Translations under genes and position numbers: made by a program
Origin: a virus
Virus record (IMG/VR): IMGVR_UViG_3300010883_000162
Coordinates: 1 to 35,714 of that record
Strand: one strand, 5' to 3'
Length of the DNA: 35,714 nt
Part shown: positions 1-35,714 of the stretch, piece after piece
Layout of the letters: every line of letters starts with the position of its first letter
How positions within the stretch are numbered: the first letter of the stretch is position 1
Notes under the pieces: generated by a model
The model's input: the letters and a program-made list of their open reading frames with translations, nothing else
Told to the model about the DNA's origin: nothing
Database searches by the model: none

Positions 1-1
1 G

Positions 2-1282
2 AGAGATATAACTGAAGCTGCTGGAGATAATGTCGATAATATGGACGGTGCCCTGCAGGAGTTACAATTCCAACTTGCAAAATTTGGAAGAACATCAAAG
101 GGATCTCTTGAGCAATACGCAAAGTCAATAGAGATGGCTGCTGTTACAAATACGCAGAAATCTCTTCTTTCTGCTACAGCAATATATCAAGAGCATTACA
201 ATCAAGTTATAGGAATACACGAGATTGCAGTTCAGAAGCTTGCAGATAGTGATGGCGCAGGACTTCTAGGCGGCCTTGATAGTGCTATTATGAAAAATCT
301 TCCTCCTTTATTCGAAGGTGTTGTGAGCGGTATTGAAAAAGCAATGAAGAAGCTATTGCCAGTATTTGATAAATTGCTCGCTGAGCTCGGAATCCTATTT
401 GAAAAAGCGGGCTGGCTCGAGGAATCGCCATCTAAGATGGGGCTCTCTATGTGGAGAGGATTGTATAAGGCTGGCGAGGCAACATTACCGGCAATAGGTG
501 ATCAGTTCTATCAAATGAGAACTCTTGCAAATGAGCAGTATGATGCTTTATTACAAAATACTGAAACAAAGGTAGGTGCTGTTGCAAAGAGGATAGGCAG
601 TTTAGGTATAGAGTTTGCAGATCTTAGTATAGATGACATGGCTCATTATTTGGAGAAGTTTAAGCTCGGTACTGGCACCGATGCTGTAGATAAGCTTGAA
701 ATAATAATGAAGGCACACGCAAATAGAGACGCAATTAAAACAAGAAATAAATCCGATCGTATCATGAGAAGCTTAAAAGATCTTCAAGGTCGAGATGAAA
801 AATATATAAAGACTAGGCTAGGTGAAATATCTTCGCACAATGATGTTGGTCTAGATGTTCTTAATACTGCAATGGGAGATACTAGCGATTCTTCGAATGC
901 AATATTTAATGCACTTAGGGATAAAGAGAAAGCTGATGCTAAAGCTGTATCAGCTGCAGAAACAATAGCAGATGAAGTAACATCTGGACAAGATAAAACA
1001 AGTACTGCAGCAGAAAGAGTTTCAGCATCTAATAGTGCAATACTTGTTGCTAATATAGATAATGGTAAAAAAATAGATACACTTAACGGAAAAATAGATC
1101 AGCTTATAGGAATTAACAAAACAAAGTCACAGGCAAAAACTTCAATAACTATACCACTTACTATCGATGGACGTGTTATAGCTAGTGTAGTAGCAACACA
1201 TGCGGATGATCCTGAAGCAGCAAGCACCGGTGCCATCAAGAAAAAAATCCTAACCGAGAACGCCTTGGCGGCACCAGGATGA
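2..1282 (+). CDS. Probable tail tape measure protein, C-terminal part (5' end outside window)
   Basis: The reading frame is open to the first base of the window, so this is the 3' part of a longer gene. The first internal ATG is at 41. The visible 426 residues are mostly helical and Ala/Lys/Glu-rich. A hydrophobic amphipathic segment lies near residues 85-125 of the ATG-numbered protein, followed by a Gly-Trp-Leu-Glu-Glu-Ser-Pro-Ser-Lys stretch. The C-terminus holds a short beta segment (ITIPLTIDGRVIASVV). Both the ESPSK-type stretch and a C-terminal 'DGRxIA' strand are common at the ends of phage tape measure proteins, which set tail length inside the tube. The position directly upstream of baseplate genes fits that role. 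This is inference from style and context; another tail or virion protein is possible. Confidence 0.55.
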   Translation, partial: RDITEAAGDNVDNMDGALQELQFQLAKFGRTSKGSLEQYAKSIEMAAVTNTQKSLLSATAIYQEHYNQVIGIHEIAVQKLADSDGAGLLGGLDSAIMKNLPPLFEGVVSGIEKAMKKLLPVFDKLLAELGILFEKAGWLEESPSKMGLSMWRGLYKAGEATLPAIGDQFYQMRTLANEQYDALLQNTETKVGAVAKRIGSLGIEFADLSIDDMAHYLEKFKLGTGTDAVDKLEIIMKAHANRDAIKTRNKSDRIMRSLKDLQGRDEKYIKTRLGEISSHNDVGLDVLNTAMGDTSDSSNAIFNALRDKEKADAKAVSAAETIADEVTSGQDKTSTAAERVSASNSAILVANIDNGKKIDTLNGKIDQLIGINKTKSQAKTSITIPLTIDGRVIASVVATHADDPEAASTGAIKKKILTENALAAPG

Positions 1283-1289
1283 GAAAAAA

Positions 1290-1532
1290 ATGAAAGAAAA
1301 TATATCTAAGAAAATTTTTGAATCTGATTTAATTAAACACTTGCTTGAAGGCACAACAGATGCTGAGAAAGAAGGATTTGCTGCGTGGGTTAAAGAATAT
1401 ATATCACCACTAGATCAGATCACAATAGGTATAGATGATATGCTATCAACTGAAAAGACATCTGAAGAACTTTTTGATGCTATAAATAGTGGCATATTTA
1501 GACCTCCGGAGGATATAGCTGATGCCGACTAG
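1290..1532 (+). CDS. Small acidic protein in tail module, unknown function
   Basis: This 80-aa, acidic, mostly helical protein begins 7 nt after the preceding stop, with a purine-rich stretch (GAGAAAAAA) before ATG 1290. Its last 11 nt overlap the start of the next gene, so the two are probably translationally coupled. No domain is recognised and there is no signal peptide or membrane segment. Its place between the tape measure-like gene and a large baseplate gene suggests a small tail-assembly or baseplate component, but nothing in the protein itself shows this. Confidence 0.7.
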   Translation: MKENISKKIFESDLIKHLLEGTTDAEKEGFAAWVKEYISPLDQITIGIDDMLSTEKTSEELFDAINSGIFRPPEDIADAD

Positions 1533-4500
1533 AGAAAAACTTGGAAAATTCCTGAGAGATATTAAGGGCTATGCTGATCAAACATCAATAGGTATTGAGC
1601 TAGACAAAACAGATGCTAGTGAAAATGTAGTTGGTGGCGGAGAACCCCAGCGCTCAGGCTTTAAAGATGATCCATATAGTGGTGACTTATTACTCAGTAT
1701 ACAGGACACAGATAGCGGCGGTCCAAGCCTGTTGAATGATTTCCTTGCCTATCTAACAGAAATAGAAAACTACTATAAGCTTAAAGGAGGCGCAACACCA
1801 GCCCAGCCACTATCACATATTGATGATGATGGTCTCCCAATTGTTTTAAAGTATGCTGAGAATACAGGCGCAGAGAATGTTTACCAGACAACATCAGTAG
1901 AACCAGGTGACGGCTTAGCATCTACTATGTTAGAATATTCAGACAGCAAATATATGACAAATGTAGAGCATGTTGTAAGCAAGCTTGGTGATATAGGTCC
2001 ACAAGAAGAGGGGTCAGAAGATAGAAACGGAGCAAGAAGTGGTAATACACTTCTTAAATCGATACAGGGTAGAAATCTTGATAAAACAGGTAAAACTTTT
2101 CGAGCTAACACAACACTGGATAACAGTCACAACGCAATAGAAAAAGTAAATGTGATGCTGGGTGTGTATAATAGGTTTAATATCGATTCAGAACGTGCAT
2201 TTTTCCCAGAGGATTCTAAAACATCAGATCTTTCTGGAAATAATGATGATCAAGATCCTTGGCGCGGAACAACGACAGCTCAGAAGTCATTTGGAAAAAA
2301 TAACTATGGAGATGAAACCTTTGGTGGGATGGTGATGAGAAATGAGGATCTTGAAAAGGTTGCTAGATCTATGATTCTTAAATCACTTGGGCTAACAGAT
2401 CTTAACAAGGCTACACCTAGAACTAGTCAAGATCCTGATGACTATGATTGGAATGCTATGGATGTGTATAGCACCACTGGACAAGTGCAAAACGGTGCAT
2501 CTGAAATAAGAGCAACATCTCGAGCAGTAAATTCAAAAGGCGGCCCAGAGACACAAGAGGGAAATTCTCCAAGGGCAGGAAGAGGAGCTTTTGAAACTGA
2601 TGAAGCAGTTGAGTCATATGGCTCAGAATATGGCCCAGACTTGTCTGCAACAGGAAATGAAACTTTATCTACAATTAAGCTTAGAACGGCAGCAGCAATT
2701 ATAGCAATGAAGAGTCTAGGTGGTGATCTATATGATAACCTAAAAGAATTATCAAATGAAACTTTTGATCTTGGAAGAGGTCCGTACAAGCCTGGTCTAG
2801 CAAAAGTTATTGCAGCAAAATCAAAAATGGAGCTATTCGCAAGAGTTGTAATGCCTAGAACAAAATACCCAATTGGTGATTGTATCGATATGGGAGAGAA
2901 AGTTCTATTTGGAACAGATTCAATTGATCAGCCAAGAACTTCTTCATATCAGGGTGTATCTGAATCACACCTTTTCTGGTATGCAGTTGCTAGATCAGCT
3001 ATTAAGAAATTTCAGTCGATGAGTCAAATGTTTAAACTTGAATCATTTACATCTCAACCTTCTGCTTCTGTACCAGCAACATTTGATTCTATAGTAGACA
3101 GTGGGATGATAGGTATCATGAGAACTCTTGCACAGATTGGTGATATAGCGTTATATTCTACAGGTGGGAATATAGATCTTGAGGATGCACTTGATGAAGA
3201 TGCAAGACCCTTTAGAATAGACACTCTCCCAGACGGGCCAGCAACAAGAATATCAAAAAGTAGATCACAGTCAGGATTAACATCAGCAGCACTAGCATGG
3301 AGAGGAAACTCAGTGCCTGCAATGTATCTTCTTCCTAGAAATGTTGTTAAGGCAGCTATGGATATGAATAACTTTGCAATGGGCGGAAATCCAACAAAAG
3401 GTCATACAACAAATAGCTTATTTGAAAAGTCATATATTAATATTAATGCAGCTGGACAATCTACTAGAATACCAACTGATGTTGTTCAGCGATTTGAAAA
3501 CGCTCTGGACGCAGAGTATGTTCCGTTTTATTTTCATGATGTTAGAACAAATGAGATTGTTACTTTCCATGCATTTCTTGAAACTTTATCAGACTCATAC
3601 AGCCCACAATATAGTTCTGAGGGTGGATACGGAAGAATAGATAAGGTGCAAATATATAAAGAAACTTCTAGAACAGTTACATTTTCATTTTATATAGCTG
3701 CTACATCAAAGGAAGATTTTGACGAGATGTGGTTTAAAATTAATAAATTAACAACACTTGCATACCCACAGTGGACAAAGGGTACAGTCATGACAGATAC
3801 ACAGGATAATACATTTGTTCAACCGTTTAGTCAAGCAATAGGAGCAACACCTCTGGTAAGGTTAAGGATAGGAGATGTCATTAAAAGCAACTATTCTAGA
3901 TTTAATCTTGCAAGAATGTTTGGTGTCGGTGAGAGAGATTTTGCAATATCAGACGACACTTTTGGTGGTGCACTTGTAAAATCAGGATTACTCAACTTAT
4001 CAGCTCCCTGGTCAAATACACTGGCTGAGATTCAACTTGACAAGATTTTTGGAAATATGTTTGGGTCACCAATGGCAATGGGTTTTTTGGGAAGTGGTGA
4101 TTCCGGTGCATCTCTTGGTGATAAACTTCTTAGATCACTTGTTTCAAACTTATCACTTAATGGATTTGTAAATCCTATAGGTGCGAACCTTGTATTGAGG
4201 CAACTAAAAGATCCAGACAATACTCCGAATCCGATTCCAGAAACTGGAAATGCAGCCAAAGACTTTCTTGATAGTCTTGCAGGATCAGCTTCAAGTATAT
4301 TACCATCAGATGGATATGCAGTCGGATTTGACTTTCCAATACTCAAAGCATCGTCTGATATTGGCTATATAATCGGGAGTGATGATATGAACAGAGTTAG
4401 AACTACTTCTGCATATATGGTGAATGTATCAAATAAGGAGCACGTCGCAATTCCAGATTCTGGCAATAATGATCCATCTTTCAAAGGATTTAGAAAAGAA

Positions 4501-5121
4501 CAAAGGGTCAAAAACAAGCTTCAATACACAGTTAAAGTTGTAGATCTTGATGCCCCGGGATCAATTCAGGGAAAAGAAATAAAATGCTGGCACTCAGACC
4601 TTCTTCCGAATCCAGATGTCATGTTTACACTTAATATTGCACCATTCTTAGATATAATTGGAGCAGTTGGAGGTCTTGTTCAAATGGCAATAAATGAGAC
4701 TGCAGCAAAGGCAACAGGTCTTCCTGCAGATGCTCTGAGTGCAACAACGAAAGATGCAGCAGAGTTTATGCATCCTGGAAATAATGTTATAACTAGAGCA
4801 TTTGAAAACTCAGGTGGCCGAGGTCTAGCGGGGGTTGTAAAATCACTTAGCTATACATGGCTAGACTCTTCAACAACTTGGGAAATAGATTGGAACTCTA
4901 GAGCGCCAAAATTTTGTAAAGTAGGTATAACATTTGATGTAATTCATGATCTTCCACCAGGAATTGATTCAAGCGGATACAATAGAGCACCTATTTATAA
5001 TGTTGGTAAGACTATGCACTCAATAATAGGTGATGTCCAGGCTGATGGCGGTCTCGGTGGAAAGAATTCATATGGAAGAGCTAGATCTGCATCTTCTCAA
5101 AAATTAAAAAAAGATGACTAG
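1522..5121 (+). CDS. Large baseplate/tail structural protein (1199 aa)
   Basis: ATG 1522 has a strong Shine-Dalgarno sequence (GGAGGA, 1508-1513) at 8 nt and overlaps the previous gene by 11 nt. The first ~430 residues are polar and low-complexity, rich in Gly, Ser, Asp and Asn. Residues ~663-755 hold a compact domain with 'PFYFHDVRTNEIVTFHAFLE', then 'IYKETSRTVTFSFYIAATS' and 'MWFKINKLTTLAYPQW'. The C-terminus (~1103-1166) holds 'WEIDWNSRAPKFCKV' and 'DLPPGIDSSGYNRAPIYNVG'. I recall such blocks from uncharacterised baseplate or tail-tube-terminator proteins of large marine myophages; this is memory of a family style, not a search result. A role at the tail tube/baseplate junction is likely given the gp53-like gene next to it. 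The exact T4 counterpart (gp48, gp54 or another) is not determined. Confidence 0.65.
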   Translation: MPTREKLGKFLRDIKGYADQTSIGIELDKTDASENVVGGGEPQRSGFKDDPYSGDLLLSIQDTDSGGPSLLNDFLAYLTEIENYYKLKGGATPAQPLSHIDDDGLPIVLKYAENTGAENVYQTTSVEPGDGLASTMLEYSDSKYMTNVEHVVSKLGDIGPQEEGSEDRNGARSGNTLLKSIQGRNLDKTGKTFRANTTLDNSHNAIEKVNVMLGVYNRFNIDSERAFFPEDSKTSDLSGNNDDQDPWRGTTTAQKSFGKNNYGDETFGGMVMRNEDLEKVARSMILKSLGLTDLNKATPRTSQDPDDYDWNAMDVYSTTGQVQNGASEIRATSRAVNSKGGPETQEGNSPRAGRGAFETDEAVESYGSEYGPDLSATGNETLSTIKLRTAAAIIAMKSLGGDLYDNLKELSNETFDLGRGPYKPGLAKVIAAKSKMELFARVVMPRTKYPIGDCIDMGEKVLFGTDSIDQPRTSSYQGVSESHLFWYAVARSAIKKFQSMSQMFKLESFTSQPSASVPATFDSIVDSGMIGIMRTLAQIGDIALYSTGGNIDLEDALDEDARPFRIDTLPDGPATRISKSRSQSGLTSAALAWRGNSVPAMYLLPRNVVKAAMDMNNFAMGGNPTKGHTTNSLFEKSYININAAGQSTRIPTDVVQRFENALDAEYVPFYFHDVRTNEIVTFHAFLETLSDSYSPQYSSEGGYGRIDKVQIYKETSRTVTFSFYIAATSKEDFDEMWFKINKLTTLAYPQWTKGTVMTDTQDNTFVQPFSQAIGATPLVRLRIGDVIKSNYSRFNLARMFGVGERDFAISDDTFGGALVKSGLLNLSAPWSNTLAEIQLDKIFGNMFGSPMAMGFLGSGDSGASLGDKLLRSLVSNLSLNGFVNPIGANLVLRQLKDPDNTPNPIPETGNAAKDFLDSLAGSASSILPSDGYAVGFDFPILKASSDIGYIIGSDDMNRVRTTSAYMVNVSNKEHVAIPDSGNNDPSFKGFRKEQRVKNKLQYTVKVVDLDAPGSIQGKEIKCWHSDLLPNPDVMFTLNIAPFLDIIGAVGGLVQMAINETAAKATGLPADALSATTKDAAEFMHPGNNVITRAFENSGGRGLAGVVKSLSYTWLDSSTTWEIDWNSRAPKFCKVGITFDVIHDLPPGIDSSGYNRAPIYNVGKTMHSIIGDVQADGGLGGKNSYGRARSASSQKLKKDD

Positions 5122-5130
5122 GGGTAATAA

Positions 5131-5427
5131 GTGGGAATAGGAAGATATACATTTACAAATAGATTTAACAGGGGTGAAGGGATTTCAAACCCAAGGTCAT
5201 CTAGTAAAATTTTTAGAGCAGTTGAAAGCGGACAGATATCAGTTACTTTTGCAAGGCTAGGCGGCGCACAAAGATTGGATTCTATAGCATACGAAAAATA
5301 TGGAGATCCCAGCTACTGGTGGATAATTGCTGCAGCATCTGGAATAGGGTATGGGCTTCAAGCAAGTGCAGGTGCTTATTTAAGAATACCAAATAATCTT
5401 GCAGATGTTTTTAGGATTGTAGTATAA
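5131..5427 (+). CDS. Baseplate wedge protein, gp53/LysM-like
   Basis: This 98-aa protein starts at GTG 5131, preceded by GGGGTAA. The core, residues ~48-92, reads 'RLDSIAYEKYGDPSYWWII' followed by a Gly/Ala turn and 'LRIPNNLADVF'. This matches the LysM-like fold pattern (bounded start time, 'YGDPxxWW', closing 'IP') of phage gp53-type baseplate wedge proteins, which link wedges around the hub. The stop codon TAA shares its last A with the ATG of the next gene, so the two are tightly coupled. Short length, motif and neighbourhood all agree. LysM also occurs in cell-wall binding proteins, but there is no export signal here. Confidence 0.75.
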   Translation: MGIGRYTFTNRFNRGEGISNPRSSSKIFRAVESGQISVTFARLGGAQRLDSIAYEKYGDPSYWWIIAAASGIGYGLQASAGAYLRIPNNLADVFRIVV

Positions 5428-8400
5428 TGGGCTTCCTGGATTTTCTTGAAGATCTTAAAGTTGAAAAGCCACAGTGCAGGCTAGATGCAGCAGTTCAGGC
5501 GCTAGAGAAGTACTATACATCTACTGGAAATGAAAATACTACAGGAACTTATGATGATAGCTCAATGATTCCACAGCTTGAAGGCGTTATTATGGCTAAG
5601 AAAAAAAGAAAAGCAGCGGCTGACGCAAAAGATTTAACTATAGAAACACAGAGACAAATTAGAGAATTGATACTGGGTGGAACAGAAGGCGCTTATTTTA
5701 CAAAAGATATTCTTGAAAAGGCAAAGAATGATCTCTCACAAGTAGATGCAGAAAAGCTTATAAGTACGATTTGTGTTAAGTTTGAAAGTGATTGTGTCCC
5801 AGACAGTCCTATTAATGCAACTGTTCTTCAAGACAATAATATTGGTGTATTATTGCAAACTTCGCTTAAACGAAGTCCAAAGCCAGCTGGATCGTCAGCA
5901 GCAGCAGCTGGAGGTGCGGTTCCTTCTGTTGCTGAGACAGTAGCACCGTTAGGGAATGTTGGATCAGAAGATCCTCATAGGCTAACAAATCCATGTCTAT
6001 CAGCAATTCTTGTAAATGATCATAGATTATCACCAAACAATAGAAGGACATCTGCAGCTTCAATATTTTTAAATTCTATACCAACAATAGAAATGTCACA
6101 ATGCTCACCTTTTGTTAGATTATCATTTATAACTGAGAGTGATAACTTTTTTGATGGCCTTAATCAGATGTCACTTATAGGATTTTTAGGCGATAAGTCT
6201 AGTAATTCTAACATTACATTTAAAAATTTTACAGAGGGGGGATACCCTGATCCTCTTTCAACTCCGAAAGATATGTCTTTTCAAGAAGATACAGATATTA
6301 CTGTAAATATTCCCATACCCGTTGGAATACCTATTAACGGCAACATCAGCGATGTAGGTGTTGTAGAAAGAAAAGTCGCATCAGCAGGTCTAGAGCTATT
6401 TGCTGCACCCCAGACAATGACGCCTCTTGGAAATTCTTCAATAAACGAAGCTATAATAAATCAGACTGTTCCGCTAGCAACACTTCAAGGACTATCTATT
6501 GATATTGCTGGGCTTGGTCAGTCTGTTCTTGCAAATAAAACAGCAGCTATTGAAATAATGCTTCATGATAGATCTAGACTTCCAGTCTTGGCTCCAATTA
6601 TAGCAGCAAACTCTTATGGAGCAACTTATGTTATGATTGAGTTTGGATGGTCGCATCCGCAGGCAATGGGCTCAAATTCTGGGAATGTATATGCAGATTT
6701 CTTAAATTCACTTAGAGACAGAAGTCTATATAATATACAGGTTGCTGATACTTCAATGCAAACTGACGGACAGGTAAAAATATCACTTAGACTTGCATCG
6801 AGAGGCACTTCAGCATTAAACTCTCTACCTGTTGGAACAGGTGTAGAGAATGTATCTGCAAGACTAATAGGCCCACTTATGGAGAGGCTTGTAGCAATGC
6901 TTGATAGACGATCAATAGAGCAGAGCGGACAAGGCACATCTAATCTTGATTCAAGCGAGCTTAGAGATATACAAAGCGGATTCAATGCAAGACTTGCTGA
7001 TGTCAAAGCACCACAAGCTTTAATACCCTTGGATTCATATAAATCAATAATGGAAAACTTCTCATTTGTTTCTGACGACGGCTCGTCATCGACAGCAGAC
7101 TCTATCGCTGTGTCAGAAGCATTTACAAATGTTAGAAAGATACTATCTGAATCAGAGGCGAAACAGAAATCAGAAGGTAGATTCCAAACGCTGAGCGGTG
7201 AAATAGAAGATAAAATTGAAATGATATCTCAAATTGATATATTTAATGATGGACAGCCATCGCCTTCTGCAGCCACCGCCGACCTCGACGCAAAAAAAGT
7301 AGAAGCAGCTCAAACAGCCGGCGTCGAAGAACCAGCTGTCGCAACTTCCGCAGAGACTAATGCAGGTAGTAAAAGTGCACCTACACTTGGATCAGTTGTA
7401 ATGTCATTTGTAGGGACAACTCTAAAGTCAACACTTAAACATGATGAAGTTCAAATATTATTCTACCCGTTCAATAGACATGCAGGGTCTATGTCAGATA
7501 TTAATATATCTGAGTTTAAGCTTGAAGGCTGGTCAAGTTTTATTACAGCTTTTAAAGAGGATAACCCACAAAAATCAACAAGGGTTTTCTTTGATGACCT
7601 TCTCGATTCAGCATGCGGAACTTCAAACATTGAACACTCAGAGTATGGACTAACTACTGCATATTCAAATTATAATACAAGCATAAAAGCACTTGATGCA
7701 AGACCCACGGAAGCTGCCCCAGGCGAATCTGAAGCTGCAGAGATAAAAAGTGAGTATAGGGAGACGCTTAGGGATGACATTGAGGAGATATTGACAGATA
7801 TATACAACAAAAAACCCGGTCCAAGATTACCAAAATTTGTTGTACCTGATGTTACCATGGTAGTTGAAAATCATGATGTAAAAGTTTTTGAAGACAAGGA
7901 TAACGAAAAACTCGATAATACAAAAAATATTCTTAGAGTCCATATATTCGATGCAAAGGCAGGACTTCCATATGAGGCTGACTTGCTTAATACTATAATT
8001 AGGGGTGGTGCTGTTGCAAACGAAATACTTCCAGAAGCAGCATATACAGATCCTGCGCCCACAACAAAAGGTAGAGGCGAGAATGCATCAAAAGCAGGTG
8101 AAAGCACACAGCTTGCCACAAAGATTGGTGAGTTTCTAGAAGATGGATCAGTAAGAAGAACAGATGGCATTGTTATAGGAAAGGCAAGTGTAGTAAGATA
8201 TATTTCAAATGTCCCTGTAAGAAGAATAAAAGATACAATAAAATCAGTTTTTCCATCAATAACACTTGGATCTCAATTTACAAATGTTCATAGGATAAGC
8301 ATGTCATCAAGTACATCAGGCGATGTTGCACAGGTTCTTTTGTATAGATCAGTCTCAGATAATGAAACAACTAGCGAAAAGCCATCTGCTGTTGAAGATG

Positions 8401-8702
8401 TATTTATAATTCCTTCAAATGCAACACTAACCACTGCAGGATTTCCGCTTATAAGCTATGCCCAAAAATTCTACATAGACATGGGTACAAATACAACTGC
8501 AGATAATTTTTATTATGTTGTCGGAATTAAACACCAGATCGGCCCAGGAACATTTCAAACTACTATAAATACTGCATATAATGGATCAGGAACAATAAAA
8601 GCTACAAGAACATCATTGGAATCTGTTTTAAATGATCAATTCCCTGAGACAGATGACGGTGAAGTAGTGACCGATGGCATCGATACCAGCGGATATGCCT
8701 AA
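5427..8702 (+). CDS. Baseplate hub-like structural protein (1091 aa)
   Basis: ATG 5427 overlaps the preceding TAA by one base. The protein has an N-terminal helical part, then a beta-rich middle. At about residues 370-465 are 'LPVLAPIIAANSYGATYVMI', 'EFGWSHPQAMGSNSGNVYADF' in outline, and an 'VKISLRLASRG' strand. This arrangement (free edge of the hub, 'IEFGWxHP', then a strand-rich block) resembles hub proteins of large myophages as I remember them. A second block, 'EVQILFYPFNRHAGSMSDINI' in outline, lies near residue 675. A low-complexity Ala/Glu/Asp linker around 7255-7345 uses noticeably more GC-rich codons than its surroundings. Function as baseplate hub is inferred from context and pattern; no lysozyme or protease motif is visible. 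Confidence 0.6.
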   Translation: MGFLDFLEDLKVEKPQCRLDAAVQALEKYYTSTGNENTTGTYDDSSMIPQLEGVIMAKKKRKAAADAKDLTIETQRQIRELILGGTEGAYFTKDILEKAKNDLSQVDAEKLISTICVKFESDCVPDSPINATVLQDNNIGVLLQTSLKRSPKPAGSSAAAAGGAVPSVAETVAPLGNVGSEDPHRLTNPCLSAILVNDHRLSPNNRRTSAASIFLNSIPTIEMSQCSPFVRLSFITESDNFFDGLNQMSLIGFLGDKSSNSNITFKNFTEGGYPDPLSTPKDMSFQEDTDITVNIPIPVGIPINGNISDVGVVERKVASAGLELFAAPQTMTPLGNSSINEAIINQTVPLATLQGLSIDIAGLGQSVLANKTAAIEIMLHDRSRLPVLAPIIAANSYGATYVMIEFGWSHPQAMGSNSGNVYADFLNSLRDRSLYNIQVADTSMQTDGQVKISLRLASRGTSALNSLPVGTGVENVSARLIGPLMERLVAMLDRRSIEQSGQGTSNLDSSELRDIQSGFNARLADVKAPQALIPLDSYKSIMENFSFVSDDGSSSTADSIAVSEAFTNVRKILSESEAKQKSEGRFQTLSGEIEDKIEMISQIDIFNDGQPSPSAATADLDAKKVEAAQTAGVEEPAVATSAETNAGSKSAPTLGSVVMSFVGTTLKSTLKHDEVQILFYPFNRHAGSMSDINISEFKLEGWSSFITAFKEDNPQKSTRVFFDDLLDSACGTSNIEHSEYGLTTAYSNYNTSIKALDARPTEAAPGESEAAEIKSEYRETLRDDIEEILTDIYNKKPGPRLPKFVVPDVTMVVENHDVKVFEDKDNEKLDNTKNILRVHIFDAKAGLPYEADLLNTIIRGGAVANEILPEAAYTDPAPTTKGRGENASKAGESTQLATKIGEFLEDGSVRRTDGIVIGKASVVRYISNVPVRRIKDTIKSVFPSITLGSQFTNVHRISMSSSTSGDVAQVLLYRSVSDNETTSEKPSAVEDVFIIPSNATLTTAGFPLISYAQKFYIDMGTNTTADNFYYVVGIKHQIGPGTFQTTINTAYNGSGTIKATRTSLESVLNDQFPETDDGEVVTDGIDTSGYA

Positions 8703-8709
8703 TTATTTT

Positions 8710-8738
8710 TTAAAAAATCTTTAATACTGTATTATAAT
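8710..8738 (+). promoter_or_regulatory. Candidate promoter for the family A polymerase gene
   Basis: A perfect -10 box TATAAT lies at 8733-8738, with a weak -35-like TTAAAA at 8710-8715 and a 17-nt spacer. The ATG at 8745 is only 6 nt after the -10 box, so transcription from this site would start at or next to the start codon. No Shine-Dalgarno sequence precedes that ATG. Confidence 0.4.
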
Positions 8739-8744
8739 TTATCA

Positions 8745-9941
8745 ATGCAGCTATTAATATCAGCTAACCAACTTGGAACTGAAAGATGTCTTCTTTATGA
8801 CGGCACTACTTGGTCATGGGTTGATGATATGGCTGAGTACAATAATGCATCTATTGCATACGGATTTGAAAGTCTTGATGAGTGTGATGCAGTTGAATCT
8901 TTAAGGCTAGATGTACCAAAGATAAGATCAACACCATGGTATGAGTCAATGACTTATTTTGAAAATAATGAAAGTAAAATACCATGGCAGCTATGTATGC
9001 CTCAATGGGCGTGGAAGTCATTTGTTAAAAACCTCGTAGATTGTCTCTGGATGAACTTTAGTAATCCGGATAACCATTACTATATAACAACGCTTAGGAG
9101 AAACAGAGAGCTGATCAGAAGCATCCAGGAGCCTACTATTGACGCTACCATTATCAAAAGTATTCTAAAAGACTCACCTAAAAATTCACACTCGCAGATT
9201 AAAAAATTTATGCCGATAAAGGATAAAAATACTGCGCCTAGATCTAGATATTCTCTTTCAAAAAGCATTACAGGCAGAATGACAATATCTGATGGTCCTA
9301 ATATACTAACATTAAAAAAAGAATATAGAAAAATATTAAAGTCTCGCTGGGGTGATAACGGAAAGATATTTGAAATCGATGTACAGTCAGTTGAGCCCAG
9401 GGTTGCACTATCATTCTTTGGAAAGTCAGTTAAAGGTGATGTTTACGCAAGTGTTATGGAGTCTGTAGATATTAAAATTGATAGAAAGATTGCAAAAGTT
9501 GCAACATTATCTGCAATATACGGAGCTTCTCATCATAGTCTAAGATCAATACTTCCGGAATCTACTAATTCGCTAAAAATTCTACATGAAGTAAAAGAAT
9601 TTTTCGGTGTTAGACATATAGAAAAAATGATAAAAGAACAGCATGATGAGCTTGGTTATATAAAAAATAGTCATGGTAGAAAAATATTTTCCGAGATCCC
9701 TAGTGTTAATCATTTGATTCAATCTTCTGCCGTAGACGTATCATTTGATATATTTGAAGAAATAATTTCAAGACTTAAAAATAATAATACTAAATTTAAT
9801 TTGATATACTTTATTCATGATGCAATGATAGTTGATGTAAATACTGATAGTATTGACAAGCTAATGGAAGCAGTGAATAAAGATATTTATGTCAGAAACG
9901 TAGACCAGGATTTTCCTGTTAACATAAAGGAGATATGTTGA
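8745..9941 (+). CDS. polA: Family A DNA polymerase, polymerase domain only
   Basis: This 398-aa protein carries the Pol I polymerase signatures and no 3'-5' or 5' exonuclease domain. Conserved elements are the template/primer loop 'TGRMTISDGPNILTL' (176-190), motif A with Asp212 and Glu217 ('IDVQSVEPR'), motif B 'RKIAKVATLSAIYG' (247-260) with Arg247, Lys251 and Tyr259, and motif C 'HDA' (358-360). Both catalytic aspartates (E. coli Asp705 and Asp882) are present. The position of E. coli Phe762 is Leu255, and the Glu of the usual HDE triplet is Ala360. At under 400 aa it is much shorter than Klenow-type enzymes, so the thumb must be minimal. It has no Shine-Dalgarno sequence and overlaps the next gene by 7 nt. 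It could act in replication, gap filling or repair beside the DnaE found at the window end. Confidence 0.9.
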   Translation: MQLLISANQLGTERCLLYDGTTWSWVDDMAEYNNASIAYGFESLDECDAVESLRLDVPKIRSTPWYESMTYFENNESKIPWQLCMPQWAWKSFVKNLVDCLWMNFSNPDNHYYITTLRRNRELIRSIQEPTIDATIIKSILKDSPKNSHSQIKKFMPIKDKNTAPRSRYSLSKSITGRMTISDGPNILTLKKEYRKILKSRWGDNGKIFEIDVQSVEPRVALSFFGKSVKGDVYASVMESVDIKIDRKIAKVATLSAIYGASHHSLRSILPESTNSLKILHEVKEFFGVRHIEKMIKEQHDELGYIKNSHGRKIFSEIPSVNHLIQSSAVDVSFDIFEEIISRLKNNNTKFNLIYFIHDAMIVDVNTDSIDKLMEAVNKDIYVRNVDQDFPVNIKEIC

Positions 9942-10513
9942 AAAATCAAACAATAGACAATGTAAAAACACAGTGGGAAACTTTTAAAAAACTCACAGCA
10001 AAACTAGATAATGATAATATTAATAAGCTTATTGAAGAACTTGGTGAGAGAATTATTTTATGTCCATACAATCAAAGAGATTCTGAGCCATGTAGTCATC
10101 CTGGCGGACTAATAAGGTTTTCACTTGAACTTGCTAGCGCAATGAGAAACTTATCTAAGTCATTTAATATGAGTATAGAGACTTCATCAATAATAAAGGT
10201 ATCTCTCTTTCATGCAATTGGAAAAATTGGTGATTTAAATAATGAAATGTATATTGTACAAGATTCAGACTGGCATAGAGAAAAGCTGGGTCAAATTTAT
10301 AAGATAAATGAATTAATTGATAAAATGTCGACAACACATAGATCACTATTTTTATTGCAAAATTATGGAGTTTTTCTTACTAGGGAAGAATGGGTAGCAA
10401 TTCAAACTTCTAGTGGAAGTCACTTTGAAGAAAATAGATTTTATATTGGTCATGAACCAAGCTTAGCAATATTGCTTCAAACAGCAAAAAGAATGATCGA
10501 GCATAATATTTAG
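9935..10513 (+). CDS. HD-domain-like protein with degenerate metal site
   Basis: This 192-aa protein has ATG 9935 with a good Shine-Dalgarno sequence (AAAGGAG, 9926-9932) and overlaps the polymerase gene by 7 nt. The layout follows phage HD-superfamily phosphohydrolases: 'HPGGLIRFSLELA' (55-67), 'VSLFHAIGKIGD' (89-100), 'HRSLFLL' (135-141), then a C-terminal pair of helices. In active members the second block reads HDxGK; here the metal-binding Asp is Ala94. The later 'HDG' and 'HxAD' positions read 'SSG' and 'QTAK'. Only His55, His93 and His135 remain, so hydrolase activity is doubtful. It may be a regulatory or structural relic. Family assignment rests on pattern recognition; coupling to a polymerase suggests a replication or nucleotide-sensing role. 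Confidence 0.65.
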   Translation: MLKNQTIDNVKTQWETFKKLTAKLDNDNINKLIEELGERIILCPYNQRDSEPCSHPGGLIRFSLELASAMRNLSKSFNMSIETSSIIKVSLFHAIGKIGDLNNEMYIVQDSDWHREKLGQIYKINELIDKMSTTHRSLFLLQNYGVFLTREEWVAIQTSSGSHFEENRFYIGHEPSLAILLQTAKRMIEHNI

Positions 10514-10517
10514 ATGT

Positions 10518-12101
10518 GTGGATAGCAAAGATTTTAAAAAGAAACAAGCTGCTCAGGCAAAAAAACAGTCTGGTCATCAAGGTGTGTTCTCTGGAAGGGG
10601 GATAGGTATACCTCAAGGAGGTGCAGTAGATGGAAGTGCAGATGGATCAAAGTATCTAGGTCGGCCTCGACGAAAAAGAATGTCTGGTGATATGGGAAGC
10701 CCCAGCCAATCAGCTGATGCCCATATCGCATTTGTTATGTCAAGAGTAAATAAAAATGTTGATCCAGAGCCATATAGACTAATGTTTCCTAAGCAAGAAG
10801 ATGCGAAGCATAATAAATATAAAGGAATGGACGCAGAGAGTGAAAAGTTGCAAAATATAAAAATCCAATCACAGCTTTATATTGATGAAGAAGATATTAT
10901 TGATAATACAGCATATAGTCTTCTATCTATAGACAGCGATGAAGATAGACGCGTGAGCGAAGCGTTTAGCCTAAGCTCATTGGGATTACCTGGTTCTATT
11001 CCCGGTCTTTCACAAAGTCAGCTAGATCTCTTAGACACAGCTATAGAAGTAGGCGGTGAGATTGTTAGAGATACTACAGCAGCTGTAGTTGCAGGTATTC
11101 CTGTTATTGGAACAGCAGCAGCAGCAGGATTTGTCTATAACAATATGAGAGAGCTTAAGACTGGGCAGAAAAATGCAATATTAGCAATTGATAGATTAAT
11201 AGTCAATGGAAGAGAGAAGGATAGACAGCAGATGCTATCTGTTGCATATAATATGTATGATGATTATATTGACCTCCTGGAGTCAGTTGTACTTTTGGTT
11301 CCCATAATTGGACCAACAAAGGGTATATGGAGTGTATTTAGAAAAACGCTTACAATACTTAAAAAGGGAAAAGTTACATCTATACTAGGTCTCGGCGGCA
11401 GCGGCTTAATGTCTGCTGTAAGATCACAAATATTTGCCAGCCCAATCTTTAAATTTACAACAAGATATATAGATGCAGGTCTTACAGAGCCAGCACAGAT
11501 ACAGCGGGGTGAGCTATTAAGCGTATTTAGAATATGTCCAGCCACCCTTGTAACAATTGGAGATATAGATGAAGATTTTATTGCACAAAAAGAAGAGTGG
11601 GATGATCTTGCATCAGAAGAAAGAGTGAAATTATTTGGTCCGGGTTCTGAAGATGAGTTTAAATATAGATCTGCACTCTATGGAGTTGTAGGTAAGGACG
11701 CTGAGTATGATGATGTGGGAAGGATTCAAAGAATTAGGCAGATGATAGCAGACAAATATAGAGAATTGAAATCAACAGGCGAAATATTACCAGAGGGAAA
11801 ATCAATGAATTCAGAAAAACTACTTAGAGCTTACATTAGAGAGACAATATATCATTCTAATACAGCACCAATGTATGATGCTAAGCCAGAAGGCTACAAA
11901 TATAGACAACCAGAAGGATCTCCTCAGTATAATGAAGAATATCCAGTTGAAGAAATAACAGCATCAGAGTTTGCAGTAACTGTTCCTACTTCCATGGGTT
12001 CACTTGTTAACTCACCTAGACCAAGAGATATAAAGGAAGAAGCACTTAGAAGAATAATTAGAAGAAAGCTTGTAGAAGAAAAAAAAAAAATAATCCGCTA
12101 G
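10518..12101 (+). CDS. Unknown 527-aa protein with hydrophobic core and tag-like C-terminus
   Basis: It starts at GTG 10518, 4 nt after the previous stop; the ATG at 10514 is out of frame and stops after three codons. The N-terminal 90 residues are basic and Gly/Gln-rich. The middle contains two hydrophobic helical stretches, about 184-210 ('TAAVVAGIPVIGTAAAAGFV') and 250-272, and then a Gly-rich 'LGLGGSGLMSAV'. Residues ~430-445 ('SEKLLRAYIRETIYH') and the extreme C-terminus ('EEALRRIIRRKLVEEKKK') resemble the LRxIIxEE-type peptide at the N-terminus of other proteins here. The reading frame runs into 12 consecutive A (12079-12090) just before its stop. I do not recognise a family. A membrane-active or virion-packaged protein is possible. 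Confidence 0.75.
   Translation: MDSKDFKKKQAAQAKKQSGHQGVFSGRGIGIPQGGAVDGSADGSKYLGRPRRKRMSGDMGSPSQSADAHIAFVMSRVNKNVDPEPYRLMFPKQEDAKHNKYKGMDAESEKLQNIKIQSQLYIDEEDIIDNTAYSLLSIDSDEDRRVSEAFSLSSLGLPGSIPGLSQSQLDLLDTAIEVGGEIVRDTTAAVVAGIPVIGTAAAAGFVYNNMRELKTGQKNAILAIDRLIVNGREKDRQQMLSVAYNMYDDYIDLLESVVLLVPIIGPTKGIWSVFRKTLTILKKGKVTSILGLGGSGLMSAVRSQIFASPIFKFTTRYIDAGLTEPAQIQRGELLSVFRICPATLVTIGDIDEDFIAQKEEWDDLASEERVKLFGPGSEDEFKYRSALYGVVGKDAEYDDVGRIQRIRQMIADKYRELKSTGEILPEGKSMNSEKLLRAYIRETIYHSNTAPMYDAKPEGYKYRQPEGSPQYNEEYPVEEITASEFAVTVPTSMGSLVNSPRPRDIKEEALRRIIRRKLVEEKKKIIR
12079..12090 (+). other. A12 run: possible -1 frameshift or transcriptional slippage site
   Basis: Twelve consecutive A cover three Lys codons four codons before the stop of the 527-aa gene. 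A -1 shift here reads Asn-Asn-Pro-Leu-Glu-Ala-Val and then enters the ATG at 12110 in frame with no stop between. The run contains the slippery heptamer A AAA AAA. Function is inferred; an assembly or sequencing homopolymer error would look the same. Confidence 0.5.
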
Positions 12102-12109
12102 AAGCTGTT

Positions 12110-12295
12110 ATGTCAGATACTGATCTAAAGTATGATAGTAGCAATGAAGATAGTGCGGATAAAGAAATAGAAGAGTTTAATACTGTAGGCTCAGTAGCTC
12201 CAGGAGGAATGGGCCCGGCAAAACCTCTTGGCATGCGAGGCAAAGGAAATGCTATGGATAGCATATGGCCGTGGACAGAAAAAAATAAAAAATGA
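12110..12295 (+). CDS. 61-aa frame: small protein or frameshift extension of the upstream protein
   Basis: ATG 12110 lies 8 nt after the stop of the 527-aa gene and has no convincing Shine-Dalgarno sequence. The product is acidic at the N-terminus (Asp/Ser/Glu-rich), then has 'VGSVAPGGMGPAKPLGMRG' and ends in a Trp-Pro-Trp and Lys-rich tail. It is in the -1 frame of the upstream gene and open right back to the A12 run. It may therefore be made mainly as a C-terminal extension, giving a fusion of about 590 aa. The Gly/Pro-rich segment looks like a flexible tail. No function is recognised. Confidence 0.55.
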   Translation: MSDTDLKYDSSNEDSADKEIEEFNTVGSVAPGGMGPAKPLGMRGKGNAMDSIWPWTEKNKK

Positions 12296-12307
12296 TATAA
12301 AATAAAG

Positions 12308-12344
12308 TTGAAAAACACATTATTGCACAGTAATATACTAGTGC
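12308..12344 (+). promoter_or_regulatory. Candidate promoter with overlapping inverted repeat, upstream of SSB gene
   Basis: TTGAAA (12308-12313) and TAATAT (12331-12336) are separated by exactly 17 nt. An imperfect inverted repeat, GCACAGT (12325-12331) against ACTAGTGC (12337-12344) with one bulged A, covers the -10 region and could be an operator. The SSB start is about 60 nt downstream. Confidence 0.5.
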
Positions 12345-12398
12345 GATGAAAAAATACAAACTAAACATTGCATATTAAAAATTGGAGAAAAATAAAAA

Positions 12399-13175
12399 AT
12401 GAGTATTGACTTTGAAGCAATTAGAAAGAAGCTTGACCGGCTAAGTGGAGCTACACGAAATAGGTCATCAATGTGGAAGCCTACTGAGGGTGAAGAACAT
12501 GTCGTTAGACTACTTTCATTTCCAGATAATGATGGCCAGCCATTTAGAGAAATGTGGTTTTACTATGGAATTGGTAATAATAGAGGGCTCCTCGCGCCAT
12601 ATCAATTTCAAAATCCAGACCCTATTCAGGAATTAATTACAAAGCTAAGGGATGAGGGTAGTAAGGAATCTTATGAGCTAGCTAAGAAGCTATATCCCAA
12701 GATGAGAACTTATGCGCCTGTTATTATTCGTGGAGAAGAAGACAAGGGTGTTCAAATCTGGGGTTTTGGAAAAACAGTATATCAGGCACTTTTAGGGCTA
12801 ATGCTTGATGAAGACTACGGAGATATTACAGATCCTAAGACTGGAAGAGATATAAAGGTTTCATGTGTTAAGCAGCCAGGAAGAAAATGGGCAATGACAG
12901 AGGTCAGGCCAAGAGGAAAGCAGTCAAATCTTTCAGATGATGAATCATGTGCAGCTGGGTGGATTGAAAACATTCCTAATCTTGATGATATTTATCAAGA
13001 GAAGACATATGATGAGCTTACAAAAATTGTTAATGACTGGATAAATGGTGACGAGTCTGGGAGTTCTGATTATTCAAACTCTAAAGATAAGACTCCGACA
13101 GATAACAAGTCAGAATCAACTACTAAGGCATATTCAAATCTTGATGATGCATTTGCAGATTTAATGGATGATTAG
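12399..13175 (+). CDS. Single-stranded DNA-binding protein, T4 gp32-like
   Basis: This 258-aa protein coats ssDNA during replication and recombination. The N-terminus (residues 1-25) is basic ('AIRKKLDRLSGATRNRSS'), where gp32-type proteins carry their cooperativity region. The core has 'WKPTEGEEHVVRLLSFP', 'FYYGIG' and 'VQIWGFGKTVYQALLGL', typical of the gp32 OB-fold family in T4-related and marine phages. The C-terminus is Ser/Lys/Asp-rich and ends in an acidic tail ('LDDAFADLMDD'), the usual partner-binding tail of SSBs. The Cys/His zinc loop of T4 gp32 is not evident: only two Cys, at about 166 and 194, are present. It has its own promoter and is followed by a strong terminator, making a single-gene unit as expected for a highly expressed protein. 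Confidence 0.85.
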   Translation: MSIDFEAIRKKLDRLSGATRNRSSMWKPTEGEEHVVRLLSFPDNDGQPFREMWFYYGIGNNRGLLAPYQFQNPDPIQELITKLRDEGSKESYELAKKLYPKMRTYAPVIIRGEEDKGVQIWGFGKTVYQALLGLMLDEDYGDITDPKTGRDIKVSCVKQPGRKWAMTEVRPRGKQSNLSDDESCAAGWIENIPNLDDIYQEKTYDELTKIVNDWINGDESGSSDYSNSKDKTPTDNKSESTTKAYSNLDDAFADLMDD

Positions 13176-13197
13176 TTGCTAAGTCATTAATTTTCTT

Positions 13198-13227
13198 AAA
13201 GGAGAGCATTTAGCTCTCCTTTTTTTT
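13198..13227 (+). terminator. Rho-independent terminator after SSB gene
   Basis: Perfect stem GGAGAGC (13201-13207) / GCTCTCC (13213-13219), loop ATTTA, extendable by three A-T pairs, followed by eight T (13220-13227). It lies 23 nt after the SSB stop and is the clearest terminator in the window. Confidence 0.93.
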
Positions 13228-13254
13228 GAACAGATATTAATAATCATGTATAAT
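13226..13254 (+). promoter_or_regulatory. Promoter for recA-like gene, overlapping the terminator
   Basis: TTGAAC (13226-13231) and a perfect TATAAT (13249-13254) are separated by 17 nt. The -35 box uses the last two T of the preceding terminator. The ATG at 13272 has a Shine-Dalgarno sequence AGGGAGAA just upstream. Transcription therefore restarts here after the SSB unit. Confidence 0.7.
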
Positions 13255-13271
13255 ATCTTAAGGGAGAAAAA

Positions 13272-14417
13272 ATGAAAAACACGCCAGAAGATTTTACATC
13301 TGACTTAATAAAATCACTAAATAAGGACCATGGTGTAAGAGTTGCATATAATTTATCAGCAGATGAATCTCCAACACATGTAGGAAGATGGATTAGTACC
13401 GGATCTATGCTTTTAGACTACATATGCTCTAATAGAAGGAACGGTGGCCTTCCAGAAGGAAGAATAGTTGAGATTTTTGGGCCACCATCAATTGGAAAGT
13501 CTCATATAGCAACACAAATAGCTCGAACAACTCAGGGAATGGGAGGCATTGTCGTCTATATTGACACAGAAAATGCAACATCTGTTGAAAATTTAAAGAT
13601 GCTTGGTGTTGATGTCTCAAAGAGATTTGTATATGTTGATACACATTGCACAGAAGAAGTTCTTTCGATTGCTGAGTCTACAATTATGAAGGCAAAAGCA
13701 ATGGATAAGGACATACCAGTGACCATCGTCTGGGACTCTGTTGCGGCGTCTTCTCCAAAGGCAGAGCTACTTGGAGACTATGATAAGGAATCTATAGGCC
13801 TTCAAGCTAGAGCGATCTCTAAGGGTATGCGAAAGATCACTGGTGTTATAGCAAATCAAAATGTTTTGTTTGTAATTCTTAATCAGATTAGAACTAAGAT
13901 CGGTGTTATGTATGGAGATCCTGATACAACTCCAGGCGGGAAGGCAATACCATTTCATGCATCAACACGTATTAAGCTTGGTGCAGGTCAACAAATCAAG
14001 GAAGGTGATGATGTTATCGGTATTCATGTCTCTGCAAAGACAATAAAGAACAAAGTCGCTGCTCCTTTTAGAAAAATTAATTTTGAAATACACTTTGGAG
14101 TTGGAATTAAAGAGCATGAGCAAGTATTTGATGTACTTCGAAAACATGGGCCAGAAATAATAGGTAAAAATGAAGTATCTGTTTCTGGAACAGGTTCATG
14201 GAAATGTCTAACAATTACTGATACTAAATCAGGTGAGATATTAATTGAGAAAAAGTTTCATAAGCCAAAGTTTAATGAAATTATGACTAACCCAGACTAC
14301 GCTAGCTATATAGATGATCTTTTAGAAAAAGCTATGGTTAAAAAATTCCATGAAGAACCGGATATTGATCCAGAGTCTCTTTCTGAGATAGAAGCACTTT
14401 CAATGGAACTTGGGTAA
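13272..14417 (+). CDS. recA: RecA/UvsX-type recombinase
   Basis: This 381-aa ATPase forms filaments on ssDNA and carries out strand exchange for recombination-dependent replication and repair. Visible motifs are Walker A 'GPPSIGKS' (70-77), the catalytic 'YIDTEN' with Glu100, Walker B 'VTIVWDSVAA' with Asp155, and the RecA hallmark 'NQIRTKIGVMYGDPDTTPGG', which covers the L2 region. The C-terminus is acidic, as in bacterial RecA. The NQIRxKIG motif makes it closer to bacterial RecA than to T4 UvsX, although its place in a T4-like gene set (SSB, 5' nuclease, helicase) suggests the UvsX role. It begins a run of same-strand genes that continues to the endolysin region. Confidence 0.93.
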   Translation: MKNTPEDFTSDLIKSLNKDHGVRVAYNLSADESPTHVGRWISTGSMLLDYICSNRRNGGLPEGRIVEIFGPPSIGKSHIATQIARTTQGMGGIVVYIDTENATSVENLKMLGVDVSKRFVYVDTHCTEEVLSIAESTIMKAKAMDKDIPVTIVWDSVAASSPKAELLGDYDKESIGLQARAISKGMRKITGVIANQNVLFVILNQIRTKIGVMYGDPDTTPGGKAIPFHASTRIKLGAGQQIKEGDDVIGIHVSAKTIKNKVAAPFRKINFEIHFGVGIKEHEQVFDVLRKHGPEIIGKNEVSVSGTGSWKCLTITDTKSGEILIEKKFHKPKFNEIMTNPDYASYIDDLLEKAMVKKFHEEPDIDPESLSEIEALSMELG

Positions 14418-14428
14418 GATGTTTATAT

Positions 14429-15379
14429 ATGAGTAGAACATGTTTAATTGTAGACGGCTTGAATATATTTACTCGTCACTTTATAGCAAATCCTAGTACA
14501 AATAACAACGGCGAGAGTATAGGTGGAATTGCTGGTACACTACACTCTATTTCAAGACTAAGTGAAAGATTTTCACCAAATAGAGTAGTAGTTGTATGGG
14601 AAGGCGGAGGATCAATAAGAAAGAGAGCCATATACAGCAACTATAAGAATGGTAGAAAGCCACAAAAATTAAATAGATATTATGAAGGTGAGATACCGGA
14701 TACTATTCAAAATAGAAATTTTCAATTAAATACACTAATAGCAATTATGTCAAAATTATCTTTGCTGCAAATCTATGTAGAGGATTGTGAAGCAGATGAT
14801 GTCATAGGATATCTTTGTAAGTACAAGCTTTCTGACTGGAAAAAAGTAATAATATCGTCAGACAAAGATTTCTACCAGCTTCTTAATAATAGTACATTAA
14901 TATTTTCACCGACTTGGAAAAAGTTTGTATCATTTAAAGAAGTAGAAGATAAATTTAAAATAACAGCTGAAAATTTTTGTCTTGCAAAATCAATATGCGG
15001 AGATATTTCAGATAATATATCTGGTGTTAAGGGTGTTGGGTTTAAAGTTTTAGCAAAAAGATTTCCGCTTCTATCATCTGGAAAAATTTTTACAATTTCT
15101 GATATTCTTTCTGAGTGCACAAGACAAATAGAAAATGGTTCTAAGATTAAAGTTTATAAAAGCATACTTGAAAATGAAGAAGTAATAAGGCGAAATAACA
15201 AATTAATTAGATTAGATACAAACAATCTTGCAGCATTCCAAATACAAAAAATTGAAAATATTGTTGATACTTTTAAACCAGTAAGAAATAAAATAGATAT
15301 GATAAAAATTCTAAGAGAGAATTCGATTAATAATATCGATATTGATAGAGTTTTTTTAAATATGAAAAAATTAGGATAG
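14429..15379 (+). CDS. 5'-3' exonuclease / flap endonuclease (RNase H-like)
   Basis: This 316-aa protein belongs to the FEN/5' nuclease family, which removes RNA primers and 5' flaps. Metal-binding residues are visible: Asp9 in 'LIVDGLN', the cluster 'EDCEADDVIGYL' (Glu121, Asp123, Asp124), 'SSDKDFYQL' (Asp145, Asp147) and 'GDISDNISGVKGVG' (Asp192, Asp195), which also begins the helix-3-turn-helix DNA-binding motif. The usual 'FDG' after the second strand reads 'WEGG' (Glu57), a conservative change of one metal ligand. It is a free-standing counterpart of the Pol I N-terminal domain and complements the exonuclease-less polymerase at 8745. No clear Shine-Dalgarno sequence is seen before ATG 14429. 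Confidence 0.9.
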   Translation: MSRTCLIVDGLNIFTRHFIANPSTNNNGESIGGIAGTLHSISRLSERFSPNRVVVVWEGGGSIRKRAIYSNYKNGRKPQKLNRYYEGEIPDTIQNRNFQLNTLIAIMSKLSLLQIYVEDCEADDVIGYLCKYKLSDWKKVIISSDKDFYQLLNNSTLIFSPTWKKFVSFKEVEDKFKITAENFCLAKSICGDISDNISGVKGVGFKVLAKRFPLLSSGKIFTISDILSECTRQIENGSKIKVYKSILENEEVIRRNNKLIRLDTNNLAAFQIQKIENIVDTFKPVRNKIDMIKILRENSINNIDIDRVFLNMKKLG

Positions 15380-15385
15380 GACTTA

Positions 15386-16762
15386 ATGAATAATACAAAT
15401 GGCTTCAGTAAATACGGAAAGTCTTTTCAAGAAAAAATATTTCAAGCATTTATTGCAGATACTACGTGGGCTGCACAGATGATGGAAGTTATGACTTCTG
15501 AATTTTTTGAACAAAAATATCTACAATACCTCACATCAAAATATTTTAATTATTATGATAGATATAAGTGCTTTCCAACTCTTCCGCTACTTGTCACTAT
15601 AATAAGAGACGATCTGAGAGATGGAAATAACATTGTGTTAAGAGATCAAATAATTGAATTCTTGCATAGAATTAAGACTAATCCTGATGTGAGAGACTTA
15701 TGTTTTGTAAAAGAAAAGTCTCTTGATTTTTGCAAAAAGCAATCACTTAAAGCAGCGCTAGAAGTAGCAGTTGATTTAATAGCAACAGAAAGATATGATT
15801 CAGTTGTAACTATAATGAAAGAGGCAATATCGAAAGGAGAGCCAGCAACACTTGGCCATAATTTTTTTGAAGATTACGAAAGCAGATTTGTTATTACAAA
15901 TAGACGTACATGCCCAACTGGAATAAAGCAAATTGATACAAAAGATGTATTAAATGGTGGACTGGGTAGAGGTGAAATAGGCGTCATTACAGCACCTACT
16001 GGTGTAGGAAAATCACATTTTTTAGTTCATGTTGGGTGCGAAGCTTTGAAAGTTGGAAAAAATGTAATACACTATACATTCGAACTATCTGAAAATGCAG
16101 TTGGTATAAGATATGATAGTAATTTATGTGAAATACCTAGCAATGAAGTAATCGAAAGAAAGGATGCTGTTTTAGAAAAATATGAACAAGGTGAGTTTGG
16201 AAAATTAAAAATAAAAGAGTACCCAACTGGGTCAGCTACAGTTATGACAATTAGAAATCACATAGAAAAACTCTTACTAAAGGGTTTTGTTCCAAGCCTT
16301 ATTATAATTGACTATGCTGATATTATGAGATCTTCAAGATCATATGATTCTTTGAGACATGAATTAAAGCTAGTCTACGAAGAGCTTAGAAACCTTGCAA
16401 TGGATATGGGGCTTCCTGTATGGACAGCATCACAGGCAAATAGGGAGGCAGCAAATGCTTCTGTAGTTGGTCTTGAAAACATGGCAGAGGCTTACGGAAA
16501 AGCAATGGTAGCAGATGTAGTACTATCAATATCAAGAAAGCCAATGGAAAAAGCAACTGGGGCTGGCAGACTTTTTATAGCTAAGAATAGAGCAGGGAGA
16601 GATGGAATACTTTTTCCAATACATCTAAACACAGCAATGTCAAAAATAACAGTTATTGAAAATGCAGAGGAGATATCTCTAGCTGATGTTGTAGAAACTG
16701 ATAAGACAGATATGAAAAATCTTTTAAAGAAAAAGTGGAATGAAGTAAACTATTCACAATAA
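15386..16762 (+). CDS. DnaB-type replicative helicase (T4 gp41-like)
   Basis: This 458-aa protein has a helical N-terminal domain (1-150) and a RecA-like ATPase domain. It shows Walker A 'APTGVGKS' (203-210), the following catalytic Glu in 'YTFELSE' (Glu233), Walker B 'LIIIDYADIM' (Asp309), 'VWTASQANREA' (sensor/H3) and a Gly-rich region with 'AKNRAGRDG' (arginine-finger region). It would form the hexameric 5'-3' helicase that unwinds the fork ahead of the polymerase. It follows the 5' nuclease by 6 nt and precedes the RNR gene by one base. A separate DnaG-type primase is not found in the window. Confidence 0.9.
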   Translation: MNNTNGFSKYGKSFQEKIFQAFIADTTWAAQMMEVMTSEFFEQKYLQYLTSKYFNYYDRYKCFPTLPLLVTIIRDDLRDGNNIVLRDQIIEFLHRIKTNPDVRDLCFVKEKSLDFCKKQSLKAALEVAVDLIATERYDSVVTIMKEAISKGEPATLGHNFFEDYESRFVITNRRTCPTGIKQIDTKDVLNGGLGRGEIGVITAPTGVGKSHFLVHVGCEALKVGKNVIHYTFELSENAVGIRYDSNLCEIPSNEVIERKDAVLEKYEQGEFGKLKIKEYPTGSATVMTIRNHIEKLLLKGFVPSLIIIDYADIMRSSRSYDSLRHELKLVYEELRNLAMDMGLPVWTASQANREAANASVVGLENMAEAYGKAMVADVVLSISRKPMEKATGAGRLFIAKNRAGRDGILFPIHLNTAMSKITVIENAEEISLADVVETDKTDMKNLLKKKWNEVNYSQ

Positions 16763-16763
16763 T

Positions 16764-19283
16764 ATGGGAAAATTAATGTACACATACGACGATGTATATA
16801 AATCAAGCCTTCAGTATTTTAAAGGCGACGAATTAGCAGCAGGTGTTTTTGCAGGAAAATATGCGCTAGCAGATAGAAATGGTTCATTTTATGAAAAAAC
16901 TCCAGAAGATATGCATAAAAGACTTGCAAGTGAGTTTTCCAGAATAGAATCTAAATATCCAAATGGAATGACGTATGAAGAGATATTTGAATTATTTGAT
17001 AGATTTAAATTCGTAATACCACAAGGTAGCCCGATGTCAGCAATTGGAAACTCATATCAAATACAAAGTACATCAAATTGTTTTGTTATTCAAGATCCGT
17101 TTGACTCATACGGTGGAATTCTTAAAACAGATCAAGAGCTTGTACAGATTGCAAAAAGGAGGGGCGGAGTCGGTTTTGACTTAAGTAAAATTAGGCCAAA
17201 AGGAATGTCAACAGGAAATGCAGCTAGAACAACTGATGGAATTGAAGTTTTTATGGACAGATTTTCTAATTCATGTAGAGAAGTAGCTCAGGGCGGCAGA
17301 CGAGGGGCCCTTATGTTGACAATATCTATTCATCATCCACAAATTAGAGATTTTATAAAAATAAAACGAGATCTACAAAGAGTTACAGGGGCAAATATAT
17401 CTGTTCGGGTGACTGATGAGTTTATGAATGCTGTAAAAAATGACAAAAGTATAGACTTGAGGTGGCCAGTTGATTCAAAAAATCCTGATATTTTAATAAA
17501 AGATTGCGCAAGAGAGATCTGGCATGAAATAGTTGAATCAGCACACTATGCTGCAGAGCCTGGTGTCCTATTTTGGGATACAGCAAAAAGTATGACGCCA
17601 AGTGATCTATATAAAGATCAAGGATTTGAATCAGTTTCAACTAATCCATGCGGAGAAATAATATTATCTTCATATGATAGTTGTAGGCTTATGCTTGTAA
17701 ATCTTTCAAGCTTTATAAATAATAAATTTTCAGAAAATGCTTCATTTGATTTTTCTAGATTTTCAAATATTGTTATAAAATCTCAACGGCTTATGGATGA
17801 CATGATTGACCTTGAGATTGAACAGATAGACAAGATACTATCAAAGATTGATAATGATCCTGAGCCGCATGATATTAAAAAAATAGAAATTGATTTATGG
17901 AAAAAGGTTAGAAAGCAGGCACTTCTTGGGAGAAGAACAGGACTCGGAATTACAGCACTCGGTGATACACTTGCAATGCTTGGCATAAGATACGGAAGTG
18001 ATGAATCAATAAAACTAACAGAATCTATATACAAAAGTTTATGCTTGTCTTCATATAGATCTTCATGTATACTTGCAAAGGAGAGAGGAGCATTTCCAGC
18101 TCATGATCATCATAGGGAAAGAGATCACAAGTTTCTTTCAAGAATATGGAAGGCCGATCCTGAGTTGTGGGATATGAACGTAAAGTGGGGCAGAAGAAAT
18201 ATTGCAATAACTACAACAGCACCAGCTGGCTCAGTTTCAACATTATGTCAGACAACATCTGGAATAGAGCCTGCATTTTTATTATCATATACTAGAAGAA
18301 AAAAGATAAGTAATATAGATAGAGATGTAAAAGTAGATTTTGTAGATCAAACTGGTGACAGCTGGAAAGAATACACTGTCTATCACCACAGCTTCCAGCA
18401 ATGGATGAAATCTCATGCTGAAACATTCGAAGGAGAATACAGTGATGAAGAACTTGTTGCTATGAGCCCTTACTTCGGTGCCACTGCAAATGAAATAGAT
18501 TGGGTTGCAAAAGTAAAAATGCAGGCAGCTGCTCAAAAATGGGTATGTCATGCAATTAGTAATACAACAAATTTGCCAGCTGATGTAGATATAGACACTG
18601 TCAAACAAGTTTATATGAAAGGTTGGGAGCTCGGCTGCAAAGGAGTCACAGTCTACAGAGATGGATCTAGATCAGGAGTCTTAATTGGAAACAAAGAAAG
18701 TAAAGATAAAACTCAAGATTCAGAATTTATTTCAAATACTGCTCCAAGAAGACCTGAATCACTAGAGTGTGATATTCATCAAGTTTCAATTTCAGGTGAG
18801 CCGTGGACAATTATTGTCGGATTGATGGAAAATAAGCCTTATGAAATATTTGGCGGAAAATCAGAATATATTGAAATTCCAAAAAAGTATAAATCTGGAC
18901 TTCTTTACAAAAGACACAGGAAGACAATTAATTCAAAGTATGATCTTTCTTTTGGAGAAAATAATGAGGAAATTGTTATCAAAGATATAGCAACTGTATT
19001 TAGTAACCCAAATCACTCAGCATTTACCAGAACAATTTCTCTTGCCTTACGGCATGGAGCTCCAGTAAACTATGTTTGTGAGCAACTTCAAAAAGATAAG
19101 GAAGCAGAAATGTTTTCTTTCTCAAGGGTTATTGCAAGATGTATTAAGAAATATATAGTAGATGGAACAAAACCAGGAAACGGAACAATTGATTGTAATT
19201 GTGAGTCTTCTGAACAATGCAATGTTGTATATCAAGAGGGGTGTGCAACATGTTTAAGCTGCGGATACGCAAAATGTGGATGA
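16764..19283 (+). CDS. nrdJ: Class II (adenosylcobalamin-dependent) ribonucleotide reductase
   Basis: This 839-aa single-chain enzyme reduces ribonucleotides to deoxyribonucleotides using a B12-generated thiyl radical, so the cell must supply cobalamin. Active-site features are 'STSNCFVI' (Cys106, first redox Cys), 'STNPCGEI' (Asn294, Cys296 radical Cys, Glu298), Cys307 as the partner redox Cys, and 'TTAPAGSVSTL' in the phosphate-binding region. The C-terminal ~150 residues form the TSCPD-like extension and end in a Cys-rich knuckle ('CATCLSCGYAKCG'), as in many bacterial NrdJ. No small subunit (NrdB) is present, consistent with class II. ATG 16764 is used; ATG 16776 is an alternative with GGGA upstream. 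Confidence 0.93.
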   Translation: MGKLMYTYDDVYKSSLQYFKGDELAAGVFAGKYALADRNGSFYEKTPEDMHKRLASEFSRIESKYPNGMTYEEIFELFDRFKFVIPQGSPMSAIGNSYQIQSTSNCFVIQDPFDSYGGILKTDQELVQIAKRRGGVGFDLSKIRPKGMSTGNAARTTDGIEVFMDRFSNSCREVAQGGRRGALMLTISIHHPQIRDFIKIKRDLQRVTGANISVRVTDEFMNAVKNDKSIDLRWPVDSKNPDILIKDCAREIWHEIVESAHYAAEPGVLFWDTAKSMTPSDLYKDQGFESVSTNPCGEIILSSYDSCRLMLVNLSSFINNKFSENASFDFSRFSNIVIKSQRLMDDMIDLEIEQIDKILSKIDNDPEPHDIKKIEIDLWKKVRKQALLGRRTGLGITALGDTLAMLGIRYGSDESIKLTESIYKSLCLSSYRSSCILAKERGAFPAHDHHRERDHKFLSRIWKADPELWDMNVKWGRRNIAITTTAPAGSVSTLCQTTSGIEPAFLLSYTRRKKISNIDRDVKVDFVDQTGDSWKEYTVYHHSFQQWMKSHAETFEGEYSDEELVAMSPYFGATANEIDWVAKVKMQAAAQKWVCHAISNTTNLPADVDIDTVKQVYMKGWELGCKGVTVYRDGSRSGVLIGNKESKDKTQDSEFISNTAPRRPESLECDIHQVSISGEPWTIIVGLMENKPYEIFGGKSEYIEIPKKYKSGLLYKRHRKTINSKYDLSFGENNEEIVIKDIATVFSNPNHSAFTRTISLALRHGAPVNYVCEQLQKDKEAEMFSFSRVIARCIKKYIVDGTKPGNGTIDCNCESSEQCNVVYQEGCATCLSCGYAKCG

Positions 19284-19291
19284 TAATATAA

Positions 19292-19894
19292 ATGAAGTGG
19301 ATTAGTAAAGTATCGCCTTTAATTAAAGAGATAGAGTTAAGAAAAAGCCCAGTAATAATTACTGTCAACAAGTTTGATGAAAAAGCATCTAAAGAATTTC
19401 AACAGCAAATTGCACTAGCCCACAATACAGGCCAAAAAGTAATTCCAGTTGTAATAGATTCTTATGGCGGCCAAGTTTATAGTTTGATGGCTATGATAAG
19501 TGCAATTAAATATGCAGAACTTCCTGTGGCTACTATTGTTGAAGGAAAAGCGATGTCATGCGGTGCAATTCTTTTTTCATTTGGTGAAGAAGGTTTAAGG
19601 TTTATGGATCCAGATGCAACTGTAATGATTCACGATGTTTCTTCAATGGAGCATGGCAAGGTCGAAGAGATAAAAGCATCTGCTGAAGAGACTGAGAGGT
19701 TAAATCAAAAAGTTTATACAATGATGGCTAGGAATTGTGGTAAAAAAGATGATTATTTTCTTAAGCTTGTTCATAAGCGCGGCCATGCAGATTGGTTTTT
19801 AGACGCAGAGGAGTCAAAGAGGCACGGAATGGCAAACCAGCTTAGAATTCCAAAGCTTAATATATCTGTAAATGTAGATATAGATTTTGAATAA
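19292..19894 (+). CDS. clpP: ClpP-like serine protease
   Basis: This 200-aa protein has the ClpP/crotonase fold signature. The catalytic triad is intact: Ser89 in 'GKAMSCGAIL', His114 in 'VMIHD', and Asp167 in 'HADWFLDAEE'. The substrate-strand 'DSYGGQVYSLMAM' matches the ClpP glycine-rich entry loop. It would self-assemble into a cytoplasmic proteolytic barrel. It might use host ClpX/ClpA, serve as a phage protein-processing protease, or modify host proteolysis; no ATPase partner is encoded nearby. ClpP-type prohead proteases exist in other phages, but this gene is in the replication/lysis area rather than beside capsid genes. No clear Shine-Dalgarno sequence precedes ATG 19292. Confidence 0.85.
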   Translation: MKWISKVSPLIKEIELRKSPVIITVNKFDEKASKEFQQQIALAHNTGQKVIPVVIDSYGGQVYSLMAMISAIKYAELPVATIVEGKAMSCGAILFSFGEEGLRFMDPDATVMIHDVSSMEHGKVEEIKASAEETERLNQKVYTMMARNCGKKDDYFLKLVHKRGHADWFLDAEESKRHGMANQLRIPKLNISVNVDIDFE

Positions 19895-19897
19895 AAA

Positions 19898-20299
19898 ATG
19901 GAACTTATATCAACTCATATATGTAAGACAAGTAATGTAGGCTTTCATGGAAATCTCTTTGGTGGAACAATGCTAGGCTGGCTAGATGAGGCTGGAGCAG
20001 TATTTGCATGTGAAGCTTGTGGTACACCTAGAATGGTAACGAAATCAATCTCAGCTGTTGTATTTGAAAAACCTGTTAGACCAGGACAGATTATAAAGAT
20101 ATACGGACAAGTAGTCATTATTGGAAATACATCAATTACGATTAAGCTTGAAGCACGAAGACATAGTGTATATAATGGATCTCAGCGAAAAGTTGTTGGT
20201 ATTGATATGGTTTTTGTTAGAATTGATGGCGACGGTGAGGCAATACCAATTAGTGAAAGTGTAAAGGAAAGTTTTAAAGATATCGGGATTGAAAAATGA
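19898..20299 (+). CDS. Hotdog-fold acyl-CoA thioesterase, YciA-like
   Basis: This 133-aa protein shows the YciA/BACH pattern: 'NLFGGTMLGWLDEAGAVFA' (Asn19, Asp30 region) followed by 'VTKSISAVVFEKPVRPGQII' and 'IYGQVVIIGNTSITI'. These hydrolases release fatty acid from acyl-CoA. Asp30 matches the catalytic Asp of the family. It is 3 nt after the ClpP-like gene and overlaps the endolysin start by 4 nt (ATGA). Such a gene is uncommon in phages and may alter host lipid metabolism or acyl-CoA pools; that role is inference. Its size and motif are complete, and the protein is not truncated. Confidence 0.85.
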   Translation: MELISTHICKTSNVGFHGNLFGGTMLGWLDEAGAVFACEACGTPRMVTKSISAVVFEKPVRPGQIIKIYGQVVIIGNTSITIKLEARRHSVYNGSQRKVVGIDMVFVRIDGDGEAIPISESVKESFKDIGIEK

Positions 20300-21237
20300 C
20301 TATTGATAAGGATTTTTATAATAGTTCAAGCTCTAAAAAGCTTGGATGGAAGCCTAGCTGGTTTGGGTGCAAGTATTTTGACAAAGATCTTGTTGATGCT
20401 GTAAAAAAATGGCAAAAAGACAATAGATTGAAAGCTGATGGCCTTATTGGTCCTATGACATATCGAAGAGTCTGGACAGAAAGAGAAGCTAATATTTCTG
20501 ACTATGAACCATCTAGCATGAGAAACATATATAACAAAAGTGATAAACACATCGTTCACAACGGAAAATTTATTCCTATTGAGTGGGACAATGTAGTTTT
20601 ATGGGATGAAGATCATGGTCTTAAGATAAATTCTGGTACATATTATGACTATAGCGGCAAAGAAGATAGAGAGCCCAGCCACTTTGTTAATCATTGGGAT
20701 GTCTGCCTTTCTTCAGAGTCTTGTGTAAAAGTTCTTAATAGACGTGGAATTTCAGTTCATTTTTGTATTGACAACGATGGCACTATTTACCAGATCCTTG
20801 ATACACAACATGGTGCCTGGCATTCTGGTAATGTTTATGGAAACAAAAATGGAATCGGAGTTGAAATAAGCAATGCCTATTATGTTAAGTACCAAGACTG
20901 GTATGAAAAAAATGGATTTGGAACACGCCCAGTTCAAGAAAAAGGATATGTTCATGGCAAAACTCTTGACTCATTTACAGATTTCTATCCAGTTCAACTA
21001 GAAGCTCTCAAGGCTCTTTGGAAAGCTATTCACATTGGAATAGGTGTGCCACTAGAGTATCCCAAGAATTCAGATGACAATATAGAAACTGGTGTACACA
21101 AAGATGTTGAAAATGGTAAATTTTCTGGATTTTGTAATCACTATAATTTTACAAGAAATAAGATAGATTGTGCCGGACTAGATCTTCCAGGACTCTTAGA
21201 AGAAATTAAGAATTCTCCACTATACTGTGTAACATAG
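20296..21237 (+). CDS. N-acetylmuramoyl-L-alanine amidase endolysin with peptidoglycan-binding domain
   Basis: This 313-aa protein has an N-terminal PG-binding type 1 repeat (about 14-60: 'DAVKKWQKDNRLKADGLIGP') and an amidase_2 (T7 lysozyme-like) catalytic domain. The zinc ligands are apparent: His133 ('VNHWDVC'), His282 ('CNHYN') and Cys292. 'GISVHFCIDNDGTIYQ' and 'GIGVEISNAY' are the typical strands, with Glu190. It cleaves the amide bond between MurNAc and L-Ala in peptidoglycan. No signal peptide is visible, so it would need a holin or similar for release. It overlaps the thioesterase by 4 nt and is followed by a small membrane protein, making a possible lysis unit. Confidence 0.92.
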   Translation: MTIDKDFYNSSSSKKLGWKPSWFGCKYFDKDLVDAVKKWQKDNRLKADGLIGPMTYRRVWTEREANISDYEPSSMRNIYNKSDKHIVHNGKFIPIEWDNVVLWDEDHGLKINSGTYYDYSGKEDREPSHFVNHWDVCLSSESCVKVLNRRGISVHFCIDNDGTIYQILDTQHGAWHSGNVYGNKNGIGVEISNAYYVKYQDWYEKNGFGTRPVQEKGYVHGKTLDSFTDFYPVQLEALKALWKAIHIGIGVPLEYPKNSDDNIETGVHKDVENGKFSGFCNHYNFTRNKIDCAGLDLPGLLEEIKNSPLYCVT

Positions 21238-21241
21238 TATT

Positions 21242-21601
21242 ATGATAAAATTAAGAAACTCTAGACCATATTTTTTTGAAAATAGCAACATTCCTATTTT
21301 TTTAAGTTTTTTTTCACCAATATCTATTAGTGCTATAACACTTGGGCCACTAGTCTTCTCTAGCACAACAATGAGTTCTGAAACTAAAAATCATGAATCA
21401 ATACACTGGCAGCAGTACATAGAAACAGGGATCCTTGGTTTCTTTTTTCTATACTTTATATACTGGATTATAGGTTTTATAAAGCATAGAAACGGTAAAG
21501 CTTCTTATTATGCAATACCTTTTGAAAAAGAAGCATATAACAATCAATACAATTTAGAATATCTTGATAGTAGAAAAAGGTATTGTTGGATCAAGTTGTA
21601 A
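21242..21601 (+). CDS. Small membrane protein with HExxH motif
   Basis: This 119-aa protein has a hydrophobic N-terminal stretch (17-42), then 'NHESIHWQQYIE' with an HExxH zinc motif (His51, Glu52, His55), a strong transmembrane segment (62-80) and 'IPFEKEAYNNQYNLEYL', where Glu95 or Glu97 could be a third ligand. I recall similar short 'HExIHxxQ ... EKEAYxN' proteins in cyanophages and Bacteroidetes, annotated only as hypothetical. It starts 4 nt after the endolysin stop. A membrane-bound metallopeptidase or a lysis accessory protein (holin- or spanin-like) are both possible; neither is shown by the sequence alone. Confidence 0.7.
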   Translation: MIKLRNSRPYFFENSNIPIFLSFFSPISISAITLGPLVFSSTTMSSETKNHESIHWQQYIETGILGFFFLYFIYWIIGFIKHRNGKASYYAIPFEKEAYNNQYNLEYLDSRKRYCWIKL

Positions 21602-21630
21602 AATAATCACTACAAAGATAATTATATAAT

Positions 21631-22425
21631 ATGAGACTTATAAATGAAAACATTAGGATGATTTTTGGTCATAATCCAATTTCTGAAGCAGAGACAAAAG
21701 ATGTTGAAGTTGCAGGTTTTAATATTAACGAGACATTAGAACGTCATATTTGGAATGATAATATGAAAATGGATTCTGATGTAAGAGAACAACTTTTAAA
21801 AATAGCACATGATTTTATTGATGGTCTTCCGTTTGAAGTAGTTGCTAAAGATATTCAGCTTACAGGATCTCTTGCTAGCTATAACTGGTCAAAATTTTCA
21901 GATGTTGATTTGCATATAGTTGTTAATTTTAGCACAATTGATGATAATGAAGTTCTTGTTAGAGATTATTTCAACGCTAAGCGTGCAGTCTGGAATCTAA
22001 AGCATGAGATATATATCTACGAATACGAAGTTGAGATATATGTTGAAAATATGGGTGACGATCATATAGCTTCTGGAAAATACTCTGTTGAAAATAATGA
22101 ATGGATTTACAAGCCTACTAGGGATAAAGATATTGCAATAAGTGAGGATGAAGTCAAAAAGAAAGCAGCATCAATAATGTCACAAATAGAAAGGGTTGAA
22201 GAGGTTTCGAAAGAAGATCCTGCAGAAGCAGAATCACTTGCTGAAAGAGTAAAGGAGAAGATTAGAAAAATGAGACAAGCAGGTCTTGAATCAAAATCTG
22301 GGATATACTCTATAAAAAATATAGCTTTCAAAGTTTTAAGAAGAAATGGCTATTTGCAAAGGCTGTCTGATATAAAAACACAATCTTATGATAGATTAAT
22401 GTCTCTTACAGAAATATATAGATAG
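21631..22425 (+). CDS. Nucleotidyltransferase-fold protein
   Basis: This 264-aa protein carries the Pol-beta-type nucleotidyltransferase signature 'LTGSLASYNWSKFSDVDLHI' (Gly79-Ser80, then Asp91 and Asp93), with an acidic residue on the next strand ('YEVEIYVE', Glu135) as candidate third metal ligand. Such predicted nucleotidyltransferases occur in T4-like phages without known substrate. The C-terminal third is helical and charged. The N-terminus (MRLINENIRMIFGHNPISEAE) resembles, weakly, the short peptide shared by other proteins in the window, with 'ISE|A' at residues 17-20. A TATAAT sequence directly abuts the ATG, and no Shine-Dalgarno sequence is seen. It could modify tRNA, protein or nucleotide; this is not decided. 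Confidence 0.8.
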   Translation: MRLINENIRMIFGHNPISEAETKDVEVAGFNINETLERHIWNDNMKMDSDVREQLLKIAHDFIDGLPFEVVAKDIQLTGSLASYNWSKFSDVDLHIVVNFSTIDDNEVLVRDYFNAKRAVWNLKHEIYIYEYEVEIYVENMGDDHIASGKYSVENNEWIYKPTRDKDIAISEDEVKKKAASIMSQIERVEEVSKEDPAEAESLAERVKEKIRKMRQAGLESKSGIYSIKNIAFKVLRRNGYLQRLSDIKTQSYDRLMSLTEIYR

Positions 22426-22447
22426 TAAGCACTAACGGAGTTACATA

Positions 22448-23956
22448 ATGAACAGTCTAACAAGACTTAACCTTAGAGGTTTTATACTTGAATCAATTAT
22501 AGAACTTACTGAAGAAGATGAAGCCAGTAGCGATGTCCATCCGCGCGATGGCGAAATTGCAAATGCAACCTTAGATCTAGATTCGCTAGTAACAAACAAC
22601 ACTAACGGAAATTTCAATTCAGCAAATTTTGAACCTGTTGTATTTGGTGAAGATGGATCACTAGGTCCATATCTTTATTCATTATTTCATACACCAGGCA
22701 GGGATCCCAACGACTTCACTGATGTATGGTGGACGACAGGTGCAAATGCTAAGGGTACAAATGCACTTTCAAGAGCGCGCTGGACAAAAAATGTTGATAT
22801 AGTAAATGATAATAGTGGTAGAAAATGGTACTCCCTTTCTAAGCTATCAGGACCAACAGACAAGCTTGATAGCAATTACAACTCTCAAGTTTTAAAGTCA
22901 TCAAAATCTTCAAAAGCAATGTATGATGCCACTGGTATACTATTTGTTAGCTCTATGGAATGGCTTGAAGCAGGTGGTGCCAATCTGGAAAAACTCCCAG
23001 AAGCTGATAAGTACGAAGGACGTCAAACATGGTCCCCACCTGGTTCTGACGAAATATATGTAAGCTTTCCATCTGGTACAAACTTTGCACTTACCAAGCC
23101 AGAAGATGACCATAGAAACAAAGCAGTACGTGCACAAGTCAAAAGGAAAAAAGAAGAAAAAGCAAGCGGTCCAGGACTCTCTACACGGGTGGCCAGAATA
23201 GTTAAAATGATGGATTTAGATGTCTACGGTCCTATACTAAGCCTATTATCTGACGCAGAACAGGGCCTCTTTGGACCTGGTCCGGCTGAAGGAGCTTCAA
23301 AACTGTTTAAACGAACAGAAACATTAAGCATGCTCAGCAAGCCCTGGGTTGAAGAACCAACCTACACCATCAAAACTGAGCATCCGCCTCAGCCCTTCGA
23401 GCGAACTGGATCAAAGGAGCCGCTTGTGCAGCTATACAAGTCAATAGTTAGACCAAGTTTGAAAACCGGCTTAGACGGAGATCAGTTTGCATTAGCATAT
23501 ACACTTCTAGCAAATGCTTCAGGTCTTGATTCACCTTTATCTACTCTTGATGAGCTATATAGATTACTTACAGGCGCTGATATGGAAAGTTTCAAGCGTG
23601 ATCTTGCCCAGCTTAAACTTATGCTGAACAACGCATTAGGAAATACAAGCGGCGTCGTTATAAAAAAACCAAATGCATATATCAAGCAAGAATCAAATAG
23701 GTTAATCAAAGCAGGAAATTCTATTCTTCCTGATAAAGCAAGAATTAGAAGTGCAAAAGATGTCGAACCGTATGTTGAAAAGGCCGAACAGTTAGCTGCT
23801 GCAATTGAAGCAAGTGTAAGTGTATATAAAACCAATTTAAGCATATTCCGAGGCATGCTGCAAAATGACAAAGATGTTATAGAAGTTCTTAGTAGATCGG
23901 GATTGCTTCCTAAGGACAGTGAAACTCTTGGAGCTTTTTCAGGCTATAGCGTCTAG
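22448..23956 (+). CDS. Unknown 502-aa protein with tag-like N-terminus
   Basis: ATG 22448 has a Shine-Dalgarno ACGGAG. The N-terminus reads 'LTRLNLRGFILESIIEL', similar to the LTxxxLRxII peptide of the minus-strand pair, with a possible 'ILE|S' processing site at residues 13-16. The next ~200 residues are Ser/Asn/Gly/Trp-rich and globular ('DFTDVWWTTGANAKGTNALSRA'). The second half is helical, rich in Leu, Ala and Lys, and probably forms coiled coils. There is no signal peptide or membrane segment, and I do not recognise a family. Some patches (22530-22560, 22980-23440) use more GC-rich codons than neighbours. A virion-internal or injected protein is one guess. Confidence 0.75.
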   Translation: MNSLTRLNLRGFILESIIELTEEDEASSDVHPRDGEIANATLDLDSLVTNNTNGNFNSANFEPVVFGEDGSLGPYLYSLFHTPGRDPNDFTDVWWTTGANAKGTNALSRARWTKNVDIVNDNSGRKWYSLSKLSGPTDKLDSNYNSQVLKSSKSSKAMYDATGILFVSSMEWLEAGGANLEKLPEADKYEGRQTWSPPGSDEIYVSFPSGTNFALTKPEDDHRNKAVRAQVKRKKEEKASGPGLSTRVARIVKMMDLDVYGPILSLLSDAEQGLFGPGPAEGASKLFKRTETLSMLSKPWVEEPTYTIKTEHPPQPFERTGSKEPLVQLYKSIVRPSLKTGLDGDQFALAYTLLANASGLDSPLSTLDELYRLLTGADMESFKRDLAQLKLMLNNALGNTSGVVIKKPNAYIKQESNRLIKAGNSILPDKARIRSAKDVEPYVEKAEQLAAAIEASVSVYKTNLSIFRGMLQNDKDVIEVLSRSGLLPKDSETLGAFSGYSV

Positions 23957-23966
23957 AAATTTATTA

Positions 23967-23995
23967 TTGTAAATATAGTTTTCCTAAGTTATAGT
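23967..23995 (+). promoter_or_regulatory. Candidate promoter for secreted protein gene
   Basis: TTGTAA (23967-23972) and TATAGT (23990-23995) are separated by 17 nt. The expected transcription start, near 24002, is just before the Shine-Dalgarno sequence AAAGGAGG (24005-24012). Confidence 0.5.
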
Positions 23996-24016
23996 TTAAT
24001 TTGTAAAGGAGGCTTT

Positions 24017-24409
24017 TTGCTACTTATAACTTTTCTATTTTCCATGGGTATCCAGAATGCACATGCTGAACCTGTAACCGTTTTTAATAGGTCTAATCCT
24101 GAATATAATGTTGATAAATTTATAGGAAAAAGAACAGAAAACTCATGTAGGCTTTCGCTTATTTCTTATTTTGAAAATGATGGATGTATGCGTGCTATAT
24201 CAAGGGGTGATCTAGAAATAGAATATCTAAAGTGTGCAGACGGCAACAATCATAAAAATCTATCAAACTACTATATCATCTATGACAATAGCTTTCTAGA
24301 AACGTTTGCGGGAAATACACCAAGCGAAAATTCTGATGCATCTAAAGTTTATTGTAGTGATCCTAACTATACTATTTTTGAGTGGAACATTTACAAGATA
24401 GAAAATTAA
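24017..24409 (+). CDS. Secreted or periplasmic four-cysteine protein, unknown function
   Basis: The start is TTG 24017, chosen because the strong Shine-Dalgarno AAAGGAGG (24005-24012) lies 4 nt upstream. An ATG start at 24044 would destroy the export signal. The first 17 residues form a signal peptide: hydrophobic 'LLITFLFSMG', then 'NAHA|EP', a signal peptidase I site. The mature ~113-aa protein has four Cys (about 43, 57, 74, 115), enough for two disulfides, and is small and Tyr/Asn/Asp-rich. It has its own promoter. An exported small phage protein with disulfides may act in the periplasm, for example in superinfection exclusion or lysis control, but this is speculation. No known family is recognised. 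Confidence 0.75.
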   Translation: MLLITFLFSMGIQNAHAEPVTVFNRSNPEYNVDKFIGKRTENSCRLSLISYFENDGCMRAISRGDLEIEYLKCADGNNHKNLSNYYIIYDNSFLETFAGNTPSENSDASKVYCSDPNYTIFEWNIYKIEN

Positions 24410-24565
24410 TATTGATATCATAATTTAAATGATTGAGCATTAAGAAAAAATACCAACACAAGGGTAATACTGAAAGATTTGGAAGTCTGGTGTAAATGGC
24501 ACAGCAGAAGAGATCTGGAGTGAAGTTAACTCTGGTCGTATGAGACCTATTAGATAGCTATTTGT
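24410..24565. other. 156-bp gap between convergent genes with G-rich, possibly structured segment
   Basis: The first 50 bp are AT-rich. From about 24460 to 24552 the + strand is clearly richer in G (many GG and GA) than typical intergenic DNA here. It contains short hairpins, GAGT...ACTC (24518-24532) and GGTC...GACC (24534-24547), and three TCTGG words. Both flanking genes end here. No open frame with a start codon, no tRNA cloverleaf and no T-tailed terminator is seen. It might be a small RNA, a gene remnant or a bidirectional 3' end. Confidence 0.3.
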
Positions 24566-25225
24566 TTAACTATTAAACTTTCTCAATCTAGCAACACTGT
24601 TCTCAATAGTGACATAAGTCTGGTGTGTAACCCAGTCACCTGAATTGATATATGTCTTTATATTTTGATTTTCGTCAACCCAGATCAGAGCTTCTGGTAT
24701 GTGTGTGTGACCCATGATAAAAACATCGATTTTTGGGTGGTGTCTGAGAATATGAATGATTGATCTGAGTTTGTGTTTTTTAATTTGAATCTCTGTCCAC
24801 CACGTTGTAAAATCAAAGTTAAAAGTAAATTCAAGCATATTTTGTATAACTGACAAGAGTTTAACAAACACTTTGTTTGCAAATGCACCTTTATCATATT
24901 CATCGCCATGCTCAACTCTAAATTTTCTGCCATCTTCTTCAAAGTCATATCTTTTTACAAAGTTGATTCCAAGAAGATTTTTTCCTACAACACCTATTAA
25001 TCCTTCATCGTGATTACCAACAACATAGACTACCCTCTTGGCTGAGCCCATCTTTTTTAATATTTGTAGACATCTCTCTGTAAATACAGGAATTTTGATA
25101 AAATCAATGATATCTCCTGCCAGAATTAGTTCATCACAATCAGATTTTTCTAGAAAGTTTAAAAGCTCTTCTGATCTATAGAATTTTGTACCAATGTGTG
25201 TGTCTGATATAACAATTCTTTTCAT
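24566..25225 (-). CDS. Calcineurin-like metallophosphoesterase (LpxH-like)
   Basis: This 219-aa protein has all five metal-site motifs: 'SDTHIG' (Asp8, His10), 'AGDIID' (Asp38), 'VGNHDEG' (Asn71, His72), 'EHGDEYD' (His106) and 'MGHTHIP' (His173, His175). It is a two-metal phosphoesterase. Size and motif spacing recall UDP-2,3-diacylglucosamine hydrolase (LpxH) and small Ser/Thr phosphatases, and the substrate cannot be told. The gene is alone on the minus strand and diverges from the 25372 gene. A GGGGAA sequence precedes the ATG, and a TATAAT (25252-25257, minus strand) lies about 27 nt upstream. In a phage it may act on nucleic acid ends, nucleotides or lipid precursors. Confidence 0.85.
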   Translation of the reverse strand: MKRIVISDTHIGTKFYRSEELLNFLEKSDCDELILAGDIIDFIKIPVFTERCLQILKKMGSAKRVVYVVGNHDEGLIGVVGKNLLGINFVKRYDFEEDGRKFRVEHGDEYDKGAFANKVFVKLLSVIQNMLEFTFNFDFTTWWTEIQIKKHKLRSIIHILRHHPKIDVFIMGHTHIPEALIWVDENQNIKTYINSGDWVTHQTYVTIENSVARLRKFNS

Positions 25226-25251
25226 TGAACAAATATTCCCCTTGTATTAAT

Positions 25252-25257
25252 ATTATA
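25252..25257 (-). promoter_or_regulatory. Candidate -10 box for metallophosphoesterase gene
   Basis: Perfect TATAAT on the minus strand, 27 nt upstream of the ATG and between inverted CTTGT...ACAAG arms (25241-25245 and 25266-25270). No good -35 box is found at 16-18 nt. Confidence 0.35.
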
Positions 25258-25298
25258 TTGATTAGACAAGCTGTATTATCTATACTTTCTTATTTTAA

Positions 25299-25349
25299 TT
25301 GAAAATAGTTCAAATACAGTAATTTAATTCTTGTGTATAGTTACTATAC
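25299..25349 (+). promoter_or_regulatory. Candidate promoter plus 7-1-7 palindrome
   Basis: TTGAAA (25299-25304) and TTTAAT (25323-25328) are 18 nt apart. Just downstream is the perfect inverted repeat GTATAGTTACTATAC (25335-25349), preceded by CTTGT. The palindrome would cover the transcription start or early leader, as an operator would. A near-copy lies at 30748-30762. Confidence 0.45.
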
Positions 25350-25371
25350 GTTTTTACCAAGCGGAGGGAAA

Positions 25372-25605
25372 ATGGAAGATAATAATGAAATGATGATTGA
25401 AGATGAGGTTGTTGGTCAAATTGCAAAGCTTGTTCAGCTTGCAATTCTTACCGGGACTGATGTTGTTGACAATTTAAGAATGATGAGGTTACAAATCAAT
25501 GAAGAAAATGGAAGGCTTTGTTTAAGTGATTCTTATAGAGAGCAATCAGAAAATCAAGTTAAAAACCTACTAGATAAACTGGACAAGCAAGAGACAGTGG
25601 AATAG
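25372..25605 (+). CDS. Small acidic helical protein, unknown function
   Basis: ATG 25372 is preferred because GGAGGG (25363-25368) precedes it at normal spacing. The longer frame from GTG 25333 would translate straight through the palindrome at 25335 and lacks a Shine-Dalgarno sequence. The 77-aa product is acidic and helical ('EVVGQIAKLVQLAILTGTDVVDNL') and might mediate protein contacts. It heads a run with dUTPase-like, nucleotidase and ThyX genes and precedes the dUTPase-like gene by 6 nt. No family is recognised with confidence. Confidence 0.75.
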   Translation: MEDNNEMMIEDEVVGQIAKLVQLAILTGTDVVDNLRMMRLQINEENGRLCLSDSYREQSENQVKNLLDKLDKQETVE

Positions 25606-25611
25606 GATACT

Positions 25612-25986
25612 ATGACTGATAGACTTTCAGAAATATTTATGCTGAGAGAGATTTTTATGAAAAATCTAAGAGAATCTAGTGACGATGATATACCCATGTG
25701 GCCTCTAGACCTTAGTACAAAGGAAAATCAACAATATGTGAGAGATATGGCGCTTAGAGGTGTAGAAGAAATGTTTGAAGCACTTCAGCATCTTAAAAAC
25801 TGGAAACCTCATAGAAAAACTGAGGTAACTGAATTTAATAGTGAGGAGTTTTTAGAAGAAATTGTTGATGCTTTTAACTATTTTTTATCAATACTTATAC
25901 TAACAGGCTTTGATGATAACGATTTAATTGATGCATATAGGAAAAAAGATGACATCATAAATAAGCGACTTTCTTCAGGATATTAG
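25612..25986 (+). CDS. All-alpha NTP pyrophosphatase, dimeric dUTPase-like
   Basis: This 124-aa protein matches the all-alpha NTP pyrophosphatase (MazG/dimeric dUTPase) pattern. 'GVEEMFEALQHLKNWK' supplies Glu53 and Glu56, and 'EEFLEEIVDAFNYFLSI' supplies Glu83 and Asp86, the four acidic residues that bind Mg2+ on two helices. The 'ALQHLKNWK' and 'DAFNYFLSILILTGF' wording is like the small dUTPases of T4-like phages. The likely reaction is dUTP (or a related NTP) to NMP plus pyrophosphate, which keeps uracil out of DNA and makes dUMP for ThyX (27154). Substrate is inferred from family style and context. Confidence 0.8.
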   Translation: MTDRLSEIFMLREIFMKNLRESSDDDIPMWPLDLSTKENQQYVRDMALRGVEEMFEALQHLKNWKPHRKTEVTEFNSEEFLEEIVDAFNYFLSILILTGFDDNDLIDAYRKKDDIINKRLSSGY

Positions 25987-25991
25987 CTAGA

Positions 25992-26210
25992 ATGTATATT
26001 TTATCAATAGACTGCAAATATAAAAAAGTAAAGATCAAAACAAAAAAAGATATTATAAAATTTCTAAAATCTCTTGACACAAAAGATATTACTGGATCTA
26101 TAGAGTTTGAAAACAATATTAGTGAATCTTTGGTATTTAAAAAAGTAGACGTTAAAAGTTTGATTGTGATAATAGAAAAAGAACTTGAAAGAAATGAAAA
26201 AATTATTTAA
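25992..26210 (+). CDS. Small basic protein, unknown function
   Basis: This 72-aa, Lys/Ile-rich protein has 'MYILSIDCKYKKVKIKTK' and a charged C-terminal helix. ATG 25992 lies 5 nt after the previous stop with no clear Shine-Dalgarno sequence, and the gene end overlaps the next gene by 17 nt. No motif is recognised. Its codon use (many AAA, ATA, AGA) is like its neighbours. It may be real because it bridges two genes with operon-like spacing. Confidence 0.55.
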   Translation: MYILSIDCKYKKVKIKTKKDIIKFLKSLDTKDITGSIEFENNISESLVFKKVDVKSLIVIIEKELERNEKII

Positions 26211-27108
26211 AGACCAAGCAAGATTTAACAAACTAGTAGAAAAATATAAAAGCAGAACACGTGATGAGATTACGAAAGAGCTTGCTCTTGCATTACACTC
26301 AGAAGTAAGTGATTTAGTATCTGCAACAAGTTATAGATCACATAGAAAGAAAAAAATAAAGCCAGACATAGATAAGATACTATTTGAATCTGTTGATATA
26401 GTTCGATATACAATAGCAATACTTAATGAATGGAATATTTGTCATGAAGATTTTTTAAATGCATGGCAGTCAAAGGACACGTATTTAAATTCTTGTAATA
26501 GATGTGAAAACAATATATGGAACGGTGAGAAAGTCGCAATTATAGATATTGATGATGTTTTGTGCGAATTTAGACAAGGTTTTTCAAAATGGCTTCTGCA
26601 CACGCACAGTATTGTAACTGACGTAGAGTCAAGCGAGTATTATTTCATATCAGCACTAGAAGAAACTGGTCACAATCCAGAGAAAATTTTTGAATCATTT
26701 ATATCTGATTCTGGATTTTTAAATCTTGATATTGCTACGGGCGGAAAAGAATTTATGGATAATTTAAAAGATGATGGGTATTTTGTTCATATTTTAACTG
26801 CACGACCAGGTAATAATTTACGATGTGTATATAATACATTTGAATGGCTTGAAAATAATAAAATATACTTTGACAAGATTGACTTCGCATCAGAAAAGCT
26901 TAGATGGTGCATCCAGTCAGACTACTGGTGTAAAAATTCAATTTCATTTGCAGTAGATGATTCGCCAAAGCATGCAGCAGAGTATAGTAAGCATGGAGTT
27001 AAAACATTCTTTCCAGATAAAAGTTATAATAAAGAGCTAGAATCTATATCAGAGTGTTTTAGATATGAAAGTTTTGAAAAAATAATTAAAATGATAAAAA
27101 ACAATTGA
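26194..27108 (+). CDS. Fusion of MazG/dUTPase-like domain and HAD-family nucleotidase
   Basis: The N-terminal domain (about 1-98) is an all-alpha NTP pyrophosphatase: 'LALALHSEVSDLVSA' and 'LFESVDIVRYTIAILNEW' give Glu37, Asp40, Glu65 and Asp68 as candidate Mg2+ ligands. After a linker with a CxxC ('CNRC', 101-104), the C-terminal domain is a HAD phosphatase: motif I 'IIDIDDVLCEF' with nucleophile Asp118 and Asp120, motif II 'ILTARPG', and motif IV 'FAVDDSPKHA'. It resembles 5'-deoxyribonucleotidases. Together the two could take a dNTP to a nucleoside in two steps. ATG 26194 is chosen over TTG 26185. The gene precedes ThyX, and the fusion is unusual. Confidence 0.75.
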   Translation: MKKLFKDQARFNKLVEKYKSRTRDEITKELALALHSEVSDLVSATSYRSHRKKKIKPDIDKILFESVDIVRYTIAILNEWNICHEDFLNAWQSKDTYLNSCNRCENNIWNGEKVAIIDIDDVLCEFRQGFSKWLLHTHSIVTDVESSEYYFISALEETGHNPEKIFESFISDSGFLNLDIATGGKEFMDNLKDDGYFVHILTARPGNNLRCVYNTFEWLENNKIYFDKIDFASEKLRWCIQSDYWCKNSISFAVDDSPKHAAEYSKHGVKTFFPDKSYNKELESISECFRYESFEKIIKMIKNN

Positions 27109-27133
27109 ACATACTATAGTTTTTTATTAATAT
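27105..27133 (+). promoter_or_regulatory. Candidate promoter for thyX-like gene
   Basis: TTGAAC (27105-27110), identical to the recA promoter -35, and TAATAT (27128-27133), identical to the SSB promoter -10, are separated by 17 nt. The spacer contains the palindrome ACTATAGT (27113-27120). The Shine-Dalgarno AAAGGA (27143-27148) and ATG 27154 follow. Confidence 0.6.
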
Positions 27134-27153
27134 TGCTATATAAAAGGAAAAAA

Positions 27154-28140
27154 ATGCCACAAAACAAGTCTCTAGAGCCCGTAGAATTTCCAATGCCAAT
27201 ACGGTTTGGGGAAAAGCCTTGCACAGAATTTAAAAATGATCTTGAGTCTATTAATGTAGTACTTATAGATCACCCAGATCCAATAAGAGCCAGAAAGATG
27301 GTATATCAGTTTATTAATGCTACATGGGAAGACAAGCCTGGGTCACATAATCCTGATTGTGTTGAGGATTGGAGGCTGTTTCATGCACTTGAAGCAGCAC
27401 TTCAGTTTAAAGCACTACCTACAGTTCTTGAGACTCTTGATTTTACATTTAGAATTGAAGGTATTGATGTTCAAACTGTAACTCATCTTATTAGACATAG
27501 AACTGGATCTTTCTCTGCACAATGTACGGGTGATAGATGGCAATCACATGCAGGAGCTCTTGTTCCTGGTCCTATTCAAAATAGTCCAGAGCTATACAAA
27601 AGATGGAAAAAGCTTGTAAAAGATTCAAAAGAGCTTTACTGTGATATGATTGATACAAAGAAGATTTCAATTATGGATGCAAGAACTATACTTCCAAAGT
27701 GTCTTGAGACGCATTATTATGCAAGGTTTAATCTAAAGGATCTTTTAAATTTTGTTAGGCAGAGAATGGATAAACAGATTCAACCAACTACAGATAATAT
27801 TATAGCATATCAGATGTATCTTCAGATTGCAAGAATATTTCCAGAGATTACAACAGTTATTAATATGCATTCAGAATCTAGACATTATGTTGCAACTGCC
27901 AGAACTGGTAAGGCTACAAATCTTTACTGGCCAGATACTGATTCTGACAAGTTTGACTGGCATCCAGAAGATTTTATATATCAGGGCTATAGAGACGAAA
28001 TAAACGGAACAGATGTTAAGCTAGGTGATAAGGAAAACTTTAAGTTTACACACCTTCAAAGAGAATATGATAAAAAAATATCAGATATTGTAGAGAACTA
28101 TAATGTATGGAAAGACGCGATTGGATTTCAATCTCCGTAA
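27154..28140 (+). CDS. thyX: Divergent flavin-dependent thymidylate synthase (ThyX-like)
   Basis: ATG 27154 is chosen over an upstream TTG 27133 because AAAGGA (27143-27148) precedes it. The 328-aa protein has the ThyX fold signatures: 'THLIRHRTGSFSAQC' (110-124) for the RHRx7S motif, and 'LKDLLNFVRQRMDKQIQPTT' in the dUMP/FAD-binding helix region. The motif is altered: the Ser of ThyX (T. maritima Ser88) is Cys124, and the Arg two residues on is displaced by Gly-Asp to Arg128. It is also longer than typical ThyX (~220-250 aa), with an extra C-terminal ~70 residues. It would convert dUMP to dTMP; whether the variant does this or makes another modified nucleotide is open. Upstream dUTPase-like genes could supply dUMP. 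Confidence 0.75.
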   Translation: MPQNKSLEPVEFPMPIRFGEKPCTEFKNDLESINVVLIDHPDPIRARKMVYQFINATWEDKPGSHNPDCVEDWRLFHALEAALQFKALPTVLETLDFTFRIEGIDVQTVTHLIRHRTGSFSAQCTGDRWQSHAGALVPGPIQNSPELYKRWKKLVKDSKELYCDMIDTKKISIMDARTILPKCLETHYYARFNLKDLLNFVRQRMDKQIQPTTDNIIAYQMYLQIARIFPEITTVINMHSESRHYVATARTGKATNLYWPDTDSDKFDWHPEDFIYQGYRDEINGTDVKLGDKENFKFTHLQREYDKKISDIVENYNVWKDAIGFQSP

Positions 28141-28149
28141 TTTGAATAT

Positions 28150-28563
28150 ATGAGCTTTTATAAAGCATATAAAATAGTTGAATCATGGTTACTTGAAAAA
28201 GACTATACTATTTTTCTGGAAACAGATGGACAAGATGCTGTTTATTTTGAATGTAACCAGGTTGTAATCAACAGTAGAAATCATGTTGAAAAAAGACTTT
28301 ATATACTGCTACATGAATGTGGACACATACTAATAAATAACAATTCTTTGGATAGAGTATTTTCTTTAAGTCATGATACTGCAGCTATTATGGGAGTAAG
28401 AGTTTCAAGAAAAAGAAGAGTTGCAAAGCTTACAGAAGAAATTGAGGCATGGAAGCGTGGAGAAAGTCTTGCGAAAAGACTTAATATAGAGATAAATGAA
28501 GAAAAGTTTGATAAGATTCGAGCTGATTCTATTATCAGCTATGTTGAATGGGCAAGAGACTAG
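28150..28563 (+). CDS. HExxH metallopeptidase-like protein, cytoplasmic
   Basis: This 137-aa protein has 'RLYILLHECGHILINN' with His55, Glu56 and His59 forming an HExxH zinc motif. The conserved tail 'LTEEIEAWKRGESLAKRLNI' supplies Glu97 as candidate third ligand. It resembles ImmA/IrrE-like phage peptidases in the way an HExxH helix is followed by an 'EEIEAW' helix. There is no helix-turn-helix, signal peptide or membrane segment. It is 9 nt after ThyX. The stop TAG forms the palindrome CTAG (28560-28563) shared with the stop of the convergent minus-strand gene. Its substrate is unknown. Confidence 0.75.
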   Translation: MSFYKAYKIVESWLLEKDYTIFLETDGQDAVYFECNQVVINSRNHVEKRLYILLHECGHILINNNSLDRVFSLSHDTAAIMGVRVSRKRRVAKLTEEIEAWKRGESLAKRLNIEINEEKFDKIRADSIISYVEWARD

Positions 28564-29429
28564 CTTTTATTCTGAATACTTTTAATATTTGAATAGAGTT
28601 TAGTTAAAAACTTTTCAAAAGCCTTTCTATCGTTTTTAAGATACTTTCTATAGTCATCAATGACACCTTTTACAGATATGTCATTTCTCTTTATAAGCTC
28701 AAGAGATTCTTCAGGTGTATATTGATCAAGAAGTTGCTCAGCTGCTTCATATGCAAACGCATCTATTTCATTATGAAGTGAGATATATGAGTCTCTTCCA
28801 CCAGATGTTTCAGGTGGTTTTCTACCACATCTTTTCTCCCACTCAGCAGGGTCTGATCCATGTATTTGCTTTGGATCACATAGAAGTTCTTCCCATGCAT
28901 CTTCTTCACTAATATTTTTATTTTCTGCTTGTTTTTTAAGCTGATTATAGTGTACAAGTTCATGATTAATGGTCCTTGATACTATCTTTCCAAGCTCTAC
29001 CGGATTAAGATCACCTATGTCATATTCTTCTGAAACTGGCCTAAATTCAAGCCATATAATGTGCTTTCCTTTTTCTGGCCCTCTATACTGACCTCTCATC
29101 ATCCAGTTGTCTGGGTATCCACCAAACTCATCACCCGCTGCCAGTGTATACGTTTCATCATCAGTTACACTTAAGATAAAATATAGATCTGTATTAAGAT
29201 CTTCAGCAGATTTATTAAGAGCATCCATTAATGTTTCAATTGCCGGTGTAGAAAAAGTAGCATCATCAACAAGGTCTACATCACTTTCTTTATGAGGCAT
29301 TTCCCAGAATTTAGAATCTACAATTGCCTGTAATATTCCTGATGTAATTAATTTATCAGGCGCAGTAGACTCATAAAGAGAAAGCTCTTCTTGAATAATT
29401 CTTCTTAGCTTGCGTTGAGTTAGTATCAT
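28560..29429 (-). CDS. Zincin-like metallopeptidase with N-terminal tag peptide
   Basis: This 289-aa protein starts with the tag-like 'LTQRKLRRIIQEELSLYES' (residues 3-21). The catalytic domain has 'RTINHELVHYNQLKKQ' with His156, Glu157 and His160, and 'SLHNEIDAFAYEAAEQL', where Glu221 is the candidate third zinc ligand. The fold type is that of large-phage HExxH proteins I recall as hypothetical. 'LYE|S' at residues 18-21 fits the (L/I)xE|(S/A/G) style of T4-type prohead protease sites. It overlaps its upstream gene by ATGA and the convergent gene by the 4-nt palindrome CTAG. A role in the virion or as an injected protease is a guess from the tag. Confidence 0.75.
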   Translation of the reverse strand: MILTQRKLRRIIQEELSLYESTAPDKLITSGILQAIVDSKFWEMPHKESDVDLVDDATFSTPAIETLMDALNKSAEDLNTDLYFILSVTDDETYTLAAGDEFGGYPDNWMMRGQYRGPEKGKHIIWLEFRPVSEEYDIGDLNPVELGKIVSRTINHELVHYNQLKKQAENKNISEEDAWEELLCDPKQIHGSDPAEWEKRCGRKPPETSGGRDSYISLHNEIDAFAYEAAEQLLDQYTPEESLELIKRNDISVKGVIDDYRKYLKNDRKAFEKFLTKLYSNIKSIQNKS

Positions 29430-30679
29430 CTATTAGTACCCATGTCTAGTGCTGCTAGGTCTCTAGCAGTTTTAGGATAAAATGTTGATACCCAGTGAAG
29501 CAAATTATAATTTAACTCTTTTATTGTTGATTCAGTAGCCATCATTGTATCCTGGATAACAGTAAGTTCTGGATTACTTAGTAATTTCTTTGCGTTATTG
29601 ATAAGCTTCCATTTACCTTTGGGCCCTTCAAACTGTCCATTTCGTAAAGCTATCATATCAAGATCTTTCATTAGCTCTTTTAAGTCACTAATAAGATCGC
29701 GATAATCTCTAAGTGTAACACATCCATCCTCAAGTATCTTTTCAATTATGCCTCTAATAGTTTCTAGAAGGGGAAGCTGAGTGTTTCTTATACTAAGCGC
29801 ATCAACGGGAGAGTTGTCAGGTATATCTTTAAAGTGTCGAGTAAAGAAAAATATCATTGTATTTAAATATTCTAGAAGCTCCCCCATATTATTGAGGACA
29901 GGGAATGAAAGTGTGCCTGATCTTCTTGTTCCTGTGGATATACCGCCTCTGTGAATTATCTTAGCTAGCGGTATACACTCATCAAGGCTGAGCTCATCAT
30001 CTACTTCTTGCTCTACTTCAATTTCTGGAAATAGCTCAATTAGTGTACCAAAGTCGTCATCTGATGATGCTTCTACCTGGCGCTTGAGTCTTTCACTGTA
30101 CTCTCTAGCTGCTACGACAAATTCCTTATCTATTGCAGGAATTGTCTCACCATATCTTTGGCCTAGTAATTGAACAGAGTCATTTGATATGAGATCTCTT
30201 ATTATATTACCGCCTGTACCCTTGAAGTCTTCTATGGCTAAAGCTATAAATTCTAGATGACGGCTAGCTTCATCTTCTCCAAAATCTCTAGGACGTACTG
30301 GATGCTGGAGATCTCTTGCAAATCTTTTAAGCTGGGTTGGACTTTCCGCTGACGTGCTAAGAGGATAGTAGAACAAAAATGCAAATGAACCAAATAGTGC
30401 GAGAACAATTGCTAATGCAGCTCCTGCCTGAACCATTGCGCCTGCTGTTGTCATCATTACTTCTGCAGACAAAGAAGCCACTATTATTCTTGCATTTGCA
30501 ACGCTAAGTGCTGGTAAAATTTGTGCAATATCATTCGGTTTAAGTTGTCCTGACTCAATAAGACTAATAATATTCTGTACAATCTGGGAAGACTGTGCAG
30601 GATCAGGCATTTTTAGTTCATTAATTCGATAAATTTCTTCCTGAATAATCTGCGTGAGCCTGCTATTTGTAATTTTCAT
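29426..30679 (-). CDS. Unknown 417-aa protein with N-terminal tag peptide and one hydrophobic segment
   Basis: The N-terminus 'MKITNSRLTQIIQEEIYRI' closely matches the start of the downstream zincin (LRRIIQEEL). A hydrophobic stretch at residues 79-107 ('MVQAGAALAIVLALFGSFAF') is long enough to span a membrane. The remaining ~300 residues are charged and helical, with Glu/Asp-rich parts around 200-230. No catalytic motif is recognised. 'LIE|S' at 40-43 is the nearest prohead-protease-like site. It is the first gene of a two-gene minus-strand unit, coupled to the zincin by ATGA. The start is preceded by AAGG (plus-strand position ~30690). A virion or internal membrane-active protein is possible. 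Confidence 0.7.
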   Translation of the reverse strand: MKITNSRLTQIIQEEIYRINELKMPDPAQSSQIVQNIISLIESGQLKPNDIAQILPALSVANARIIVASLSAEVMMTTAGAMVQAGAALAIVLALFGSFAFLFYYPLSTSAESPTQLKRFARDLQHPVRPRDFGEDEASRHLEFIALAIEDFKGTGGNIIRDLISNDSVQLLGQRYGETIPAIDKEFVVAAREYSERLKRQVEASSDDDFGTLIELFPEIEVEQEVDDELSLDECIPLAKIIHRGGISTGTRRSGTLSFPVLNNMGELLEYLNTMIFFFTRHFKDIPDNSPVDALSIRNTQLPLLETIRGIIEKILEDGCVTLRDYRDLISDLKELMKDLDMIALRNGQFEGPKGKWKLINNAKKLLSNPELTVIQDTMMATESTIKELNYNLLHWVSTFYPKTARDLAALDMGTNR

Positions 30680-30725
30680 TGTCTTTACCTTACTGATAAT
30701 AATTATCTGTTTTTTTCTAATTTAT

Positions 30726-30762
30726 TTAAAAACTATACTGTGCTTGTGTATAATCATTATAC
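30726..30762 (+). promoter_or_regulatory. Candidate promoter overlapped by 7-1-7 palindrome
   Basis: TTAAAA (30726-30731) and TATAAT (30749-30754) are 17 nt apart, the same sequence pair as before polA. The -10 box is inside the perfect inverted repeat GTATAATCATTATAC (30748-30762), which is preceded by CTTGT like its near-copy at 25335. The ATG of the next gene, at 30787, has the Shine-Dalgarno ACGGAGAA. Confidence 0.5.
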
Positions 30763-30786
30763 TATATTATAACGGAGAAAATAGTA

Positions 30787-31227
30787 ATGAAGGCATATTT
30801 GGCTAGCTCCTGGTTTAACCCAGTTGCAAATGAAGAGGTTAACGAAATTATTACAGCACTTGAGACTAATGACTTTGAGGTATTTTCACCTCGAGATTTT
30901 TTTGTATGTCCCCCAAGTGCTGATCTTGCAACACAAAAATCAACATATGAAGGAAATCTTGAGCATCTTCATACTTGTGATTTTATGATATGCAATACAC
31001 ACGGAAAGGATATGGGTTCAATTTTTGAGGCAGGGTATTTTAATGCACTTGAGAAGAAAATCATATATTTCTGTGCAGGTCTTCCGGAGGGTGCAACTTT
31101 TAATTTAATGCTAGCACAAAGTGGTCTAAAGGTTTGTACATCTGCTGATGAGCTTAATGATTATCTTGCAAGATGTAATACAAAGGGTGAACTTTTATTT
31201 GAACCTTATTACGGAAATATTGAATAA
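30787..31227 (+). CDS. Nucleoside 2-deoxyribosyltransferase-like enzyme
   Basis: This 146-aa protein has the fold signature 'MKAYLASSWFN' (first strand and nucleoside contacts), 'VFSPRDFF' and 'DMGSIFEAGYFNALEKKIIYF', where Glu81 is the catalytic nucleophile of the family and Asp75 a conserved partner. These enzymes swap the base on a 2'-deoxynucleoside, or hydrolyse deoxynucleosides or nucleotides (as MTH538/RCL-like relatives do). Small size and intact motif suggest an active protein. With the RNR, dUTPase-like, HAD and ThyX genes it would salvage or recycle deoxynucleosides. Its promoter overlaps the palindrome at 30748, so it may share a regulator with the 25372 unit. Confidence 0.8.
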   Translation: MKAYLASSWFNPVANEEVNEIITALETNDFEVFSPRDFFVCPPSADLATQKSTYEGNLEHLHTCDFMICNTHGKDMGSIFEAGYFNALEKKIIYFCAGLPEGATFNLMLAQSGLKVCTSADELNDYLARCNTKGELLFEPYYGNIE

Positions 31228-31292
31228 AATAATATTATTAGTTTTCACTTTATGTATTGTGATTAAATTTTTAAAACTAGATAGGAGTATAT

Positions 31293-33179
31293 ATGGGAAA
31301 GGTTGTAGGTATTGACTTGGGTACCACAAATTCATGCATTGCAATTGTGGAAGGAAAAAACCCCTGTGTCATTTCAAATGAAGAGGGAGGCAGAACTACA
31401 CCGTCTGTCGTTGCATACGGAAAAGATGGTGATCGACTTGTAGGTGTCTCAGCACGACGCCAGGCAATTGTAAACCCTGAGACAACCGTGTATTCAGTAA
31501 AAAGATTTATGGGAATGAAGTTTAAAGATATAGAAGAAGAAATATCTAATGTTCCATATGCTGTAAAACAGGTAGCAGGTGGTGTATGCGGAATTAATAT
31601 CAATGATAAGATTGTTTCTCCGCCTGAAATATCAGCGCAGATTTTGCTTAAGCTAAAGCGAAGTGCTGAGAGATATTTAGGAACTACTATTAGTGAAGCA
31701 GTTATTACAGTTCCAGCATATTTCAACGATGCACAACGGCAAGCAACAAAAGATGCGGGACAGATTGCTGGGCTTGAAGTAAGACGAATTATTAATGAAC
31801 CAACAGCAGCTGCTCTTGCATACGGAATGGACAAAGAGGGAGAACAAAAAGTTGCTGTCTTTGACCTTGGCGGCGGCACATTTGATATTTCAGTTTTAGA
31901 GATATCTGACGGAGTAGTTGAAGTTATTTCAACAAATGGAGATACACACCTGGGTGGTGATGATGTAGATCAAATACTAATGGTGTGGCTATTTGAACAA
32001 TTTGAATCTGATACAGGTATTGATATAAGCAATGATAGCATGGTTATACAAAGAGTTAGAGAAGCTGCAGAGAAGGCAAAGATTGAACTTTCAACTGCAC
32101 AGCAAACAGAAATTAATCTACCTTTTCTAACTGCAGATGCATCTGGTCCTAAACATTTAATTTCATCACTCTCTAGATCACTATTTGAAAAAATGATTGA
32201 CAGCTTTGTTAATAAAACACTTGTGCCAGTCAAAAATGCATTATCAGATGCAAGTCTTCAACCTCATGATATTGATGAGGTTATTCTTGTTGGGGGATCA
32301 ACAAGAATTCCTGTAATTCGAGCTGCTGTTGAGAAATACTTTGGCAAGAAAGCAAATAGCTCTGTAAATCCAGATGAGGTTGTTGCTCTAGGTGCAGCAG
32401 TACAAGGAGGCGTATTTTCAGGAGATATAAATGATGTTCTGCTATTGGATATTACACCACTCTCTCTAGGGATTGAAACGCTAGGCGGCGTAATGACAAA
32501 GCTAATTGAAAGAAATACTACAATCCCGTGTTCAAGAAGCGAAACTTTTAGTACTGCATCTGATAATCAGAGTGCTGTAGATATTCATGTTCTTCAGGGC
32601 GAAAGAGATTTTTCTTCAGACAATAAAACCCTGGGTAATTTTCAACTTGCTGGAATTCCGCCAGCAGCAAGGGGTGTACATCAGATTGAAGTAAAATTTG
32701 ACATAGACGCAAACGGAATAGTGAGTGTATCTGCTAGCGACAAGATGAGTAAAAAAGAACAATCTATCATAATTGAGTCAGGCGGAAGCTTATCTTCCGA
32801 AGAAATAAGCAGGATGGTAAGTGAAGCAGAAGAAAATGAAGAAGCAGATAAGAAAAAGCTAGCTGTAATATCAGCAAGAAACAAGTTAGATACTCTTATT
32901 TATCAATCTCAAAAGACAGTAGATGATAACAGTAAAAATATTTCTGCAAGCTCTATTGAAAATATTATAGAGATTATTAAATCTTCTCGATCATTGCTTG
33001 ATAGTAATACTGCTCAAGATATAGAGGCAGCATATACCTCTCTTGAGTCTGCTCTACATGCAGTAAGTAAAGAGATATATGCACAGGATCAAGATAGCAA
33101 TCAGCCTTCGAATAATAATCAGGATTCAGATGGTACTAACAAAGATGATGTCATCGATGCAGAGTTCGAAGAAGCATAA
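31293..33179 (+). CDS. dnaK: DnaK (Hsp70) chaperone, full length
   Basis: This 628-aa protein is a complete bacterial-type Hsp70. The nucleotide-binding domain has '[15 protein letters not shown]' (6-20), '[20 protein letters not shown]' (138-156 region) and '[16 protein letters not shown]' (189-204). The linker is 'VLLLDITPL' (382-390). The substrate-binding domain has '[19 protein letters not shown]', a helical lid follows, and the C-terminus is '[11 protein letters not shown]', the GrpE/DnaJ-responsive tail of bacterial DnaK. Length is close to E. coli DnaK (638 aa). Shine-Dalgarno AGGAG (31283-31287). No dnaJ or grpE is in the window. Base and codon use match the phage genes around it, so it has been there long enough to ameliorate. 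It could fold virion or replication proteins. Confidence 0.95.
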
Positions 33180-33228
33180 TTTCGTGTAAATTTGATCAGT
33201 TTATTTTATAATAAATTGAGGAATATAA

Positions 33229-35714
33229 ATGTCATCTATTATTACACCTAAAAGATTTGTTGGTTTACATGCACACTGTGGAACAGGAAGCCCATATGAT
33301 GGGCTAGGATATCCTAATCAACATATTGATTTTGTACTTTCAAACGATATGAATGCTTGGGCACTTACTGATCACGGAAACGGAAATGGTCTTGCACATG
33401 CACATGCATATTCGAAAAAGCTAAAGAAGAGAGGACAAGAATACAGACAAATTTACGGTGTTGAGTTTTACTTTGTTCCTTCACTCTCAGAGTGGCGTGT
33501 CTTGTATGAAGCACATCGTGAAGAGGTCAGAGCAGCGCGATCTGAAAAGAAGTCAAATGAGTCAACAGATATAAACTCTGAGGATGAGATATCTGGCGGT
33601 TTAGTTATTGAGAATGAGGATGAAACAAAGAATGATTTCGAAAAGAATGACTGGAAACGAAGATATCATCTTGTTGTCTTAGCTAAAAATCAAAAAGGTT
33701 TGCAAAATCTTTTTACTCTTGTCAAGAAGTCATACACTGACGGATTTTATAGATTCCCTAGAATCGACTATAAAATGCTCAAAGAACATGGTGAAGGTCT
33801 TGTTGTTAGTACTGCTTGCATTGGCGGTTACCCTGCATCTATCATAGCAAGAGGTGAAGCACTTGGTGTTTCAGACAAGGATATCTTAAATGATCTTGAA
33901 AATATGTCTGGAAGATTTATAGATGCTGTAGGTAGAGAAAACTTTAATCTAGAGATACAGTTTAACTCTTTGACAATGCAGCACAAAACAAATAAACACC
34001 TTATTGCCCTTCACGAAAAAACAAATATTCCACTAGTTGCAACTGCAGATAGTCATTATTATAGTAGAGATATGTGGGAAGCACGAGAGCTTTATAGAAA
34101 ACTAGGAAGAATGGGAGCAAGAGGTGACTCTATGCCATCACTTCCTTCATTTGAAGATCTAAAGTGTGAGCTATATCCTAAAAATGCAATGCAAATGTGG
34201 GAAGAATATAGACAACATGTTCCTGATTATGATTTTTATATAGGGAAGGACCAGTTGGTATCTGATGCTATTGAAAGATCATATGATATTGCATGGGATC
34301 AATGCGAAGATATATGGTTCGATGAAGAGGCGAAACTTCCAACGTTTGATGTTCCGGGTGATTCAGCTTTCAATCAACTTGCTAGAAGGGTAAAAGAAGC
34401 TCTTGTAAAAGAAAGCATGCATAAAGATCCAGTCTATGTTGAAAGAGCGAAGATGGAACTTGATGATATCAAGTATCTTGGATTCGAAAACTACTTTTTA
34501 ACAATGACAAAAGTCTTCGATCTTGCATCACAAAGTACAATTATTGGGCCAGGACGAGGTTCTGGTGCAGGTTCTCTTGTAAATTATCTTCTTGGAATTA
34601 CAACTACAGATCCTATTAAGTACGGCTTACTATGGGAGAGGTTTTTACATAGGGCAAAAGCCGGCTGGCCAGATATCGATACCGATGCTGGTGATAGAGA
34701 TGTTCTGATTAATGCTTCTAGGGAATTATTTGGTGAAGAATCTGTAGTACCAGTTTCTAATTTTAATACTCTTAAGCTAAAATCACTAGTCAAGGATGTT
34801 TCAAAGTTTTATGGTATTGACTTCGGAGAGGTTAATACAATGACAAATACTCTTGAAAAAGATGTCATGCACAAGGCAATGGGTGATCATGAAGAAAGAT
34901 CAACCTATGTTCTTACACATGAAGACTGTATGAAATATTCAACAAAATATTCTGAGTTTATGGATAAATATCCAAAAGTTAATGAGCATGTTCAAAATCT
35001 ATTCATGGAGTCAAGATCCATTGGCAGACATGCCGGCGGCGTGCTAATATGTCCGGATCTTGAAAAATACATGCCTGTTATAAAGGTTAGAGGTGAACTA
35101 CAGACACCATGGTCAGAGGGTATGAACTTTAGACACCTTGAGCCAAATGGATTTCTTAAGTTTGATTTCTTGGGTCTGACAACACTCAAGATGGTAGAGG
35201 ACTGTACACGACTAATTTTAAGAAAGCAAGGTAATGAATCTCCGTCTTTTGCAGACATTCAAAAGTTCTTTGATGAAAAAATGAATTGTAGATATAATGT
35301 TTTAGATGATCAAAAAGTCTGGGAACATGTCTATCACAAGGGAAGATTCGTCCAAATCTTTCAGTTTACACAGCAGGGCGCAAGAAACTTTTGCATGTCT
35401 GCAAAGCCAAGGACTATTGAAGAACTAGCAACAATTACTGCAATCTATAGACCTGGACCACTATCAGCTGGTGTCCACAGAAAATATGTCAAAGCAAAGA
35501 AATCTGTTGAGGATGGCAATCCAATTGAATACGATCATCCTGTTATTGAGGAGATACTAAGTGAGACATACGGATTTATATCATTCCAAGAACAGTTCAT
35601 GCTCTTGGCACAAAAGCTAGCTAACTTTGATAAGGGTGCATCTGATAAAATGAGAAAGACTCTTGTTAAGAAGTCACTTGACTCAAATGATGCAAAGGTC
35701 CAGGAGCGCATAGA
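33229..35714 (+). CDS. dnaE: DNA polymerase III alpha subunit (family C), 3' end outside window
   Basis: The frame is open from ATG 33229 (Shine-Dalgarno TGAGGA) to the end, giving the first 828 residues. The PHP domain keeps likely metal ligands: 'LHAHCGTGSPYDGLGY' (His14, His16), 'LTDHGN' (Asp48, His49), Glu79 ('GVEFYF') and 'TADSHYYS' (Asp274, His276), so Mn/Zn-dependent 3'-5' exonuclease activity is possible, unlike E. coli. An acidic insertion lies around 95-140. The polymerase palm has 'GPGRGSGAGSLVNYLLG' (from 440), 'PDIDTDAGD' (catalytic Asp484, Asp486) and 'FDFLGLTTL' (Asp646). The third part begins the 'ITAIYRPGPLSAGV' block. The tau/beta-binding end is not visible. Having this beside a family A polymerase is unusual. 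Confidence 0.93.
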   Translation, partial: MSSIITPKRFVGLHAHCGTGSPYDGLGYPNQHIDFVLSNDMNAWALTDHGNGNGLAHAHAYSKKLKKRGQEYRQIYGVEFYFVPSLSEWRVLYEAHREEVRAARSEKKSNESTDINSEDEISGGLVIENEDETKNDFEKNDWKRRYHLVVLAKNQKGLQNLFTLVKKSYTDGFYRFPRIDYKMLKEHGEGLVVSTACIGGYPASIIARGEALGVSDKDILNDLENMSGRFIDAVGRENFNLEIQFNSLTMQHKTNKHLIALHEKTNIPLVATADSHYYSRDMWEARELYRKLGRMGARGDSMPSLPSFEDLKCELYPKNAMQMWEEYRQHVPDYDFYIGKDQLVSDAIERSYDIAWDQCEDIWFDEEAKLPTFDVPGDSAFNQLARRVKEALVKESMHKDPVYVERAKMELDDIKYLGFENYFLTMTKVFDLASQSTIIGPGRGSGAGSLVNYLLGITTTDPIKYGLLWERFLHRAKAGWPDIDTDAGDRDVLINASRELFGEESVVPVSNFNTLKLKSLVKDVSKFYGIDFGEVNTMTNTLEKDVMHKAMGDHEERSTYVLTHEDCMKYSTKYSEFMDKYPKVNEHVQNLFMESRSIGRHAGGVLICPDLEKYMPVIKVRGELQTPWSEGMNFRHLEPNGFLKFDFLGLTTLKMVEDCTRLILRKQGNESPSFADIQKFFDEKMNCRYNVLDDQKVWEHVYHKGRFVQIFQFTQQGARNFCMSAKPRTIEELATITAIYRPGPLSAGVHRKYVKAKKSVEDGNPIEYDHPVIEEILSETYGFISFQEQFMLLAQKLANFDKGASDKMRKTLVKKSLDSNDAKVQERI

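Follow-up and report, generated by a model that had tools for sequence, protein, structure and literature searches.

A recurrent N-terminal peptide on otherwise unrelated proteins of Far-T4-type phages is a probable capsid-targeting tag

Genes of the window and their N-terminal peptides

The window analysed in this work (the whole stretch of 35,714 nucleotides) is a complete 35.7-kb IMG/VR record that is itself a fragment. Two adjacent genes on its minus strand, located at 29426–30679 and 28560–29429, encode proteins whose starts (KITNSRLTQIIQEEI and ILTQRKLRRIIQEEL, respectively) had been described in the first-pass annotation as alike, and both the coordinates and the peptides were found to be as claimed. 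Among the 32 genes of the window these are the best-matching pair of N-termini, with a BLOSUM62 score of 37 as compared to 31 for the next pair, and internal stretches of the proteins of the window reached at most 20 and 30 when compared to the two peptides. As a likeness of this degree is suggestive but not compelling within the window, the test was extended to other viruses, and a profile of the peptide (hereafter the tag) was built from their proteins with the window left out. In the six-frame translation of the window, this profile gave scores of 35.9 and 25.5 for the two N-termini, and everything else scored 8.5 or less. A resemblance arising by chance, or by simple duplication of one gene, might be read from the modest lead of this pair over the next within the window, but the profile derived from external viruses singles out exactly these two N-termini, and the same tag is present on hundreds of otherwise unrelated proteins. 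Because of the profile scan, we regard this explanation as already refuted and give it a negligible probability.

The protein encoded at 29426–30679 is 417 aa long and contains a hydrophobic stretch near residues 70–105. Its tag (MKITNSRLTQIIQEEIYRINE, residues 1–21, positions 30617–30679, minus strand) is the one that scored 35.9 and has the predicted cut site INE|L. This site is preferred over LIE|S at residues 40–43, which had been proposed earlier and is probably wrong, because the Glu of INE|L falls on residue 21; this and residue 22 are the usual positions in the family. In two related records (G026 and G052) the neighbouring genes are the same but this gene is missing from between them, which points to a cargo that comes and goes. 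No relatives of this protein, or of that encoded at 22448–23956, were found among the viral contigs, and the AlphaFold model of the 417-aa protein is poor.

The second protein (28560–29429, minus strand) is zincin-like and 289 aa long, and its tag (MILTQRKLRRIIQEELSLYE, residues 1–20, positions 29370–29429; score 25.5) has the predicted cut site LYE|S. Its orthologues from G026 and G052, which are 74 and 72% identical, carry textbook versions of the tag, starting MKITSRQLRKIIKEEIYLYE|STAPDK and MKITRRQLRQIIKEEILLCE|STAPDK, so that the sequence L-x-E|STAPDK is retained. The zincin-type motif HELVH (residues 156–160, positions 28950–28964) is invariant in three orthologues and presumably binds a metal. 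The AlphaFold model of this protein is of moderate quality (pLDDT 63), and a fold search with it gave no significant match.

The first-pass annotation had tentatively placed four proteins of the window in one tagged set. The two minus-strand proteins are certain members, and the third, a 502-aa protein encoded on the plus strand at 22448–23956, is a probable one. Its diverged tag (MNSLTRLNLRGFILESIIELTE, positions 22448–22513) has a score of 8.5, the third highest in the window; a chance match elsewhere scored 8.3, but that of the 502-aa protein lies where a gene begins, and the slot that this gene occupies, after the nucleotidyltransferase gene, is filled in relatives by a gene that starts with the tag. 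Whether its predicted cut site is LTE|E or ILE|S is uncertain. The fourth, the nucleotidyltransferase-like protein (21631–22425, plus strand), was rejected as a member of the family, as its score was not above 5 and its close orthologues start with a different N-terminal segment that they have in common. This segment ends in ISE|A in the window (residue 19), and an (I/L)-x-E|(A/V) site is retained both here and in four of the six distinct orthologues; it is missing from G012 and not recognisable in G018. This protein may depend upon a targeting peptide of another kind, or upon none at all.

A ClpP-like protein encoded elsewhere in the window (19292–19894) shows 64–79% identity in all five records compared, which is above most genes, and a full-length DnaK-like chaperone (31293–33179) is 79% identical in G026. 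The C-terminus of a 527-aa protein (10518–12101) consists of two tag-like helices, SEKLLRAYIRETI and EEALRRIIRRKLVEE, and may represent a C-terminal form of the tag peptide. Ahead of the first large tail gene, an 80-aa protein (1290–1532) starts MKENISKKIFESDLIKHLLE|G; its residue 20 is the Glu of an L-x-E|G site of the T4 type, and it has no match to the tag.

Distribution of the tag in viral genomes

The consensus of this N-terminal peptide of about 21 residues is MKITKxQLKQIIKEELxx(V/L)LxE. When the peptide was back-translated to a degenerate pattern and scanned against 2.9 million viral contigs, at least 120 matching stretches were found, often several within one contig, as compared to five for a control pattern shifted by one base in frame. 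Among the matches listed, the strict peptide forms the start of at least 175 distinct proteins, and the profile identified at least 414 distinct tagged proteins in all loci examined except the random set, these loci having been selected for the tag; random viral loci totalling 1.1 Mb gave two weak matches. The tag is thus a short N-terminal peptide common to otherwise unrelated proteins: after its removal, the 391 tagged proteins of at least 60 aa (among the matches listed) fell into 331 families, of which 293 were singletons. Searches with Pfam and PHROGs revealed no common function, and few tagged proteins have one that can be recognised: 12 Pfam families were each found in one of 140 tagged proteins; the single cases include TseH-like, GNAT, HD, AAA_33 and pentapeptide domains. 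Neither a description of the tag nor mass spectrometry of a virion of this kind was found in the open-access literature searched.

Individual genomes contain up to about 30 tagged genes. The comparison of N-terminal with internal frequencies that the first-pass annotation had suggested was carried out on four long records (G001, G008, G012 and G018), in which, by a conservative count, 5–27 genes each (3–13% of the genes) start with the tag, whereas internal matches occur at 0 to 8e-5 per position. Two of these records contain tandem runs that resemble cargo islands, comprising about 13 tagged genes at 125–134 kb in G012 (L192–L198) and about 20 at 9–18 kb in G008 (L199–L211). At third codon positions, the tag sequences of different genes match more often than codon use predicts (0.62 vs. 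0.35 in G012 and 0.53 vs. 0.37 in G008), which suggests that the tag has spread by copying of DNA. The core of the T4-type late promoter, TATAAA, is present upstream of 5 of 22 tagged genes in G012 as compared to 3% at random, and no general enrichment upstream of tagged genes was seen beyond this record.

A cellular origin of the tag was considered and rejected, as only 12 stretches were detected in 257 Gb of genome contigs and most of these contigs look viral. Two contigs with several tags, NHDW01000006.1 (L338, L343 and L345) and PBIO01000025.1 (L339 and L341), are filed under metagenome-assembled genomes of Methylococcaceae and Halobacteriovorax and are probably misbinned phage genomes.

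The site at the end of the tag

The statistics of the putative cut site are based upon 166 proteins that were picked on residues 1–15 alone. The Glu of an (L/I/V/M/F)-x-E motif is found at residue 21 in 29% and at residue 22 in 31% of these proteins (together 60%), as compared to a rate of about 2% per position further downstream. Motifs at residues 19–24 are followed by A, G or S in 46% of the cases, vs. 20% where such a motif occurs elsewhere in these proteins. A second statistic on L-x-E was set aside because its profile covers residues 16–22; that of the 166 proteins is independent. The peptide is thus closed by a motif which, together with the small residue following Glu, corresponds to the cleavage preference of gp21, the prohead protease of T4.

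The same region could instead be a helix that docks proteins onto the scaffold or inner shell of the prohead and is never removed, in which case the cargo would likewise be packaged and L-x-E would be the last turn of the helix. The tag is indeed amphipathic, with a mean hydrophobic moment of 0.43 vs. 0.29 for shuffled sequences, and about 40% of the tagged proteins are without the motif at residues 21–22. However, conservation ends sharply, dropping to background past residue 22, and this, along with the fixed position of Glu and the A/G/S next to it, is expected of a cut site rather than of the end of a helix; moreover, the same kind of site is present in the capsid proteins of the same phages. 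We therefore consider a permanent docking helix unlikely, and a cleavable propeptide the better reading.

Prohead protease, capsid protein and head operon

Peptidase_S77 was detected above the curated cut-off in 17 of 25 long tagged records and the Gp23 capsid protein in 16 of them, whereas S77 passed the cut-off in one of 25 random viral contigs. For contigs of at least 70 kb, S77 was present in 15 of 20 tagged and one of eight random contigs, the random set being shorter overall. Those tagged records in which S77 was not detected are perhaps fragments. The matching prohead protease is also encoded by G052, a 160-kb record that is colinear with the window across more than 20 genes. In this record, S77 is located at 60.2 kb and Gp23 at 64.4–66.2 kb, 15–22 kb ahead of the first well-matched tail gene in common with the window, and the order of the head module and tail genes in G008 is the same. 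As the window begins near the first shared tail gene, its own head module should sit past the left edge, and from the colinear G052 and G008 we infer that the window phage has S77 and gp23 genes of its own. Its tentative assignment to the Far-T4 phages is based upon the capsid protein of G052, which is a Gp23-type protein of the Far-T4 group, and upon the T4-like head operon of that record, the window itself being without head genes.

Tagged genes are also present in the head operon. In G052, both genes directly 3' of S77 start with the tag (profile scores 21 and 31), and G015, G017, G020 and G024 have tagged genes within their head modules near the S77 gene, with the tag being fused in G024 to an AAA_33-type P-loop domain. 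The small gene immediately 3' of S77 starts with the tag-like sequence MKK(S/N/Q)(E/D)LK in six of the seven head modules listed. Further, the capsid proteins of tagged phages retain (L/V)L(R/K)E|(A/S/Q) near residue 61, and the comparable site of T4 gp23 is LTE65|A. In head modules (L172–L178 and L367:22183–22410), a small gene with a product similar to ribosomal protein bS21 lies between S77 and the capsid gene, and a gene annotated as RpsU occupies the same place in Microcystis phage Mel-JY01.

These associations bear upon a further possibility, namely that the tag sends proteins elsewhere: to a membrane, to a compartment modified by the phage, or, as a degradation signal, to the ClpP-like protease of the phage. 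Amphipathic N-terminal helices are capable of membrane binding, and the ClpP-like protein of the window is conserved in every record compared. Such an address leaves unexplained, however, why the tag ends in L-x-E|A/G/S, why it is associated with S77 and gp23 and why genes of the head operon carry it, and we judge it slightly less probable even than a permanent docking helix. The suggestion of the first-pass annotation that these peptides target proteins to the capsid is, in contrast, strongly supported by the comparison (the reuse of the tag, its cut site, the linkage to S77 and gp23, the tagged head-operon genes and the capsid cut site), except that the nucleotidyltransferase lacks this particular tag.

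Comparison with known systems

In T4, the protease gp21 cuts after L/I-x-E, and the capsid-targeting sequence (CTS), which is the only part common to its diverse internal proteins, is alone enough for packaging; for IPIII, the first ten residues suffice (PMC9026906; PMC3012670). The tag resembles the gp21-processed CTS of IPI, IPII, IPIII and Alt in being a short N-terminal propeptide on unrelated, fast-changing proteins and in its (L/I)-x-E end, and the tagged phages likewise combine an S77 protease of the gp21 type with a gp23-type capsid protein. It differs in sequence and length (about 21 residues, with MKITKxQLKQIIKEEL, as compared to the ten needed by IPIII) and in being present on up to about 30 genes in a genome. 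Descent from the T4 CTS finds no support in sequence similarity, as neither IPI, the internal protein that was scored with the tag profile, nor the head proteins of T4 rose above background. The head and ejection proteins of the phiKZ-like phage SPN3US also carry N-terminal propeptides cut by the prohead protease, but these are mostly longer than 100 residues and no single tag extends over many unrelated genes; one pair of paralogues has 15 identical N-terminal residues (PMC5694885).

As tblastn searches of named phages with the bare consensus gave nothing useful, named relatives were sought by means of the capsid protein. Among the nearest for the capsid protein of G052 are Rhodothermus phage RM378, Flavobacterium phage immuto and Microcystis phage Mel-JY01, Far-T4 phages which, like the tagged phages, have a Gp23-type capsid protein and an S77-type protease; immuto and Mel-JY01 also have a similar order of head genes. 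A search of RM378, of 150 kb of immuto and of 50 kb of Mel-JY01 revealed no clear tag family, immuto and RM378 showing isolated weak matches only. The uncultured LR756508 (484 kb) has about ten tagged genes in 50 kb, and the strict tag was not found in any cultured phage.

Proposed role of the tag

Based upon these sequence comparisons, the tag is very likely a cleavable capsid-targeting propeptide of Far-T4-type phages, with its cargo being freed inside the head. The amphipathic helix (MKITK..LKQIIKEEL, about 16 residues) would probably bind to the core of the scaffold as the prohead assembles and thereby draw the cargo into the prohead, where the S77 (gp21-type) protease would cut after (L/I/V)-x-E at residues 20–22. 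The freed cargo would then stay with the DNA in the head and probably be ejected into the next host. Core binding, cleavage, packaging and ejection are all predicted here from sequence, and the injection of the tagged proteins is plausible by analogy with the internal proteins of T4.

It is further probable, with less assurance than for the propeptide itself, that in uncultured Far-T4 marine phages the tag serves as a general head-loading signal whose DNA has been copied from one gene to another within genomes, so that each virion carries tens of different effectors. The internal cargo of T4 includes the restriction inhibitor IPI as well as Alt, and the tagged set is therefore a candidate set of anti-defence or takeover proteins of marine T4-type phages. 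The tag would work like the T4 CTS, with a new sequence and on a much larger scale of use, as a second capsid-targeting peptide alongside that of T4. It would place hundreds of unnamed phage proteins into one predicted class, that of virus-head cargo, and provide a sequence-only means to determine which phages package protein cargo. If the general head-loading role is true, the effector load per virion would be far above that known for T4, and the tag would open the way to hundreds of as yet unknown protein families that enter host cells along with the phage DNA.
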